A stretch of DNA of 64,000 nucleotides, from contig JAFWPH010000007.1 of the NCBI GenBank assembly GCA_017509605.1, forward strand, positions 1 through 64,000, in the 5' to 3' direction. The notes below the pieces were generated by a model that was given only the letters and a program-made list of their open reading frames with translations, was not told where the DNA came from and made no database searches. The translations under genes were made by a program, and so were the position numbers. The stretch is from Bacteroidaceae bacterium. Lineage in GTDB: Bacteria; Bacteroidota; Bacteroidia; Bacteroidales; Bacteroidaceae. Of this stretch, positions 1-64,000 are shown piece by piece; the first letter of the stretch is position 1; each line of letters begins with the position of its first letter.

Positions 1-68
1 CTGTCCGATAAAATGCGTACCTTTGTTCATGTTATTGAAGTTTTGTTGCAGAAACAAAGATAACAAAA

Positions 69-100
69 AGGGTCGAGTTCCAAGCGAGGAACTCGACCTT
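69..100. terminator. Intergenic hairpin, probable terminator
   Basis: The arms GGTCGAGTTCC (71-81) and GGAACTCGACC (88-98) form an 11-bp stem around a 6-nt loop, extendable outward by a G-T and an A-T pair. An A-run lies on the left and AATTT on the right, so it could stop transcription in either direction. It probably serves a gene beyond the left edge of the window. Confidence 0.6.
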
Positions 101-180
101 AATTTGTATATTATTCAAAAATATTAAGCGGACACCAATAAATCTAAACAAGAATAAAACCACTTCCGCATACAAAAAAA

Positions 181-219
181 CGATGGGGATTGAAACGAGT
201 CAATCCCCATCGCTTTTTT
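181..219. terminator. Bidirectional rho-independent terminator after the GH5 gene
   Basis: A perfect 12-bp stem, CGATGGGGATTG (181-192) with CAATCCCCATCG (201-212), is followed by a T-run on the plus strand and preceded by an A-run (a T-run on the minus strand). It lies about 70 bp past the stop of the minus-strand GH5 gene and should terminate that transcript. Confidence 0.8.
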
Positions 220-285
220 CATGGTCGATGCTTTACCACCAACCATCGCGACGTCCCTTTAAGTTCCCATGAACGAAGCGAATGC

Positions 286-2004
286 TTACTTATAAAGGTA
301 TTTCTTTCCTCCCTTGATATAGATGCCTGGCGCTGTAGGAGCATCCACACGCTGACCTTGTAGGTTGTAGATGCGGTCGTCGGCAGGGTTGTCGGCAACA
401 GCAGGTTGCTCGATATCGAGAGGAACGCTGATGGCCTCTACTGTACAGCCCCAGAAAGGTGTGAGCGACGTGAGTCGCTTCTCAGAATTGTCCTTCTTGA
501 TAAGGTAGGCGCTTTTGACAGTTGTTTGAAGCCCGCCCCTCATGGCCTGGAGGGTGATACTCGATATCGTATTACCTAAGGTCGATTGGTTGAATGTGGC
601 AGTAGTGGTCGGAGACGAAGTGACAAGATTGGTGTACTGCTCCTTGCCGCCCTCACCGTAGCACTTGATCTGGAAGTCACCCTGCTGAGGTTTATCAGCC
701 AACTCCACACGTATGCCCTTGTATTCGGAGAGGTTGATAGGCGTATTGACAAGGTAGAATTCCGACCATTGATTATTATATGTCACATTGTACGCGATTT
801 CGTAGTCGTTGATGGTGGGATACACACCCTCAAATGAACTGCCACGCCAGGCCTTGACAATACACTCTGCCAAATCAGGTTGCGAGAAGGCGGGCAGACT
901 GCGGGAACTACCGTCGCTGAGCCCCATCCAGAAGAAGGTAGCGACGTTGTTTTCCTTACATTTCTGAGTTAAATACTCACAGAACTGGAACATCAAATCG
1001 CGACGAGCGTCGTAGTCTGTCACAGCGGCATCCACATTGCTTGTTCCCCATTCACCGAGGATGACTGGAGCGCCCTTGCTGACAAGGTGGGTCTTCCACG
1101 CATTGACCATATCGTCGATTTCACTCTTGATACTGGCCAAAGGACGGTTCCTATTGTTTTCGACCAAAGAAATATAGGAATGTATCTGGAAAATGATGTG
1201 TCCCTTCCCTGCTGGGTCATTGGGGTATTTCATCTCCTTCAGCGGGTCTTTCAGATGCTGGTTCCATGTTCCGCCGCCACTGCAGCTGCCATAGGTGTTG
1301 ACCACCAAGTTGCGTTGGGCATTGTTTCCACCTGTAGAACGCACCACATCCACAAAACTCTGCGCGTAGCTGTTGATGGCATTGTAGGCCGAGGTGGCAA
1401 TGGAGGCGTTATACTGTCCAGGAGCGGCGAATGAAGCGAAGCACCATGAGTTCTTCACGTCGAGCATCTCGTTATAGCTCTCAAAAAGCAACCGCTGGTC
1501 ATAGTCCTTGAACTCGTTGGCTATCTGACGCCAAAGGTTTTCATAGCGTTGGCGCACATTGTTATATGTGGCCTCATCAGCTTTCAGCCAAGATGTAGAG
1601 GTATTGGAGTCGGCGCCTGTGTCGTGGTGCACATTCAAGATACAGTAGAGTCCTTCGTTGATGACATAATCAACTACCTCACGAACTCGTTTCATCCATT
1701 CAGCGTCCACAGCTCCCGCTTCGTTCATGTGCGGGTACCAGGTCACGGGCACACGGATGGCGCCAAAACCCGCCTCTTTCATCATGTGCATGAGTTCAGG
1801 TTTGGTCACGGGCTGTCCCCAGTAGGTTTCCGAACGAACCACATCTGTCATCCGACTACCGCTGTGGGCGTCGAGGGTGTTGCCAAGGTTCCATCCTGGA
1901 CCCATGTTGTTCACAGCTTGGGCGGCTGCCTCTATATTCTGTGCGCTGACGTTGGTCACACAGAACAAAAATACCGAGATAAAAGCAAGTAAAAATCTTC
2001 TCAT
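286..2004 (-). CDS. Secreted GH5 endoglucanase (GH5_4-like) with sorting tail
   Basis: A 572-residue secreted glycoside hydrolase of clan GH-A, expected to cut internal beta-1,4 bonds in cellulose, mixed-linkage glucan or xyloglucan. A signal peptide covers about residues 1-21. GWNLGNTLDA (37-46) is the classic start of GH5 subfamily 4 domains. FESYNEM carries the acid/base Glu179 and VILGEWG the nucleophile Glu318. About residues 395-520 form a beta-rich accessory domain, perhaps a carbohydrate-binding module. The last 30 residues (YNLQGQRV ... GIYIKGGKK) match the sorting tail on other enzymes here. It is the last gene of a minus-strand run that includes small membrane proteins and an MFS transporter, and it lacks an obvious promoter of its own in the 49-nt gap. 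The family call is strong; the exact substrate is inferred. Confidence 0.93.
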   Translation of the reverse strand: MRRFLLAFISVFLFCVTNVSAQNIEAAAQAVNNMGPGWNLGNTLDAHSGSRMTDVVRSETYWGQPVTKPELMHMMKEAGFGAIRVPVTWYPHMNEAGAVDAEWMKRVREVVDYVINEGLYCILNVHHDTGADSNTSTSWLKADEATYNNVRQRYENLWRQIANEFKDYDQRLLFESYNEMLDVKNSWCFASFAAPGQYNASIATSAYNAINSYAQSFVDVVRSTGGNNAQRNLVVNTYGSCSGGGTWNQHLKDPLKEMKYPNDPAGKGHIIFQIHSYISLVENNRNRPLASIKSEIDDMVNAWKTHLVSKGAPVILGEWGTSNVDAAVTDYDARRDLMFQFCEYLTQKCKENNVATFFWMGLSDGSSRSLPAFSQPDLAECIVKAWRGSSFEGVYPTINDYEIAYNVTYNNQWSEFYLVNTPINLSEYKGIRVELADKPQQGDFQIKCYGEGGKEQYTNLVTSSPTTTATFNQSTLGNTISSITLQAMRGGLQTTVKSAYLIKKDNSEKRLTSLTPFWGCTVEAISVPLDIEQPAVADNPADDRIYNLQGQRVDAPTAPGIYIKGGKKYLYK

Positions 2005-2053
2005 TTTTGTCTATATTATTGATAATTCTTATTCAAATTCCCCTTTTTTATTC

Positions 2054-2212
2054 CTATTTAGTACGGTTCCTAAACCAGATCACAAGAAACATACACACGA
2101 CCACCAATAATCCAAGCAGTGGCAAAAGAATCCAGTATGGAATGAAAATGTGATCATCCCACTCTGCCGGACTAAATGTCGGTATCGGGGCGACGTCAAG
2201 GAATTGCACCAT
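2054..2212 (-). CDS. 52-residue small membrane protein (QFLDV family member 1)
   Basis: An ATG-started reading frame of 52 codons. The product starts MVQFLDVAPIPTFSP, has one strongly hydrophobic segment (about residues 24-46) and ends in a basic cytoplasmic-looking tail (RNRTK). The next gene upstream (2246-2557) also begins with QFLDV and ends with a membrane helix and basic tail, so the two look like paralogues or partners. It sits 33 nt after that gene and 49 nt before the GH5 gene. I do not recognise the family. Reality is supported by the shared N-terminal motif and consistent topology rather than by homology. Confidence 0.55.
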   Translation of the reverse strand: MVQFLDVAPIPTFSPAEWDDHIFIPYWILLPLLGLLVVVCMFLVIWFRNRTK

Positions 2213-2245
2213 TGTTCTGAAGGTTGAAGGGTTTGTGAATGGATC

Positions 2246-2557
2246 CTACCGTTTCTTTGAGAAACTGCGGCGGAAAGTGAACAAAGCACCGAAACAAAGC
2301 ACCAGGACTGCAAGCACAATAATGATGCTCCATGGAGTTCCGGACGCGCTCATCACGTCATTGACCGATGTAGCGACAGGAACTGAAATCGATGCGCTGT
2401 CTGATTCGGGCACGCTGTCGTTGGCTGGAATAATTACCGAGGTGTCTTTTGCGACAGTGTCTTTTACGACAGTGTCCTTCGGAAGGGTTGGATTCTTCGG
2501 GTGTCTGGGGTGCCTGGGATGACCAGGAACGATAACGTCTAAGAATTGTGTTGTCAT
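2246..2557 (-). CDS. 103-residue single-pass membrane protein (QFLDV family member 2)
   Basis: The product starts MTTQFLDVIVPGHP, followed by a Pro/His-rich stretch (HPRHPRHPKNP) and a KDTVVKDTVAKDTSV repeat, then a Ser/Asp-rich low-complexity linker. One membrane helix lies at about residues 75-94, with a basic tail (RRSFSKKR). The layout suggests a flexible, probably extracytoplasmic, N-terminal region tethered to the inner membrane. It shares the QFLDV opening with the 52-residue protein next to it. No known family was recognised and no function is proposed. Confidence 0.6.
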   Translation of the reverse strand: MTTQFLDVIVPGHPRHPRHPKNPTLPKDTVVKDTVAKDTSVIIPANDSVPESDSASISVPVATSVNDVMSASGTPWSIIIVLAVLVLCFGALFTFRRSFSKKR

Positions 2558-2631
2558 AATGCTATTCGTTTTAATTGATTTTTTTTATTGTTTTTAATCG
2601 AAAGTCTTTGTTTTGTCCGCAGCTTGCGGCG

Positions 2632-2964
2632 CTAAAGCCAGAAATCGGCCAACAGTTGGAACAAGAGCCCCGTGAAGAAACTGATGGCATTGCACAGGAG
2701 ACTGTAAACGAACGACAATGCCAACCGCTTGGTCACACAGTAATAGCATAGGGTCTCTACCAGAACCACCAGCAATTCGCCTATTGTCACCGAGAGCACA
2801 CTGCCGTCAACCTGTATGAGATAGAGGTTCAGAGGCACGTTGGTCAGGATATTCATGCCCACCGATGCCCACAGCACACTGCGTCTGCGCTCACGCAGCA
2901 GAATCAGCACACCGTACTCGATAAGGATGGTGGCAAGCAGAGCCACTGACAAGGACTGCAACAT
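2632..2964 (-). CDS. 110-residue integral membrane protein of unknown function
   Basis: Almost the whole chain is hydrophobic, with three to four predicted membrane helices (about residues 3-22, 32-50, 58-80 and 84-108) separated by short loops, one of them RERRR. The start lies 12 nt after the stop of the MFS transporter gene on the same strand, so they are probably co-transcribed and may work together. I do not recognise a domain. Confidence 0.7.
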   Translation of the reverse strand: MLQSLSVALLATILIEYGVLILLRERRRSVLWASVGMNILTNVPLNLYLIQVDGSVLSVTIGELLVVLVETLCYYCVTKRLALSFVYSLLCNAISFFTGLLFQLLADFWL

Positions 2965-2976
2965 CGGTGTACACGT

Positions 2977-3954
2977 TTAGAGTTGTGTCATCAGATAGCC
3001 AGGTATCAACGCTGCGGCAAGCAGACCGAAAGCCAGTCCCTCGCGGCCCTTCAAAACTACATTAGCCAAATAGAGCGTGATGGGCATGGAGCAGTTGATG
3101 ATAAACAGCCCCGGTAAGAGGACGCCCATCCCGATTCCTCTGAAAAGCCAACAGACAAGCACAGCCACAAGAATCAGTGCCAACGACTTGGCCACTCCTA
3201 TCCATCTGGCTATCCAGCCGCCAGCCACCTTGCCCAACATGGCCACAAGCCCAACGACCAGTACCATCGCATTGCCGTTCACCAATCCTGAGGAGAACTC
3301 TTCGCTGACCATCGAACGCATCATGACAGCTGCCATCAGCACAATCATCAGCAAACACACAAGCGGCAAACCTATCGACAAGCCCTTCTCTGTCCGCAAT
3401 GCCGCGCGAGCCAACGCACCGTCGCGGCACACATAAGCAATGGACACCACACTCAGCGTCAGCAACTGGACGCACAGTAGCAACCAAGAATAGAACACGA
3501 AGCCCACAGCCAGTCCCACAGCACCTGTGGAAACGAAGACGCCCAGCAAGCGGATGTCGTTGACTGTCCTCACCGCCACCTGACGACCGCCCCATACATG
3601 GAACAGCGAATTGCCCATGCCCAATAGGATGGCCACGCCATACAAGCAGATGGACGAGGTGTGCAGCCGACTCGTCATAACCGTGACAACGGCCAACAGG
3701 ACTGCTGCTGCCAGTAGGGCATTGGAAGCAAGCAACAGCAGGTGGGGCTGACGCGCCCTGTCGGCGACAATTCCCGTCAAAGGTTGGGTCAGGAACGCCA
3801 TCACATTGTAGGTGAGGACAACTCCGACCAACTCGGGCAACTCGAATGGGCTCAACAGCAAGTACAGGCAGCAGATGCACACACCATCCACCAGGAAGTG
3901 CATGGCCGAGGCTGTCCCTACCAGCTTCATCTCGTGTCTCTGTGCTTCTTCCAT
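2977..3954 (-). CDS. MFS-type transporter, shorter than usual
   Basis: A 325-residue polytopic membrane protein with the hydrophobic periodicity of the major facilitator superfamily. It includes a loop with GIVADRARQ after helix 2, resembling the MFS motif A region. I count about 10 hydrophobic segments; ordinary MFS proteins have 12 in about 400 residues, and this one ends abruptly after LLAAALIPGYLMTQL. Either it is a short variant or its C-terminal part has been lost. The substrate cannot be inferred; the adjoining endoglucanase makes a sugar or oligosaccharide one possibility. A minus-strand -7 box lies 40 bp upstream. Confidence 0.75.
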   Translation of the reverse strand: MEEAQRHEMKLVGTASAMHFLVDGVCICCLYLLLSPFELPELVGVVLTYNVMAFLTQPLTGIVADRARQPHLLLLASNALLAAAVLLAVVTVMTSRLHTSSICLYGVAILLGMGNSLFHVWGGRQVAVRTVNDIRLLGVFVSTGAVGLAVGFVFYSWLLLCVQLLTLSVVSIAYVCRDGALARAALRTEKGLSIGLPLVCLLMIVLMAAVMMRSMVSEEFSSGLVNGNAMVLVVGLVAMLGKVAGGWIARWIGVAKSLALILVAVLVCWLFRGIGMGVLLPGLFIINCSMPITLYLANVVLKGREGLAFGLLAAALIPGYLMTQL

Positions 3955-3993
3955 CGGCCTCTGTTACCCTAAGTTCCTCTTTTTTACTGTCCA

Positions 3994-4001
3994 CAAAGTT
4001 A
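3994..4001 (-). promoter_or_regulatory. Bacteroidetes -7 promoter box for the MFS operon
   Basis: Reading the minus strand, TAACTTTG matches the TAnnTTTG consensus and sits about 40 bp before the start codon of the MFS gene. It may drive the whole minus-strand run down to the GH5 gene, because no equally good box is seen between those genes. Confidence 0.55.
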
Positions 4002-4104
4002 CAAAGTTTCAGTGGATTTCATCCTTTTTCAACGTTTTTTATCGTTTTTTTCACAATAAAAAAGATTATTTTCCCATCCGTCATCATAATCAGTGTTTTT
4101 TGTG

Positions 4105-4112
4105 TATTTTTG
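4105..4112 (+). promoter_or_regulatory. Bacteroidetes -7 promoter box for the DUF2271 gene
   Basis: TATTTTTG fits TAnnTTTG, with T-rich sequence containing TTTTG about 10-20 bp upstream where the -33 element would lie. It is about 47 bp before the ATG at 4159. Confidence 0.55.
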
Positions 4113-4158
4113 TACACACATTTATAATTGATAATTAACCCTTAAAACTTTATTGCTT

Positions 4159-4749
4159 ATGAGACTGAAATCATTATTCATCGCGATGCTCACCACAATC
4201 CTGGTGGCCGTTCCATCAATGGCACAGACAAAAAAAGGAAAGGCAAAGACCCTCGAAGTGTCATTCAACTACCAGAAACAGGCTGGTCCTGGCTCCAACC
4301 AGTATGCCATCTGGATTGAAAACGACAAGGGAGAGTTCATCAAGACGCTCTTCGTCACTGCCTACACCACCAAGGGACGCACACGCCCGGGACAGGAACC
4401 CAAGCGCGGTTATGTCGTTCGCCCCACCTGTGTACCTGCATGGGTGAAAGCCTCGAAAGCCAGCGAACAGACTGACCAGCAGTTGGACGCTGTCACTGGC
4501 GCCACACCTCAGAGCGGAGGCATCCAGACCTTCACTTGGGACTTCACTGATCAGCAGGGAAAAGCTGTGCCACAAGGGACCTACAAGGTGTTCGTTGAAG
4601 CCACTCTCTTCTTCGACAGCATCATCACCTACTCCGGAACTTTCTCAACCAAGGACAAGAAGGGCGACATCACCCTCACCTCATCGCTCACCAAGGAAGA
4701 CGAGGCCCACAAGGGCATGGTGACCGATGTGAAAGCCGCACTGAAATAA
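4159..4749 (+). CDS. Periplasmic DUF2271 protein
   Basis: A secreted protein of 196 residues with a signal peptide ending at SMAQ (about residue 23). The body (FNYQKQAGPGSNQYAIWIENDKG, a conserved Thr/Lys-rich loop, then TFTWDFTDQQGKAVPQGTYKVFVEA) matches the DUF2271 family of periplasmic beta-sandwich proteins, often found near flavin-transfer or iron-regulated membrane proteins. The substrate is unknown. The frame is open from a TTG at 4153, but the ATG at 4159 gives the better signal peptide. The esterase-LamG gene follows 24 nt later, so the two are probably one transcript. Confidence 0.8.
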   Translation: MRLKSLFIAMLTTILVAVPSMAQTKKGKAKTLEVSFNYQKQAGPGSNQYAIWIENDKGEFIKTLFVTAYTTKGRTRPGQEPKRGYVVRPTCVPAWVKASKASEQTDQQLDAVTGATPQSGGIQTFTWDFTDQQGKAVPQGTYKVFVEATLFFDSIITYSGTFSTKDKKGDITLTSSLTKEDEAHKGMVTDVKAALK

Positions 4750-4773
4750 CCTGACTACTAAAACAATAGCGAA

Positions 4774-6249
4774 ATGAAACCGAGTCTCCCATCCCGTCAT
4801 CACACCACTGCCATTCTGGTTCTCGCTCTCCTGCTCTTTGCTGGTGCTACAAAAGGGCAACAGTATCAACAAGTGAATGACATAGCTTACACGGAGTCAA
4901 CCGACCCATACGCGCAAGAGCGTTGCAAACTCGATGTGTATTATCCCACCAACCGCAAGGACGCGCCCGTGGTGGTTTGGTTCCACGGGGGAGGCATAGA
5001 AGGTGGCAACAAACACATCGACCAGGAACTGAAGAACAGCGGACTGGTTGTCGTGGCACCCAACTACAGGCTGCTGCCCAAGGCCAGTATCGACCAGTGT
5101 CTGGACGATGCGGCCGCCGCTGTGGCATGGACTTACAAGAATGTGGAGAAATACGGTGGAAGCAAACGCAAAATTTTCGTTGCCGGACATTCTGCAGGCG
5201 GGTATCTGCTCGACATCATCGGGCTCGACAAGAAATGGCTCGCGAAATATGGAGTGGATGCCGACTCCCTCGCTGCCCTTGTGCCGTTCAGCGGACAGTG
5301 CATCACACATTACAATATCCGCAAGCAGCATGGTATCGGCCCACTGCAACCCACCATCGACCAATATGCACCCATCGCTCATATACGACCCGACGCACCG
5401 CCTATCGTCATCATCTCAGGCGACAGGGAACTGGAACTTTATGGGCGTTATGAGGAACAGGCGTATTTCTGGCGGATGCTCAAACTGGTGGGACACAAGG
5501 ACGCCACTCTCTATGAGATGCAAGGCTATGACCATGGCGCTATGCCACATCCTGCATACCACATCCTCAAAGAGCAAATCCGACGCATCACCGCCAAGAT
5601 GACCTCTCCCCTCCCCCAGCCTGACATCAAGACCGAGCAACAAACTGAGTACAGGTTCACTTGGCAACCCGCTTATACGAGACGTGAGGCCAGTATAGAG
5701 GGAGACATTCTCCATCTTGGAGCGAACAACGGTTACTATGACCTCACCGCCGAAACGGGCGCCCTCATCAAAAAACTCAAGGACTTCTCTATCTCAACCT
5801 TCTTCAAAGTCAGCTCTGAGAATACCCTCGACGGATACGGACATTTCCTCTTCGCCTTCTCACAACTGGCGGAGAACAGCGCAAATGAAGGTCCCTACAT
5901 GGCCATGCGACTGAACGAGCAACGATTCGAGACCTCTACAGGAGGGTATGAACACGAGGAGATCATCATGCAGGGTGGAAAGCCGAAACGGGATGTGTGG
6001 GTCCATGTCCTCTACCGTCAGCAAGGACACAAAGGAGAACTATTTTTGGACGGAAAACTGATCGGGACAAACAACAACATGCCCATCCTTGCCGACATAT
6101 TCGAGGACGCGCCCGCCCATTGCTGGATCGGACGCGCACCTTTCCGAGGCGACAAGTTCTTGACGCAGACGCAGGTGGCTGATTTCCGCATCTACGATTA
6201 TGCTGTCAGCGATAAAGAAATGAAACTGTTGAAGAAACAGAAACCATAA
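4774..6249 (+). CDS. Secreted alpha/beta-hydrolase esterase fused to a LamG-like domain
   Basis: A 491-residue secreted enzyme. After a signal peptide (to about residue 29) comes an HSL/carboxylesterase-type hydrolase: oxyanion motif HGGG at 71-74, nucleophile Ser140 in GHSAGG, Asp217 in SGDRE and His254 in GYDHGA, a complete triad. Residues from about 280 to 490 form a concanavalin-like (LamG/laminin-3) domain ending in AHCWIGRAPFRGDKFL...VADFRIYDYAVS, a probable glycan-binding module. The likely job is removing acyl groups from plant polysaccharide. It follows the DUF2271 gene closely and ends at a terminator shared with the convergent PL11 gene. Acyl-group specificity cannot be read from the sequence. 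Confidence 0.85.
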   Translation: MKPSLPSRHHTTAILVLALLLFAGATKGQQYQQVNDIAYTESTDPYAQERCKLDVYYPTNRKDAPVVVWFHGGGIEGGNKHIDQELKNSGLVVVAPNYRLLPKASIDQCLDDAAAAVAWTYKNVEKYGGSKRKIFVAGHSAGGYLLDIIGLDKKWLAKYGVDADSLAALVPFSGQCITHYNIRKQHGIGPLQPTIDQYAPIAHIRPDAPPIVIISGDRELELYGRYEEQAYFWRMLKLVGHKDATLYEMQGYDHGAMPHPAYHILKEQIRRITAKMTSPLPQPDIKTEQQTEYRFTWQPAYTRREASIEGDILHLGANNGYYDLTAETGALIKKLKDFSISTFFKVSSENTLDGYGHFLFAFSQLAENSANEGPYMAMRLNEQRFETSTGGYEHEEIIMQGGKPKRDVWVHVLYRQQGHKGELFLDGKLIGTNNNMPILADIFEDAPAHCWIGRAPFRGDKFLTQTQVADFRIYDYAVSDKEMKLLKKQKP

Positions 6250-6299
6250 GTGATGTGAAAGGCCTCGATTTGACTGCACAAGCCACCCCATTCGACATG

Positions 6300-6341
6300 A
6301 CCGTGACAATCAGTAACCTTTTCATGATTGTCACGGTTTTC
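6300..6341. terminator. Bidirectional terminator between convergent genes
   Basis: ACCGTGACAATCA (6300-6312) pairs with TGATTGTCACGGT (6325-6337), a 13-bp stem with a 12-nt loop followed by TTTTC. It lies between the plus-strand esterase and the minus-strand PL11 gene and can serve both. Confidence 0.75.
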
Positions 6342-6354
6342 TTAGTCCTTTAAT

Positions 6355-9300
6355 TTACTCGGCCGGTTGTGACAGGATCTTGTTGATCAGCTCGGTGATA
6401 TCTACAAGGCTGTGGTTGCCACTATAGTTGAGGTCTGCGTTGATCGCATTGAACACCAGCGGCTCCTCACCCAGCAACTTATTGATGGCTATGGTCAAAT
6501 CGAGGATATTGACCTTGCCATCGTTGTTCACATCACCAGTGGCCTCGAGGCGATATAGTCGGAATCGAGCAGCTGACATCCAAAAATTGGTGTTGTTGGA
6601 TGCCTCCACGCCAATCGTCGCGCTGCCATTATTCGGCTGGACAAAAGTGAGGAAAGCATCGTTCCATCCTCGGCCGAAGAGTCCCCCGCTATTGCCCATG
6701 ACAGGGATATTCTGAGAGGTTCTTGCGCCTTGCACGTTTTCTGCGAAGAGCTGGTAGTGGGTGATTCCTGTCTGTGCCCTTGCCGTTATGGTCAGCACAT
6801 AGTATCCCTGAGGCAAATTGGAGAGTTGCTGTGAGAGCGTGAAGGATGTCACACTGTTTACATCAATGTAAGAATGATTGTTTCCACCCTCAGCGTCGGT
6901 GTAAGGCTCATTGTTGAGAGTCCAGCAGCTGCTACTGCTCGTCCAGCCGTCGGTGGAAGTGCCTTCAGCGTTCGTGATATAGGATGTGTAGTCCTCGCCA
7001 TCGTAACGCACGACAGTCGCGTTCGATTCCACGTATGCCCTCACAGCTGTGTAGAGAGACTCCGTCATCACTTTTGCAGCAGAGGCATTCTGTGGTACGG
7101 CGTTCATCGCCTCCTCATAAGCAGACTTCAGCGAGACATCCGCATATGGCCATGCGCTTTCTTCTATTCCGAGGGCTTCGATAACCGTTGCAACGGCATA
7201 ATAGTTGTCGTAACTTTCCTTGGCCGCCACAAAAGCATTGGTGGCCGTATTGAGGTCAGCGATGGCCTTCTTGAGCAATGTTGCGTTGGAAGGCGTGTTA
7301 GCATAGTTGTTCAATGCCTGTTGGAGGGCAGTCTGTTCATCGCCCGTGACGTTGGCATAGACAGTAGATGCCTTGGCATAGACTCTGTTGGCACGCGCCA
7401 AAACGTCATTGTAGTTGGCGACAACAGGTGATTCCGACACATAATACAAAGTCACATTGTCCAAGGCAAGCCAGTTGGCGATGGGAGATATCTGGTTGAG
7501 TCCAATTTCCAATACACCGTTGTTCACATAGACATATGTCTCGTATGCGCCGGAGTTCACATTGAGATAGGCCTCATCGTCGTTGGCGTAAATAAACTGT
7601 TGCTCATCGCTCCCCAGTTCGTTCACATGAGCGGAAATGGCCAGTTTATAGGTACCCGAAGGCAGACCTGTGATTGTCTGGTGCATGGTTCCCGTCATCG
7701 CTACGCCTTTCCAGTTCTCCCATGCATGGTTGGTAAAGCCCTGATATGTGGATGTGTTGGTCGTGAGCTGGTTGTTTCTCGGTTGCATAGTGGTTTCCCA
7801 TCCTGCAAACGAGTTGCTCTCGAAGTCACCATTCCTTACATAGTTGGTCGCGATAAGCGTTTCAGCCGGGCCTTGGTAAGTGAGGCGGAAGCGGTCGAAC
7901 ACCGTCCAGTCATTTGTCACTGCTACCGTCTTCTTCACACCAATCTTCAGTGTGCCGTCGGTGACCGTCACAGTGACAGATGTGCCTGGGTAGAGTCCCG
8001 CGTTGAAGTACGAAGACGCGTCATCCTGACCATCGGGGATATATCCAAATGTAGTGTTAACTCCCACCGTACCGTTTCTGCCCGCTTCTTCAAAGATGGA
8101 AGGCAGTGGTGCAGTAGCCCCATTGGCATAGAGCATGGCGTTGAGCGCCTCGTTTCCTCTCGACCGCAGGGTTGCCGCGTCATTGTATCCTCCGTCGCGG
8201 TAGAATCCCTGGCATGAAAGCACATACACACCGTTAGGAATGCCTGTGAGCGTTTGGTTGACATCGAAGGTGCAGTTGAATTTCTCACCGTTGAAGTTCT
8301 CGTTCAATCCTTCGATTGTGGGACTTCCGGTCCAACTGCTATTGCTGCCGTGGTTACGACTCATGTCTGCACCGGCAATGAGGAAGGTGGCATCGCGCTC
8401 GGTGATTGCCCCTGCAAGTTCTTCCACCAAAGCGTTCTTGGTGTGGAGGGTCCACAGTGCATTGGGGTTGTTTCTATTGGTAGTCGTGTTCACCACAGTC
8501 GTAGCACCCTCACAGCAGAGATAGTTGGTACCGTCGGCGGTGATGAGGTATGCGGTCTGTCCGTTGGCGTTGGTGGTTTCCACAAAAGACCACGCGATGG
8601 CCAACCCGTCCATGAAATAGTCACTGCCTAAATAGTGGCTGTCGCCTCCGTTGCTGATGTTGGTATCGATGGTATAGCCTGTACCGCTTGGGGCGAGTGT
8701 GACCGGAGTTGCCGCCACACTGATGCTGGAACGTGTGCCCCAATTGTTGTCGCCAGTGAGGAACTTACCCGTGGCAAGGTGGCGGAAATAGAAGGTGCCC
8801 GAACCCACTTTCGAGCAAAGGGCATTGCCCTCGTCATCAGTGTTACTGGACGAAGAACCGACCACCAGATAGAGGGTGCCCTCGATGACCTTCAAGTGCG
8901 CGTCTTTATTCAGTCCCTCGAGTGTGATGTTGGACAGTTCTCCTGCAACTGTCTCACAAGTACCGATGGCATACGTTCCGTTGGCAAGAGATGAAGCGTT
9001 GAGGAACTGGAAAACAGGTGCATTGTAAGTGGGGCCGTACTCCCAGTCCTTGGTGCCTATGGATATGAACCGGGTGTTCACCTGGTCGGCAAGTATCCCA
9101 TTGAAGTCGATGACGACGCGGGCACCGTATTTGAGTTTGAGGGAATCGACAGTAATTGTGGCCACAGTTCCGTCACCACCTGGATGCAGACTTGCAGCAT
9201 ACTCCATGGTGATGCTGCGGAATGATCCTTTGGAATTGAGGGTGGTGAAACGATGCAACGTGGTGGAACTGTTGCGGAGACTGCCATCGAAATTCACAGT

Positions 9301-11553
9301 GCCTTCCCAGATCTGCGTCTCGCCTGTGTAAGTATGGTCCACAGTCGCCATGGTGAGGATACCGTCGCCTTGCTTCACCAAGCGCATGCCACCTGTCAGC
9401 GCACCGCCATTGAGGTTGCACGTATAGGTTGTCCTGTTGATGGTGGGATTGGTGGTGGATGTGCTGTTGGTGCCTTGAACCCATGTTGGCACGTTGATGG
9501 TGAGGATATAGGGCGAGGCACCGTTAGTCACGTTAAGTGTGGTGTTGGCGTTCTCGTGGAGCAGCAGATGCAGGTTGTTGTAACCGCTGCCTATGGTCGT
9601 TCCACTTGCAATCTGCGTGCGTCCAGTCAAGGTCAGGGGTGGTGGGGGCACAGTGAGGTCTTCCAATTCTCCGAGAAAGAAACTGGGATGAGGTGGTTGG
9701 TTGTAGGCGTGCATCTGCCACACCATGGCCTGACGGTACTGGTGGTCGAACCACAGGGAGTAGATGGGGTATGAGGTAGGCATGCAAGTGGTGTAGATAC
9801 GAATATAATCATGGCCTTCCCCAACACGCATGATGATTTCCTCGCGCCAGTCACCCAGTATGTCACCCGAGAAACAAGGATGGTTCTTGGACCAGTTGTT
9901 GGTCTTGCATCCCGATGAGGTGAAAAGTCGTCCACTGCCAGGCTTGATGATTGCCGCCTCTCGTTCCGTACCTGGACTGTTGAACACCTCAGAGAGGAGG
10001 TCGCCATCGTAATAGATGCGGAAATTGAGGTCGCTCCATGCGATGAAATCGCCCAATTCGCTGATCACCTGGTCGGCTACGGTGCTGACCATGCCAGTCT
10101 GTGTGCTTCTTCCAATGCTGCCGGGGTATCTGTCGGTGAAATTGGCGCAAAGGGCTCTTCCGTCATCGCTTGAGCTGGTATGCCGGAAATAGATCTTGCC
10201 TGTTGTGCCGTTTCGGTAGTTCATGGCGGGTTTTTCCTCGTTGCAGGCGAATATTTCAAGTCCGTGGCGGAAAGGGTCGAGGTCACCCACATGGAGAGCA
10301 TCACCGTGTCCCAGTCCCGTGGAGTGCAGCCCCTTGCCGTTGTCGTCGATGACCATCGAGCCGTAGATGATTTCATCCCTTCCGTCCATATCCACATCGG
10401 CTATACTGTAGTTGTGGTTGCCTTGTCCGAAGTAAGGACTGCTGTTACCTTCCCAGTACCACCGCTGTGTGAGTGAGTGTGTGGAAGGATCTACATCGTA
10501 GGCGGCCATCTTGTGTTTGGTATAGATACCGCGAGCGAGGAAGATGCTGGGTTTCTTGCCATCGAGGAAAGGCGCGCCGAAGAAATATTTGGATGAACGG
10601 TGTCCGTAACTGTCGCCCCAGTCGCTGGCGCTGCCACGTGTCAGGGGGTAGGACATGTACCTCACAGCGTCGTAAATGATGCCGTGGTCGCCATCCATAT
10701 AGACAAGGATTTCGTCGCCTGTATTGGTATAAGTCATATTGGCTTTGTGGGTGATCGAACCACGGGTATCCACTCCATTTCTACCGATACGCTGTGGCCA
10801 TTCCTGTCGAGAACTGCCACGCTGCCCATGCACCATCATGTTGTCGCCACCACGCAGTAACACCTCTGCCGCTCCGTCACCGTCCCAGTCATAAGCGATG
10901 ATGTTCAGCTCATGACTACCACCGCTGACCATGTTGGGTCCGGCATCAATCCACCAAAGCAGCGTGCCATCGAGTTTGTAGGCGTCGATGCGGTCGTAAG
11001 CCCCATCGGTTCGACTCACATACAAGTCGGCGTCATCCTTTGTGCTGCGACGTTTGACGATGATTTCCATCTCGCCGTCACCATCCAGGTCGGCCACCTC
11101 ACAGTCGTTGGCTATGTAGGTATTGGTGACATCGTTGCCATTGTAATCATAAACTTTGGCAAGAGGGATGTCGAAGTAGCCAGACTCACATGTGGTATAT
11201 TGCTTGTATTTATAGCCATTCCATACATTCACAGCCTTGCATTGGCTCTGCTCCACTCCACGCACCACAGCACTCACGGTATAAGTGTTGGAGGCCGAAC
11301 CGTCGGCATCGGTGAAGTTCGACACACTCAGCGGCTGACTGTTGAGTTTGGTGCCGTTACGATACACGTTGTACTTGGTGTCGTAATACTCCTCGGCAAG
11401 AATACGCCAGCTGAGATACACACCATTATCGACCTTGGAGGCCACAAGGCCACGCCCCAATTGGTCTGTGGGACGCTGGGCTATAGTCATCACACTCGAA
11501 AGAAGAGACAGGAGGACACACAAGCATGTCCTTTTGGCAAAAAAACTTGTCAT
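6355..11553 (-). CDS. Giant multidomain PL11 rhamnogalacturonan lyase with C-terminal dockerin
   Basis: A 1732-residue secreted enzyme. A signal peptide (about 1-25) is followed by RPTDQLGRGLVASKVDNGVY, an FN3-like start and a beta-propeller core to about residue 640, typical of family PL11 rhamnogalacturonan I lyases; Asp/Gly-rich loops such as DLDGDGEMEI and DVDMDGRDEI suit calcium binding. About 640-870 has glycine/threonine-rich beta-strand repeats like autotransporter-associated repeats (GDGILTMA...TYTGETQIWEGTV). Then come a ricin-like or uncharacterised beta domain, carbohydrate-binding-like beta-sandwiches (one beginning NYVRNGDFES), an alpha-helical FIVAR-like spacer and a second binding-like sandwich. 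The final 60 residues form a two-repeat dockerin (DVNNDGKVNILD and DLNYSGNHSLVD). PL11 enzymes are usually about 620 residues, so the extension is exceptional. It lies convergent to the esterase and divergent from GH43. Confidence 0.92.
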   Translation of the reverse strand: MTSFFAKRTCLCVLLSLLSSVMTIAQRPTDQLGRGLVASKVDNGVYLSWRILAEEYYDTKYNVYRNGTKLNSQPLSVSNFTDADGSASNTYTVSAVVRGVEQSQCKAVNVWNGYKYKQYTTCESGYFDIPLAKVYDYNGNDVTNTYIANDCEVADLDGDGEMEIIVKRRSTKDDADLYVSRTDGAYDRIDAYKLDGTLLWWIDAGPNMVSGGSHELNIIAYDWDGDGAAEVLLRGGDNMMVHGQRGSSRQEWPQRIGRNGVDTRGSITHKANMTYTNTGDEILVYMDGDHGIIYDAVRYMSYPLTRGSASDWGDSYGHRSSKYFFGAPFLDGKKPSIFLARGIYTKHKMAAYDVDPSTHSLTQRWYWEGNSSPYFGQGNHNYSIADVDMDGRDEIIYGSMVIDDNGKGLHSTGLGHGDALHVGDLDPFRHGLEIFACNEEKPAMNYRNGTTGKIYFRHTSSSDDGRALCANFTDRYPGSIGRSTQTGMVSTVADQVISELGDFIAWSDLNFRIYYDGDLLSEVFNSPGTEREAAIIKPGSGRLFTSSGCKTNNWSKNHPCFSGDILGDWREEIIMRVGEGHDYIRIYTTCMPTSYPIYSLWFDHQYRQAMVWQMHAYNQPPHPSFFLGELEDLTVPPPPLTLTGRTQIASGTTIGSGYNNLHLLLHENANTTLNVTNGASPYILTINVPTWVQGTNSTSTTNPTINRTTYTCNLNGGALTGGMRLVKQGDGILTMATVDHTYTGETQIWEGTVNFDGSLRNSSTTLHRFTTLNSKGSFRSITMEYAASLHPGGDGTVATITVDSLKLKYGARVVIDFNGILADQVNTRFISIGTKDWEYGPTYNAPVFQFLNASSLANGTYAIGTCETVAGELSNITLEGLNKDAHLKVIEGTLYLVVGSSSSNTDDEGNALCSKVGSGTFYFRHLATGKFLTGDNNWGTRSSISVAATPVTLAPSGTGYTIDTNISNGGDSHYLGSDYFMDGLAIAWSFVETTNANGQTAYLITADGTNYLCCEGATTVVNTTTNRNNPNALWTLHTKNALVEELAGAITERDATFLIAGADMSRNHGSNSSWTGSPTIEGLNENFNGEKFNCTFDVNQTLTGIPNGVYVLSCQGFYRDGGYNDAATLRSRGNEALNAMLYANGATAPLPSIFEEAGRNGTVGVNTTFGYIPDGQDDASSYFNAGLYPGTSVTVTVTDGTLKIGVKKTVAVTNDWTVFDRFRLTYQGPAETLIATNYVRNGDFESNSFAGWETTMQPRNNQLTTNTSTYQGFTNHAWENWKGVAMTGTMHQTITGLPSGTYKLAISAHVNELGSDEQQFIYANDDEAYLNVNSGAYETYVYVNNGVLEIGLNQISPIANWLALDNVTLYYVSESPVVANYNDVLARANRVYAKASTVYANVTGDEQTALQQALNNYANTPSNATLLKKAIADLNTATNAFVAAKESYDNYYAVATVIEALGIEESAWPYADVSLKSAYEEAMNAVPQNASAAKVMTESLYTAVRAYVESNATVVRYDGEDYTSYITNAEGTSTDGWTSSSSCWTLNNEPYTDAEGGNNHSYIDVNSVTSFTLSQQLSNLPQGYYVLTITARAQTGITHYQLFAENVQGARTSQNIPVMGNSGGLFGRGWNDAFLTFVQPNNGSATIGVEASNNTNFWMSAARFRLYRLEATGDVNNDGKVNILDLTIAINKLLGEEPLVFNAINADLNYSGNHSLVDITELINKILSQPAE

Positions 11554-11636
11554 TGTTGAGCTATGTTAGGTCGGTTTGTAGAATGCGTTAATTGAAGGGG
11601 GAAAACCTTTTTCGGTTGGATATCTGCTTCAATTTG

Positions 11637-11644
11637 CAAATTTA
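11637..11644 (-). promoter_or_regulatory. -7 promoter box for the PL11 gene
   Basis: On the minus strand this reads TAAATTTG, a match to TAnnTTTG, about 84 bp before the PL11 start codon. The roughly 290-bp intergenic space between the divergent PL11 and GH43 genes otherwise holds only AT-rich sequence and the opposing GH43 promoter, and probably contains the site for a shared regulator not seen in this window. Confidence 0.55.
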
Positions 11645-11803
11645 CACATTCTTACTGAATTGGACAATAATTCGGACTTTATATATATTAGAGAAAACGA
11701 CAACCAAATCCGCCGTCCTAATCATGACCGTCATATCTTCAGATAGATACAAAAACAAAAAGATATGTTACAGCAAAAAGACAGAAGAACGACGGATAAC
11801 ATG

Positions 11804-11811
11804 TAAATTTG
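11804..11811 (+). promoter_or_regulatory. -7 promoter box for the GH43-GH95 operon
   Basis: TAAATTTG followed by CAATA fits the Bacteroidetes -7 consensus and lies 34 bp before the GH43 ATG. No clear TTG was found at the -33 position, which is common for regulated promoters. Confidence 0.5.
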
Positions 11812-11844
11812 CAATAGAAACAACAATAACACACAAACAAGATA

Positions 11845-13305
11845 ATGAAAAAACAGTACAGAAAACGAGTGACGACGGCTTTTGCCGCCGTTATGGCGCT
11901 GATGACCTCCATGTCGGCGCAGAACCCGATTGTCCAAACGTGTTTTACAACCGACCCCGCGCCTGTGGTCTTTGGAGACCGCATCTATGTCTATACCGGA
12001 CATGACGAGGACAATGCCGACTTCTTCTGGATGCAGGAATGGCGCGTCTATTCATCAGCGGATATGGTCAACTGGACCGACCACGGCTCTCCCTTGGCCC
12101 TGGAGAGTTTCTCATGGGCCGACGACCGAGCATGGGCCAGCCAGTGCATCGAACGCAACGGCAAGTTCTATTGGTACATCTGCGCACATTCCCGTCTCTC
12201 GGGAGGCATGGCAATAGGTGTGGCTGTCGGCGACACTCCCACAGGTCCTTTCCGTGATGCTGTCGGCAAGCCACTCTTCGAGAACGGCTCTTGGGACCAC
12301 ATCGACCCCACCGTTTTCATCAACGACGACGGGCAGGCATGGCTCTATTGGGGCAATCCCCGCGTCTATTATCTGAAGCTCAACCCCGACATGATCTCAT
12401 ACGAGGGCGAGTTAGGACAGGTGGAGATGACCGAGGAAGGTTTCGGCTCACCTGTGGGAAGAGAGCGTGTGCAAGGCAAGGAGTACAAGGACAGTTACGT
12501 GGAAGGTCCCTGGATCATGAAACGTCCTGCCGTGCAAACCCAAGGTAAGAAAACGAAGAAACTCAAGAAGGGGGAGAAAGCCCCCGATAATTATTTCCTG
12601 CTCTATGCCGCTGGAGGAGTGCCTGAACATATATCCTACAGCACCGCCCCCACACCCACAGGCCCTTGGACTTATGCAGGTCCCATTATGCCCCTGTGCG
12701 ACACCGGCTCGTTCACCAACCACTGCGGAGTGGCTAACTTCAAGAGACACGATTATTTCTTCTACCACACAGGAAAACTCCCCGGAGGCGGTGGTTTTGG
12801 TCGCAGCATGGCTGTGGAAGAATTCAAATTCAATCCCGACGGTTCCTTCCCAACCATCATGCCAACAGCTGAGGGAGTGGAACCCATAGGGACTTTCAAT
12901 CCCTACACCAGGGTGGAAGCCGAGACCATGGCCTATTCGAAAGGCTTGAAGACCGAGGAGGACGACTCCACAGGAGTCTATGTCACCGACATCAACAATG
13001 GAGACTACATCAAGTTACAGTCAGTGGATTTCAGCAAGCAGACACCACTCAACTTCACTGCCGTTGTTGCCAGTGGTTTGCGCGGCGGAGCTATAGAGGT
13101 GCGTCTTGACAGCCTGAAAGGCGAGATGATCACCCGTCTCGAAGTTGGGCATACTGGAGGATGGAACCGTTGGAAGACCCTCGTTACCACTATCGACAAG
13201 AACGTGGATGGCATCCACGACCTTTATCTCGTCTTCACGGGCCGTAAGGGACCCAAACTCTTCAACTTCGACCACTGGGAGATAAAAGGAACCAAAAAAG
13301 ATTAG
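11845..13305 (+). CDS. Secreted GH43 glycosidase with CBM6-like domain
   Basis: A 486-residue exo-acting hydrolase of the five-bladed beta-propeller family GH43, most likely acting on arabinose- or xylose-containing side chains (galactosyl activity is possible in some subfamilies). A signal peptide ends at SMSAQ (about residue 26). The three expected acids are visible: general base Asp37 (TTDPAP), pKa modulator Asp154 (HIDPTVF) and acid Glu220 (VEGPWI). From about residue 350 a CBM6-type sandwich begins (RVEAETMAYSKG) and ends at DHWEIKG. It precedes the GH95 gene by 81 nt with no terminator between, so the pair is probably one operon. The substrate is inferred from the pectin-type context. 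Confidence 0.92.
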   Translation: MKKQYRKRVTTAFAAVMALMTSMSAQNPIVQTCFTTDPAPVVFGDRIYVYTGHDEDNADFFWMQEWRVYSSADMVNWTDHGSPLALESFSWADDRAWASQCIERNGKFYWYICAHSRLSGGMAIGVAVGDTPTGPFRDAVGKPLFENGSWDHIDPTVFINDDGQAWLYWGNPRVYYLKLNPDMISYEGELGQVEMTEEGFGSPVGRERVQGKEYKDSYVEGPWIMKRPAVQTQGKKTKKLKKGEKAPDNYFLLYAAGGVPEHISYSTAPTPTGPWTYAGPIMPLCDTGSFTNHCGVANFKRHDYFFYHTGKLPGGGGFGRSMAVEEFKFNPDGSFPTIMPTAEGVEPIGTFNPYTRVEAETMAYSKGLKTEEDDSTGVYVTDINNGDYIKLQSVDFSKQTPLNFTAVVASGLRGGAIEVRLDSLKGEMITRLEVGHTGGWNRWKTLVTTIDKNVDGIHDLYLVFTGRKGPKLFNFDHWEIKGTKKD

Positions 13306-13386
13306 AATCCTGAACAGCAACATACATAATTTCTTTGGCTCAAAATTCAGGACAAAAAGATTACTCCATAAAAAACAAGGACAGCT

Positions 13387-15861
13387 ATGAAACGCTTTTA
13401 CACCTTAACAATCCTGATGGCCTTGGCTACGCTGAGCGCAATGGCGCAGCCTCACAGGCTCTGGTACAGTCATCCAGCATCACATTGGCTGGAGGCACTT
13501 CCCATCGGCAACTCCCAATTAGGCGCCATGGTCTATGGCGGGACTAATGTGGAGGAGATACAGCTCAATGAGGAAACATTCTGGTCGGGCTCGCCTCACA
13601 ACAACAATTCCACAGAATCCAAGGATCACATGCAGGAGATACGCGACCTCATCTTCAAAGGGCAGGAAAGCGATGCCCAAACATTGATTGACAAGTATGT
13701 GGTCAAAGGGCCTCATGGTATGCGCTTCCTGACTCTGGGCAGCCTCAAACTGAACCTCGGACATCAAGATGTGACGAATTACCAACGTGACTTGCAATTA
13801 GACAAAGCCATTGCCACCACCCATTACACAGCAAATGGCGTGGATTACGACCGCACCGTGTTCGCGTCCCAGACCGATCATGCCATCATCGTACAACTGA
13901 CGGCCAGCAAACGTGGCAAGCTGAACTTCCGTTTGTCGCATGATGGTCCTATTCAGGCTAAGCGCAGCGTGGAGGGACATCAACTGACCGCCACCATGAA
14001 GAATGTTGAGCAGGAAGGTGTTCCGGCAGGACTGACCGCTGAACTGCGGGTGCAAGTGCTGACCGACGGACTGGTGACTGACGGACAAGAGGACATCAGC
14101 GTGGAAAACGCCACATCCGCCATGCTCTACATCGTCGCTGCCACTAATTTCGTCAACTACTACACCATCAACGGCGATCCTCACAAGAAAAACGATGACG
14201 CACTTGCCGCACTGAAAGGCATGAACTTCAAGCGTTTGCTCGAACGCCATGTAAAGAAATACAGCGAACAGTACGACCGTGTCTGCCTGACACTGGCTAA
14301 GACAGACGATTCTGAACTGGAAACAGACAAACGCCTGGCTGCCTACGCTGCCAAAGCCGATAGCCAAACGGGCATCGCCAATGGATACGATGCCGACATG
14401 GTGGCGCTCATGATGCAGTACGGACGATACCTGCTTATCTCCTCGTCACAGCCTGGTGGTCAGGCCGCAAACCTGCAAGGTGTGTGGAACAGCAGCATGA
14501 ACGCTCCATGGGACTCGAAATACACCATCAACATCAATGCCGAGATGAACTACTGGCCTGCACTGGTGGGTAATTTGGCTGAGACCCAGATGCCGCTGTT
14601 CACTCTCATCAAAGACCTTAGCCAAACAGGCGCACAGACCGCACAGACGATGTATGGATGCCGCGGATGGGTGGCGCATCACAACACCGACATCTGGCGC
14701 ATTGCTGGTCCCGTGGATGCCACACCTTGGGGTATGTTCCCCACCGGTGGCGCATGGCTGACCACACATCTTTGGCAGCACTACCTCTACACTGGCGACA
14801 AGCAATTCCTGGCAGAATATTACGATGTGATGAAAGGCGCAGCCGATTTCCTGCTCGATTACATGCACGTGAATCCACAATATGGCTGGCTGATGACTGT
14901 ACCGACAGTATCGCCGGAACATGGTCCTGAAGGCAAGGGAACAAACGTCACTGCTGGTTCTACAATGGACAACCAGATCGTGCTTGACGTGCTAAGCCAG
15001 ACACTGAAAGCGATGGACGTCTTAGGTATCAAAGACCCCGACTATGCAAAAAGGCTCCGAGATGCAATTGCGCTCCTTCCTCCTATGCAGATTGGTCGTT
15101 ACGGGCAACTACAGGAATGGCTCATTGACGCCGACAATCCCAGGGATGAACACCGCCATATCTCTCATCTATATGGTCTTTATCCTTCAAGCCAAATCTC
15201 ACCATACTCTCATCCCGAATTGTTCACCGCTGCCGCAAACACACTCCGCCAACGTGGTGACATGGCCACAGGATGGAGCCTCGGATGGAAAATCAATTTC
15301 TGGGCGCGTATGCTCGACGGCAACCATGCCTACAAGATTATCAACAACATGCTGCACCTGCTGCCAGAGGACCGTCAAGCCCGACAGTACCCCAACGGCC
15401 GCACCTACCCCAACTTGTTCGACGCTCACCCACCTTTCCAAATTGACGGCAACTTCGGATATGCCGCTGGTGTATGCGAGATGCTCTTACAGAGCCACGA
15501 CGGAGCCGTGCACCTCTTGCCTGCTCTTCCCGACGCATGGGCAGAGGGCGAGGTGAAAGGTTTGCGTGCCCGCGGTGGTTTCACTGTAGATATGAAGTGG
15601 TCAAACGGACAGTTGGCACAAGCAGAAATCAAGTCCAGCATTGGCGGAACACTTCGTTTGCGTTCATACGTGCCTCTGCAAGGCAAGGGAATCCAACCAG
15701 CCACAGGTGACTGCCCCAACCCATTGCTGCGACCTGTGACGGTGAAGCAGCCACTCATTTCCAAGGAACTGAGTTCGTTCGAGAAGATACCTGTCAAGCA
15801 AGTATATGAATATGATATAGAAACCCAACCTGGCAGTATCATCCGTTTAGAACATAAATAA
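13387..15861 (+). CDS. Secreted GH95 alpha-L-fucosidase/alpha-L-galactosidase
   Basis: An 824-residue secreted enzyme of family GH95, which uses an inverting mechanism in an (alpha/alpha)6 barrel to remove terminal alpha-1,2-fucose or alpha-L-galactose from xyloglucan, rhamnogalacturonan or similar glycans. A signal peptide ends at AMAQ (about residue 21). The N-terminal beta domain starts [20 protein letters not shown], typical of the family. [19 protein letters not shown], the [15 protein letters not shown] region and [11 protein letters not shown] are the conserved catalytic-barrel motifs. Length is normal for the family. It is the second gene of the GH43-GH95 operon and is followed at once by a strong terminator. 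Fucose and L-galactose activity cannot be told apart by eye. Confidence 0.94.
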
Positions 15862-15863
15862 TG

Positions 15864-15901
15864 ACTCAAGGGGGCGTGAATGGCCCCCTTGAGTTTTTTT
15901 G
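15864..15901 (+). terminator. Strong rho-independent terminator after GH95
   Basis: ACTCAAGGGGGC (15864-15875) and GCCCCCTTGAGT (15883-15894) form a 12-bp stem with a 7-nt loop followed by seven Ts. It begins 3 nt after the GH95 stop codon. Confidence 0.9.
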
Positions 15902-16104
15902 ATAGGAGTCGGGTGAGCAATGGTGATCCTCTTCCATACATTCTATGCCTATTTATCGACACTGCGGACACATACTTTATCGATGTTCAACTTTTAGCGG
16001 ACTCCAATAATTTATTAACGGGCGACGTAATAAGGGAATTTGTTCAGCGAATAGAATTGCAAGTTGCATTGTTAGAGACGAATTAGAATTTATAGAACAC
16101 ACCT

Positions 16105-19100
16105 TTAACGCCTAAGCGTTTTTTTCCCGTCCTGTATGACGATGCCCTTGTAGGTGTCATCAACACGTTGGCCGCTGAGGTTATAGGTGCCATGAGGGAT
16201 GTTTGTAGGTTCGTCGGCAGTGACAGCCTTGACTGCTGTCGGGGTGACGAGTTGGTATTGGACTTTCTTGAAAGCAAGCCAACTTACGTTGTTGTTGTCT
16301 GCCACATTAATGTTGAAGCACAACTTGCCGTCATCTGCTACTTCGCCCCTAACATGAACCGTTGCGATGAGCCATGCGCCGTTGTCTGCGTTATAGGTGG
16401 AGCCTGTGTTGATGGAGTATGAACGTCCCTCGTTGATGTTTAACGTAATGCCTTGGGGCTTGCTACCACCGCCGTTCTTGATGCGTGTGCGCACTTGTAG
16501 GCTCACTCTGTATGTGCCTGGTTCAAGTCCTGTGAGGGTGGCTGTCCACACCGCAGACTCAAGACTGCTATCATCAGAGGTCCAGTTTTCGAAGAATGGC
16601 ACTTGGAAAGTGGCGTTCTTGCCTTCGCTCTCGGTAGACCATGTGTTGATGTAGAGCTGGTTGGCCGCATAGTTGTGTCTGCCGCCCCAGACTTTGAGAA
16701 GCAAGGTGTTGGTGGGGTTTGCCACATGATAGCCGATGCTGTGGTTAGCGGGATTGGTAAGTGCTAGAGCCTCCTTGTCGGTGAGGGTTCCGTTGTCGTA
16801 TTTGGCTTGCGCTTCGTCGTAGCCGTAGGCCAAACGTGCTTCGTCGGTATAAAAGTTTGTGGATGTAAGGACATCTTTCTCTGCCTGAAGCGCAACCGCT
16901 GCTTGCTCGTAGGCAGCGATGGATGCGTAGGCGGCATCTCTTGCTGTCGTAAAGGAAGCGATGTCGGCGTCCACATGGTCGGATTCGGATGCGAGGGATG
17001 CCTTCAGAGCATCGAGTGCCGACTCATAGGTAGTCAGCGCATCCTTATTCATGGGCTTGTCTGCTATGTTTGGGGTCTCCTGCAATTGCTGAGCCATCTG
17101 GGTGTAGTACATGTTGTGTACTTCTGTGCCTGTGAGAGGGCGTGCGTAAAGTGCCAAGTCGCGCATTGCACCTGTGAAGAGCGGGTCTGCGTCATACATG
17201 GAACGTCCAATCCAGCATAAACATGGTTGCAAATCATCGGGGCGGTAATTGATAGATTTAGATGATGCGTTGAGGATGCCATTGAGGTAGAGGAAAACGC
17301 CTTCGTCGCCAATGGTCAACACCACGTGGTTCCACGAGTTGAGAGGCAGTCGCTTCGTGGCGTTGAGCCCTTGCTTCTTGCCGTTTTTACAGATTTCGAA
17401 ACGCATTACAGAACCATTGTCTGGGGTTAGGAAAAGATAGTTGTCAGTTCCGTTTCCGAAGTCAAAAATACGTTGCCAATCGTTGTCTGAAGTGGAATAG
17501 ACCCAAGCGGAGAAAGTGAGGCTGTGCAGATGTCCCACGTAATATGGCAAGCTGATGCTGCTGCCTTCGCCAAAGATGGCAGACTGAACGCCTGCGGTCT
17601 GCCCGTGTCTGATACCTATTCCAGCACCATTCAAACAGTTGACAGTTGTGTCGGCAAGGTCAGTCGTGAGTGGCCAATAGGCCACGAGTTCATGTTCCTC
17701 TGGTGTGACTGACGCGGTGGCTTCATCCGATGGAAGGCTTTTCATCCATGCGCTGTTGAGGGCGCGGATGCTGTAGCGGTAGGTGGTTCCGGGGACGATA
17801 AAGTTGTCGATGAATGCTGTGCCTTTCACGTTGCGTCCGACCACCTCCCAGATGTCTGCTGTGGCGTTGTATCTATATATGTTATATGAGTATGCATCTT
17901 CGACGGCGTTCCATTCTATGCGTATGCTGTGGCTCTGTGGGGTGGCGGCAACTGCAGTGGGAGCGGTTGGCAGAGTAATGGTGTAAGTGCCGTCGGCAGG
18001 AATGAGTCGCCAAAGCTGGTGGTCGCTTTCTGTGCGTTCCCATAGGTTGACAGCACTCAGGGTAGCGTCGTCTCCCTCGCTGTTCTTGGAATTGCCTTGT
18101 AGCGACATACCTGTGAGGTGGTTGGTCAACAGGTAGCAACCATCGCCCATGTAGCGGAAGTGCCATATTTCGTTGGCATTGCCGCTGCCGGCATACGTCT
18201 GAACCGATGTGCCATTGACGCTTGCGTATGAGGTGGCGTCAAGGTATGATGCTGTACCATAGGCATTCACCGTACAGTATGCTCGGTCGCCGCCACTGGT
18301 TGCCGGCAACTCTTTTACAATCCACTTCTGCTTGCTGCTGCCGTTGTCGGCACTCTGTGTCAGAGTTGAGCCATTTGCGGTGAGCAGTTTACCTGAAGCT
18401 TTGTTTACCAACTTGAATGTGCCGTTCAATGGTGCATTCGGCACATCTTCACCGCACGACATCTCAATGACTGTCTCAGAATATCCGCCAACGCTACCCG
18501 TGGTGAAAGTGTAGGCTGGTCCGCGACCATCCCAATACACGAGACGATCCTGCGAAAAATAGGTATACGCTTGAGCGGCTCCCTGGCGCTCGGAACTGGA
18601 CACGAAGGCCTCAGCATAGTCATCGTCAAGCCTAAATACTGAGGTGGAAGTGAACGAGTTATTGTCCTGTGCATATGAGATGCGCACACCGTTCTTGGCT
18701 GCGCGTCCCACCTCTGCCTGTGTATAGCCGCTGGCATTGTGATCAGACCACCATATACCGTAGTCAAGTCCCTTCTCCAGGGCCATAAGGGCGTCGTTGG
18801 CAGTGTGCATCTCGTCGGCAAGGGCGGGCTTGCCATCATTACTTACCATTTGGTAAAATTCTTGGTAACTCCATGCTGTTCCACCGAGTTGGTGTGAATT
18901 GCCCATAGTGAAATGCGATTGGGTTGAAGACCACCAATTAGAACTATTGTCGTTGTTGAGGCAACTGGGGCCGGCTATCTTGATGTTGGTTAGTTTGGGG
19001 TCTGAGCTGAGTTTCTTCTGAAGGTTGTCGGCTACTGTGTTAAGCGGATCAACGTTCCAAGGTCCTTGATAATCTGGCTCGTTAAATGGGGTAATGGCAA

Positions 19101-19590
19101 TCACCGTGTAGCCCTTTGCTTGCAGATACTTCGCACCCATAACAAGGTCTTGTACAAAGGCTGTAGTGAAGCTGTTGTTCCACGCGCCTGATATGCCTCC
19201 AAGCAGGAAGAGGCTCTTCAGGTTGCGGTTCGTGGCACCCGAAATCCAAGACAGCTGTGAGTCGAGGCGTTCTTTCTGGTCTGCGCTCAGTTCGGTGTAA
19301 CTGCCTGATGTTCGAGGGTCAATGGTGACGCGGCCAATCTCGGCGTAGTCCTTCATGAAACTTGTGGTGCGCACGTGCCACCAGTCCCACAACCACGCAG
19401 TGTCGATGCCCCACATCACAGATTTGAAACTAGTTCCTTTAGCGTTCCACATAAAGGGGGTAAGAAGTCCTTTTCCCTCTGTCTCAAGCGCATCAGAGGT
19501 CGAAGTCTGCGCAGTTACAGTGGGCGAGAGTGCCAACATAAGGAGCACCTTCGTAATAACCATTTTTCTTAAATAATGAGGTGTTTTCAT
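16105..19590 (-). CDS. 1161-residue multidomain clan GH-A glycosidase with ricin, FN3 and LamG modules
   Basis: A secreted enzyme whose catalytic part (about residues 28-390) looks like a clan GH-A TIM barrel: acid/base Glu171 in ITPFNEPD and a likely nucleophile Glu260 in PALADEMHT. GH30 or a nearby family is the closest match I can name, but the subfamily is uncertain. A ricin-type beta-trefoil follows (about 390-545, with repeated Q-x-W motifs), then an FN3 domain (545-635), a LamG/concanavalin domain (640-840), a helical FIVAR-like segment (850-930), a carbohydrate-binding-like sandwich (940-1110) and the YNLSGQRV ... GKK sorting tail. It is the last gene of a three-gene minus-strand operon with two esterases. 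A galactan or arabinogalactan target is possible but not proven. Confidence 0.85.
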   Translation of the reverse strand: MKTPHYLRKMVITKVLLMLALSPTVTAQTSTSDALETEGKGLLTPFMWNAKGTSFKSVMWGIDTAWLWDWWHVRTTSFMKDYAEIGRVTIDPRTSGSYTELSADQKERLDSQLSWISGATNRNLKSLFLLGGISGAWNNSFTTAFVQDLVMGAKYLQAKGYTVIAITPFNEPDYQGPWNVDPLNTVADNLQKKLSSDPKLTNIKIAGPSCLNNDNSSNWWSSTQSHFTMGNSHQLGGTAWSYQEFYQMVSNDGKPALADEMHTANDALMALEKGLDYGIWWSDHNASGYTQAEVGRAAKNGVRISYAQDNNSFTSTSVFRLDDDYAEAFVSSSERQGAAQAYTYFSQDRLVYWDGRGPAYTFTTGSVGGYSETVIEMSCGEDVPNAPLNGTFKLVNKASGKLLTANGSTLTQSADNGSSKQKWIVKELPATSGGDRAYCTVNAYGTASYLDATSYASVNGTSVQTYAGSGNANEIWHFRYMGDGCYLLTNHLTGMSLQGNSKNSEGDDATLSAVNLWERTESDHQLWRLIPADGTYTITLPTAPTAVAATPQSHSIRIEWNAVEDAYSYNIYRYNATADIWEVVGRNVKGTAFIDNFIVPGTTYRYSIRALNSAWMKSLPSDEATASVTPEEHELVAYWPLTTDLADTTVNCLNGAGIGIRHGQTAGVQSAIFGEGSSISLPYYVGHLHSLTFSAWVYSTSDNDWQRIFDFGNGTDNYLFLTPDNGSVMRFEICKNGKKQGLNATKRLPLNSWNHVVLTIGDEGVFLYLNGILNASSKSINYRPDDLQPCLCWIGRSMYDADPLFTGAMRDLALYARPLTGTEVHNMYYTQMAQQLQETPNIADKPMNKDALTTYESALDALKASLASESDHVDADIASFTTARDAAYASIAAYEQAAVALQAEKDVLTSTNFYTDEARLAYGYDEAQAKYDNGTLTDKEALALTNPANHSIGYHVANPTNTLLLKVWGGRHNYAANQLYINTWSTESEGKNATFQVPFFENWTSDDSSLESAVWTATLTGLEPGTYRVSLQVRTRIKNGGGSKPQGITLNINEGRSYSINTGSTYNADNGAWLIATVHVRGEVADDGKLCFNINVADNNNVSWLAFKKVQYQLVTPTAVKAVTADEPTNIPHGTYNLSGQRVDDTYKGIVIQDGKKTLRR

Positions 19591-19671
19591 TTTATATTAT
19601 GATAGGATTCTTTCAGAAATAAAACAAAAAGTCACAAAATAATTTGGCCAGCACAGCCAACAATTATTTCT

Positions 19672-20601
19672 TCAGTTTCCGCATAGTCCTTTCCTTTTGA
19701 TGTTTATCCAGCGGTCTGTATTCTTCAGAATCTCCGCGTCGTCACCTACAAAGGCTTCACCGGCCACACTGTCGCCTTTCAGGAAATAAGAGAACCATGC
19801 CGTCATGTAGGCATCACCCTCTCCTCCCATCTCCTCATGGTCTTTGCTGGTGTGGCGTGCAGCCAGCACGGGGAAATTACCTGTTGTTTCATCGAAGTTC
19901 GCCTGAAAAGCCTCTTCGGGACTGATGATCTTTGAATCCCAGTTTCCTGTTCCTGCCAGCATCAGCAGCGGGGCTGTAATCTTGGCAAAGTCTGTTGTTC
20001 CCCATTTGAAGTTGATACCAACTTGTTTCTGTGGACAGCTACACAGATAGATAGCCTTGTAAAGGTGGCTGTTAGGGTATGCTGTCGCTGCCATAACCGT
20101 ACCGTATGCACCTTGAGAGTAACCGGCAATGGCTATCTTTGTCGTATCAATCTTGCCATAGAACTGATTATCTTGCCGTGCAACCAAACCAAGGAATTCA
20201 TCTAACGTCTGTGAAATAGACAAACCAGAACCTGTCTGCTTATCCATATTCCCAATCACAACATATCCCCAAGAAGCCAAATGTTCCATTGCCTCTATTA
20301 GGTCATAAGCAGTCGTGTTCGACGCATTACCGATGTTGACAAGAGGAAACATGTGGTCGGACTGAAACATAGACTGAGGATAGACTGCAACAATCTTTCC
20401 TATTGTTGGGTTATCGCAGTTGAATTCAACCTTAGCGACCTGTTCACTGCCCGTTTTCTTATATTTGCTTTCAATAGGCATTTTCGTATTAACTTCTCCT
20501 TTATAGAATCCGCCTTTATTCGTGTCCTGGCAGTTGACACTGCTAACCGATAAAGTCAAAATAAGCATATAGAGAGCTGAATTCTTTGAAAATAGCTTCA
20601 T
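19672..20601 (-). CDS. Secreted alpha/beta hydrolase (dienelactone-hydrolase/PET-hydrolase-like fold)
   Basis: A 309-residue protein with a signal sequence (about 1-24). The motif IAIAGYSQGAYG places the nucleophile at Ser162. GKIVAVYPQSMF and the following helix fit the chlorophyllase/dienelactone hydrolase-like branch used by secreted esterases and cutinase-like enzymes. A catalytic Asp/His pair is plausible near TGNWDSK and AARHTSKDHEE but was not firmly assigned. It lies between a CE1-like esterase and the clan-A glycosidase, with 74- and 81-nt gaps and no terminators, so it probably helps deacylate the same polysaccharide. Confidence 0.8.
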   Translation of the reverse strand: MKLFSKNSALYMLILTLSVSSVNCQDTNKGGFYKGEVNTKMPIESKYKKTGSEQVAKVEFNCDNPTIGKIVAVYPQSMFQSDHMFPLVNIGNASNTTAYDLIEAMEHLASWGYVVIGNMDKQTGSGLSISQTLDEFLGLVARQDNQFYGKIDTTKIAIAGYSQGAYGTVMAATAYPNSHLYKAIYLCSCPQKQVGINFKWGTTDFAKITAPLLMLAGTGNWDSKIISPEEAFQANFDETTGNFPVLAARHTSKDHEEMGGEGDAYMTAWFSYFLKGDSVAGEAFVGDDAEILKNTDRWINIKRKGLCGN

Positions 20602-20675
20602 TTCTTTAGTTGTTTAATACGTTATTGACGGGGACGTGTTTGAATCAAGTAGATAACCTACTTCCGAAAATTGAA

Positions 20676-21833
<1,158 letters not shown>

Positions 21834-21875
21834 TCATTTAATTGTTGTACCTTTACCTTTTATACATTAATGTCG

Positions 21876-21883
21876 CAAAGGTA
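21876..21883 (-). promoter_or_regulatory. -7 promoter box for the esterase-hydrolase-glycosidase operon
   Basis: The minus strand reads TACCTTTG followed by CG, matching TAnnTTTG, 55 bp upstream of the CE1-like esterase start. No other good box was found before the next two genes, supporting one transcript. Confidence 0.6.
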
Positions 21884-21946
21884 CAACAAACTATCAACGA
21901 TACCAAACGCCGCAGGTGGAATGAGACAGATTGGGGTAAAAGTCGC

Positions 21947-22459
21947 CTACGAGAATGCCTCGCGGATGATGCCCGCCATCTCGGCTGGGCTTTCCTTGAA
22001 GTCGCGGACAATCCACTCCTGCAAGATGCCGAAGAGTGAGTAGGCGAAAATGGAGGCTTTGTACGCCTCGCGCGGTTCTTCACGATGATGAGCATAGAGG
22101 ATGGAGATAAACGATTTGCAGATATCGCCCATCAAACCACGGCGATAGAGCAGGCGTGTCGTGTCGCGAATCTCGTAGTTGTATTGGAAGAAAGCATCAG
22201 CATTGTCGAGCGTGAACTCGTCGCGTACAGTCACTCCGTGCGCCTCGGCCCACACTTGCCACAGCCGTATCATCTTGTACGTCACCGACTCATGTTTCGA
22301 CCGGAAAGCACGGAACCACGAAGAACGGTGATATCCGCTGATGTCACATATCTGCTTCACCTGTATCTCATTTAGCGGATATTCCTCCAGCAACCGTATG
22401 ACCGCATCAGCCAAACAGTCCTTCAAGAACTCTGACGGGATGTTCTTCTCATTCTTCAT
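21947..22459 (-). CDS. TetR-family transcriptional regulator
   Basis: A 170-residue DNA-binding protein. Residues about 10-55 form the TetR helix-turn-helix (LADAVIRLLEEYPLNEIQVKQICDISGYHRSSWFRAF, with the recognition helix around GYHRSSWFRAF); the rest is an all-helical ligand-binding domain ending KESPAEMAGIIREAF. It is transcribed away from hflX and toward the esterase operon, so it may regulate that operon, itself, or neither. No palindromic operator stood out. The ligand is unknown. Confidence 0.85.
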   Translation of the reverse strand: MKNEKNIPSEFLKDCLADAVIRLLEEYPLNEIQVKQICDISGYHRSSWFRAFRSKHESVTYKMIRLWQVWAEAHGVTVRDEFTLDNADAFFQYNYEIRDTTRLLYRRGLMGDICKSFISILYAHHREEPREAYKASIFAYSLFGILQEWIVRDFKESPAEMAGIIREAFS

Positions 22460-22847
22460 TCTCTTCGATCTTATTACGGCAAAGATACTACATTTCTTGA
22501 ATAGCCAAGCGTTGCGGACGATAAAAGTTCCGAAAAAAGGTATTCAGGCAATACAAGCGAGAAGAAACACCGCTTCCAACCTCAGATTGTCAGCAAGTGT
22601 GTGAAGATCGTCAACTTGTTGAAACAGAAGAAGCATGTCATAGGGGTGGACAAATACGGCCTTCATGTAACGGCTTTTAATGTCAGGATTCTTCATCAAT
22701 TAAATATATAACAGAGAAATAGGTCATAGTTTTTGTGGGTTCACTTATTTTTATGTACTTTTGCACAAATATCTGGTTGATACCGACATGTAAAAAAGGG
22801 GCCGTGAACGAGTGGTGCCTCTTGATGTTTTCTTCAAAACTAAATCA
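22460..22847. other. Intergenic region between tetR-like gene and hflX: two promoters and a possible gene relic
   Basis: A minus-strand -7 box (TATCTTTG, 22480-22487) sits 21 bp upstream of the TetR-type gene. Near the right end is the hflX promoter. Between them, plus-strand 22505-22711 is an open frame of 68 codons with no ATG, with coding-like composition and the downstream motif VIGVDKYGLHVTAF. It could be the 3' remnant of a lost gene; I do not recognise the family. Confidence 0.4.
22756..22765 (+). promoter_or_regulatory. -7 promoter box for hflX
   Basis: TACTTTTGCA is an excellent match to the extended Bacteroidetes -7 element, with TTTTTG about 20 bp upstream as the -33 element. It lies 83 bp before the hflX ATG. 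Confidence 0.7.
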
Positions 22848-24098
22848 ATGAAAGAATTTGTAATTACAGAGGCGAAGGTGGAAACCGCAGTGATTGTGGG
22901 ACTCATCACGCCACGACAAGACGAGCGAAAGACCAAGGAATACCTTGACGAACTGGAGTTTCTTGCCGAGACAGCGGGCGCCAAGGTGGTACGGCGGTTC
23001 ACTCAGAAGGTGAACGGCGCCAGCGGTGTGACCTACGTGGGTTCGGGAAAACTCGCCGAGATCAAGGACTTTATCAAAAGCGAGGAAGACAACGAACGCG
23101 AGGTGGGTATGGTCATCTTCGACGACGAACTCAACATCAAGCAACTGCGCAACATCGAAAAAGAGTTGCAGGTGAAAATCCTCGACCGTACGTCGCTCAT
23201 CCTCGACATCTTCGCCATGAGGGCGCAGACCGTCACCGCCAAGACTCAGGTGGAACTGGCCCAATACAAATACATGCTACCACGCTTGCAACGTCTTTGG
23301 ACCCACCTGGAACGACAGCGAGGAGGTAGTGGTGGCAGTGTGGGATTGCGCGGACCAGGCGAGACCCAGCTTGAGATGGACCGGCGTATCATCCTCAGCC
23401 GCATGTCACTCCTCAAACAGCGACTCAAGGAAATCGACACACAGAAAGCAACCCAAAGAAAGAACCGAGGACGGCTCATCCGAGTGGCGCTCGTGGGATA
23501 TACCAATGTTGGAAAGTCAACCATCATGAACCTGATCGCCAAAAGCGAGGTGTTCGCCGAGAACAAACTCTTTGCCACCCTCGACACCACCGTGCGCAAG
23601 GTCATCGTCGGTAACCTGCCTTTCCTGCTGGGCGACACTGTGGGGTTCATCCGTAAACTGCCCACCGACCTCGTCGATTCCTTCAAGAGCACACTCGATG
23701 AAGTACGTGAGGCCGACCTACTGCTCCATGTGGTCGATATCTCACACCCTGACTTCGAAGAGCAGATTTCTGTAGTCGATAAGACGCTTGCAGATATCGA
23801 TGCGGCCAACAAACCCACAATTATCGTGTTCAACAAAATCGACGCTTATACATGGGTGGAGAAAGACCCTGATGACCTTACACCCGCCACAAAAGAGAAC
23901 ATCTCGCTCGACGAACTGATGAGGACGTGGATGGCCAAGATGCACGACAACTGCATCTTCATTTCCGCCAAAGAACAGACCAATATACAGAGTTTCAAGG
24001 ACTTGCTCTACAAAAAAGTGAAAGAACTGCACGTCCAGAAGTATCCTTACAATGACTTCCTCTTCCAAAACTACAACGAAGAGGGGGAGGAAATATAA
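22848..24098 (+). CDS. hflX: GTPase HflX, ribosome-associated
   Basis: A 416-residue GTPase that, in studied bacteria, binds the large ribosomal subunit and splits stalled ribosomes under stress. The N-terminal HflX domain (about 1-205) contains the conserved GRLxG-like region and the glycine-rich GGSGGSVGLRGPGETQLE segment. The G domain follows: G1 GYTNVGKST at 217-225, G2 around ATLDTTVR, G3 DTVGFI and G4 FNKID. The frame stays open upstream to a GTG at 22812, but the ATG at 22848 gives the normal family start (MKEFVITEAK). It is followed after 95 nt of repeats by the DUF4954 gene. Confidence 0.96.
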   Translation: MKEFVITEAKVETAVIVGLITPRQDERKTKEYLDELEFLAETAGAKVVRRFTQKVNGASGVTYVGSGKLAEIKDFIKSEEDNEREVGMVIFDDELNIKQLRNIEKELQVKILDRTSLILDIFAMRAQTVTAKTQVELAQYKYMLPRLQRLWTHLERQRGGSGGSVGLRGPGETQLEMDRRIILSRMSLLKQRLKEIDTQKATQRKNRGRLIRVALVGYTNVGKSTIMNLIAKSEVFAENKLFATLDTTVRKVIVGNLPFLLGDTVGFIRKLPTDLVDSFKSTLDEVREADLLLHVVDISHPDFEEQISVVDKTLADIDAANKPTIIVFNKIDAYTWVEKDPDDLTPATKENISLDELMRTWMAKMHDNCIFISAKEQTNIQSFKDLLYKKVKELHVQKYPYNDFLFQNYNEEGEEI

Positions 24099-24184
24099 CT
24101 TCCATTTTACTTCCCATCACCCCAACTATCGTCCCCTTTAACTTCCACTTTAACTCCCATTTTTAACTTCCACTTTAACTCCCA
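24097..24184 (+). repeat. Tandem pyrimidine-rich 12-mer/23-mer repeats before the DUF4954 gene
   Basis: Two perfect 23-nt copies (24137-24159 and 24162-24184), each made of two near-identical 12-mers of the form TTTAACTYCCAY, plus a degenerate copy at 24097-24116. The array ends about 10 nt before the DUF4954 start codon. A related stretch, CTCCCATTTTAACTTCCTA, lies just upstream of the permease gene at 56008. Confidence 0.85.
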
Positions 24185-24193
24185 CTTATAATT

Positions 24194-25975
24194 ATGCGAC
24201 TGCTTGAAGATGTAGAGATCACCATGCTCGAGGAACAAGGCTGCACAGCCGAAAACTGGCTGGCAGTCATGGTCTCAGAGGAATTCCGGCCTGATGCGGT
24301 GCACAATGTCAATTTCTACGGCACCGTTGAACTGGGTGCTTTCTACGACAACATTGAGGTGGAAGAAGGGTTCTGGAAACGAAGCGGCATACGAAACGCT
24401 ACGCTCCGTAATGTCACCATTGGCGACAACTGCCTGATCGAGAACGTCTCCGGACACATCTCTGGCTACGACATCGCCCCTGGATGCTACATCGCCAACG
24501 TCGGAACCATCTCAGCTTTGGCCACCGACTTCGGCAATGGCATCGAACTGTCTGTGCTGAGCGAGGCAGGCGAGCCAAACGTGGTGCTGTCCGACAAACT
24601 CACCGCCCAGCTCGCTTTCCTGATGATTCAGAGCAACGCGGTCTTCAAGATGGTGAAGAAGGAATGTGCCATGGATGCCGATGCCTCAGAAAGAGGAGTG
24701 ATCGGCGAGCGGGTGAGAATCACATTCACACGCGAGATCAGCAATGCACGCGTGGGAGACTACTGCGAGGTGCAAGGAGCCAGCCGTATCAGCAACACTT
24801 CCTTGATGAGCAGCGATGACGCTCCCACCTTCATCGGAAGTGACGTGATCATTGAGAATTCCATCGTCGCACAAGGTGCTTCGGTGGTGGATGGCGCGAA
24901 GGTCGATTCTTGTTTCGTTGGGGAGAATGTGCATGTCGGCAAAGGGTTCACGGCCATATCCTCACTCTTCTTCGCCAACTGCTTCCTCGACAACGGCGAG
25001 GCCAATGCCTCTTTTCTCGGACCGTTCTGCACCGCACGACATAAGTCCACTTTCCTCGTGGGAGGGGTCTTCCTCTTCTACGACGCAGCAGCTGGCGTCA
25101 ACCAAAGCAATCACCTCTACAAAACAGGACCTCTGCATTGGGGCAGGTTCGACCGCGGAGCCAAGACCACCAACAACAGCCATATTGACTGGCCTGCACA
25201 CATCGGAGCCTTCTCATTGCTCAAAGGAGACCTCACATCTCACCCCGACCTCAGCACACTCCCGTTCTCTGTCATCACCGTGACCGATGGCAAGACATAC
25301 GTGGAGCCTGGACGCAACTTCTGTTCTGTGGGCGTGTGGCGCGATGTGGAAAAATGGAAGAAACGCGACCTGCGTCCACTTGGCAACCGCCGCGACTACA
25401 TTACCACCGACTTCCCCAACCCATATCTGATCCAGCAAACCATGGAGGCAAGAGACATCCTACGGCGCTTGGTAGCGGAGCAGGGCGAGGAAGTGGAGGA
25501 ATACACCTACGGCAAGTGCTTTATCAAAAGAGAAGCACTGCTACGCGCCAACAACTACTACGACATGGTCATCAAGGTCTTTATCGGGCACGTCATCCAT
25601 GAGGGGAATATGGCAACACCCTACGATACAGGAGCCGACCAATGGATAGACCTGGCTGGATTGCTTGCACCACGAAAAGAAATCATGCGTCTGCTCAGCG
25701 ATGTGGACGACGGCATGGTGAACTCCATTGACGCACTGACCGAGTGTCTGCGTCGCATCAAGAACGACTATCCTGGCAACTGCGCGGGTTATGCCCATTC
25801 CATCATCCAACGAGAGGAAGGAAAGATGTTCTACGACGAAGCGAAATGGACAGAGGCTGCCGATGAGGCAAGAGCGCTTTGGGTCAAGACTGTCCGTCAG
25901 GACGCTGAGCAAGAATACACATTAGGCGACATTCCGGAAATGATTTTCAGAAAATTCTTAGATACAATCAATTAG
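24194..25975 (+). CDS. DUF4954 protein with left-handed beta-helix hexapeptide repeats
   Basis: A 593-residue cytoplasmic-looking protein with no signal peptide. Its N-terminal two thirds carry hexapeptide-type repeats (for example TLRNVTIGDNCLIENVSGHISGYDIAPGCYIANVG and IIENSIVAQGASVVDGAKVDSCFVGENVHVGKG) as in sugar-nucleotide transferases such as GlmU; the C-terminal part is mainly helical. It matches the Bacteroidetes family DUF4954, whose function is not established. It lies 3 nt before the M16 protease gene, implying translational coupling, and downstream of hflX. Confidence 0.88.
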   Translation: MRLLEDVEITMLEEQGCTAENWLAVMVSEEFRPDAVHNVNFYGTVELGAFYDNIEVEEGFWKRSGIRNATLRNVTIGDNCLIENVSGHISGYDIAPGCYIANVGTISALATDFGNGIELSVLSEAGEPNVVLSDKLTAQLAFLMIQSNAVFKMVKKECAMDADASERGVIGERVRITFTREISNARVGDYCEVQGASRISNTSLMSSDDAPTFIGSDVIIENSIVAQGASVVDGAKVDSCFVGENVHVGKGFTAISSLFFANCFLDNGEANASFLGPFCTARHKSTFLVGGVFLFYDAAAGVNQSNHLYKTGPLHWGRFDRGAKTTNNSHIDWPAHIGAFSLLKGDLTSHPDLSTLPFSVITVTDGKTYVEPGRNFCSVGVWRDVEKWKKRDLRPLGNRRDYITTDFPNPYLIQQTMEARDILRRLVAEQGEEVEEYTYGKCFIKREALLRANNYYDMVIKVFIGHVIHEGNMATPYDTGADQWIDLAGLLAPRKEIMRLLSDVDDGMVNSIDALTECLRRIKNDYPGNCAGYAHSIIQREEGKMFYDEAKWTEAADEARALWVKTVRQDAEQEYTLGDIPEMIFRKFLDTIN

Positions 25976-25978
25976 AAA

Positions 25979-28888
25979 ATGAGAAAAATGAGATTTATCT
26001 TGGCGCTTGCCATGGCGGTCATGGCGGGCGTGAATGCTGTGGCTCAGAAGAACTACAGTTTTGAGACCGTGGAGAACGACCCTATGGGAACGCGAATCTA
26101 CACTCTCGACAACGGACTCAAGGTCTATCTGTCGGTGAACAAGGAAATACCCCGTATCCAGACCTATGTTGCTGTACGCACCGGCTCAAAAAACGACCCC
26201 GCAGAAACCACAGGACTGGCGCACTATCTGGAGCACCTGATGTTCAAGGGCACCAAACAGTTCGGCACCAACAACCCGGGGGCGGAAGCACCTTTGCTCG
26301 ACAAAATCACCAACCTCTATGAAGAGTACAGAACAATCTCTGACCCCGAAGCCCGAAAGGCCAAATATCATGAGATTGACAGTGTCAGCCAAGTGGCGGC
26401 ACAGTATTTCATCCCCAATGAATACGACAAACTGATGGCCACTATCGGAGCTGAGGGCACCAATGCCTATACCAGTCTCGACGTGACCTGCTACACCGAG
26501 GACATACCCAGCAACGAGGTGGAGAACTGGGCAAGAATCCAGGGTGACCGCTTCCAGAACATGGTCATCCGCGGTTTCCACACCGAACTGGAGGCTGTCT
26601 ATGAGGAGTACAATATCGGCCTGAGCCAGGACCAGAACAAACTCTTCGACGCACTGTGCGCCAAACTCTTCCCCAAACACCCTTACGGCACGCAAACCAC
26701 CATCGGCACACAGGAGCACCTAAAGAACCCCTCCATTGTGAACATCAAGAACTATTTCAACCACTGGTACGTGCCCAACAACGTGGCGGTCTGCATGGCG
26801 GGCGACTTCGACCCAGACCAGACCATCGCCATCATCGACAAGTATTTCGGAATGTGGAAGCCTGGAACCGACGTGAAGCAGCCCGTGTTCCCTGCATTGG
26901 AACCCATCACCACACCGCAAGATACCACTGTCATCGGGCAGGAGGCTGAGACACTGTGGCTCGGATGGCGTTTCGACAAGGCTGCATCACTACAGTGCGA
27001 CACACTTGAGCTGATCAGCGAACTGCTCAGCAACGGCAAGGCCGGACTCATCGACATTGACATCAACCAGCAAATGGCCATGCTTGGCGCTTTCGCCACC
27101 ACTGAGGCCTTGTCCGACTATTCCATACTTCTTCTCGGTGGCACACCAAAAGAGGGACAGAATCTCGACGAGGTACGACAACTCATCCTCGCGGAAATCG
27201 ACAAACTCAAGAAAGGCGAATTCTCCGACGAACTGCTGCCAGCAATCGTCAACAACATGAAATTGCAGTACTACCGTTCACTGGAACGCAACAGAAGCCG
27301 GGCTGACAAATTCGTTGACGCCTTCATCAACGGCATACCCTGGCAACAAGAAGTGAGGAAAATCGACCGCATCGCCACCATCACAAAACAGCAGGTGGTG
27401 GAGTTTGCCAACAAGCACCTCAACAGCAACTATGCGGCCATCTACAAACGGCAAGGGGTGGATGAGTCACAGAAGAAAATCGACAAACCTGCCATCACTG
27501 CCATTGCCGCCAACCGCGACCAGGTGAGCCAGTTCGTCAAGGACATACAGAATGCCTACGTCGCACCTATACAACCCCAGTTCCTTGACTTCAAGAAAGA
27601 CCTCACCATCACCCAAACTAAACGACGCCTGCCTGTTCTCTACAAGCAAAACAAGGAGAACGACCTCTTCACCCTCGCCTTCCACTACAAGTTCGGCACG
27701 GAGAGCGACAACCGATATGAGGTGGCGGCAGACTTCATCGACTTCCTCGGCACGGACAAACTCACCGCAGCGCAAATCAAGGAGAAATTCTACCAGCTCG
27801 CCTGCAACTATTCCTTCAGCGTCGGAGGACATACCATCAACATCACCCTGAGCGGACTGAATGAGAACATGCCCAAGGCTCTGGAACTTTTGGAGAACTA
27901 CCTCAAGAACGTCAAGGTTGATAGAGAGGCTTACAACAACTATGTGGACCTCGTCCTCAAGGCACGTTCAGACGCCAAGAACAACCAAAGAAGCAACTTC
28001 AGCGCACTGACATCCTACGGCATCTACGGCCCTTACAACAGCCAGCGCAATATCATGAGTGAAACAGAGCTGAAGAACGACCCGCAACTACTCATCGACC
28101 TGTTCAAGAAACTCCCCGCTTATGAGCACACCTTGCTCTATTATGGCCCTTCCACAGAGAAAGAGCTGTACGCAGTGGTAAACAAGTATCACAAGACATC
28201 CAAGAAACTGCTCCCCGTTCCTGAGGGCAAGGAATACCAGGAGCAGACTGCAACCTCCAACGAGATCCTTCTGGCTCCATACGACGCGAAGAACATCTAT
28301 ATGATGATGTACCACAACGAGAACACACCTTGGAACCTGGACAACCTGGCTGTCAAGGAAGTGTTCAATGAGTATTATGGCGGAGGCATGAACGGAGTGG
28401 TGTTCCAAGAGCTTCGCGAGGCGCGCGGACTGGCATACAGCGCTGCCGCTTTCTACTCTGACCTTGTGCGAAAGAATCATCCCGAAAACTACTATACATA
28501 CATCATCACCCAAAACGACAAGATGATGGATGCCGTAGGACAGTTCCACAACATCCTCAACAACATGCCTGAAAGCCAGGCTGCCTTCGATGTGGCGAAA
28601 GATGCCGTCACCAAGCGCCTTGCCTCCCAGCGTACCACCAAGTTCGCCATCCTCAACGCCTACCTGAACGCACTGCAGTTAGGCCTCGACTATGACGTCA
28701 ACGAGCGTATCTACAAGCAGCTACCCGATGTCACACTCCAGAGCATCGTCGATTTCGAGCACCAGTATATGGCCAACAAGCCTTATCGCTACCTCATCCT
28801 CGGCAACGAGAGCGACCTCGACATGCAGGGCTTGGAAAAGTATGGAACAGTCAAGCGAGTGAGCACTGAGGAGATTTTCGGTTACTGA
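25979..28888 (+). CDS. M16 (insulinase/pitrilysin-type) zinc peptidase, secreted
   Basis: A 969-residue metallopeptidase with a signal peptide (to about VAQ, residue 23). The inverted zinc motif HYLEH (His82, Glu85, His86) is intact, with the distal acidic ligand expected in the ELEAVYEEYN segment. Two M16 domains in tandem, each with a C-terminal M16_C module, account for the length; the second copy near residue 540 onward lacks the zinc motif, as is usual. It probably degrades peptides in the periplasm. It starts 3 nt after the DUF4954 stop codon. Confidence 0.93.
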   Translation: MRKMRFILALAMAVMAGVNAVAQKNYSFETVENDPMGTRIYTLDNGLKVYLSVNKEIPRIQTYVAVRTGSKNDPAETTGLAHYLEHLMFKGTKQFGTNNPGAEAPLLDKITNLYEEYRTISDPEARKAKYHEIDSVSQVAAQYFIPNEYDKLMATIGAEGTNAYTSLDVTCYTEDIPSNEVENWARIQGDRFQNMVIRGFHTELEAVYEEYNIGLSQDQNKLFDALCAKLFPKHPYGTQTTIGTQEHLKNPSIVNIKNYFNHWYVPNNVAVCMAGDFDPDQTIAIIDKYFGMWKPGTDVKQPVFPALEPITTPQDTTVIGQEAETLWLGWRFDKAASLQCDTLELISELLSNGKAGLIDIDINQQMAMLGAFATTEALSDYSILLLGGTPKEGQNLDEVRQLILAEIDKLKKGEFSDELLPAIVNNMKLQYYRSLERNRSRADKFVDAFINGIPWQQEVRKIDRIATITKQQVVEFANKHLNSNYAAIYKRQGVDESQKKIDKPAITAIAANRDQVSQFVKDIQNAYVAPIQPQFLDFKKDLTITQTKRRLPVLYKQNKENDLFTLAFHYKFGTESDNRYEVAADFIDFLGTDKLTAAQIKEKFYQLACNYSFSVGGHTINITLSGLNENMPKALELLENYLKNVKVDREAYNNYVDLVLKARSDAKNNQRSNFSALTSYGIYGPYNSQRNIMSETELKNDPQLLIDLFKKLPAYEHTLLYYGPSTEKELYAVVNKYHKTSKKLLPVPEGKEYQEQTATSNEILLAPYDAKNIYMMMYHNENTPWNLDNLAVKEVFNEYYGGGMNGVVFQELREARGLAYSAAAFYSDLVRKNHPENYYTYIITQNDKMMDAVGQFHNILNNMPESQAAFDVAKDAVTKRLASQRTTKFAILNAYLNALQLGLDYDVNERIYKQLPDVTLQSIVDFEHQYMANKPYRYLILGNESDLDMQGLEKYGTVKRVSTEEIFGY

Positions 28889-28907
28889 TTCCACGGAGAC
28901 AGACAAT

Positions 28908-28932
28908 GTTGTAGTTTTCATACAACTTTTTT
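28908..28932 (+). terminator. Weak terminator after the M16 gene
   Basis: A 6-bp stem, GTTGTA (28908-28913) with TACAAC (28921-28926), is followed by six Ts. The stem is short, so termination may be partial. Confidence 0.4.
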
Positions 28933-28967
28933 GCACTGTTTCTTGTTCTGACTTGTGATTTTTTATG

Positions 28968-28977
28968 TAAATTTGCA
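28968..28977 (+). promoter_or_regulatory. -7 promoter box for the fumarase gene
   Basis: TAAATTTGCA matches the extended -7 consensus; TTGTTC and TTG tracts lie about 20-30 bp upstream as candidate -33 elements. The fumarase ATG is 82 bp downstream. A similar sequence (TTATGTTAATTTGCAG) precedes the esterase operon at 36470. Confidence 0.65.
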
Positions 28978-29058
28978 GATACATGTAATGGCAGGAGCGA
29001 CAGGCACCTGCCGACAAGACGTGAAACAAAAACCACTAACGACTAAAACATAGACATT

Positions 29059-30717
29059 ATGGCTCAACCAACAGTTTTTAAGTACGCTCCCATGTTCCAG
29101 ATGGGCAAGGACGAGACGAAATACCGACTGCTGACGAAAGAGGGCATCTCGGTCGGCGAGTTCGAGGGTAAGGAAATAGTGAAAGTGTCGAAAGAAGCAC
29201 TCACACTGCTGGCTCAACAGGCGTTCCACGACGTGGAGTTCATGCTACGCAGAGAGCACAACCTGCAGGTGGCGAAGATTCTGCGCGACCCTGAGGCATC
29301 GGAGAACGACAAGTACGTGGCGCTCCAGTTCCTTCGCAATGCGGAGACGGCTGCCAAAGGCATACTGCCCTTCTGCCAAGACACAGGAACAGCCATCATC
29401 CACGGCGAGAAAGGCCAGCAGATCTGGACAGGATTCGAGGATGAGGAGGCTTTGAGCCTCGGTGTGTTCAACACCTACACACAGGACAACCTGCGCTACT
29501 CACAGAACGCTCCACTGAACATGTACGACGAGGTGAACACCAGGTGCAACCTTCCCGCACAAATTGACATCGAAGCCACCGAAGGCGCGGAATACCGCTT
29601 TGTGATGGTTGCCAAGGGTGGAGGATCTGCCAACAAGACCTACTTCTACCCCATGACCAAGGCCACCATACAGAACGAGGGCACGCTGCTGCCATTCCTC
29701 GTGGAGGAGATGAAGCATCTCGGAACAGCTGCTTGCCCACCCTACCACATCGCATTCGTCATCGGAGGCACATCTGCGGAGAAGAACCTCCTCACCGTGA
29801 AACTGGCGAGCATCAAATACTACGACTCACTGCCCACAACAGGCGACGAGACGGGACGTGCCTTCCGTGATGTCGATTTGGAACAGAAACTCCTGAAGGA
29901 GGCGTTCAAGATTGGTTTGGGCGCACAGTTCGGCGGCAAGTACCTCGCTCACGACATCCGCGTCATCCGTCTGCCACGTCACGGGGCGAGCTGCCCCATC
30001 GGCATGGGCGTTTCCTGCTCGGCCGACCGCAACATCAAGGCCAAGATCAACAAGGACGGTGTATGGCTCGAAGTCATGGACAGCAACCCAACAGAACTCA
30101 TCCCAGAGGAATATCGTCGTCCAGGCGAGGGAGGAAAGGGCATAGAGATCGACCTGAACCAAGGTATCGATGCTGTACGTGCCGAACTGACGAAGTATCC
30201 TGTCTCAACCCGTGTGAACTTGAAAGGCACCATCATCGTGGCACGCGACATCGCACATGCCAAACTGAAAGCCCGTCTGGATGCCGGAGAGGACATGCCA
30301 CAATACTTCAAGGACTATCCTATCCTTTACGCCGGCCCAGCCAAGACACCCGAAGGCTATCCTTGCGGATCGATGGGACCGACAACCGCCAACAGAATGG
30401 ATCCATACGTGGACGAGTTCCAGGATCATGGCGCATCACTCGTGATGATTGCTAAGGGCAACCGCACACAACAGGTGACCGATGCCTGCAAGAAGCATGG
30501 CGGCTTCTATCTGGGAACAATCGGAGGTGTGGCTGCCGTGTTGTCACAGTCGAGCATCAAGAGCATCGAGTGCGTTGAGTATCCTGAACTGGGCATGGAG
30601 GCCATCTGGAAGATCGACGTGGAGGACTTCCCTGCATTCATCCTCGTGGATGACAAGGGCAACGACTTCTTCAAACAACTCAAGCCTTGTGCGGGCTGCA
30701 CAATACTGCCTGATTAA
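29059..30717 (+). CDS. fumA: Class I fumarate hydratase (iron-sulfur)
   Basis: A 552-residue cytoplasmic enzyme that interconverts fumarate and malate, part of the reductive branch of the TCA cycle used for succinate production in these anaerobes. The single chain contains both the alpha-type (N-terminal) and beta-type (C-terminal) halves of class I fumarases. Likely 4Fe-4S ligands include Cys106 in FCQDTGT and further Cys residues in the middle region; [11 protein letters not shown] and the terminal CAGCTI are family hallmarks. The length and start ([14 protein letters not shown]) are typical. It has its own promoter and a strong terminator downstream. Confidence 0.97.
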
Positions 30718-30754
30718 GACCTGCTGACGGCATGATTTATGTATGTGAACGGGG

Positions 30755-30776
30755 TATTTATAGAAGGCCCCTAAAC
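30755..30776 (+). repeat. Copy of a dispersed TTTATAGAAG-CCCC motif
   Basis: TATTTATAGAAGGCCCCTAA closely matches the 21-bp terminal inverted repeats of the small element at 47779-47986. Here it stands alone, 3' of the fumarase gene; no inverted partner was seen nearby. Confidence 0.5.
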
Positions 30777-30797
30777 ATACTATAACGACATGAAAGA

Positions 30798-30837
30798 GAA
30801 ATCCGTGGAAAAATGAATTTTCCACGGATTTCTTGTC
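30798..30837 (+). terminator. Strong hairpin terminator after fumarase
   Basis: A perfect 15-bp stem (30798-30812 with 30818-30832) around a 5-nt loop. The stem reads GAAATCCGTGGAAAA and its complement, followed by a short T-rich tail. Confidence 0.8.
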
Positions 30838-30918
30838 TGTAAGCCACATTTTTATCAGCAGCCATCCGTTTTTTAGCGTTTTTTCATCTATTTTATTGGA
30901 AAAAAGAAAAGAATGAAG

Positions 30919-30926
30919 TAACTTTG
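30919..30926 (+). promoter_or_regulatory. -7 promoter box for the 118-residue membrane protein gene
   Basis: TAACTTTG followed by CC fits TAnnTTTG, 35 bp before the ATG at 30954. Confidence 0.55.
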
Positions 30927-30953
30927 CCTATAATCAACTGAATATGTCCTTTT

Positions 30954-31310
30954 ATGCAGATTGTTGAACTGACAACTCAAGACAACAACCCAAAACGGAT
31001 GCCAAAGAAAAAGAAGAAAAAACGTGCATTCCGGTTATGGGAGATGACTTCCGACCCGAAGTCTTTCTCCATGCTGTTGTTTCTTGGTATCTTCTTCATC
31101 ACCACTTCCTTTATTTGTCTTTCGGATGTGGTGCAGCAACGCAATGAGCATAGAATGGAAATATCAAGGCTGCATCGGGAAAGTGGATCAGTTGACGGTG
31201 GCCAACGGAAGAAAAAGAGCAAACCGCTTACCAAGGAAGAGAAGAAAAAGAAATATAAGATTTTCAACATCTCTCTACGTCAGGCCATCAAGAAGGAAAA
31301 AAGCCTATAA
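30954..31310 (+). CDS. Lysine-rich single-pass membrane protein, unknown
   Basis: A 118-residue protein with a short cytoplasmic N-terminus containing six consecutive lysines, one membrane helix (about 39-58, FSMLLFLGIFFITTSFICL), a short coiled-coil-like stretch (VVQQRNEHRMEISRLHRES) and a second Lys/Glu-rich C-terminal region. The topology resembles small division or envelope proteins, but I see no specific family match and do not assign a function. An alternative start is Met16 (MPKKKKKKRAF). The gene has its own promoter and a terminator directly after the stop codon, so it is a stand-alone unit. Confidence 0.65.
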   Translation: MQIVELTTQDNNPKRMPKKKKKKRAFRLWEMTSDPKSFSMLLFLGIFFITTSFICLSDVVQQRNEHRMEISRLHRESGSVDGGQRKKKSKPLTKEEKKKKYKIFNISLRQAIKKEKSL

Positions 31311-31340
31311 ACCGCCCCACATACGTCGGGGTGGTTTTTT
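31309..31340. terminator. Terminator between the 118-residue gene and the DUF4435 gene
   Basis: AAACCGCCCC pairs with GGGGTGGTTT (one G-T pair) around a 9-nt loop, followed by a run of Ts. It overlaps the stop of the plus-strand gene and abuts the stop of the convergent DUF4435 gene. Confidence 0.8.
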
Positions 31341-32416
31341 TAATGCCCCTGCTCATCTTCTTCTGTCAACTCCGCTTTCCCTGCATCAACAGCTTCAGAC
31401 CCGGCTGTTGTGCTGCCATTAATCCTCTCTATAAAACGTTTGATGTCCGCTTCAATCTGCTTGAACTGGGGACAAGACTTATATTCGGTATTACGGCGGA
31501 TGATCTGGTCTATCGGAATCTGGCTATGGTCATAACTCGACAGCTCATTGTTCATCTGAGTCCTGTGGACAGCCAAGCGTTTGATCTCTGTCTCACGCTG
31601 GCGACGCAAGGTGTTGCAGATAGGGTTGAGCGCCTGCATCACCACATTGTCCATCAGATGGTGGCCGTTGACGAACAAATAAACGTCGTCGGGGTTAACC
31701 CCAAGTTCGTACAGTTCGTTGGCGAGACTGACTAAGTGCTCTTTGGCATTAGGATACTTTCTCTGCAGGATGTTCAGTTCGTGATTCACTTTCCTGCGCA
31801 TCTTCTCCAAGGCCACCTCGGGATGGAAGGTGTTGAGATTGTTGATGGTCACAATGTTGTTGAAAGTGGTGATGGAGAAATCATTGCCACGTTTCTGGCG
31901 ATGAATCCAGATGGACCAGAGAAACAAATCATAGATGATACGGGAATAGGCTTTCAAGTAGTCCTCGAAACTGAAATACTCCCTATCGTTTAGAGTGGCC
32001 ATCACGCATACATTGTGGAGACTTGGGGCATAGCACTGGAAATTCTCAATGGCATAGACGTAAGTGTGGAACACGTAAGGGTTGTGCATGAAATACTTCT
32101 CACTGAATTCCGAACACCCTTGCATCAGGTAGTCATAGTCGGCATCCACACAGGCAATCATGCTCTTGCCGAGTTTGTCGCCCAAAGTGTTCATCAGCAC
32201 ACTTTTCTTACCGCGGGAAAGGTTGGAACGAGATGGCAGGCACACTTCGAACATCAGGCTGTCTGTCTCGTACTCTGACAAGATGTCACGCCAGAAGAAC
32301 ACGTCATCGTAACCCTCTACGTAGGCGATGACTTTTTTCTTCTTCTTGTTCGACTTCAGTTTGTTGGCGGCACTAAAGTACAGGGAGTTCAGATTGTCGG
32401 TGAGACGGCTTCCCAT
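31340..32416 (-). CDS. DUF4435 protein with TOPRIM-like nuclease core (AriB-like)
   Basis: A 358-residue protein. The N-terminal region has the acidic signature of a TOPRIM fold as found in OLD-family nucleases and DUF4435 proteins: Glu34 in AYVEGYDDVFFW and Asp91/Asp93/Asp95 in ACVDADYDYL. The rest is helical, with a Lys-rich N-terminal patch (KSNKKKKK). In PARIS anti-phage systems a DUF4435 TOPRIM protein (AriB) is encoded after an ABC-type ATPase (AriA) and acts as the toxic nuclease; the gene order here is the same, with the ATPase 84 nt upstream. A housekeeping role is equally possible, because no other defence or mobile genes are nearby. Confidence 0.82.
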   Translation of the reverse strand: MGSRLTDNLNSLYFSAANKLKSNKKKKKVIAYVEGYDDVFFWRDILSEYETDSLMFEVCLPSRSNLSRGKKSVLMNTLGDKLGKSMIACVDADYDYLMQGCSEFSEKYFMHNPYVFHTYVYAIENFQCYAPSLHNVCVMATLNDREYFSFEDYLKAYSRIIYDLFLWSIWIHRQKRGNDFSITTFNNIVTINNLNTFHPEVALEKMRRKVNHELNILQRKYPNAKEHLVSLANELYELGVNPDDVYLFVNGHHLMDNVVMQALNPICNTLRRQRETEIKRLAVHRTQMNNELSSYDHSQIPIDQIIRRNTEYKSCPQFKQIEADIKRFIERINGSTTAGSEAVDAGKAELTEEDEQGH

Positions 32417-32500
32417 ATTCTGTGGTATGATAAGGTTCCTTGGTCGTTACCAAACTTGGTTGCGGTGTGACCAAGATTTAATAGTTAGCTCTGGGAGGGG

Positions 32501-33331
32501 TTACAATGTCATGTCGCTTACCTCCGTCACGGTATCCATCCAGCCGTCCATAATCAACGCGGGCGAGTGGGTAGAGAGGATAATCTGGGAGTTGGGGTTG
32601 AGTTGGCGGATAATGCTGATGAGCCGTTTCTGCCATTCGATGTGCAGGCTGATTTCCGGCTCGTCCATGAGCAGGCAGTAGTGGTCCTTGTTCTCCACCA
32701 ACACCGTGAGCATGATGACAATCATCTGCTTCTCGCCCGACGACAACTGGTAGGGAGTCAGGTACTCGCCCCGCTGGATGAACTGAATCTCGTTGCTCTT
32801 GCGGTTGATGTGCTTGCCAGTCTCGCTGAACAAGTCATCCACCAGGTCCTGGAATTCAATCTTGGGCTTCATCACCTCCTGTGCCTTGAGCTGGTCTTCC
32901 GGAGTTCCACTGGTGAGTAGTTCTATCATGCGGTTGCCCATGTTGACCTGGTAGTCGAGGTATTTTTTCTGCAGACGGTAGATTTGCCAGTCGAGCTCAG
33001 TCTTCACTCGTGAGTCCGACATCTTCTCCATCAAGTCGCTGTGCATCAACGGGCGGTCGATGCTGCGGATCACGTCGAATTTCATGTATGTGGCATCCTC
33101 GGGATAAAGCTTCATGCTGATGCCGTCGCCAAGGTCGCTGGGCAATAAAGTCTCGTTGTGGTAGAGATTATTCAATCCATTGGCAGAGCGGTTGATAATC
33201 GTGCTCTTTCCCACACCGTTGATGCCACTGAGAATGTTCACGTCTGGCCGCAGGTGCCATACGATATGCCGGCCACCCTTCCATAGCGATTTGATCTCGA
33301 TGCTCTGTATGTATTCACCTTGTTTTTCCAT
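32501..33331 (-). CDS. Compact ABC/OLD-type AAA ATPase (AriA-like partner of DUF4435)
   Basis: A 276-residue soluble ATPase of the SMC/Rad50/OLD branch. Motifs: Walker A GINGVGKST (36-44), ABC signature LSSGEK (196-201), Walker B CLLMDEPE (219-226) and the H-loop STHSP (253-257). The inserted helical arm between Walker A and the signature is short (about 150 residues), with basic and acidic helices rather than a long coiled coil; known AriA-type ATPases are larger. It is encoded directly before the DUF4435/TOPRIM gene, so the two probably form one complex. It has its own promoter, divergent from a plus-strand gene. Confidence 0.88.
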   Translation of the reverse strand: MEKQGEYIQSIEIKSLWKGGRHIVWHLRPDVNILSGINGVGKSTIINRSANGLNNLYHNETLLPSDLGDGISMKLYPEDATYMKFDVIRSIDRPLMHSDLMEKMSDSRVKTELDWQIYRLQKKYLDYQVNMGNRMIELLTSGTPEDQLKAQEVMKPKIEFQDLVDDLFSETGKHINRKSNEIQFIQRGEYLTPYQLSSGEKQMIVIMLTVLVENKDHYCLLMDEPEISLHIEWQKRLISIIRQLNPNSQIILSTHSPALIMDGWMDTVTEVSDMTL

Positions 33332-33362
33332 AATGATGTGCTATTTTGTGGTTAGCTTTGTG

Positions 33363-33370
33363 CAAATGTA
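33363..33370 (-). promoter_or_regulatory. -7 promoter box for the ATPase-DUF4435 operon
   Basis: The minus strand reads TACATTTG followed by CA, 32 bp before the ATPase start codon. It is only 22 bp from the opposing -7 box at 33393-33400, so the two promoters overlap in their upstream elements. Confidence 0.6.
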
Positions 33371-33392
33371 GTCATTTGTCGGAAAATAATTG

Positions 33393-33400
33393 TATATTTG
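33393..33400 (+). promoter_or_regulatory. -7 promoter box for the methyltransferase-like gene
   Basis: TATATTTG followed by CC fits TAnnTTTG and lies 86 bp before the start at 33486, back to back with the ATPase promoter. Confidence 0.55.
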
Positions 33401-33485
33401 CCGATGAAATTTTACAGAAAAACTCATCATTCTTCTGATGAGGGTATCAGGATGAGGCTTTGAAAGATTCAAAAAAACTCATGGC

Positions 33486-34154
33486 ATGAAATATTGGATG
33501 AAAAGAGTGGCCACCTACCCCGCCCACCTGCGTCACAGACTGGGATTCGGGGTGCAGTCGCCCTGGGCGTTCTACCTCGTGAGATTTGTGCTCAGGGAGA
33601 AATGGCCTTTTTATGCCTTTGACGAATTGAAAAACCTCAGACGCCAACTGCCAAAGAATGCAGCGACCTTCACGCGGAAGCACGATGAGTGCCTCTTTCG
33701 GCTTGCCAACTGGTTGAAACCCAGCCAAGTGGTTGTGGTTGGCGATGACTGTCCTGCCTTGTCTGCCATTTATCTTGGTACGTATTCTAAACGCGTGGAG
33801 GTGAGTTGCCTGTGCGGCAACATGACCGAAGCCGAAAGAGAACTTCTGGAAAGCCACGGCGTCGATTGCCAATGTGGAGAAGTGATGACATTGCTGAAGG
33901 CCCTGTGTCCCGACACGGGTTTTGAATGTTTGCAGATAGCCCATAATGATGAAGCCTGGAACATCTACGACTATGCGGCAGACCATGTCAACAACAACAC
34001 CATGTTTGTGGTGGAGCATCTCAACACTCCCAAGGGCAAATTAGTATGGGAGAAGATCTGCATGGACAGTAGGGCCAGGACCACCTTCAACCTTGGACGC
34101 ACAGGCTTGGTGTTTTTTAACACCAAACGGTCGAGGATGAACTACAACCTTTAA
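33486..34154 (+). CDS. Methyltransferase-like Rossmann protein, conserved in Bacteroidales
   Basis: A 222-residue cytoplasmic protein. The N-terminal part (RHRLGFGVQSPWAFYLVRFVLRE) followed by a Rossmann-like strand-helix arrangement (VVVVGDDCPALSAIYLG) resembles a conserved Bacteroidetes family annotated as class I SAM-dependent methyltransferases. The glycine-rich SAM motif is not canonical (GDDCPAL in place of ExGxGxG), so it may be a degenerate or non-methylating member. The cobalamin adenosyltransferase gene begins 54 nt downstream. Confidence 0.7.
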   Translation: MKYWMKRVATYPAHLRHRLGFGVQSPWAFYLVRFVLREKWPFYAFDELKNLRRQLPKNAATFTRKHDECLFRLANWLKPSQVVVVGDDCPALSAIYLGTYSKRVEVSCLCGNMTEAERELLESHGVDCQCGEVMTLLKALCPDTGFECLQIAHNDEAWNIYDYAADHVNNNTMFVVEHLNTPKGKLVWEKICMDSRARTTFNLGRTGLVFFNTKRSRMNYNL

Positions 34155-34208
34155 GAGTGTGATAAAAAACTGATAGATGTTGATGAACTAACTTACAACC
34201 CTATTATT

Positions 34209-34769
34209 ATGGCGAAAAAAAGTATCGTTTATACCCGTACGGGAGACAAAGGGATGACCAGTCTGATTGGCGGTATCCGTGTACCCAAGAATCATGCAAG
34301 ACTGGAAGCGTATGGCACAGTAGATGAATTGAACTCCCAGATAGGCGTGTTGATGTCGTATATGAACGACGAGCACGACTACAACTTTCTCCTTGGCATA
34401 CAAAACATGCTGTTTGTGGTGGGGTCCAATCTCGCCACCGACACCTCAGTGAGGCAACTGAGCGAGGGCAGTGTGGTCAGCCATGAGAAAGTGGAAGAGA
34501 TAGAGAAAGAGATTGATGAGGTGGATGCCGCACTTCCGCCACTGAAGGCTTTTGTCCTTCCCAGCGGATGCAGGGCCGCAGCCGTGGCGCATGTCTGCCG
34601 TACAGTCTGCCGCAGGGCTGAGCGCCGGATTCTCTCGCTCCGCGACACCTGCGAAGTGGATGAGCAAGTGATGCTTTATATCAACCGTTTGTCGGATTAT
34701 TTGTTCGTTTTAGCAAGAAAATTGAATGTTCAGGCAGGAAACAGTGAAATTTTTTGGAAAAGAACTTGA
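34209..34769 (+). CDS. PduO-type ATP:cob(I)alamin adenosyltransferase
   Basis: A 186-residue cytoplasmic enzyme that attaches the 5'-deoxyadenosyl group of ATP to reduced cobalamin, making coenzyme B12 (needed, for example, by methylmalonyl-CoA mutase in the succinate-propionate pathway). The N-terminal [19 protein letters not shown] binds ATP. The [12 protein letters not shown] motif, [24 protein letters not shown] and the terminal [14 protein letters not shown] are hallmarks of the family. Length is typical. It probably forms an operon with the preceding gene. Confidence 0.94.
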
Positions 34770-34835
34770 TATTATACTGAAAAGTGCTATATTCGCGCCG
34801 ATTTTGTGATAGATAGTCCCGATATGCGCTATCTT

Positions 34836-34843
34836 TACATTTG
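34836..34843 (+). promoter_or_regulatory. -7 promoter box for the DUF2795 gene
   Basis: TACATTTG matches TAnnTTTG. It implies a long 5' leader (about 130 nt) before the ATG at 34982; no recognised riboswitch fold was seen in that leader. Confidence 0.45.
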
Positions 34844-34981
34844 GTTTTGCCCAAATGACAGGCTCAGATGATACTATTTTTGGTCAGATATAGTGTGGAT
34901 GACAGTAGGAAATCTGTGGCATGGACTTTGTTGGCATACTTGCTGGAATCAAACAAATAAAAACTATAGGAGACAAGAACT

Positions 34982-35203
34982 ATGTATTGGACACTTGAAT
35001 TAGCATCAAAGCTGGAAGACGCACCATGGCCAGCTACCAAGGAAGAGCTCATTGATTTCGCCACACGTTCTGGCGCACCTCTCGAAGTGATTGAGAACCT
35101 CAACGAGATTGAGGACGAAGGTGATGTGTACGAATCTATCGAAGAAATCTGGCCCGACTACCCCTCCAAAGAGGATTTCCTTTGGGACGAGGAAGAGTAT
35201 TAG
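34982..35203 (+). CDS. DUF2795 small acidic protein
   Basis: A 73-residue acidic protein. LASKLEDAPWPATKEELIDFATRSGAPLEVIENLNEI is the compact helical DUF2795 domain; the C-terminus is a run of acidic and aromatic residues (YPSKEDFLWDEEEY). The family is widespread in Bacteroidetes and its role is not established. A strong terminator follows, so it is transcribed alone. Confidence 0.88.
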   Translation: MYWTLELASKLEDAPWPATKEELIDFATRSGAPLEVIENLNEIEDEGDVYESIEEIWPDYPSKEDFLWDEEEY

Positions 35204-35238
35204 CAGGCTCGTTTTAAGAGTAACTAATTGAATTTCTA

Positions 35239-35278
35239 CGAGGTGTGCGAATCCATTTTTTTTGCACACCTCGTTTTT
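35239..35278 (+). terminator. Terminator after the DUF2795 gene
   Basis: CGAGGTGTGC (35239-35248) pairs with GCACACCTCG (35264-35273), a perfect 10-bp stem with a T-rich loop, followed by TTTTT. Confidence 0.85.
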
Positions 35279-35420
35279 CTGTCCTTGTAGCCCATTTACT
35301 ACCAAATAATTAGCTCTATGAGGGTAAGGTGACCTGTTTGAAAAGTAAGATGATACTCATCCTTATGACAATGTGGCGACATGAAAACACGAAAACTGTT
35401 GTCAGTGTACACAATTTTCC

Positions 35421-36149
35421 TCAAATATTCGGAACAACTTCTAAGTTTGCGACAACACGCTGGAATTCTGCTCCGATAAGGGAGCCACAGTGGCTGGCGT
35501 CGCCAGACTTGATGGCTTCTACAAGCTTTTCTGTTAGTTTCACGATGGAGTAGTTATTGTAGTTGTCACCTGTTCTTGCTTTTGCACGCTGCTCACCAAT
35601 GAAATATATCCATGTCGTGCCATCCATCATCAATTTTTCACTCGGTTCGGATGTGCCTATGGCATTCGACCAAATAGCCTTTAGCATCTGCACTTGCTCT
35701 GAGTTAATGGAAAGAGTATAGGTCTTCACGTCTGGTGCATGATAGTTTTTCGGTTTTTTCCGCAATTGATATGTGACAATTTCCCAAGTACTTGTTTTTT
35801 CTGTCTTCGTGTTTTCTTTGTGCATAGCATCATAAGTGGAATACCAAATGCTTTTCTGTGCCTCATTGTACACAAGCGTATGAGCCACGGAGTCGTAGGC
35901 GAGTGACCATTCGGGAGAGAACGATGGAATGCATTCCACCCCAAACGCAACATTCTGCGGCATCAGCAACCGTGCCTTTTCCTTGTTGAAGAACAAAAAC
36001 TGTGGATCCTTCTTCTGCCAGGCGACGTCTTCGCTGTCTATGCGAATCAATTTTTCCTGTGCTGACAGCGTGAGAGAGATGAGGGCGAGCAGCACCGTAA
36101 GAATGGTTCTTTGCATGGCAAATCGGCAAAGCCAAGTGTCCTTGTTCAT
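35421..36149 (-). CDS. Secreted protein of unknown function, 242 residues
   Basis: A signal peptide is clear (MQRTILTVLLALISLTLSAQ beginning at Met12; the upstream ATG used here adds 11 residues and the true start could be 36116). The mature part is mixed alpha/beta with no recognised domain. Stretches such as EKLMMDGTTWIYFIGEQRAKAR and a single Cys near the C-terminus were noted. It is monocistronic, convergent with the DUF2795 gene and divergent from the esterase operon. No function is proposed. Confidence 0.75.
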   Translation of the reverse strand: MNKDTWLCRFAMQRTILTVLLALISLTLSAQEKLIRIDSEDVAWQKKDPQFLFFNKEKARLLMPQNVAFGVECIPSFSPEWSLAYDSVAHTLVYNEAQKSIWYSTYDAMHKENTKTEKTSTWEIVTYQLRKKPKNYHAPDVKTYTLSINSEQVQMLKAIWSNAIGTSEPSEKLMMDGTTWIYFIGEQRAKARTGDNYNNYSIVKLTEKLVEAIKSGDASHCGSLIGAEFQRVVANLEVVPNI

Positions 36150-37684
<1,535 letters not shown>

Positions 37685-37706
37685 TTAATCATTTACTCAT
37701 ATAATT

Positions 37707-40067
37707 ATGAAAAAACACTTTTTTATACCCCTTGGCATAGCTGCACTTATAGCTGGCTGTACTTCTACCGACAAAGTGACACCAAACACCATCGATAAGG
37801 AAGAGGTGATGGCAAAACTCTCACTCGAAGACAAAGCCCACTTCGTGATTGGTGTCGGGATGGCCGGATTCTCTGGCGACAATGCTGTGATAGGCGCAAC
37901 CATGAACCTCGTGCCTGGAGCCGCTGGCACCACCTATCCCTTTGACTCTTTGGGCATCCCTGCCGTGGTATTGGCTGACGGCCCCGCAGGACTGCGCATC
38001 AATGCTACCCGAGAGGGTGACTCTATTACCTACTACTGCACCCACTTCCCCATAGGCACGCTGCTGGCTTCGACCTGGAACAATCAACTCGTGGAGGAAG
38101 TCGGACAGGCCATTGGTGAGGAAGTGAAGGAATATGGTGCCGACGTGCTGCTGGCGCCTGCCGTCAACATCATGCGCAACCCGCTCTGCGGACGTAACTT
38201 CGAGTATTATTCTGAGGATCCCGTGGTGGCGGGTAAAACTGCTGCTGCATATATTCTCGGTGTACAGAAGAACGACGTCGGAACAAGTATCAAGCACTTC
38301 GCCGCCAACAACCAAGAGACCAACCGCATGAATACCGATGCGCATATCTCCCAACGTGCACTGCGCGAAATCTATCTGAAAGGATTCGAAATCGCCATCA
38401 AGGAGAGCAAACCCTGGACGGTGATGACCTCTTATAACTACATCAACGGTATTTACACATCGGAGAGCAAGGAACTCGTGACCACCATCCTCCGCGATGA
38501 GTGGGGATTCGAGGGAACGGTGATGACCGACTGGTTCGGAGGTAAGGATGGTGCCAAGCAGATGTGGGCTGGCAACGATATGTTGCAACCAGGTAAGGAC
38601 GAGCAGTTCGATTCCATCGTCGCCGGTGTCAAGAGCGGCAAACTCGACGAGGCCGACCTCAACCTTAATGTTCAGCGTGTGTTGAACCTCGTGGAGCGCA
38701 GTCCGCGTTTCCAAGGTTATCAGTTCTCCAACAAGCCTGACCTGAAGGCGCACGCTGCCGTTACACGTCAGTCTGCAGCTGAGGGTATGGTACTGATGGA
38801 GAACAGAGATGCGCTGCCTTTCAAGGAGAGCGTGAAGAAAGTCGCCCTCTATGGATGCACGTCTTACGACTTCATCGCTGGTGGAACCGGATCGGGTAAT
38901 GTGAACCATGCCTATGTGGTGTCACTGCTCGATGGTCTGAAGAATGGTGGCTATACCGTTTCCGACGAGTTGAAGACGGCTTACGAGCAGTATATCGCCG
39001 ATGAGAAGGAGGCTCAGAAGAAGGCTCTCGAGAAGATGGCTGAGAAAGACCCGCAGGCCGTTATACTGGCAGGCATCTTGCCTGGAACCCTCCCTGCTGA
39101 GAAACTCTTCTCTGCAAAGGAACTTACTGCGCAGGCCGAGGTCAGCGATGTGGCGCTCATCACCATTGGACGTATCTCGGGTGAGTTCCTCGACCGCAAG
39201 GTTGCCGACTTCAACCTCAACGCCTCTGAGTTGAAACTCATCCAGCAGGTTTGCGATGTGTACCATAAAGCTGGCAAGAAAGTCGTGGTATTGCTGAATA
39301 TCGGTGGAGTCATCGAGACTGCCTCTTGGAAGGATCTGCCCGATGCCATCCTCTGTGCTTGGCAGGCAGGACAGGAAGGCGGCAACAGCGTCGTCGATGT
39401 GCTCAGCGGCAAGCAATCGCCTTCAGGAAAGTTCACCATGACATGGCCAGTGAAGTTTAATGACGCCTACTCCTCAAAGAATTTCCCCATTGACGAGGAT
39501 CCTCGCATCGACATATTTAGCCAGGGTAAGAAAGGCAATGTGAGGAACGTTGACTATACCGACTACGAGGAGGATATCTATGTGGGTTACCGCTACTTCG
39601 ACTCGTTCGACGTGCCCGTGAGTTATCCTTTCGGATTCGGGCTCAGTTATACCACCTTTGACTATAACAATGCGAAGATTGCCCAGAAGGGCGATGCCTA
39701 TGAGGTTAGCGTCAACGTCAAGAATACTGGCTCTTACGAAGGTAAGGAGGTCGTTGAACTTTACGTCTCTGCTCCTGACAACAAGGCGGCCAACAAACCC
39801 GTTAAGGAGTTGAAGGCTTTCGCCAAGACCAAACTGTTGAAGCCAGGCGAGAGCGAAACGCTCACCCTCAACGTCAAGGCTGCTGACCTCGCGTCGTTCG
39901 ATGAAGCCACTTCCGCATGGGTGGTTGCCGAGGGCGAATATCAGTTCCTCATAGCGGCCTCAGCACAAGATATCAAAGCAACACTTTCTGCCAAAGTCAA
40001 AGGTCAGCAGACCAAGGTCAACAATGTGCTGAAACCCGAGGTGGAGATGAACCTTTTGAAAAGGTGA
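37707..40067 (+). CDS. GH3 beta-glycosidase lipoprotein
   Basis: A 786-residue exo-acting beta-glycosidase (beta-glucosidase or beta-xylosidase activity cannot be separated by eye). A lipobox (LIAGC, Cys18) indicates a membrane-anchored periplasmic or surface enzyme. The N-terminal TIM-barrel domain has KHFAANNQET and the nucleophile Asp275 in VMTDWFGG. The alpha/beta sandwich (about 350-600) and a C-terminal FN3-like domain (YDVYVNVKNTG-like strands, GKEVVELYVSAP) complete the usual three-domain architecture. It is the middle gene of an operon with a CE1 esterase and a GH43 enzyme, consistent with finishing off xylan or glucan oligosaccharides. Confidence 0.94.
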   Translation: MKKHFFIPLGIAALIAGCTSTDKVTPNTIDKEEVMAKLSLEDKAHFVIGVGMAGFSGDNAVIGATMNLVPGAAGTTYPFDSLGIPAVVLADGPAGLRINATREGDSITYYCTHFPIGTLLASTWNNQLVEEVGQAIGEEVKEYGADVLLAPAVNIMRNPLCGRNFEYYSEDPVVAGKTAAAYILGVQKNDVGTSIKHFAANNQETNRMNTDAHISQRALREIYLKGFEIAIKESKPWTVMTSYNYINGIYTSESKELVTTILRDEWGFEGTVMTDWFGGKDGAKQMWAGNDMLQPGKDEQFDSIVAGVKSGKLDEADLNLNVQRVLNLVERSPRFQGYQFSNKPDLKAHAAVTRQSAAEGMVLMENRDALPFKESVKKVALYGCTSYDFIAGGTGSGNVNHAYVVSLLDGLKNGGYTVSDELKTAYEQYIADEKEAQKKALEKMAEKDPQAVILAGILPGTLPAEKLFSAKELTAQAEVSDVALITIGRISGEFLDRKVADFNLNASELKLIQQVCDVYHKAGKKVVVLLNIGGVIETASWKDLPDAILCAWQAGQEGGNSVVDVLSGKQSPSGKFTMTWPVKFNDAYSSKNFPIDEDPRIDIFSQGKKGNVRNVDYTDYEEDIYVGYRYFDSFDVPVSYPFGFGLSYTTFDYNNAKIAQKGDAYEVSVNVKNTGSYEGKEVVELYVSAPDNKAANKPVKELKAFAKTKLLKPGESETLTLNVKAADLASFDEATSAWVVAEGEYQFLIAASAQDIKATLSAKVKGQQTKVNNVLKPEVEMNLLKR

Positions 40068-40109
40068 AATCACTTTGCATACTTAACGTTTGTAACTAAA
40101 TCTACAGAT

Positions 40110-42089
40110 ATGGAAAAAAAGTTTTTTATGTCTAGAAGCTTGCGGTTTCTGACTCTTCCACTGCTTCTGACGGCAATCACATTGAGCGCCTCTGCCGCCA
40201 CAGACGATATTGGACTCTATGTGAAGGACATCATCGTCGGATGGAACGGTGGTGGCGGGAAAAAGGATGTCGAACACAATGCCTTCTCTTACTACCAGTA
40301 CGCCGAAAACTATTGGGATATCCATGACCTGAGTACCAATGTATATGACAAGGTCGAGTTCACTTTTGCCCAGGCTGTAAACTATGACAACATCAACGTG
40401 ACTGCCACCTATAGCGATGGAGGCACCACCGACACGAAGATTGTCAAGGGTGCCACAACCCACACCTTGAACTTCAAAGCAGACAAGACGCTCGTCAAGA
40501 TTGCCATCACTATTGGCTGGGACGGACCAAGTGGATTGACAACCATCTACTTCAATAGCATCATCATCCGCGCCAAGGACTCTTCAGGCAACATCTGCAA
40601 TATGCCCGTGGGGTCACCCAAATTAGGCAAAGGCAAGGCCAACCCCATTTTGGACTTCCATTATCTGGCTGACCCCACTGCCATCGAATACAACGGCCGC
40701 CTTTACGTCTATGGCACCAACGACCACCAACAGTACGAGGCCGGTACACCGACCAACAGCTACGAGGCCATCAAGACACTGGTTGTCGTCTCGACTGATG
40801 ACATGGTGAACTGGACCTACCACGGACTGATTCCTGTGAAAGAGGTGGCACCATGGATCATGGCATCGTGGGCGCCAACCATCATCAGCAAACCTCAATC
40901 CGATGGCACCACCCTCTTCTCGCTCTATTTCTCCAACAGTGGTTCGGGTTCAGCCGTCATCCAAGCAAAGTCTCCTCTGGGTCCCTGGAAATCGCCACTC
41001 CACCGTAATCTCACCGACGGCTTCGACCCTGGAGCTGTCATCGACGACAATGGTGACGCATGGTTAGCCTACGGCGGTGGCAAGGGCAAGATAGTCAAAC
41101 TGAATCCCAACCTTTATTCCATCAACACGGGGCCAGTGCTACCTCCCACGCCCTACCATTTCGAGGCCAACGAACTGAACTACATCAATGGCACGTATGT
41201 TTATACCTATAATAACGACTGGAGTGAACACACGCCTTGGGACTATGGAGGCGAGAAACCGACCGCCTGTAGCATGGCTTACTTCACAAGCAAGAACCCG
41301 CTCGATACCGACTCATGGACCTATGGCGCCTGCTACTTCAAGAACCCTGGCGAGAATGGTATGAACTACTGCAACAATCATACCCACCTGCAAAAGTTTC
41401 AGGGCAAGTGGTACCTGTTCTATCAAGCCAACAACCTGGAGGCTTCCATTGGTTCCAACGGTGGTTTCCGCAGCATCTATGTCGATGAGATTGAGGTAGA
41501 TGAAGAGAACGTCGTCATCAAGGAGTGCAAGCCCACCTCTGAGGGTGTGAGTGCCATCAAGAACCTCAACCCATTTACCGCACAGTATGCCGCCACCGCA
41601 GCTGCCACACTCGGCATCACCCATGAGAAGGCTGAAGGCGAAGGCCACATGGTTGCAAAAGTAGGTACACCCAGCACTATTGCTCCCGTTCCTTCGGAGG
41701 GCATCATCGAGGTGCGCAATGCCGACTTCTCCAACACCGCCCAAACACTGAGGTGTTTAGTGAAGGGAACAGGCACAGTCGCTCTACGCCTTGATGACAA
41801 AGATGGACCCGATATCGTCACGGTAGCCAGTACGGACGACGACTGGCAGGAGTTGGTGGGCGAGTGTGCCAGTACCCTAAACGGTGTGCACACCCTGTTC
41901 TTTATCCTTTCAGGCGATATAAAGTTCGACAAGTGGGTGTTTGGTGACAATCCACTGACAAGCATCTCCTCATTACACCAAGCAAAGTGCATAACGAACA
42001 ATGACGTTTACAACCTCAGCGGACAGCACGTCAATAAACCCGAAAAGGGGGTGTATATCCAGAACGGGAAAAAGATGGTCATGCATTAG
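40110..42089 (+). CDS. Secreted GH43 glycosidase with flanking binding-like domains and sorting tail
   Basis: A 659-residue secreted enzyme. A signal peptide ends around residue 30 (ASAA). An N-terminal beta-sandwich (about 33-158) of unknown binding type precedes the GH43 five-bladed propeller: general base Asp188 (YLADPTAIEYNG), second Asp near 309 (GFDPGAVIDD) and acid Glu in HFEANELNYING. A CBM6-like C-terminal domain (about 500-625) follows, and the chain ends with YNLSGQHV ... GVYIQNGKK, the tail seen on other enzymes here. The likely activity is beta-xylosidase or alpha-arabinofuranosidase. It is the last intact gene of the operon; an esterase relic lies 40-160 bp after it. Confidence 0.92.
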   Translation: MEKKFFMSRSLRFLTLPLLLTAITLSASAATDDIGLYVKDIIVGWNGGGGKKDVEHNAFSYYQYAENYWDIHDLSTNVYDKVEFTFAQAVNYDNINVTATYSDGGTTDTKIVKGATTHTLNFKADKTLVKIAITIGWDGPSGLTTIYFNSIIIRAKDSSGNICNMPVGSPKLGKGKANPILDFHYLADPTAIEYNGRLYVYGTNDHQQYEAGTPTNSYEAIKTLVVVSTDDMVNWTYHGLIPVKEVAPWIMASWAPTIISKPQSDGTTLFSLYFSNSGSGSAVIQAKSPLGPWKSPLHRNLTDGFDPGAVIDDNGDAWLAYGGGKGKIVKLNPNLYSINTGPVLPPTPYHFEANELNYINGTYVYTYNNDWSEHTPWDYGGEKPTACSMAYFTSKNPLDTDSWTYGACYFKNPGENGMNYCNNHTHLQKFQGKWYLFYQANNLEASIGSNGGFRSIYVDEIEVDEENVVIKECKPTSEGVSAIKNLNPFTAQYAATAAATLGITHEKAEGEGHMVAKVGTPSTIAPVPSEGIIEVRNADFSNTAQTLRCLVKGTGTVALRLDDKDGPDIVTVASTDDDWQELVGECASTLNGVHTLFFILSGDIKFDKWVFGDNPLTSISSLHQAKCITNNDVYNLSGQHVNKPEKGVYIQNGKKMVMH

Positions 42090-42129
42090 GACACCACACG
42101 ACAACGCTATCAAGTAGCAAGCATCTCTA

Positions 42130-42256
42130 CGGATTATGCCATGGCGGGAAAAGCACGAAGAATTATCCTTATGAGTACCTCGAGACCGACGGAGGACACA
42201 TCTGGCGCAACTGGCGTATCTACCTCACTGAGTTTGCCCAGAAAATCTTCAAGTGA
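42130..42256 (+). pseudogene. Relic 3' end of a CE1-like esterase
   Basis: Reading in the frame that ends at the TGA at 42254-42256, the last codons give [22 protein letters not shown] followed by AQKIFK. This is almost identical to the C-terminus of the esterase encoded at 36470-37684 ([22 protein letters not shown], then TPLLFK), including the catalytic His, and a stretch of about 38 identical bases is shared. No upstream start or remaining esterase domain exists, so this is a fragment left by a deletion or recombination in a former tandem pair. Confidence 0.85.
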
Positions 42257-42280
42257 GATAATTCATTGGATAACAGAAAC

Positions 42281-42317
42281 AAAAGAGGATGTGCATTGGT
42301 TTGTACATCCTCTTTTA
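42281..42317 (+). terminator. Terminator after the esterase relic
   Basis: AAAAGAGGATGT (42281-42292) pairs with ACATCCTCTTTT (42305-42316), a 12-bp stem around a 12-nt loop. It probably ends the 36470-42089 operon transcript and once belonged to the lost esterase gene. Confidence 0.75.
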
Positions 42318-42414
42318 TATTCGGATGAGCCTTGTTGGAATAGCATCTTTATCCCCGAACCTAAATTGTTAACAACTACAACAAAATTCTTAAAAAACCT
42401 TTCATTATATGGAA

Positions 42415-42435
42415 GTAATTACAAATTGTAGTTAC
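42415..42435 (+). promoter_or_regulatory. Candidate BlaI-type operator
   Basis: GTAATTACA-AAT-TGTAGTTAC is a near-perfect 9-3-9 dyad (one mismatched pair) with the TACA/TGTA core typical of BlaI/MecI operators. It overlaps a promoter-like TACTTTG (42433-42439) 26 bp before the repressor ATG, the right place for autorepression. Confidence 0.6.
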
Positions 42436-42460
42436 TTTGCGGTATCAAGATTGTACGCTT

Positions 42461-42820
42461 ATGAAAAAATTGACAGATAAAGAACTCCAAATTATGGAAG
42501 TGTTGTGGGAAAACGGACCTCTCTCGACCCGCGACATCATCTTGCATTTGCCCGATACCAAGGCGCATTTCAACACCATCGCCACCTATGTGCGGCGCCT
42601 TGAGCAGCACGGCATGATAGGACACGAGGAACAAAGCCCACGATTCTATATCTATCATGCTGCCGTCACTCGCGAACAATACATTTCGAGCATGAACAAA
42701 GAGAGCATCGACCGCTTCTTCGACGGTTCATACATGGATTTCATCTCCAGACTGGTGAAGCGTCATGAGGTGAGCATCGACGAATTGAAGGAACTCATCA
42801 GAATGGTAGAAGAAGAATAA
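42461..42820 (+). CDS. BlaI/MecI/CopY-family transcriptional repressor
   Basis: A 119-residue winged-helix repressor. LTDKELQIMEVLWENGPLSTRDI, the recognition helix around HFNTIATYVRRLEQHG and the wing (GHEEQSPRFYIYHA) match the BlaI family; the C-terminal helices (residues about 75-119) form the dimerisation arm whose cleavage releases DNA in studied systems. The frame is open upstream to 42437, but the ATG at 42461 gives the normal start (MKKLTDKEL). It lies 5 nt before the M56 sensor gene, the standard BlaI-BlaR pairing. Confidence 0.93.
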   Translation: MKKLTDKELQIMEVLWENGPLSTRDIILHLPDTKAHFNTIATYVRRLEQHGMIGHEEQSPRFYIYHAAVTREQYISSMNKESIDRFFDGSYMDFISRLVKRHEVSIDELKELIRMVEEE

Positions 42821-42825
42821 GGACT

Positions 42826-44619
42826 ATGGGAGCATTTGTATTATATATACTTGAATGGTCGGCATGTCTGCTGGGATTCATGTTTCTCTATAAGATGTGC
42901 TTCAGCGGTACAACGTTTCATCGGTTCAACCGTTTCTACCTGCTCGGTGCCGTTGTGCTGTCGGCTATACTGCCACTGATTCACATCGCACCGTCGGAAC
43001 AAGTGGAGCCAATGGCAGAAGTGTGCAGGAACGTGGTACAGGTGGAAGAGACCTCCTTTAACGACATCAGCGTCAACTCAGCGCTGGATGCGAACACTGA
43101 CAGCCTCACTCCCTTAGAGAAAGTGGCGATTACCCTGTTGGTCATCTACATGATATATGTGTTGGTACAACTCACAGGATGGGCCAAGTCGATGCTGAAG
43201 ATGTTGCATTTCTTCCATGGCAAGCGCCGTCACAAGTTAGGCAAGGGAGTGTGGCTCGTGGAACATGATGGTGACTACGGACCTTTCAGCTGGATGAACT
43301 ACATTGTCATGTCCTCAAAGGAGCATGGATTAGGACGGAGGGCCAGTATGCGGCATGAACTTTCGCATATTGTTTTGCTCCACCACATCGACCTCCTTTT
43401 CCTGATGGTATGTGTCATCATCAATCCCACATGTTGGATGGTGATGAATGAAATAAAGATAATACACGAGTATGAAGCCGACGATGAAGTGATCAATCAT
43501 TACAGGATTCAGAGTCGTGACTATCAGCGATTATTAATCATGCGGACAGTGGGGGCGGAGGCCTACGCGCTCGCCAGTTCGTTTAACCTCAACATTAAAA
43601 AACGAATCATTATGATGAAGAAAAAACAATCACACTGGTGGCGCATGATATGGATTGCTGTCACCATCCCGCTCATGGGACTTGCGCTCATGGCATTCTC
43701 CAAACCCAAAGAGGCATTGAAAGAAGCGGTTGACAACAGCGTCAGAATCATCGAGCAGCCCATTGTCGAAGTGGTGAACGCCGAAGTGCTCAAGACTGAG
43801 AATACTGATGAAATAGAGACTCTCAAAGAGCCTATACAAGAAGAAGTAACTCAGGAGAAAGAGTCCGACGTAAAGCCAGGCGAGACCGTCTCAGGTACCG
43901 TGAGCGACAAGGACGGAAAACCGTTCCAATCCTGCAACGTCATCGAGCTTGACGAGAATGGACGTGTCGTGGCTCGTTCAGTGACCGACGTCAATGGCAA
44001 ATACTCGCTCAAGGTGGTCGATCACAAACACAAGTTGCGTTTCTCCTACGTTGGATATAAGACCAAGACAGTCGATATCAGCAGCGAGAAGATCGACGTG
44101 GTATTGGAGCAGGCCTTGATCCTGAATGACGTGAAGGTTGTGGGCCGTCGTGACAATAGTGCAGTCACCGACAGTTCACGCTACAAGAAACAAACCTATT
44201 CCAATGACCCAAATGTTTTCCACGTGGTGGAACAGGCACCAGTGTTCCCTGGTGGACAGGAAGGCATCATGACGTATCTGAGCCGCAACCTCAGATATCC
44301 GTCGGTAGCCCGGGAGATGCAGGTAGAGGCCGATATCGTGGTTGAGTTCATGGTCGATAAGACAGGAGTGGTGCGCGGGCCGCACGTCATCTCCTATACA
44401 AGTACACCTCTTATCTCCGCCGAAACGGCAAAGGCCGCCAAGGATGGCGACCCGGAAGCAGTGGAAGCGGCAATGTACTACTACGATGCGATAGAAGCAT
44501 TGAAGGAAGAGGCGAACTATGTGGTGCGCCAAATGCCTCGGTGGGAACCGGGCCGTCAGAACGGCCAAAGGGTGAATACCACCTTCACCTTGCCTATCAG
44601 TTTCAAACTCCAGCAATAA
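42826..44619 (+). CDS. BlaR1-type M56 membrane metalloprotease fused to CarboxypepD_reg and TonB C-terminal domains
   Basis: A 597-residue membrane protein. Helices at about 5-22, 36-54, 100-118 and 186-205 surround a gluzincin zinc site, HELSH (His177, Glu178, His181), with the third ligand in HEYEADDEV (about 214-222). A further membrane helix lies at about 268-290. Then come a carboxypeptidase-regulatory-like domain (about 355-425, VSGTVSDKDGKPF) and a TonB C-terminal domain (about 465-595, PGGQEGIMTYLSRNLRYP). In BlaR1 proteins the sensor domain is a penicillin-binding domain; here that place is taken by TonB-type modules. Signal sensing followed by cleavage of the partner repressor is the likely mechanism. 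Confidence 0.9.
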   Translation: MGAFVLYILEWSACLLGFMFLYKMCFSGTTFHRFNRFYLLGAVVLSAILPLIHIAPSEQVEPMAEVCRNVVQVEETSFNDISVNSALDANTDSLTPLEKVAITLLVIYMIYVLVQLTGWAKSMLKMLHFFHGKRRHKLGKGVWLVEHDGDYGPFSWMNYIVMSSKEHGLGRRASMRHELSHIVLLHHIDLLFLMVCVIINPTCWMVMNEIKIIHEYEADDEVINHYRIQSRDYQRLLIMRTVGAEAYALASSFNLNIKKRIIMMKKKQSHWWRMIWIAVTIPLMGLALMAFSKPKEALKEAVDNSVRIIEQPIVEVVNAEVLKTENTDEIETLKEPIQEEVTQEKESDVKPGETVSGTVSDKDGKPFQSCNVIELDENGRVVARSVTDVNGKYSLKVVDHKHKLRFSYVGYKTKTVDISSEKIDVVLEQALILNDVKVVGRRDNSAVTDSSRYKKQTYSNDPNVFHVVEQAPVFPGGQEGIMTYLSRNLRYPSVAREMQVEADIVVEFMVDKTGVVRGPHVISYTSTPLISAETAKAAKDGDPEAVEAAMYYYDAIEALKEEANYVVRQMPRWEPGRQNGQRVNTTFTLPISFKLQQ

Positions 44620-44697
44620 CGGATGACTTTTATGTACAGACATAAAAAGAACCCGAGAAAACATTAGTGAAAGTTAAACAATATCACTCGGGGTTTA

Positions 44698-44730
44698 CTG
44701 GAGGATGCTGTGAAGCACCCTCCAGCATTT
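44698..44730. terminator. Terminator between the M56 gene and the convergent kinase gene
   Basis: CTGGAGG-A-TGCT (44698-44709) pairs with AGCA-C-CCTCCAG (44714-44725), 11 pairs with one mismatch and a 4-nt loop. A weaker ACCCGAG/CTCGGGGT pairing lies just upstream. Confidence 0.65.
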
Positions 44731-44782
44731 TATGGCAAGTATGGGAAGGCACAAAAAACAGGCAGGGTATGATGACACCCTT

Positions 44783-45673
44783 CTACTGGCATAACGGTAT
44801 GGACAAGAGGAAAGCCACATGGCATCCACAGCAAGGGGGTTCGACCAAATCCAGCATACCCCCTTGCTGAATCATCATCCTGCGACTGAGGGAAAGGCCT
44901 ATTCCGTTACCGCTCCGTTTGGTCGTGAAGAATGGCACGAAAAGCGACTGCCGGTTCTCGGCTGGAATGGGAATGCCATCGTTCCCGATATACAAATAAA
45001 GCAGACGTGAAGAACCGTCAGACAGCCTATCTGTCTTCTCCACAACCTCCACCAACATATTCTTAGCCCCTGCCTCCACAGCGTTTTTCACGAGATTCAT
45101 CATCACTTGACGAAGCATTCCGGCATCAGCCTTGACCGTGGCGTCGGTTGGCACCTCTATCTGCCAAGATAAATCAGGATAGGTCCGTCTGACATCGTCA
45201 ATCAATTTCCGAAGTCCGACAGCACTTAATACTGGTTTTTCCAGTTCCGACAGCTTTCTGTAATTGGCCACAAAATCGCTCAGATGACATGAGGTTTCAT
45301 GGATGGCCTTGATGCCCTCCTCAAGCGGCGTTCCCTTCACGTCTGGACGTAAAAGCAACGACTGGCTGATGCTTGTGATGGGTGCGGTGGCATTCATCAT
45401 CTCGTGAGTCAACACCCGAGTCAGACGTTGCCACGAATCCACCTCGTTTTGGGTGATGAGCGAACGAATCTCCTGCCCCATGTCGTTGAGCAACTGCTGC
45501 ATCGCCCGCTCGCCGTAGGGAAGCCGTTTCGTGGGAAGACGGAAAGAGAAGTCATGGTTGCGGATGGCTTCTCTCATCAGCCACGCACGTTGTCGAAGCC
45601 TGCGCTGATGCTGGAAAAACCAGAGCACAATCAGCAGGACGACTACGCAGATGAGTATCAACAGCCAGATCAT
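44783..45673 (-). CDS. Sensor histidine kinase, single membrane helix (RegB/NtrY-like minimal type)
   Basis: A 296-residue kinase. One membrane helix (about 2-20) and a short linker lead to the dimerisation domain with His90 in RVLTHEMMNATAPI, then an ATPase domain: N-box NLVKNAVEAG (about 192-201), GNDGIPI in place of the DxGxG box, and G2 SGNGIGLSLSRRM. There is almost no periplasmic loop, so sensing is probably intramembrane or via a partner. The GTG/ATG start overlaps the stop of the response-regulator gene by 4 nt, which implies coupled translation. Confidence 0.88.
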   Translation of the reverse strand: MIWLLILICVVVLLIVLWFFQHQRRLRQRAWLMREAIRNHDFSFRLPTKRLPYGERAMQQLLNDMGQEIRSLITQNEVDSWQRLTRVLTHEMMNATAPITSISQSLLLRPDVKGTPLEEGIKAIHETSCHLSDFVANYRKLSELEKPVLSAVGLRKLIDDVRRTYPDLSWQIEVPTDATVKADAGMLRQVMMNLVKNAVEAGAKNMLVEVVEKTDRLSDGSSRLLYLYIGNDGIPIPAENRQSLFVPFFTTKRSGNGIGLSLSRRMMIQQGGMLDLVEPPCCGCHVAFLLSIPLCQ

Positions 45674-46266
45674 AAGCGTTTGTCTTTGTCGGATTCTTTG
45701 ACGTCTTGCCCATTCGAAAGTGAATTCTCATGGTTTTCGCCGCTCAGCCGTTTCATTTTGTTGTAGAGGGTCTGACGCGTGATGCCAAGCAGTTCAGCGG
45801 CACGGGTCAGATTGCCGTGGCAGTGGTCTATCGTCCGACGGATATGCTCTTTCTCCATCTCATCGAGACTGACAATCTCGTTCTGCATGTCGAGCACGTC
45901 TTTCAACTTACGCACCAGTTCGTCATTGTCCCACGGTTTGGTGATGAAGTCGGCGGCACCATACTTCAGCCCTTTCACTGCCAGGTTGATGTCTGCGTAA
46001 GCGGTCATCAACACGACAGGAGTCTGAGGATGAAGTTTGCGGATGGAGCGGAGCCAGAACAAACCCTCGCCGCCAGTATTAACCCCGAGAGCGAAGTTCA
46101 TGTCAAGCAACACAATATCGATGGGTTGTTGAGCCATGGTCTTTGCAATGTCGTCGGGACTCGATATTGTCAGTACCTGAGTGAAGGTTTCCTCCAACAG
46201 GTATCTCATCGCCGTCAGAATAGCGGTGTTGTCATCAACTACCAGTATGGTTCCGTACTTGTTCAA
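45670..46266 (-). CDS. Response regulator with receiver and Fis-type HTH, no AAA domain (RegA/PrrA-like)
   Basis: A 198-residue regulator. The receiver domain (about 5-122) has phospho-acceptor Asp55 (VLLDMNF), acidic pair Asp11/Asp12 and Lys near 107. It is followed directly by a Fis-type helix-turn-helix (about 150-190, HCHGNLTRAAELLGITRQTLYNKMKRL). The sigma-54 AAA domain found in NtrC-type regulators is missing, matching the RegA/PrrA/ActR architecture. It is co-transcribed with the kinase and divergent from the exporter operon starting at 46529, the most obvious target. Confidence 0.88.
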   Translation of the reverse strand: MNKYGTILVVDDNTAILTAMRYLLEETFTQVLTISSPDDIAKTMAQQPIDIVLLDMNFALGVNTGGEGLFWLRSIRKLHPQTPVVLMTAYADINLAVKGLKYGAADFITKPWDNDELVRKLKDVLDMQNEIVSLDEMEKEHIRRTIDHCHGNLTRAAELLGITRQTLYNKMKRLSGENHENSLSNGQDVKESDKDKRL

Positions 46267-46353
46267 TGGTCTTGTATTTTAATAATCTTAATCATAACTG
46301 TTCCTGCATCTTCTTCATCATCATCGATGAGAGACGGTGGTATTTGATGGTTA

Positions 46354-46361
46354 CAAAATTA
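46354..46361 (-). promoter_or_regulatory. -7 promoter box for the two-component operon
   Basis: On the minus strand this reads TAATTTTG, matching TAnnTTTG, 88 bp before the response-regulator start. Confidence 0.5.
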
Positions 46362-46499
46362 CAGAAATTTGAATGGAATCGAAAACGAAAACCATTATTT
46401 CTTTTTCTCCCGTCAAATAATCATACGGTGCAGTGTAAAAATATTAGACGTTCTGCATTCCTGCAAAAGCAAACGCTTGCTTGGAAGGAATGATACATG

Positions 46500-46507
46500 T
46501 AGTTTTG
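46500..46507 (+). promoter_or_regulatory. -7 promoter box for the exporter operon (membrane-fusion protein)
   Basis: TAGTTTTG fits TAnnTTTG with CTTGG 16-20 bp upstream as the -33 element. It is immediately followed by GCATCAGAAAAA, a sequence repeated at the same position relative to the box before the permease gene at 53479. Confidence 0.65.
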
Positions 46508-46528
46508 CATCAGAAAAACGTAAACGAT

Positions 46529-47782
46529 ATGGACAGAGCGATAGAGAAAACAAAAACACAGAGACTGATGAAGTACTGGCCATACATGGCTGGCGGATGT
46601 TTCATCGTAATCATCCTGGGATGGTTGATTTTCGGCAATCACGCATCGACATTGAGGGTGAACCATGACGAACTGACCATCAGTGAAGTCAAGGAAGCGG
46701 AGTTCAAAGACTATGTGCGGACCAACGGACAAGTGATGCCCATTCAGGTGGTGCAGATCTCGCCCGAGGAAGGAGGCATCGTCATGGAGAAGGTGGTCGA
46801 GGAAGGAACCATGGTCAGGAAAGGCGAGGTCATCGTCCGGCTCAGCAACTCCAACCTCGACCTGCAGATTCTCAATGCCGAGGCTGAACTGGCGGAGAAG
46901 CAGAACTTGCTGCGCAACACACAGGTGGCCATGCAGCAGGACAAACTCAACAACCAGACCGAACAGGCCCAACTCGACATGGATACTCAACGAAAACTGC
47001 GCACGTTCGAGCAGAACAAGAGGCTTTACCAAGAGAAACTCATCAGCCGCGAAGACTTCATGCAGTCACAGGAGGACTACCAACTCTCGGCCAGAAAACA
47101 TTCTCTCGTGAGCCAACGACTGAAACAAGACAGCATCTACCGTACCGTACAGATGGACCAGATGGAGGACAACCTGCAAAATATGCGCCGCAACGTGGTG
47201 CTTGTGCGACAACGCAAGGACAAGCTTGAAGTACGCGCTGCCATCGACGGAGAGTTGGGGCTGCTCGACGTGGAATTAGGGCAAAGCATCAGCCCCGGAC
47301 AGAAAATCGGACAGTTGAACGACCTATCCAACTACAAAGTGCAAGCACAAATCGACGAACACTATATCGACCGAGTGCGACAGGGACTCATGGCGGCCTT
47401 CACACGTGGCGACAAGAAGTATCTCCTCCAAGTGCGCAAGGTCTATCCCGAGGTTCGCGAAGGCAAGTTCCGATGCGATTTCATATTCCGTGGCGAACGA
47501 CCTGAGAATATCCGCACAGGACAGACCTATTACATCGACCTCGAACTCGGACAGCCCGAACAGGCAGTCATCATTCCTCGCGGCACTTTCTTCCAGACCA
47601 CCGGCGGACAGTGGATCTTCGTGCTCGACAAGAGTGGCAACAACGCCTACCGCCGCAACATCCGCATCGGCCGACAGAATCCGCAATTCTATGAGGTGCT
47701 TGAAGGCCTTGAGCCAGGAGAACGCGTCATCACCAACGGATACGAGGCATTCAAGGACAACGAAGTACTGGTTATTAATTAA
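46529..47782 (+). CDS. HlyD/MacA-type periplasmic membrane-fusion protein
   Basis: A 417-residue adaptor linking inner-membrane permeases to an outer-membrane channel. One N-terminal membrane helix (about 19-38) is followed by a barrel-sandwich half (VRTNGQVMPIQVVQISPEEGGIV), a long coiled-coil hairpin (about 110-220, rich in Glu, Gln, Leu and Arg), the second lipoyl half (LEVRAAIDGELGLLDVELGQ) and a C-terminal beta domain. The ATG at 46529 is preferred to the upstream ATG at 46481 because the promoter lies between them. The stop codon falls inside the left inverted repeat of the small element that follows. Permease and TolC-like genes follow. Confidence 0.9.
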   Translation: MDRAIEKTKTQRLMKYWPYMAGGCFIVIILGWLIFGNHASTLRVNHDELTISEVKEAEFKDYVRTNGQVMPIQVVQISPEEGGIVMEKVVEEGTMVRKGEVIVRLSNSNLDLQILNAEAELAEKQNLLRNTQVAMQQDKLNNQTEQAQLDMDTQRKLRTFEQNKRLYQEKLISREDFMQSQEDYQLSARKHSLVSQRLKQDSIYRTVQMDQMEDNLQNMRRNVVLVRQRKDKLEVRAAIDGELGLLDVELGQSISPGQKIGQLNDLSNYKVQAQIDEHYIDRVRQGLMAAFTRGDKKYLLQVRKVYPEVREGKFRCDFIFRGERPENIRTGQTYYIDLELGQPEQAVIIPRGTFFQTTGGQWIFVLDKSGNNAYRRNIRIGRQNPQFYEVLEGLEPGERVITNGYEAFKDNEVLVIN

Positions 47783-47986
47783 GGGGCCTTCTATAAATTC
47801 TACGTTCACAACATAAAATAACATAATCGGGTAAATATGAACTCTTTCGTAAATTTAGGTCTTTCTTTGCATCTGGCTGTTTGTCAGTCGGCCACAATGC
47901 CCGCATTGTTCCCTCCCTCCGCACAGCCATCTGCTAAAGAAATCCTGCTAAATTTCCTGAAAGATAATTTATAGAAGACCCCTTAA
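47779..47986. mobile_element. 208-bp MITE-like element with 21-bp terminal inverted repeats
   Basis: The left end TTAAGGGGCCTTCTATAAAT+T (47779-47799) and the right end at 47966-47986 are inverted repeats matching at 20 of 21 positions. Both ends begin with TTAA, which could be part of the repeat or a TTAA target duplication. The interior holds one small ORF. Related single motifs occur at 16087, 30755 and 62853. No transposase is present; if mobile, it would depend on an element elsewhere. Confidence 0.55.
47837..47974 (+). CDS. 45-residue ORF inside the inverted-repeat element
   Basis: An ATG-initiated frame of 45 codons fills most of the element and ends with a TAG inside the right inverted repeat. 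The product begins MNSFVNLGLSLHLAVCQS, has a Pro/Ser-rich middle (MPALFPPSAQPSA) and ends KEILLNFLKDNL. It is too short to assign to a family. It might be a leader peptide for the permease gene that starts 20 nt later, a peptide carried by the element, or chance. Confidence 0.3.
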   Translation: MNSFVNLGLSLHLAVCQSATMPALFPPSAQPSAKEILLNFLKDNL

Positions 47987-47994
47987 CGAAATGT

Positions 47995-50358
47995 ATGAAG
48001 AGTTATCTGAGATTTCTTTCAAGGAACAAGCTATACGCCATTATCGAGGCCTTTGGCCTGTCATTTGCCTTAGGTTTTATCGTTCTATTGGTGTCGTATG
48101 CCAAAGCAGAATTCAGCATAGGCCGGAATATAAAGGATGCTGACAAGATCTATCTCCTTGGCACTGGCGACATGTTTGGAATGACACTGGATACGCCTGT
48201 GGAGTTTTTCCATCAAGTACCTGAGATTGAATCCTGGACCAGAATTTCCAATGGTATGCTCTCGGATGTCGTTGTTGGCGATGACTATTATAGCATATCA
48301 TCTGTCTTTGTTGACTCCACATTTTTCCAGATGTTCGATTTTCAGTTGACGGGCTGTAACCGCCGACAAGTGCTGACAAGTGAGGACGAAGTGCTCGTTT
48401 CAGAATCTTTTGCGCGTAAAGCCTTCGGACAGGAAAATGCCGTAGGAAAGAAAATAAAGGTAAGCGATGAGTATTATACCATCAGTGGCATTGTGGAGGA
48501 CTTCGGTCGGAATGACTTGTTCACCGAAACCGATGTCTTCTTCAGCATCAAGAAAGCCTATGACTACTACCAACGTATGGACAATTTTGGTAACACACAA
48601 ACGTTCATGACGCTGAAACCGAATGCGAACCCAGAAGCAGTAGCAAGCAAACTGTTGGATAAATGTCTGGAATACTGGCCGTTGTTTTACGCAAAAGATG
48701 GAACTGAAGGAGCGATGATATGGGGTTCCACACTCACCCGGTTCGACGACGTCTATTTCTCGTCACTTGAACGTTACGGCACCCTTAAGAAAGGCAATAA
48801 GACATTGGTACAGATACTGTTGATTGTAGCATTCGTCTTGTTGGTTTCAGCCTGCTTCAATTACGTGAACCTATCCATCGCGCTCACAAGTAAGCGTGCC
48901 AAGGAGATGACCATGCGAAGGGTTTTGGGAGAGCGGAATCAGGGAGTGATGCTGCGCTATTTCTTGGAAGCCTTGTCCTTCGCTGTTTTCTGTTTCCTGA
49001 TGGGCTATGTGATTGCCTGTCTGTTCCGCCCTATGTTCGAAGGATGGCTTTCAACAAGCATTCCACTTTCGCCCGACCTGCGATTTGTAATGACTGCAAT
49101 CATTGCCTTGCTTGTCATTTCACTGGTTTCCAGTTTGTTGCCCGCCTCACTCGTGCTTCATTTCAAACCTGTTGATGTGGTAAAGGGGAGTTTCCAATTG
49201 AAAAACAAAATGGTGTTCAGCAAGGTTTTTATCATTGTGCAGAACATCATCAGTATGTCTCTGATAGCAGTTGCCATCACCATGACCTTGCAGATACACC
49301 ATCTGTTGACTTTGCCTCTTGGCTATCAGACTGATAATCTTATATTAATAGAGGCTTGGGACATTGGCTATAACTCAGAACGACAAGATATCCTACGTCA
49401 GCGGTTGCTCTCATTACCCCAAGTGGAAGCCGTTGGCAAGGCTGGCAGTCTGCCTTTCAGAACCTCATGCAATGGTTTGAATGATGCTCAAGGCAACAAA
49501 TCGTGGATCTACTATTCATCGATGGATACCACAACATTCCGGTTGTTGGGCTTCCACATCGTAGAGCACTTCTGCGATCCAACAGACAGTCTGTGTTTCA
49601 TTGACCAGGAGACCCAAAAACGCTATAACATATCTGCTTCTCATCTCTCAATAGATGGTTATCAGGCTGAATCAACCAGTGAAATTGTCATGCGTCCCAG
49701 ATATAAAGTATGTGGGGTTGTCGATAACTACCGCAACGGCATAGGCAATTACTTCCCAAGGTTCGAAGACGGACATAATGTCATCCAATTGATTGGCGAT
49801 AATGGCTGGTCATGGTGTCAAATCGCTAAGATCAGAGGTGACAAGTCTGAGGCACTTGCCGCCGTAAGAAATGCATGTAGCGCGGTTAACAAGGATATGA
49901 TGGGCTACTCCAAGGAAATGCCGTGCACCTTTCTGAATGACGTCATGGAGGAGGCGCTGGTCAAGGAACGCAATACCATGCACCTTATTCTCTGCTTCAT
50001 GTTTCTCTCTATTATGATATCGGCCCTCGGGCTTTTCGCGATATCCGTCAACTATAGCGAGCAGCACAGCAAGGAGATTTCCATCTGTAAGATTATGGGG
50101 GCTACACTAAAGGAATCTATATGGCGACTCTCATGGCGTTTCATCCTCATGTCATTGATCGCCGTTGTTATTGCCATCCCTATCTGTGTGAAAACCATGC
50201 AATATTACTTACAGGATTTTTACTACCAGATTGACTTTCCTTGGTGGGTTTTACTGCTCTCGGCTTGCATCACAATTCTTATAGTCATCCTGTCTGTTCT
50301 TGGCCAGACCATGAAGATTGCCACCAAGAATCCCATTGATGGCATCAGGACCGAGTAA
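47995..50358 (+). CDS. FtsX/MacB-type ABC transporter permease 1
   Basis: A 787-residue inner-membrane permease. An N-terminal membrane helix (about 14-34) is followed by a large periplasmic MacB_PCD-type domain (GRNIKDADKIYLLGTG...FFQMFDFQLTGC...ILTSEDEVLVSESFARKAFG), then FtsX cores with three helices each around residues 280-420 and 665-780. FtsX-repeat motifs such as RAKEMTMRRVLGERNQGVMLRYF and QHSKEISICKIMGATLKESI are present. It lies between the membrane-fusion and TolC-like genes; no ATPase is adjacent, so it may share the ATPase at 58460. Confidence 0.9.
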   Translation: MKSYLRFLSRNKLYAIIEAFGLSFALGFIVLLVSYAKAEFSIGRNIKDADKIYLLGTGDMFGMTLDTPVEFFHQVPEIESWTRISNGMLSDVVVGDDYYSISSVFVDSTFFQMFDFQLTGCNRRQVLTSEDEVLVSESFARKAFGQENAVGKKIKVSDEYYTISGIVEDFGRNDLFTETDVFFSIKKAYDYYQRMDNFGNTQTFMTLKPNANPEAVASKLLDKCLEYWPLFYAKDGTEGAMIWGSTLTRFDDVYFSSLERYGTLKKGNKTLVQILLIVAFVLLVSACFNYVNLSIALTSKRAKEMTMRRVLGERNQGVMLRYFLEALSFAVFCFLMGYVIACLFRPMFEGWLSTSIPLSPDLRFVMTAIIALLVISLVSSLLPASLVLHFKPVDVVKGSFQLKNKMVFSKVFIIVQNIISMSLIAVAITMTLQIHHLLTLPLGYQTDNLILIEAWDIGYNSERQDILRQRLLSLPQVEAVGKAGSLPFRTSCNGLNDAQGNKSWIYYSSMDTTTFRLLGFHIVEHFCDPTDSLCFIDQETQKRYNISASHLSIDGYQAESTSEIVMRPRYKVCGVVDNYRNGIGNYFPRFEDGHNVIQLIGDNGWSWCQIAKIRGDKSEALAAVRNACSAVNKDMMGYSKEMPCTFLNDVMEEALVKERNTMHLILCFMFLSIMISALGLFAISVNYSEQHSKEISICKIMGATLKESIWRLSWRFILMSLIAVVIAIPICVKTMQYYLQDFYYQIDFPWWVLLLSACITILIVILSVLGQTMKIATKNPIDGIRTE

Positions 50359-50432
50359 GTAGAATGAGTAAGTAGAATGAATTAAAAGAACCTTAATTGG
50401 GCGACAGGATAAGAATTAAAACAATAAAGCGT

Positions 50433-51734
50433 ATGAAACGAACAGGTATCATCTTCCTCACATTAATCGCACAGTGCGCCGCTGCCCAGAACCCTTGGAC
50501 CATGAGACAGTGCATGCAGTATGCGGTGGAGCACAACCATGAGGTGAAACGGGTGGAACTGCAACTCGACAACTACAAGGCCAACAAAGACGGAGCCATC
50601 GGACGTTTTCTACCTGCTGTCGATGCCAGCGTCGGAGCCCAGTACAACTTCGGACGCGCCATCGACCCCGAAACCAATGGCTATACTGATGTCAGCACCT
50701 TCTATAATGGTTATTCGGTACAAGCATCCCTGCCGCTGTTCGATGGATTCAACCGACTACACGCCCTTAAAGCAGCTAAAGCCAGTCTGTTGATGGGACA
50801 CCAGACACTGCGACTACAGCAAGACCAAACGGCACTCAACGTGATGCAGGCGTTCGCCAACGTGGTCTATTATAAGGAGATGGTACGGATGGCGGAAGAG
50901 AAACTGAAAGAAACGGAACTGCTCCTCAAACAGACAAAGGTCATGGAGGAAGTGGGACGCAAGTCGCTTGCCGACGTGGCACAGGTCGAAGCGCAGCATG
51001 CCGAGGCAGGATATGAACTGCTGCGTCAAGACAATCTCTATGCCTCCGCCTTGTTGGAGTTGAAGAAAGAAATGGCGTTCCCGATGGATGACAGCCTGAC
51101 AGTCTGGACATCCGCCGACAGCACAATGACCGAAGACGTACCAAGCCAGTTCTGCTCACCCTTCCATCCCGCCTTGTTGCAGAATCAATATCAGATGCAG
51201 GTTTCAAAACATGAGTGGCATCAGGCCCGCGCTTCACTCTATCCCGTTCTCTCGTTGAGTACGGGTCTGAGCACCACTTATTATAAGACGTTGCATTCTG
51301 GTGCAGGACAGTCGTTCCGCAACCAACTCAACAACAACATGGGTGAGTATGTTGCGGCTACACTGAGCATACCAATCTTCAATCGCCTCCAGACAGTGAC
51401 TGGCATTCGGAGGGCAAGGAACAACTATCGCATGGCCTGCGAGGCTTACCAACAACAACAGCTGGAACTGGAGAAACTGAGTCGAGAGGCGTGGCAAGAT
51501 TGGCAAGGCTATCTGAAACAGACAGAACAAATGGAAAAGAAGGTGGAAGCCGACAGCATCGCCTACCAACTGACGAAGAGGCAGTTTGAGGAAGGTCTGA
51601 GTACCGCCATCGACATCCATACCACATCAACCCTGTTGCTTCAGTCGAAGGCCACCCTGCTCCAATGCCGTCTGATGGCAATGCTGAAACGGCAGTTAGT
51701 CAGATATTTTCAAGGAGAAGAAATATGGAAGTGA
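50433..51734 (+). CDS. TolC-type outer-membrane efflux channel
   Basis: A 433-residue secreted protein with a signal peptide ending at CAAAQ (about residue 19). The two halves of TolC-like proteins are visible: each begins with long amphipathic helices (MRQCMQYAVEHNHEVKRVELQLDNYKANKDG and HPALLQNQYQMQVSKHEWHQARASLYPVLSLSTG) and strands such as LPLFDGFNRL and LSIPIFNRLQTV. It completes a tripartite system with the fusion protein and permeases. The ATG at 50433 gives a clean signal peptide; a TTG frame opens earlier at 50397. A weak hairpin (GGGCAGC/GCTGCCC, 51784-51815) follows. Confidence 0.92.
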   Translation: MKRTGIIFLTLIAQCAAAQNPWTMRQCMQYAVEHNHEVKRVELQLDNYKANKDGAIGRFLPAVDASVGAQYNFGRAIDPETNGYTDVSTFYNGYSVQASLPLFDGFNRLHALKAAKASLLMGHQTLRLQQDQTALNVMQAFANVVYYKEMVRMAEEKLKETELLLKQTKVMEEVGRKSLADVAQVEAQHAEAGYELLRQDNLYASALLELKKEMAFPMDDSLTVWTSADSTMTEDVPSQFCSPFHPALLQNQYQMQVSKHEWHQARASLYPVLSLSTGLSTTYYKTLHSGAGQSFRNQLNNNMGEYVAATLSIPIFNRLQTVTGIRRARNNYRMACEAYQQQQLELEKLSREAWQDWQGYLKQTEQMEKKVEADSIAYQLTKRQFEEGLSTAIDIHTTSTLLLQSKATLLQCRLMAMLKRQLVRYFQGEEIWK

Positions 51735-51848
51735 AAAAGAACTTTGGATGCAAGAGCAGCCAAACTTGTTCGGAATAATGATCGGGCAGCACTCGGATGA
51801 AACCAAGCGCTGCCCTTGACGAAAGAATAGGAAAAAGTATTTGCGTTT

Positions 51849-52268
51849 TTAGGATTGTTTCGCTTCGTCGGTCTCTTCTTGATTCTCGTTCTTCGACAGT
51901 TTGTTTTCAATGAAGAAGGAGACGAGCATTCCGCATCCCATGCCGGCAAGGGTGGGTAGCCAGAAGTACATAGATTTGGTGTCGAAACCTGCCATGCAAG
52001 AGATGGCGGCGCCCAGTCCTGCGCCCAAGAGGATGCAGCCCCAACGGAGCATGGTGAACTTGTCGCTTGTCTGTTTCTGTTCCTCCACCAGCAGTTTGAT
52101 ACTTTCTGCATCCACATGGTTCTCGATGATGGCTTTCCGCAACTCTGTTTCGCGGTTCTTCTTGCGGATGGAGATGATGGAGCCACAAATGATAGCCACG
52201 ATGGGGATTCCGAGCGATAGCACTACGGCTGCGAGAGGAATTAATACTCCAATTTGTTCTGTTTCCAT
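51849..52268 (-). CDS. DUF6249-type two-helix membrane protein
   Basis: A 139-residue membrane protein with helices at about 8-30 (GVLIPLAAVVLSLGIPIVAIICGSI) and two more around 75-118, separated by a charged, mostly helical segment (RKKNRETELRKAIIENHVDAESIKLLVEEQK). The pattern matches a Bacteroidetes family of unknown function usually encoded with ECF sigma factors. It is the last gene of the three-gene minus-strand cassette after the sigma factor and an anti-sigma-like protein. Confidence 0.75.
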   Translation of the reverse strand: METEQIGVLIPLAAVVLSLGIPIVAIICGSIISIRKKNRETELRKAIIENHVDAESIKLLVEEQKQTSDKFTMLRWGCILLGAGLGAAISCMAGFDTKSMYFWLPTLAGMGCGMLVSFFIENKLSKNENQEETDEAKQS

Positions 52269-52348
52269 ATTTATCTGTTTTTATAGTTTGACATCTTGTT
52301 GTTTTTTTGACCGGTCTTCATTTGTAAGACTCGAGATAATTGAAATTA

Positions 52349-52702
52349 TTACATCTTGCTGATGGAAAAATCTCTCACTTCTTTGCTGACGAATCCCAGC
52401 ATGGCAATGGCGGACAGTCCCAATGCAATCCACATATAGAACGGCATGTCGGAGTGGGTGACGATATAATGAATGCCAAAGCCGAAGCAGAACAGCACGA
52501 AAGGAATGCCGAAAGCAAAGGCAAAAACTCGGACATAGCGACGAAACACCGCTTTGTGAGCCGAATGTTTCACTTCATTCATCACATTCCTGTTGATTTC
52601 CTCCAGAATACTTTCGCGCTCCAGCGATGTGCTGATGAGGCTGTCCAGTTCTTCATCGGATATCCAGTTCGATTTCTGTGTATGATTGTCATTCGTATTC
52701 AT
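52349..52702 (-). CDS. Putative anti-sigma or partner membrane protein of the ECF sigma factor
   Basis: A 117-residue protein with a hydrophilic, probably cytoplasmic, N-terminal half (about 1-50, including DEELDSLISTSLERESILEEINRNV) and two membrane helices (about 58-78 and 87-107). The gene start overlaps the end of the sigma-factor gene by 14 nt, the usual arrangement of a sigma factor with its membrane anti-sigma partner. No zinc-binding HxxxCxxC anti-sigma motif is visible, so this role is inferred from context and topology. Confidence 0.65.
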   Translation of the reverse strand: MNTNDNHTQKSNWISDEELDSLISTSLERESILEEINRNVMNEVKHSAHKAVFRRYVRVFAFAFGIPFVLFCFGFGIHYIVTHSDMPFYMWIALGLSAIAMLGFVSKEVRDFSISKM

Positions 52703-53213
52703 AACGCAATTGTTTTTTCAGTTGTTCACGGATTCTGTGTAGTCTCACTAATACATTAGCTTGGGAGAGGTTGAGTTGAAGGGCTATCTCGTCGGTCTTC
52801 ATTTTGTGATAATAGTGCAGCTTGACAATGTCTTGGTCTTGTTGGGGGAGTTCTGCTATGGCCTTTTCCAATCGTTGCAGCCGTTCTTCACGTTCTTCTG
52901 AGTACTCCTCCATAGGTACAGGTACGGAGGAAAGGTCTATGGCGGATTTTCGCTTTTCCTTCTCGATGAGGTTCAGGGCCTCATGGGCTGCGATGGCGGC
53001 AAGCCATGGCCCTAAATCCTTCCCTTTCCAGGTGTGCAGACTTGTGAAGGCATGGATGAAAGTTGTTTGCGTCACATCCTTCGCCATCTCAGTGTTCTTC
53101 GTGATGCCAAGGACCTTCGAAAAAACCATGCCTCCATAATTCTTCATGATGAGGCTGAACAGGTTTTTCCGACCGTCTTTCAGGATGCTGTCAACGATGA
53201 TTCTGTCGTCCAT
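52689..53213 (-). CDS. ECF-type RNA polymerase sigma factor
   Basis: A 174-residue sigma-70-family factor with region 2 (about 20-85: LIMKNYGGMVFSKVLGITKNTEMAKDVTQTTFIHAF) and region 4 (about 115-168: LPQQDQDIVKLHYYHKMKTDEIALQLNLSQANVLVRLHRIREQL) and no sigma-1 or sigma-3 domains. It directs RNA polymerase to a small regulon, normally in response to an envelope or environmental cue passed through its partner. It is transcribed opposite to the permease gene beginning at 53479 and sits between the two halves of the exporter cluster. Confidence 0.93.
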   Translation of the reverse strand: MDDRIIVDSILKDGRKNLFSLIMKNYGGMVFSKVLGITKNTEMAKDVTQTTFIHAFTSLHTWKGKDLGPWLAAIAAHEALNLIEKEKRKSAIDLSSVPVPMEEYSEEREERLQRLEKAIAELPQQDQDIVKLHYYHKMKTDEIALQLNLSQANVLVRLHRIREQLKKQLRYEYE

Positions 53214-53447
53214 TTATAGTTGTTTTTATCATATAGACTCCATTTCTTCCGAATTATTACATGGATGACGAAAAAAGTTTCCGAATCAAACGAAAAAAGA
53301 TGGGTAATCCGTTTTTTTGTTGTCCAAGTTGTCCCCCTCGTCTTGATCAATGCGTATGTGTCCATTTTTTAGACACTATAGTGTGTGAATTTTAGACATT
53401 CAGCCTTTGGACCCCCAAAAAGACTTGGCGAGTATGCTTCTTTGGCG

Positions 53448-53455
53448 TAACTTCG
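53448..53455 (+). promoter_or_regulatory. -7 promoter box for the second half of the exporter cluster
   Basis: TAACTTCG (one mismatch to TAnnTTTG) with CTTGG 20 bp upstream, followed by GCATCAGAAAAA exactly as at the membrane-fusion promoter (46500). The shared leader suggests common control. It is 24 bp before the permease ATG at 53479. Confidence 0.5.
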
Positions 53456-53478
53456 CATCAGAAAAAAACAAAAAGAAT

Positions 53479-55824
53479 ATGAAAGCGTTGAAAAAACTGA
53501 ACCAACATGGACAGCACAACTGGACTAAAATCCTGTGCCTTGCCATCGGACTCGCAGCCGGTATGGTACTTGTCGGTAAAGTGGGGTTTGAATTGTCGTG
53601 GGATAATTTCTTCCCGGCGAGCGACCGTATTTACGTGGTACACGAGGACATCATCCGCGATGGCGAATACCATAGTTACCCACAGACTGCTGGAGGCGTG
53701 GCACCTGGCATGAAGCAATACTGCCCGCAAGTGGAGGCCGCGACACGCTACACCGACTTTGCCTCGCATATGCCCGTGCTGAACGAAGAGGGCAAGCGTG
53801 TCCGCGCCAATTTCGCCTTGGTCGATTCCTGTTTCTTCGATGTGTTCCCATTCCACGTCATCGCCGGCGATGCCAAAAAGACGCTCTCGCAACCTGAGTG
53901 CTGCATGATTCCCCGTTCGCTGGCCGAGAAACTGGGCGGTGATATCGTGGGGAAGAAGATTTTCTACAACCGACGCGATGGATGGGCGCTGACTGTAGGC
54001 GGCATCTATGAGGACATCCCGCTTAATTCACGTCTTCACGACCTTCAAGTCATGGTCAGCATGCCTACCATCACTCGGATCATGTGGGACGGTCGCGACA
54101 ACTGGGTCGGCAACGACCGCTACCTTGGTTATGTACGACTGGCAGAGGGCATCACACCCGATGACCTGAAACCCCAAATCGAAAAGATGAAGCGGGAGCG
54201 GCTGCCTTTGGAGGATTTGGAGAAGGCCGGCACAGAGTTAGGCTTCTCGCTGACACCGTTGCGTGAGTTTCATATCAACGACGAGAGCACACGCAATATG
54301 GCGTGGATTCTGTCGCTGCTGGCCATCGTGCTCATTGGCTGCGCTGTACTGAATTACCTCCTGCTCGTGGTAGGCGGAATCAGCCGCAGGGCCCGTGAGA
54401 TGGCAGTGCACAAGTGCTATGGCGCACAAGCCAACAATCTGTATGGCATGGTTTTCCGCGAGAGTTCCATTCACTTGCTGCTTTCCTTGCTGCTGGCGGT
54501 CTTCATCCTATGGGTGGCCAAGGACACGGTGGAAGAGTTGGTGGGCGCACCGCTCATGGTGTTGTTGACATCAAGTCTGCCCTGGTTGTTGGTCGTGATT
54601 GTGGTGGTGCTGTTGCTGACTGGACTGTTGCCTGGCTGGCTCTACAACCGTATTCCCGTGGCGACAGCTTTCAAAAACTACAGTCAGACGCACCGGTGGT
54701 GGAAACTGCTCCTCTTGGCTCTTCAGTTTGCTTTCGCCACATTGCTCATCACCTTGTTAGCTGTGGTAGGCCGTCAGTATCAACTGATGGTCAACGACTC
54801 ACCAGGTTACGATTATTCCACCTTAGGAATGATTCAAGGGGATGAGATCCAGCCTCAACAGCGCCAGCTGGTGATAGACGAGTTGCGTAAACTGTCGGTT
54901 GTGGAGAGTGTCACCACCTCCACGACAATGCTGACAAACTTTCAAAGCGGTGACAACATCATGCTGCCGGGCGAAGACAGAGAATACATGAACGTGGCCG
55001 ACCTCTTCTACGTGGGTGACGGCTATCACCATGTGATAGGCATTCCTTTGGTGAGCGGACGTACTTTCACTGAAGAGGTGGATACCTTGGCCGAGGTAAT
55101 GGTGAGCCGCAGTTTTGAACAGCGGATGCAGCAACTGGCAGGATGGGACAATGCTGTGGGCAAACAGATTATTTGCACCTCATTCCAAGGTCCTTATACC
55201 ATTGTCGGTGTCTATGAAGACGTACGGATGGGAAGTATCGCCTGTCCTGACGAAAGACCCAGCGTCTGCTTCTACAGCAAAAAGATAGAATACATGACCA
55301 TTGTGCATATCCGTTTCCATTCGATGGAGGGGTTGCAGGAGGCCAATGAACTGATACGCAAACTTGTTCTCGACAATCCCGACGTGGTCATCTATCCGTA
55401 TTCCCAAATCATCGCGGAAACCTACACCGATGCCAAGCGGTTCCGTTCCACCGTACTCATTGGCGGACTGGTGGCATTGGTCATTGCACTCATAGGATTG
55501 GTGGGCTATCTTGCAGGGGAGATCAACCGACGGCAGAAGGAAATCGCCATCCGCAAGGTGAATGGGGCACGGACTGCTGAAGTCCTGAGATTGTTCCTCT
55601 ACGACATCATGAGGGTGGCCATTCCGTCCGTAGTTGTAGGCACTGTTGCCGCCTACGCCGTGGCTCAGTTGTGGCTCCAGCAGTTCTCTGTCAAAACACC
55701 GTTGTCATGGTCGTTATTCACGTGTTGCGCTCTTTCTCTTCTGGCGGTCATTCTGGCTATTGTGGGTATAGGCTGTTATCGCGTCGCGACCAACAATCCG
55801 GTAGGCTATCTGAAAAATGAATGA
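53479..55824 (+). CDS. FtsX/MacB-type ABC transporter permease 2
   Basis: A 781-residue permease using the ATG at 53479 (the frame is open upstream to 53407, but the promoter-like element lies in that stretch). It has an N-terminal membrane helix (about 15-35), a periplasmic domain with MPVLNEEGKRVRANFALVDSCFFDVFPF, and two FtsX cores near residues 275-410 and 655-780 carrying ARRAREMAVHKCYGAQANNLYG-like and RRQKEIAIRKVNGARTAEVLRLF motifs. It shares a promoter motif with the fusion-protein gene and precedes permease 3 by 183 nt. Confidence 0.9.
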   Translation: MKALKKLNQHGQHNWTKILCLAIGLAAGMVLVGKVGFELSWDNFFPASDRIYVVHEDIIRDGEYHSYPQTAGGVAPGMKQYCPQVEAATRYTDFASHMPVLNEEGKRVRANFALVDSCFFDVFPFHVIAGDAKKTLSQPECCMIPRSLAEKLGGDIVGKKIFYNRRDGWALTVGGIYEDIPLNSRLHDLQVMVSMPTITRIMWDGRDNWVGNDRYLGYVRLAEGITPDDLKPQIEKMKRERLPLEDLEKAGTELGFSLTPLREFHINDESTRNMAWILSLLAIVLIGCAVLNYLLLVVGGISRRAREMAVHKCYGAQANNLYGMVFRESSIHLLLSLLLAVFILWVAKDTVEELVGAPLMVLLTSSLPWLLVVIVVVLLLTGLLPGWLYNRIPVATAFKNYSQTHRWWKLLLLALQFAFATLLITLLAVVGRQYQLMVNDSPGYDYSTLGMIQGDEIQPQQRQLVIDELRKLSVVESVTTSTTMLTNFQSGDNIMLPGEDREYMNVADLFYVGDGYHHVIGIPLVSGRTFTEEVDTLAEVMVSRSFEQRMQQLAGWDNAVGKQIICTSFQGPYTIVGVYEDVRMGSIACPDERPSVCFYSKKIEYMTIVHIRFHSMEGLQEANELIRKLVLDNPDVVIYPYSQIIAETYTDAKRFRSTVLIGGLVALVIALIGLVGYLAGEINRRQKEIAIRKVNGARTAEVLRLFLYDIMRVAIPSVVVGTVAAYAVAQLWLQQFSVKTPLSWSLFTCCALSLLAVILAIVGIGCYRVATNNPVGYLKNE

Positions 55825-56007
55825 CATTAACCAATAATATATGGCTCAACTATCGCAAATGAAGATGGAAGCAAAAATGAAAGAAAACTCACTACGCCCA
55901 TGGCGAGAAAACGTCGGATGTAATCCAACTAAATTATTTCTTAATTCTTAACTCTTAATTCTTAATTAATAATAAATAGACTCCCATTTTAACTTCCTAT
56001 TAAAAGA

Positions 56008-58422
56008 ATGAATATCATTAAAAATTTGATGTATATGGCTCGCCGTTTCAAGACGGCAACAATGCTGAACTTCGTAGGGCTTGTAGTGGCTTTCACAGCG
56101 TTCTATCTCTTCATGACGCAAGTGATTTACAATGCAGGATACAACCGTGGCATACCAGATGCCGAGCGAATCATGCGCGTGGAAGCTAAGATGAATGCAG
56201 AGTCTCCATGGGGTATTCATACCAACCGTCCTATATTGGAGATGTTGATGCAGATACCGGAGGTGGAATCCGGAACCTTCAAACCTTTATGGAGCAATTT
56301 GAGTGAAATCTACTTGGGGAATACTCCAGTGGAGTGCACAGTGACCCCCATAAGAAGCGAAACTTCGCTGTTGCCTTTTTCTCCAGTATGTGTAGATGGT
56401 AAACTGACTTGGGATTCACCAACCGACAAAGGCATCCTGATCTCTGAATCCATGGCCTTGAAATTTCTCGGCACCCCAATGGCGGCAGGACGTTTCCTTT
56501 GGAACGGACAGGACAGCCTGCGCGTTATGGGAGTCTATCGTGACTTCCCCGACAACTGTTTCCTCCTCAACGGCATCTATTCAGGAATGGGTGATGAAGG
56601 TAGAAACAGTTACAGCCAGTGGAGTTATAATGGTTATCTGCGTCTTTACGCCACTGTGGATGTGGAGGCTTTCCGCAGGGATTTTAAGGAGCGGGCTAAA
56701 CCCATCTTCCGCAAAGTGGTATTGGCAGAACAAGCGGAGGAGTACGAAAATGCCACAGAAGAGGAACGGGCAAACATGGATCAGCAAATTGAGGATTATT
56801 TCGGCTCGTTGGAAATACGTGTTACACCTATCACAGAAACTTACTTCTCAGGAGTTGACCCCAGTGATACCGGTAACCGAACCGTTCACCTGATCCTCAT
56901 TTGGACGTGTCTTATCGTGCTGCTTGTTGCGGCTATCAACTTCCTGAACTTCACGTTGGCTGAGAGTCCGATGCGTGTGAAAGGCGTGAACACTCGCCGT
57001 GTGCTGGGATGTGACCTCTTGTCGCTGCGTCTCTCGCTCATTGGCGAGGCGGTGGTAACATCGTTCTTAGCGTTTGTCCTTAGTCTGGGAGTCATCTATC
57101 TGCTCTCTATTTGGCCAACTGTCGCTACACTCTTCTCCGATAACATCGCTCTTCGTAACCATCTGCAACTTATAGGCTGGATGGCCTTGATTGCAGTCGC
57201 TATCGGTATCGTTATCGGTGTGTATCCCGCATGGTTTGTCACCTCTTTCCAACCCGCTTTGGCACTAAAAGGCGCTTTCGGACTGACTCCTAAAGGACGT
57301 TATCTGCGCACGGTTCTCATTGCTCTGCAGTTGTTCATCAGCCTTATCCTTGTTATCTACATCGGCATCCTATATCTCCAGAGCCACTTTATCTACCACT
57401 CAGATTATGGCTTCGATAAGGACGAGGTGTGCTATGCTCATCTATCTGATGAACTGAAAGGAAAGAAAGATGCCATCCGTGCTGAACTCTTGCAGATGGG
57501 TGGTGTGGAGGACGTGGCCTATTCAAAAGTTGTGCTCGGCTCGCAGCCCCAATACATGACGTGGGGACGTGGCAATGGCGACAAGACTGTCACATTCACT
57601 TGTTTCCCCGTAGATTGCCACTATTTGCGCACAATGGGCATCAACGTGATTGAAGGCCGCGACTTCAATGAGCACGACAGCGACTGCTACATCATCAACG
57701 AGGCGGCACGCAAACGGTGGAGTTGGGTGGCAATGGAGAAGCCTCTGACCGATAACGATAATGACATGCCCGTCATAGGCGTGTGTGAGAATATCAGGTA
57801 TGCCAGCGTTCATCAGGACCGTGATACAGATCCTGTGGCATTCATCATCATGGGAGAAAACTATGCCCATTGGGGCGACCAACTTGATATTCTCAATGTC
57901 CGCATTGGAGCGGGTATAGACAAGGTGGCCATGCGCCGTCAGTTACAGGAGAAACTCGCGTCCTTGGGTAGTGGCAGTGATGTGGAAGTGCGATTCCTCG
58001 ACCAGGAAATGGAGCGTCTCTACCAAGAGGAATTCCGTTTCATCCGTCAGGTGCTGTTGTTCAGTGTGATATGCCTTGTCATCACCCTTATCGGTGTGTT
58101 CTGCCTGACGATGTTCGAGACTGAGTACCGTCGTAAGGAGATAGGTATCCGTAAGGTCATGGGCTCTTCAACCCGAGAAATCCTGCTCCTGTTCTGCCGA
58201 CGTTATGCATGGCTGATCGTCGGTTGCTTTATAGTCGCAGCTCCCATAGCATGGCATATAGGCAAACAGTGGCTGCAAGGTTTTGCCGAGCGAACTCCAA
58301 TCTATTGGTGGCTTTTCCCGTTGGGGCTGCTTGTTATTGGTGTCATCACGCTTGCTACCGTAGTCATCCAGAGTTGGCGAATGGCTAACGAGAACCCTGT
58401 CAATTGTATAAAGAACGAATAA
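56008..58422 (+). CDS. FtsX/MacB-type ABC transporter permease 3
   Basis: An 804-residue permease with the same plan as its neighbours: an N-terminal helix (about 17-37, TMLNFVGLVVAFTAFYLFMTQV), a large periplasmic domain, and FtsX helices near 290-425 and 680-795 with the motif RRKEIGIRKVMGSSTREILLLFCRRYAWL. The 5' leader (55930-56007) holds TTAATTCTTAA-type repeats and a CTCCCATTTTAACTTCCTA stretch similar to the repeats before the DUF4954 gene. The ATPase gene begins 37 nt downstream, so these two are one transcript. Confidence 0.9.
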   Translation: MNIIKNLMYMARRFKTATMLNFVGLVVAFTAFYLFMTQVIYNAGYNRGIPDAERIMRVEAKMNAESPWGIHTNRPILEMLMQIPEVESGTFKPLWSNLSEIYLGNTPVECTVTPIRSETSLLPFSPVCVDGKLTWDSPTDKGILISESMALKFLGTPMAAGRFLWNGQDSLRVMGVYRDFPDNCFLLNGIYSGMGDEGRNSYSQWSYNGYLRLYATVDVEAFRRDFKERAKPIFRKVVLAEQAEEYENATEEERANMDQQIEDYFGSLEIRVTPITETYFSGVDPSDTGNRTVHLILIWTCLIVLLVAAINFLNFTLAESPMRVKGVNTRRVLGCDLLSLRLSLIGEAVVTSFLAFVLSLGVIYLLSIWPTVATLFSDNIALRNHLQLIGWMALIAVAIGIVIGVYPAWFVTSFQPALALKGAFGLTPKGRYLRTVLIALQLFISLILVIYIGILYLQSHFIYHSDYGFDKDEVCYAHLSDELKGKKDAIRAELLQMGGVEDVAYSKVVLGSQPQYMTWGRGNGDKTVTFTCFPVDCHYLRTMGINVIEGRDFNEHDSDCYIINEAARKRWSWVAMEKPLTDNDNDMPVIGVCENIRYASVHQDRDTDPVAFIIMGENYAHWGDQLDILNVRIGAGIDKVAMRRQLQEKLASLGSGSDVEVRFLDQEMERLYQEEFRFIRQVLLFSVICLVITLIGVFCLTMFETEYRRKEIGIRKVMGSSTREILLLFCRRYAWLIVGCFIVAAPIAWHIGKQWLQGFAERTPIYWWLFPLGLLVIGVITLATVVIQSWRMANENPVNCIKNE

Positions 58423-58459
58423 AAGATAAGTATAACAGAAACAAATTAATACAAACGAT

Positions 58460-59134
58460 ATGATTAAACTTGAAAACATTCAAAAGGTGTTCCGCACTGA
58501 AGAGGTGGAAACCGTGGCATTGGGCGGTGTATCGCTCGAAGTGAAGAAAGGTGAGTTCGTGGCAATCATGGGGCCTTCAGGCTGTGGCAAGTCCACATTG
58601 CTAAACATCTTGGGACTGCTCGACAACCCCACTGACGGCACCTACTGGCTCGATGGCGAGGAGGTAGGCAAACTCAAGGAAAGCCAGCGCACAAAAGTCC
58701 GCAAGGGCCAGATCGGCTTCGTGTTCCAGAGTTTCAACCTAATAGATGAGTTGAACGTAGAGGAGAACGTGGAACTGCCGCTGACCTACCTCGGTGTGCC
58801 CAAGAAGGAACGCCGGCAGCGGGTGGAGGAGGTGTTGCGACGTATGGCCATCAGCCACCGAGCCCACCATTTCCCACAGCAACTCAGCGGTGGACAGCAA
58901 CAACGTGTGGCCATAGCGCGAGCCGTGGTCATGAACCCCAAACTGATACTTGCCGACGAGCCAACAGGTAACCTCGACTCAAAGAATGGTTTGGAGGTGA
59001 TGCAATTACTGACAGAACTCAACCAAGAAGGCACTACCGTCGTGATGGTTACACATTCAGAGCGCGATGCAGGATTCGCTCAGCGCATCATCAATCTGCT
59101 CGACGGTCAGATAGTACCGGAAGTGAAACTCTGA
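58460..59134 (+). CDS. ABC transporter ATP-binding subunit (MacB/LolD type)
   Basis: A 224-residue cytoplasmic ATPase powering MacB-like permeases. Motifs: Walker [10 protein letters not shown] (38-46), Q-loop FQSFNL, signature [14 protein letters not shown] (about 141-154), Walker [13 protein letters not shown] (about 160-171) and the switch His in [11 protein letters not shown]. Length and motifs are standard for the LolD/MacB branch. It is the only ATPase gene within reach of three FtsX-type permeases, so it may energise all of them, or the first permease may rely on one elsewhere. Confidence 0.95.
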
Positions 59135-59195
59135 TTCTGAAAAACCGGAGATTTCCGAGATTTCAGAATATTCTGATAATTAATTCATTAGGCAG

Positions 59196-59236
59196 GACAA
59201 GTGGTAATCCGTGAGGACATACCACTTGTCATTTTA
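59196..59236 (+). terminator. Terminator after the ABC ATPase gene
   Basis: GACAAGTGGTA (59196-59206) pairs with TACCACTTGTC (59220-59230), an 11-bp stem with a 13-nt loop followed by ATTTTATT. Confidence 0.7.
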
Positions 59237-59246
59237 TTATTGTAGG

Positions 59247-59357
59247 CTACTTATACCCCTTTGCAATTTTGAGTTTCAGTATGCGGCGGACACTTTGGTC
59301 TATACGATCCTCAGTGATCACACCGTCTTCCACAGCAGAATTATTATTTCCCTTTGC
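59247..59357 (-). pseudogene. Relic C-terminus of a GH3/NagZ-type gene
   Basis: On the minus strand, 36 codons ending at TAG read SAVEDGVITEDRIDQSVRRI followed by LKLKIAKGYK. This matches the end of the catalytic domain of GH3 beta-N-acetylhexosaminidases and beta-glucosidases (VITEERIDESVRRIL-like). An in-frame stop lies just upstream and no start is present, so only a tail fragment remains in this otherwise empty 424-bp intergenic region. Confidence 0.55.
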
Positions 59358-59496
59358 TTATGTTCTTTTAGGGTGGCAAGCCACAAATAGTCTTTTTTCA
59401 CTCCATATTTGAACCATAGCCTGCTCTTAAGTGTGGGTAATTTTATCCCAATCCCTTTTTTTGAGCAAACATTGTGACGATATCATTTATTTCTTC

Positions 59497-59504
59497 TATC
59501 TTTG
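59497..59504 (+). promoter_or_regulatory. -7 promoter box for the lipoprotein gene
   Basis: TATCTTTG followed by CA fits TAnnTTTG and lies 55 bp before the ATG at 59559. Confidence 0.6.
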
Positions 59505-59558
59505 CATCCGACGGTCAAAAGCCTCTATTGTCAAACCATTTAACAAAACAATATCATC

Positions 59559-60227
59559 ATGAAAAAGACATTCGTATTATTGGCAGGCGTTCTGTTCGCC
59601 TTTCTTGTAGCAAGTTGCGATTCATCCAGTCAAAAATCAGCGAAAGAGAATGGAAATACCGCTTTTCAAGAGAGTGTTTCCAGCGATTCCACTGAAAAGG
59701 CAGATGTTGCGCTTACTGAGGACGATAAAGATGCCAAAGAAGCATCGGAAATCTACTCGCAGCTCACACTTCAGAGTCTTATCGAGATGTTCGGCAACCC
59801 GTCACTTGCTGAGAAATACGGTTTCTCGTTCATCTATGAAGACTCTATGGAAGATGAGGTTGAGACCACTGAAGTGGTTTATGGAAAATGGATAAAGAAA
59901 GGGGAGAAAGAGGAATCTGGTTTCGGCTATAAACTGGAAAACACATCCAATCATTCATGCTACTTCTTTTTTTATTCCGCCACCTCGGAAGGAGCAAGTC
60001 TGAACTTCGCCAACAAGGAAGATGCCGAAAGCGTTTTTGACAGAATGACAAAGAGTGATTCTTTCGAGTTCAATGGAATGCGCCTCGACCCGAGCAGGAA
60101 CAAGGACAGTGGCTCCATCGAGTTGACAAGTGTCGAAGAAGAAGGATTCATCCAGAACCGATATTCAATCAACTCCGTAGAGTTTAGTGACGGGTATTAT
60201 CAAATCGTCATCTGGCCGTATATGTAA
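59559..60227 (+). CDS. Lipoprotein of unknown function, 222 residues
   Basis: A lipobox (FLVASC, Cys20) indicates a lipid-anchored protein. Residues about 21-62 are Ser/Glu/Asp-rich and probably a flexible linker; the remaining 160 residues form a mixed alpha/beta domain with aromatic strands (SCYFFFYSATSEGASL, DGYYQIVIWPYM). No family was recognised. It has its own promoter and is monocistronic. Confidence 0.75.
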   Translation: MKKTFVLLAGVLFAFLVASCDSSSQKSAKENGNTAFQESVSSDSTEKADVALTEDDKDAKEASEIYSQLTLQSLIEMFGNPSLAEKYGFSFIYEDSMEDEVETTEVVYGKWIKKGEKEESGFGYKLENTSNHSCYFFFYSATSEGASLNFANKEDAESVFDRMTKSDSFEFNGMRLDPSRNKDSGSIELTSVEEEGFIQNRYSINSVEFSDGYYQIVIWPYM

Positions 60228-60335
60228 CTCAACTTTCTATGTGAAAACGGAAGAAAAATCCACAACCCATTCCCTTGCATAGACCTCTTTACGTACAAGT
60301 TTCATAAACAAAACAAAAAGTTTCATGCACATTAA

Positions 60336-62795
<2,460 letters not shown>

Positions 62796-63106
62796 GATTA
62801 CGACAAGAATTCTATAAAACGGGACTTAAAAGGGAATTTCTATATATTTTCTTATAGAAGCCCCCCTATAGATTTCCGGGCTAAATGTTGGAAAAACAAC
62901 CGCATTTAGCCCGGATGCTTGTATTTTTCTATGGGAGTTCGTCTGAAAAACCGTTGTTTAAGCACCTTAATAGTTAGAAAAAAAGTGCGCATGCTGTTTA
63001 TTTAACGGAAAAGTTGTAACTTGCACCTCGAAAACAAAAGCAAGGGAACGAGAATGACAACCATTTCTCCTCCCAACAGATAATTCTAAACTAACAACAA
63101 ACGCTT
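62796..63106. other. Intergenic region with terminator and repeat motif
   Basis: Contains a copy of the CTTATAGAAG-CCCCC motif near 62853, the terminator at 62876-62914 and a weak promoter-like TAACTTGC near 63018. I saw no coding frame of note on either strand. Confidence 0.4.
62876..62930 (+). terminator. Terminator after the double esterase
   Basis: CCGGGCTAAATG (62876-62887) pairs perfectly with CATTTAGCCCGG (62903-62914), a 12-bp stem with a 15-nt loop followed by a T-rich stretch. Confidence 0.75.
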
Positions 63107-64000
63107 ATGAGAACATCAAGATTCATAGTAGGGGTGACATTCCTGTTTTGCTGCCTAACTCAGATTTGCGCGCAGTCCACCATACACAAGGTCTGGACAA
63201 TGAAGTCACAGTCTGTGGGCTACGAGATTCTCTTCGACTTCACCAATAAAGGAAAGATGATCGAGGCGCATCGCTATACCCAGAAACAACTCGACCAACT
63301 CGGCCTGAAACGCTATGAGCCGGGAGTATGGCACATCAAGAAAGAACGAAACTACAAGGTCAACTTCTATGACAACGATTCTGGCGAGATCCTGTGCGAG
63401 AACCCCTGTGGCGACTTCGACCCAGAATGGACATTCTCCGGACTCACGGCCTCAACGGTGGATTTCTCATTCGGCAATGCTTACATGCTGGAAGCCAAGA
63501 ACATCGGGAAGGTGACATACGCAGAAAGAGAACGACTGGAAATCAACATCGACGACATGCTCAACATCTTCTCCGTCTGGTGTGACAACACCATGGAGCA
63601 TGAACTGGCAGGCAAGGAGGGCATGCACCGACTGAGCAAGAAAGAAGAGACCGACGACGACAAATGGTACTGGGAGGCATGGGGCAGAGACCTCGAATAC
63701 TCCAACCTCAGTTGGGTCAAGAAAGGTCCCAAGGCATTGGGAATCCTCCTCATCAACAGGGACAACCAAGAAGTGGAACTGGTCTTCGCCGACAAGGATA
63801 TGGTACCTATTCTCGAGACCCAAATGGCGCAAATGGGTTTCCTCAAACAAACCACACGTACCGCCGAGGGCATAATAGAGACCGTATATGCGCCCAAAGG
63901 CTGGAAAAATCACAGCGGAGAATACTATTTCGTGCTATCCCGCGACCAGCAATGGACCGAGGAATACGGATTGTACAATCTCTTCTACACCATAGATTAT
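63107..64000 (+). CDS. Secreted protein of unknown function, cut by the window edge
   Basis: An ATG-started frame of 298 codons runs to the right edge without a stop. A signal peptide (MRTSRFIVGVTFLFCCLTQICAQ, about 23 residues) precedes a region rich in aromatic and charged residues (for example KDRLDQLGLKRYEPGVWHIKKERNYKVNFYDNDSGE). No domain was recognised. The next gene would show whether it belongs to the esterase transcript; the terminator between them suggests a separate unit. Confidence 0.75.
   Translation, partial: MRTSRFIVGVTFLFCCLTQICAQSTIHKVWTMKSQSVGYEILFDFTNKGKMIEAHRYTQKQLDQLGLKRYEPGVWHIKKERNYKVNFYDNDSGEILCENPCGDFDPEWTFSGLTASTVDFSFGNAYMLEAKNIGKVTYAERERLEINIDDMLNIFSVWCDNTMEHELAGKEGMHRLSKKEETDDDKWYWEAWGRDLEYSNLSWVKKGPKALGILLINRDNQEVELVFADKDMVPILETQMAQMGFLKQTTRTAEGIIETVYAPKGWKNHSGEYYFVLSRDQQWTEEYGLYNLFYTIDY

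Follow-up and report, generated by a model that had tools for sequence, protein, structure and literature searches.

A resident PARIS-type ATPase and TOPRIM-nuclease gene pair in Bacteroidaceae, with a nuclease that may also act without its ATPase

We examined a two-gene locus within a window of 64,000 nucleotides from a Bacteroidaceae bacterium and read it as a resident, vertically inherited PARIS-type pair of an ATPase and a TOPRIM nuclease, in which the nuclease would also have a cellular role independent of the ATPase. We give this reading as a whole a probability of about 0.52. The pair consists of a compact AriA-like ABC ATPase gene (276 aa; 32501..33331, minus strand) and a DUF4435 (AriB-like) TOPRIM nuclease gene (358 aa; 31340..32416, minus strand), each identified using Pfam, PADLOC, and a fold model. 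Both ORFs were found where the first-pass annotation had placed them, with the DUF4435 gene 84 nt downstream of the ATPase gene (spacer at 32417..32500, minus strand, from the ORF coordinates). In most other genera the spacer is approximately 0-33 nt, and these distances are consistent with one operon.

The ATPase matched the Pfam families AAA_15 (8e-17, 62.3 bits) and AAA_21 (3e-16, 60.7 bits), as well as SMC_N. Its initial description as an ABC-type ATPase held up, as the Walker A (GINGVGKST, residues 35-44), LSSGEK (196-201), Walker B (D223/E224), and H-loop (H255) elements are all present and are invariant or nearly so across 35 orthologues. The predicted structure (mean pLDDT 87.3, from an alignment of 35 homologues) contains the small helical insert that had been proposed for this short protein, in the form of three helices (112-140, 144-153, and 155-167). 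The structure most similar to it, at the top of the list, was AriA (8ux9_B; Z 19.2, rmsd 3.5, 243 residues aligned, 21% identity), followed by PtuA and retron ATPases and then by SMC and Rad50 heads (Z 13-14). Since the 276 aa protein aligns almost end to end with the 464 aa AriA, it corresponds to an AriA core without approximately 190 residues. Such a short form is already in a public library, because the ATPase matches a 253-position PADLOC AriA model end to end (1.3e-55). We therefore ruled out an undescribed minimal ATPase, and the earlier suggestion of a minimal, undescribed variant falls with it.

The DUF4435 protein matched Pfam DUF4435 (5.8e-52, 177.2 bits) and PADLOC AriB (2.3e-60). 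The TOPRIM-like residues first noticed in the single sequence, Glu34 and Asp91/Asp93, proved to be invariant, together with D38, in 36 DUF4435 proteins and then in 34 more. The predicted structure (mean pLDDT 88.0, from an alignment of 36 homologues) is nearest to AriB (8ux9_A, Z 10.4, 241 residues aligned; 8v46_D, Z 10.2), and the next family in the ranking is that of the OLD TOPRIM domains (Z 4.6). The likeness to AriB is at the level of the fold only, with 8% identity, and neither single-sequence nor profile searches of the PDB linked the DUF4435 protein to AriB. The top PDB profile matches, haemagglutinin among them, had E values of 0.05 or worse and were rejected as chance.

The founding detection rule for PARIS asks for an AAA_15 or AAA_21 ATPase next to DUF4435, with thresholds of 32, 27, and 27 bits, respectively (PMC9122126, Rousset 2022), and the present adjacent genes score 62.3, 60.7, and 177.2 bits. 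The ATPase model has the AriA fold, with 8ux9_B as its top match, and the DUF4435 protein combines a predicted AriB fold (8ux9_A, Z 10.4) with the invariant acidic residues E34, D91, and D93. The gene order, both protein families, the TOPRIM residues, and the predicted folds thus bear out the original comparison with PARIS. In Escherichia coli B185, the PARIS genes likewise run from ATPase to DUF4435, belong to both families, and retain the TOPRIM acidic residues, and AriA and AriB are the closest solved folds (8ux9, 8v45-8v49). The pair differs from the B185 system in the length of its ATPase (276 aa versus the 464 aa of AriA), in resembling AriB only at fold level, and in that the nuclease persists in a sister family (f107, below) whose genomes mostly lack the ATPase. 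Furthermore, it is a chromosomal core locus family-wide and is neither patchy nor satellite-borne, whereas a patchy, defence-island, or satellite distribution is usual for PARIS, although not strictly defining. The PADLOC short AriA and AriB models (PDLC04164 and PDLC04165) share with the pair a short ATPase, a full-length match, and a DUF4435 partner, but the library says nothing of a family-core, vertically inherited locus. The alternative label of a split OLD system is the weaker comparison, since the OLD TOPRIM domain scores Z 4.6 and AriB Z 10.4. OLD and Gabija nucleases also combine an ABC ATPase with a TOPRIM nuclease, but they are single-chain DNA nucleases with a far weaker TOPRIM fold match; OLD carries both parts in one chain, whereas two separate genes are present here. 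The annotated neighbours of the pair, both in the window and in Bacteroides finegoldii, include no UvrD-like helicase partner of the Gabija type.

We surveyed 298 Bacteroidaceae species genomes, almost all of them with a completeness of 90% or more. DUF4435 was found in 290 of them and an ATPase match at 1e-12 in 292, counting a distant paralogue in G259 (2e-20). The pair is present in approximately 97% of the species, usually as a single copy, and counts as core, not patchy. Its close relatives belong to Bacteroidaceae/Prevotellaceae (Prevotella, Phocaeicola, Bacteroides, Alloprevotella, and Paraprevotella). The genomic surroundings of the pair are housekeeping genes, as was first suggested: the annotated neighbours include fumarase, an M16 peptidase, cobalamin adenosyltransferase, and an HflX-like GTPase in the window, and rsmA, meaB, and an MscS channel in Bacteroides finegoldii. 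Eight genomes had no DUF4435 match, and seven of these also lack a close ATPase; G200 was rejected as a DUF4435 loss because a contig ends at its ATPase. Loss is rare and removes both genes. One genome without the pair has a clean empty site (meaB-DMT-//-MscS), and five of the seven, which are related Bacteroides, lack the DMT-ATPase-DUF4435-MscS block beside meaB. With both genes missing from seven of 298 species, the pair is dispensable in nature.

The pair is vertically inherited in Bacteroidaceae. Across 29 genomes, pairwise distances correlate with those of rpoB for both DUF4435 (r=0.67) and the ATPase (r=0.53), and the two proteins correlate with each other (r=0.63); none of 2000 permutations reached the observed values. 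Both genes are under purifying selection: in close-relative pairs, the dN/dS of the ATPase is 0.02-0.03 and that of DUF4435 is 0.03-0.06. No match to the pair was found among 50,697 phage records. Two Bacteroides/Phocaeicola records labelled as plasmids match the pair or its DUF4435 (NZ_OY725943.1, our L197, and OY726067.1). The former, from B. finegoldii, bears ftsH, rsfS, rsmA, and meaB and is therefore probably a mislabelled piece of chromosome. With no phage matches and a B. finegoldii "plasmid" that looks chromosomal, an origin on a mobile element or plasmid was rejected. The first-pass annotation had held that its proposal would be refuted by a conserved housekeeping Bacteroidales clade distant from all defence families, or by a DUF4435 structure lacking a TOPRIM metal site. 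A conserved, vertically inherited Bacteroidales clade at a housekeeping site is indeed what we find, but the fold lies near a defence family and the TOPRIM residues are intact.

Separately, one genome (G013:C26:22153-23525, L061) carries a second, divergent ATPase-DUF4435 pair (24-33% identity) beside the core pair, which is probably a mobile PARIS. Another (G010:C14, L058) has a divergent pair (27-37% identity, with a 379-aa ATPase frame) where the usual pair is absent, possibly as a replacement. Two contigs with Bacteroidaceae-type DUF4435 in records titled Roseburia and Clostridium (L119 and L159) are probably mislabelled metagenome bins.

The evidence that the nuclease can be kept on its own comes from a second Bacteroidales family (f107), in which DUF4435 was found in 59 of 60 genomes and strong ATPase matches in only 11. 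The ATPase adjoins DUF4435 in five of these (G557, G558, G561, G568, and G572). G563, G573, and G580 have the two genes on the same contig at a distance of approximately 51-153 kb, and G559 and G586 have them on separate contigs; in G569 the ATPase match is split across contigs, with one piece adjoining DUF4435. This leaves approximately 48 f107 genomes, including the single-contig genomes G560 and G605, with DUF4435 and without a recognisable ATPase. A phylogenetic tree places the 20 sampled orphan nucleases in a single clade (SH-aLRT 99) that lies among relatives with the ATPase, so a single loss of the ATPase suffices to explain them. E34, D38, D91, and D93 are kept in all 20 orphans, and 12 of 13 family-invariant residues checked are identical in all 20, the other being T118, which is S in G564 alone. 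The dN/dS of three f107 orphan pairs was 0.09-0.11, a level that is somewhat above that of the paired DUF4435 and allows for mild relaxation of constraint.

Within a reference set of ATPase-bearing DUF4435 proteins that takes in proteins with an unlinked ATPase, 56 positions are at least 90% conserved, and 47 of these remain so in the orphans. L5, S11, Y13, A16, and G83 show 0-5% identity in the f107 orphans. The simplest reading would be that the N-terminal helix of DUF4435 (approximately residues 5-16 of the window's protein) contacts the ATPase. Such a contact would indirectly favour an arrangement like that of PARIS, in which an AriA hexamer sequesters AriB. In distant two-gene relatives from other families, only Y13 of this N-terminal motif is well kept. 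We would like to note that the orphans are a single clade, and loss of the motif together with the ATPase thus counts as one event and not as a repeated correlation.

The same two activities also occur in one chain. DUF4435 was found in 48 of 247 genomes across the order Bacteroidales at large, and in 75 of 79 genomes of the Bacteroidales family f26 (26 genera), almost always as one frame of approximately 490-630 aa. Sampled fusions from f26 and other families keep the EG...DRD TOPRIM pattern, and one received the PADLOC call AriAB. These AriAB fusions (approximately 520-545 aa; PADLOC PDLC02982) are core in f26, and their ATPase halves are related to the ATPase of the pair (hhalign 98.5%), but they are deeply diverged, and a Bacteroidaceae DUF4435 profile misses them. 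Single-gene ATPase-DUF4435 fusions of approximately 520-540 aa were also observed in several Bacteroidales families (L198-L209 and L215).

The AriA of E. coli sequesters AriB until it senses a phage protein, and AriB, once freed, acts as a tRNase with a two-metal TOPRIM site (PMC12409363). By analogy, the small AriA-type ATPase may bind and control the AriB-type nuclease, probably through the N-terminal helix, and a nuclease thus released or activated would cut host RNA, most likely tRNA, so that translation would be slowed or stopped. The everyday role of the nuclease might lie in RNA processing, turnover, or a stress response, and the ATPase would then regulate the nuclease. An ATPase-independent role is the most likely explanation because the pair is nearly universal and the f107 nuclease retains intact catalytic residues. 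Deletion of ariA in E. coli is non-toxic and abolishes defence (PMC9122126), so a nuclease without the ATPase is not expected to provide PARIS-type defence, and its retention in ATPase-less genomes argues for an additional, ATPase-independent role. Of the two options first offered for the locus, a resident stress system is the better one: the locus is resident, but a stress response is only one of the roles proposed. A broader reading, which we offer tentatively and at less than even odds, is that DUF4435 is a quasi-core Bacteroidales nuclease with an everyday RNA role and a separable ATPase regulator, and that it is the mobile PARIS systems that are relatives of the resident form, and not the reverse; it would span at least three Bacteroidales families, in which DUF4435 occurs as a pair, a solo gene, or a fusion.

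The main rival to our reading is that of a genuine PARIS anti-phage system, fixed in the Bacteroidaceae ancestor, in which the ATPase would sense a phage protein and free the DUF4435 tRNase for abortive infection and nothing else. The pair scores above the founding detection thresholds and has AriA and AriB as its closest folds, the strict co-retention and co-loss of the genes in Bacteroidaceae are as for a two-part defence, and a stable, useful defence could also become fixed in a family. We nevertheless consider this somewhat unlikely, given the presence of the pair in 97% of species, mostly as a single copy at a housekeeping site under purifying selection, versus a reported PARIS prevalence of 5.2% of genomes (PMC9122126), and given that no phage carriage was detected. 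An f107 nuclease with intact residues and no ATPase is also hard to square with a role solely as the effector of AriA.

A DNA repair or replication enzyme, whose SMC/Rad50-related ATPase and TOPRIM nuclease would act on DNA ends or structures as in OLD, seems improbable to us. The ATPase does match Rad50 and SMC heads (Z 13-14) and SMC_N, the OLD TOPRIM domain is the second fold match of DUF4435 (Z 4.6), and OLD proteins cut DNA (PMC10568477); however, both proteins are nearer to AriA and AriB than to any DNA-acting relative, AriB cuts tRNA, and no recognised DNA-repair gene lies next to the pair in the annotated neighbourhoods. That some lineages have lost the pair, and that G010 has a divergent pair instead, would suit a remnant, selfish or in decay, that no longer has a function, but catalytic residues invariant across families and dN/dS of 0.02-0.11 contradict this, frames are open in the sampled orthologues, and retention is vertical, making a remnant very improbable indeed.

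Earlier surveys reported PARIS, as a defence system, in 20% of MAGs from the gut, most of them Bacteroidales (PMC10924106). Searching the literature by the name DUF4435, we found no study of this locus in Bacteroidaceae, nor did the papers searched give an account of PARIS as a family-core locus. If our reading is correct, dominant human and animal gut bacteria carry a PARIS-type nuclease as standard equipment, which would explain why PARIS is found in 20% of gut genomes and hardly in soil or sea, and counting the locus as acquired phage defence may mislead. The locus would then allow the relation between a cellular nuclease and an anti-phage effector to be tested, and the nuclease with and without its ATPase provides a natural experiment pointing to a short contact site at the N-terminus.

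The pair had also been credited with a promoter of its own. A candidate Bacteroidota -7 promoter box, TACATTTG, lies upstream of the ATPase gene (33363..33370, minus strand) and is kept as TAyATTTG in four congeners. The -33/-7 pattern TTTG-N17..23-TAnnTTTG had no match near the ATPase gene, and a promoter function for this box is thus only suggestive. The short gap between the ATPase gene and its divergent neighbour (33332-33486) contains promoter-like TAnnTTTG elements on both strands, and the neighbour itself (33486-34154), transcribed divergently from the ATPase, is a gene of unknown family.
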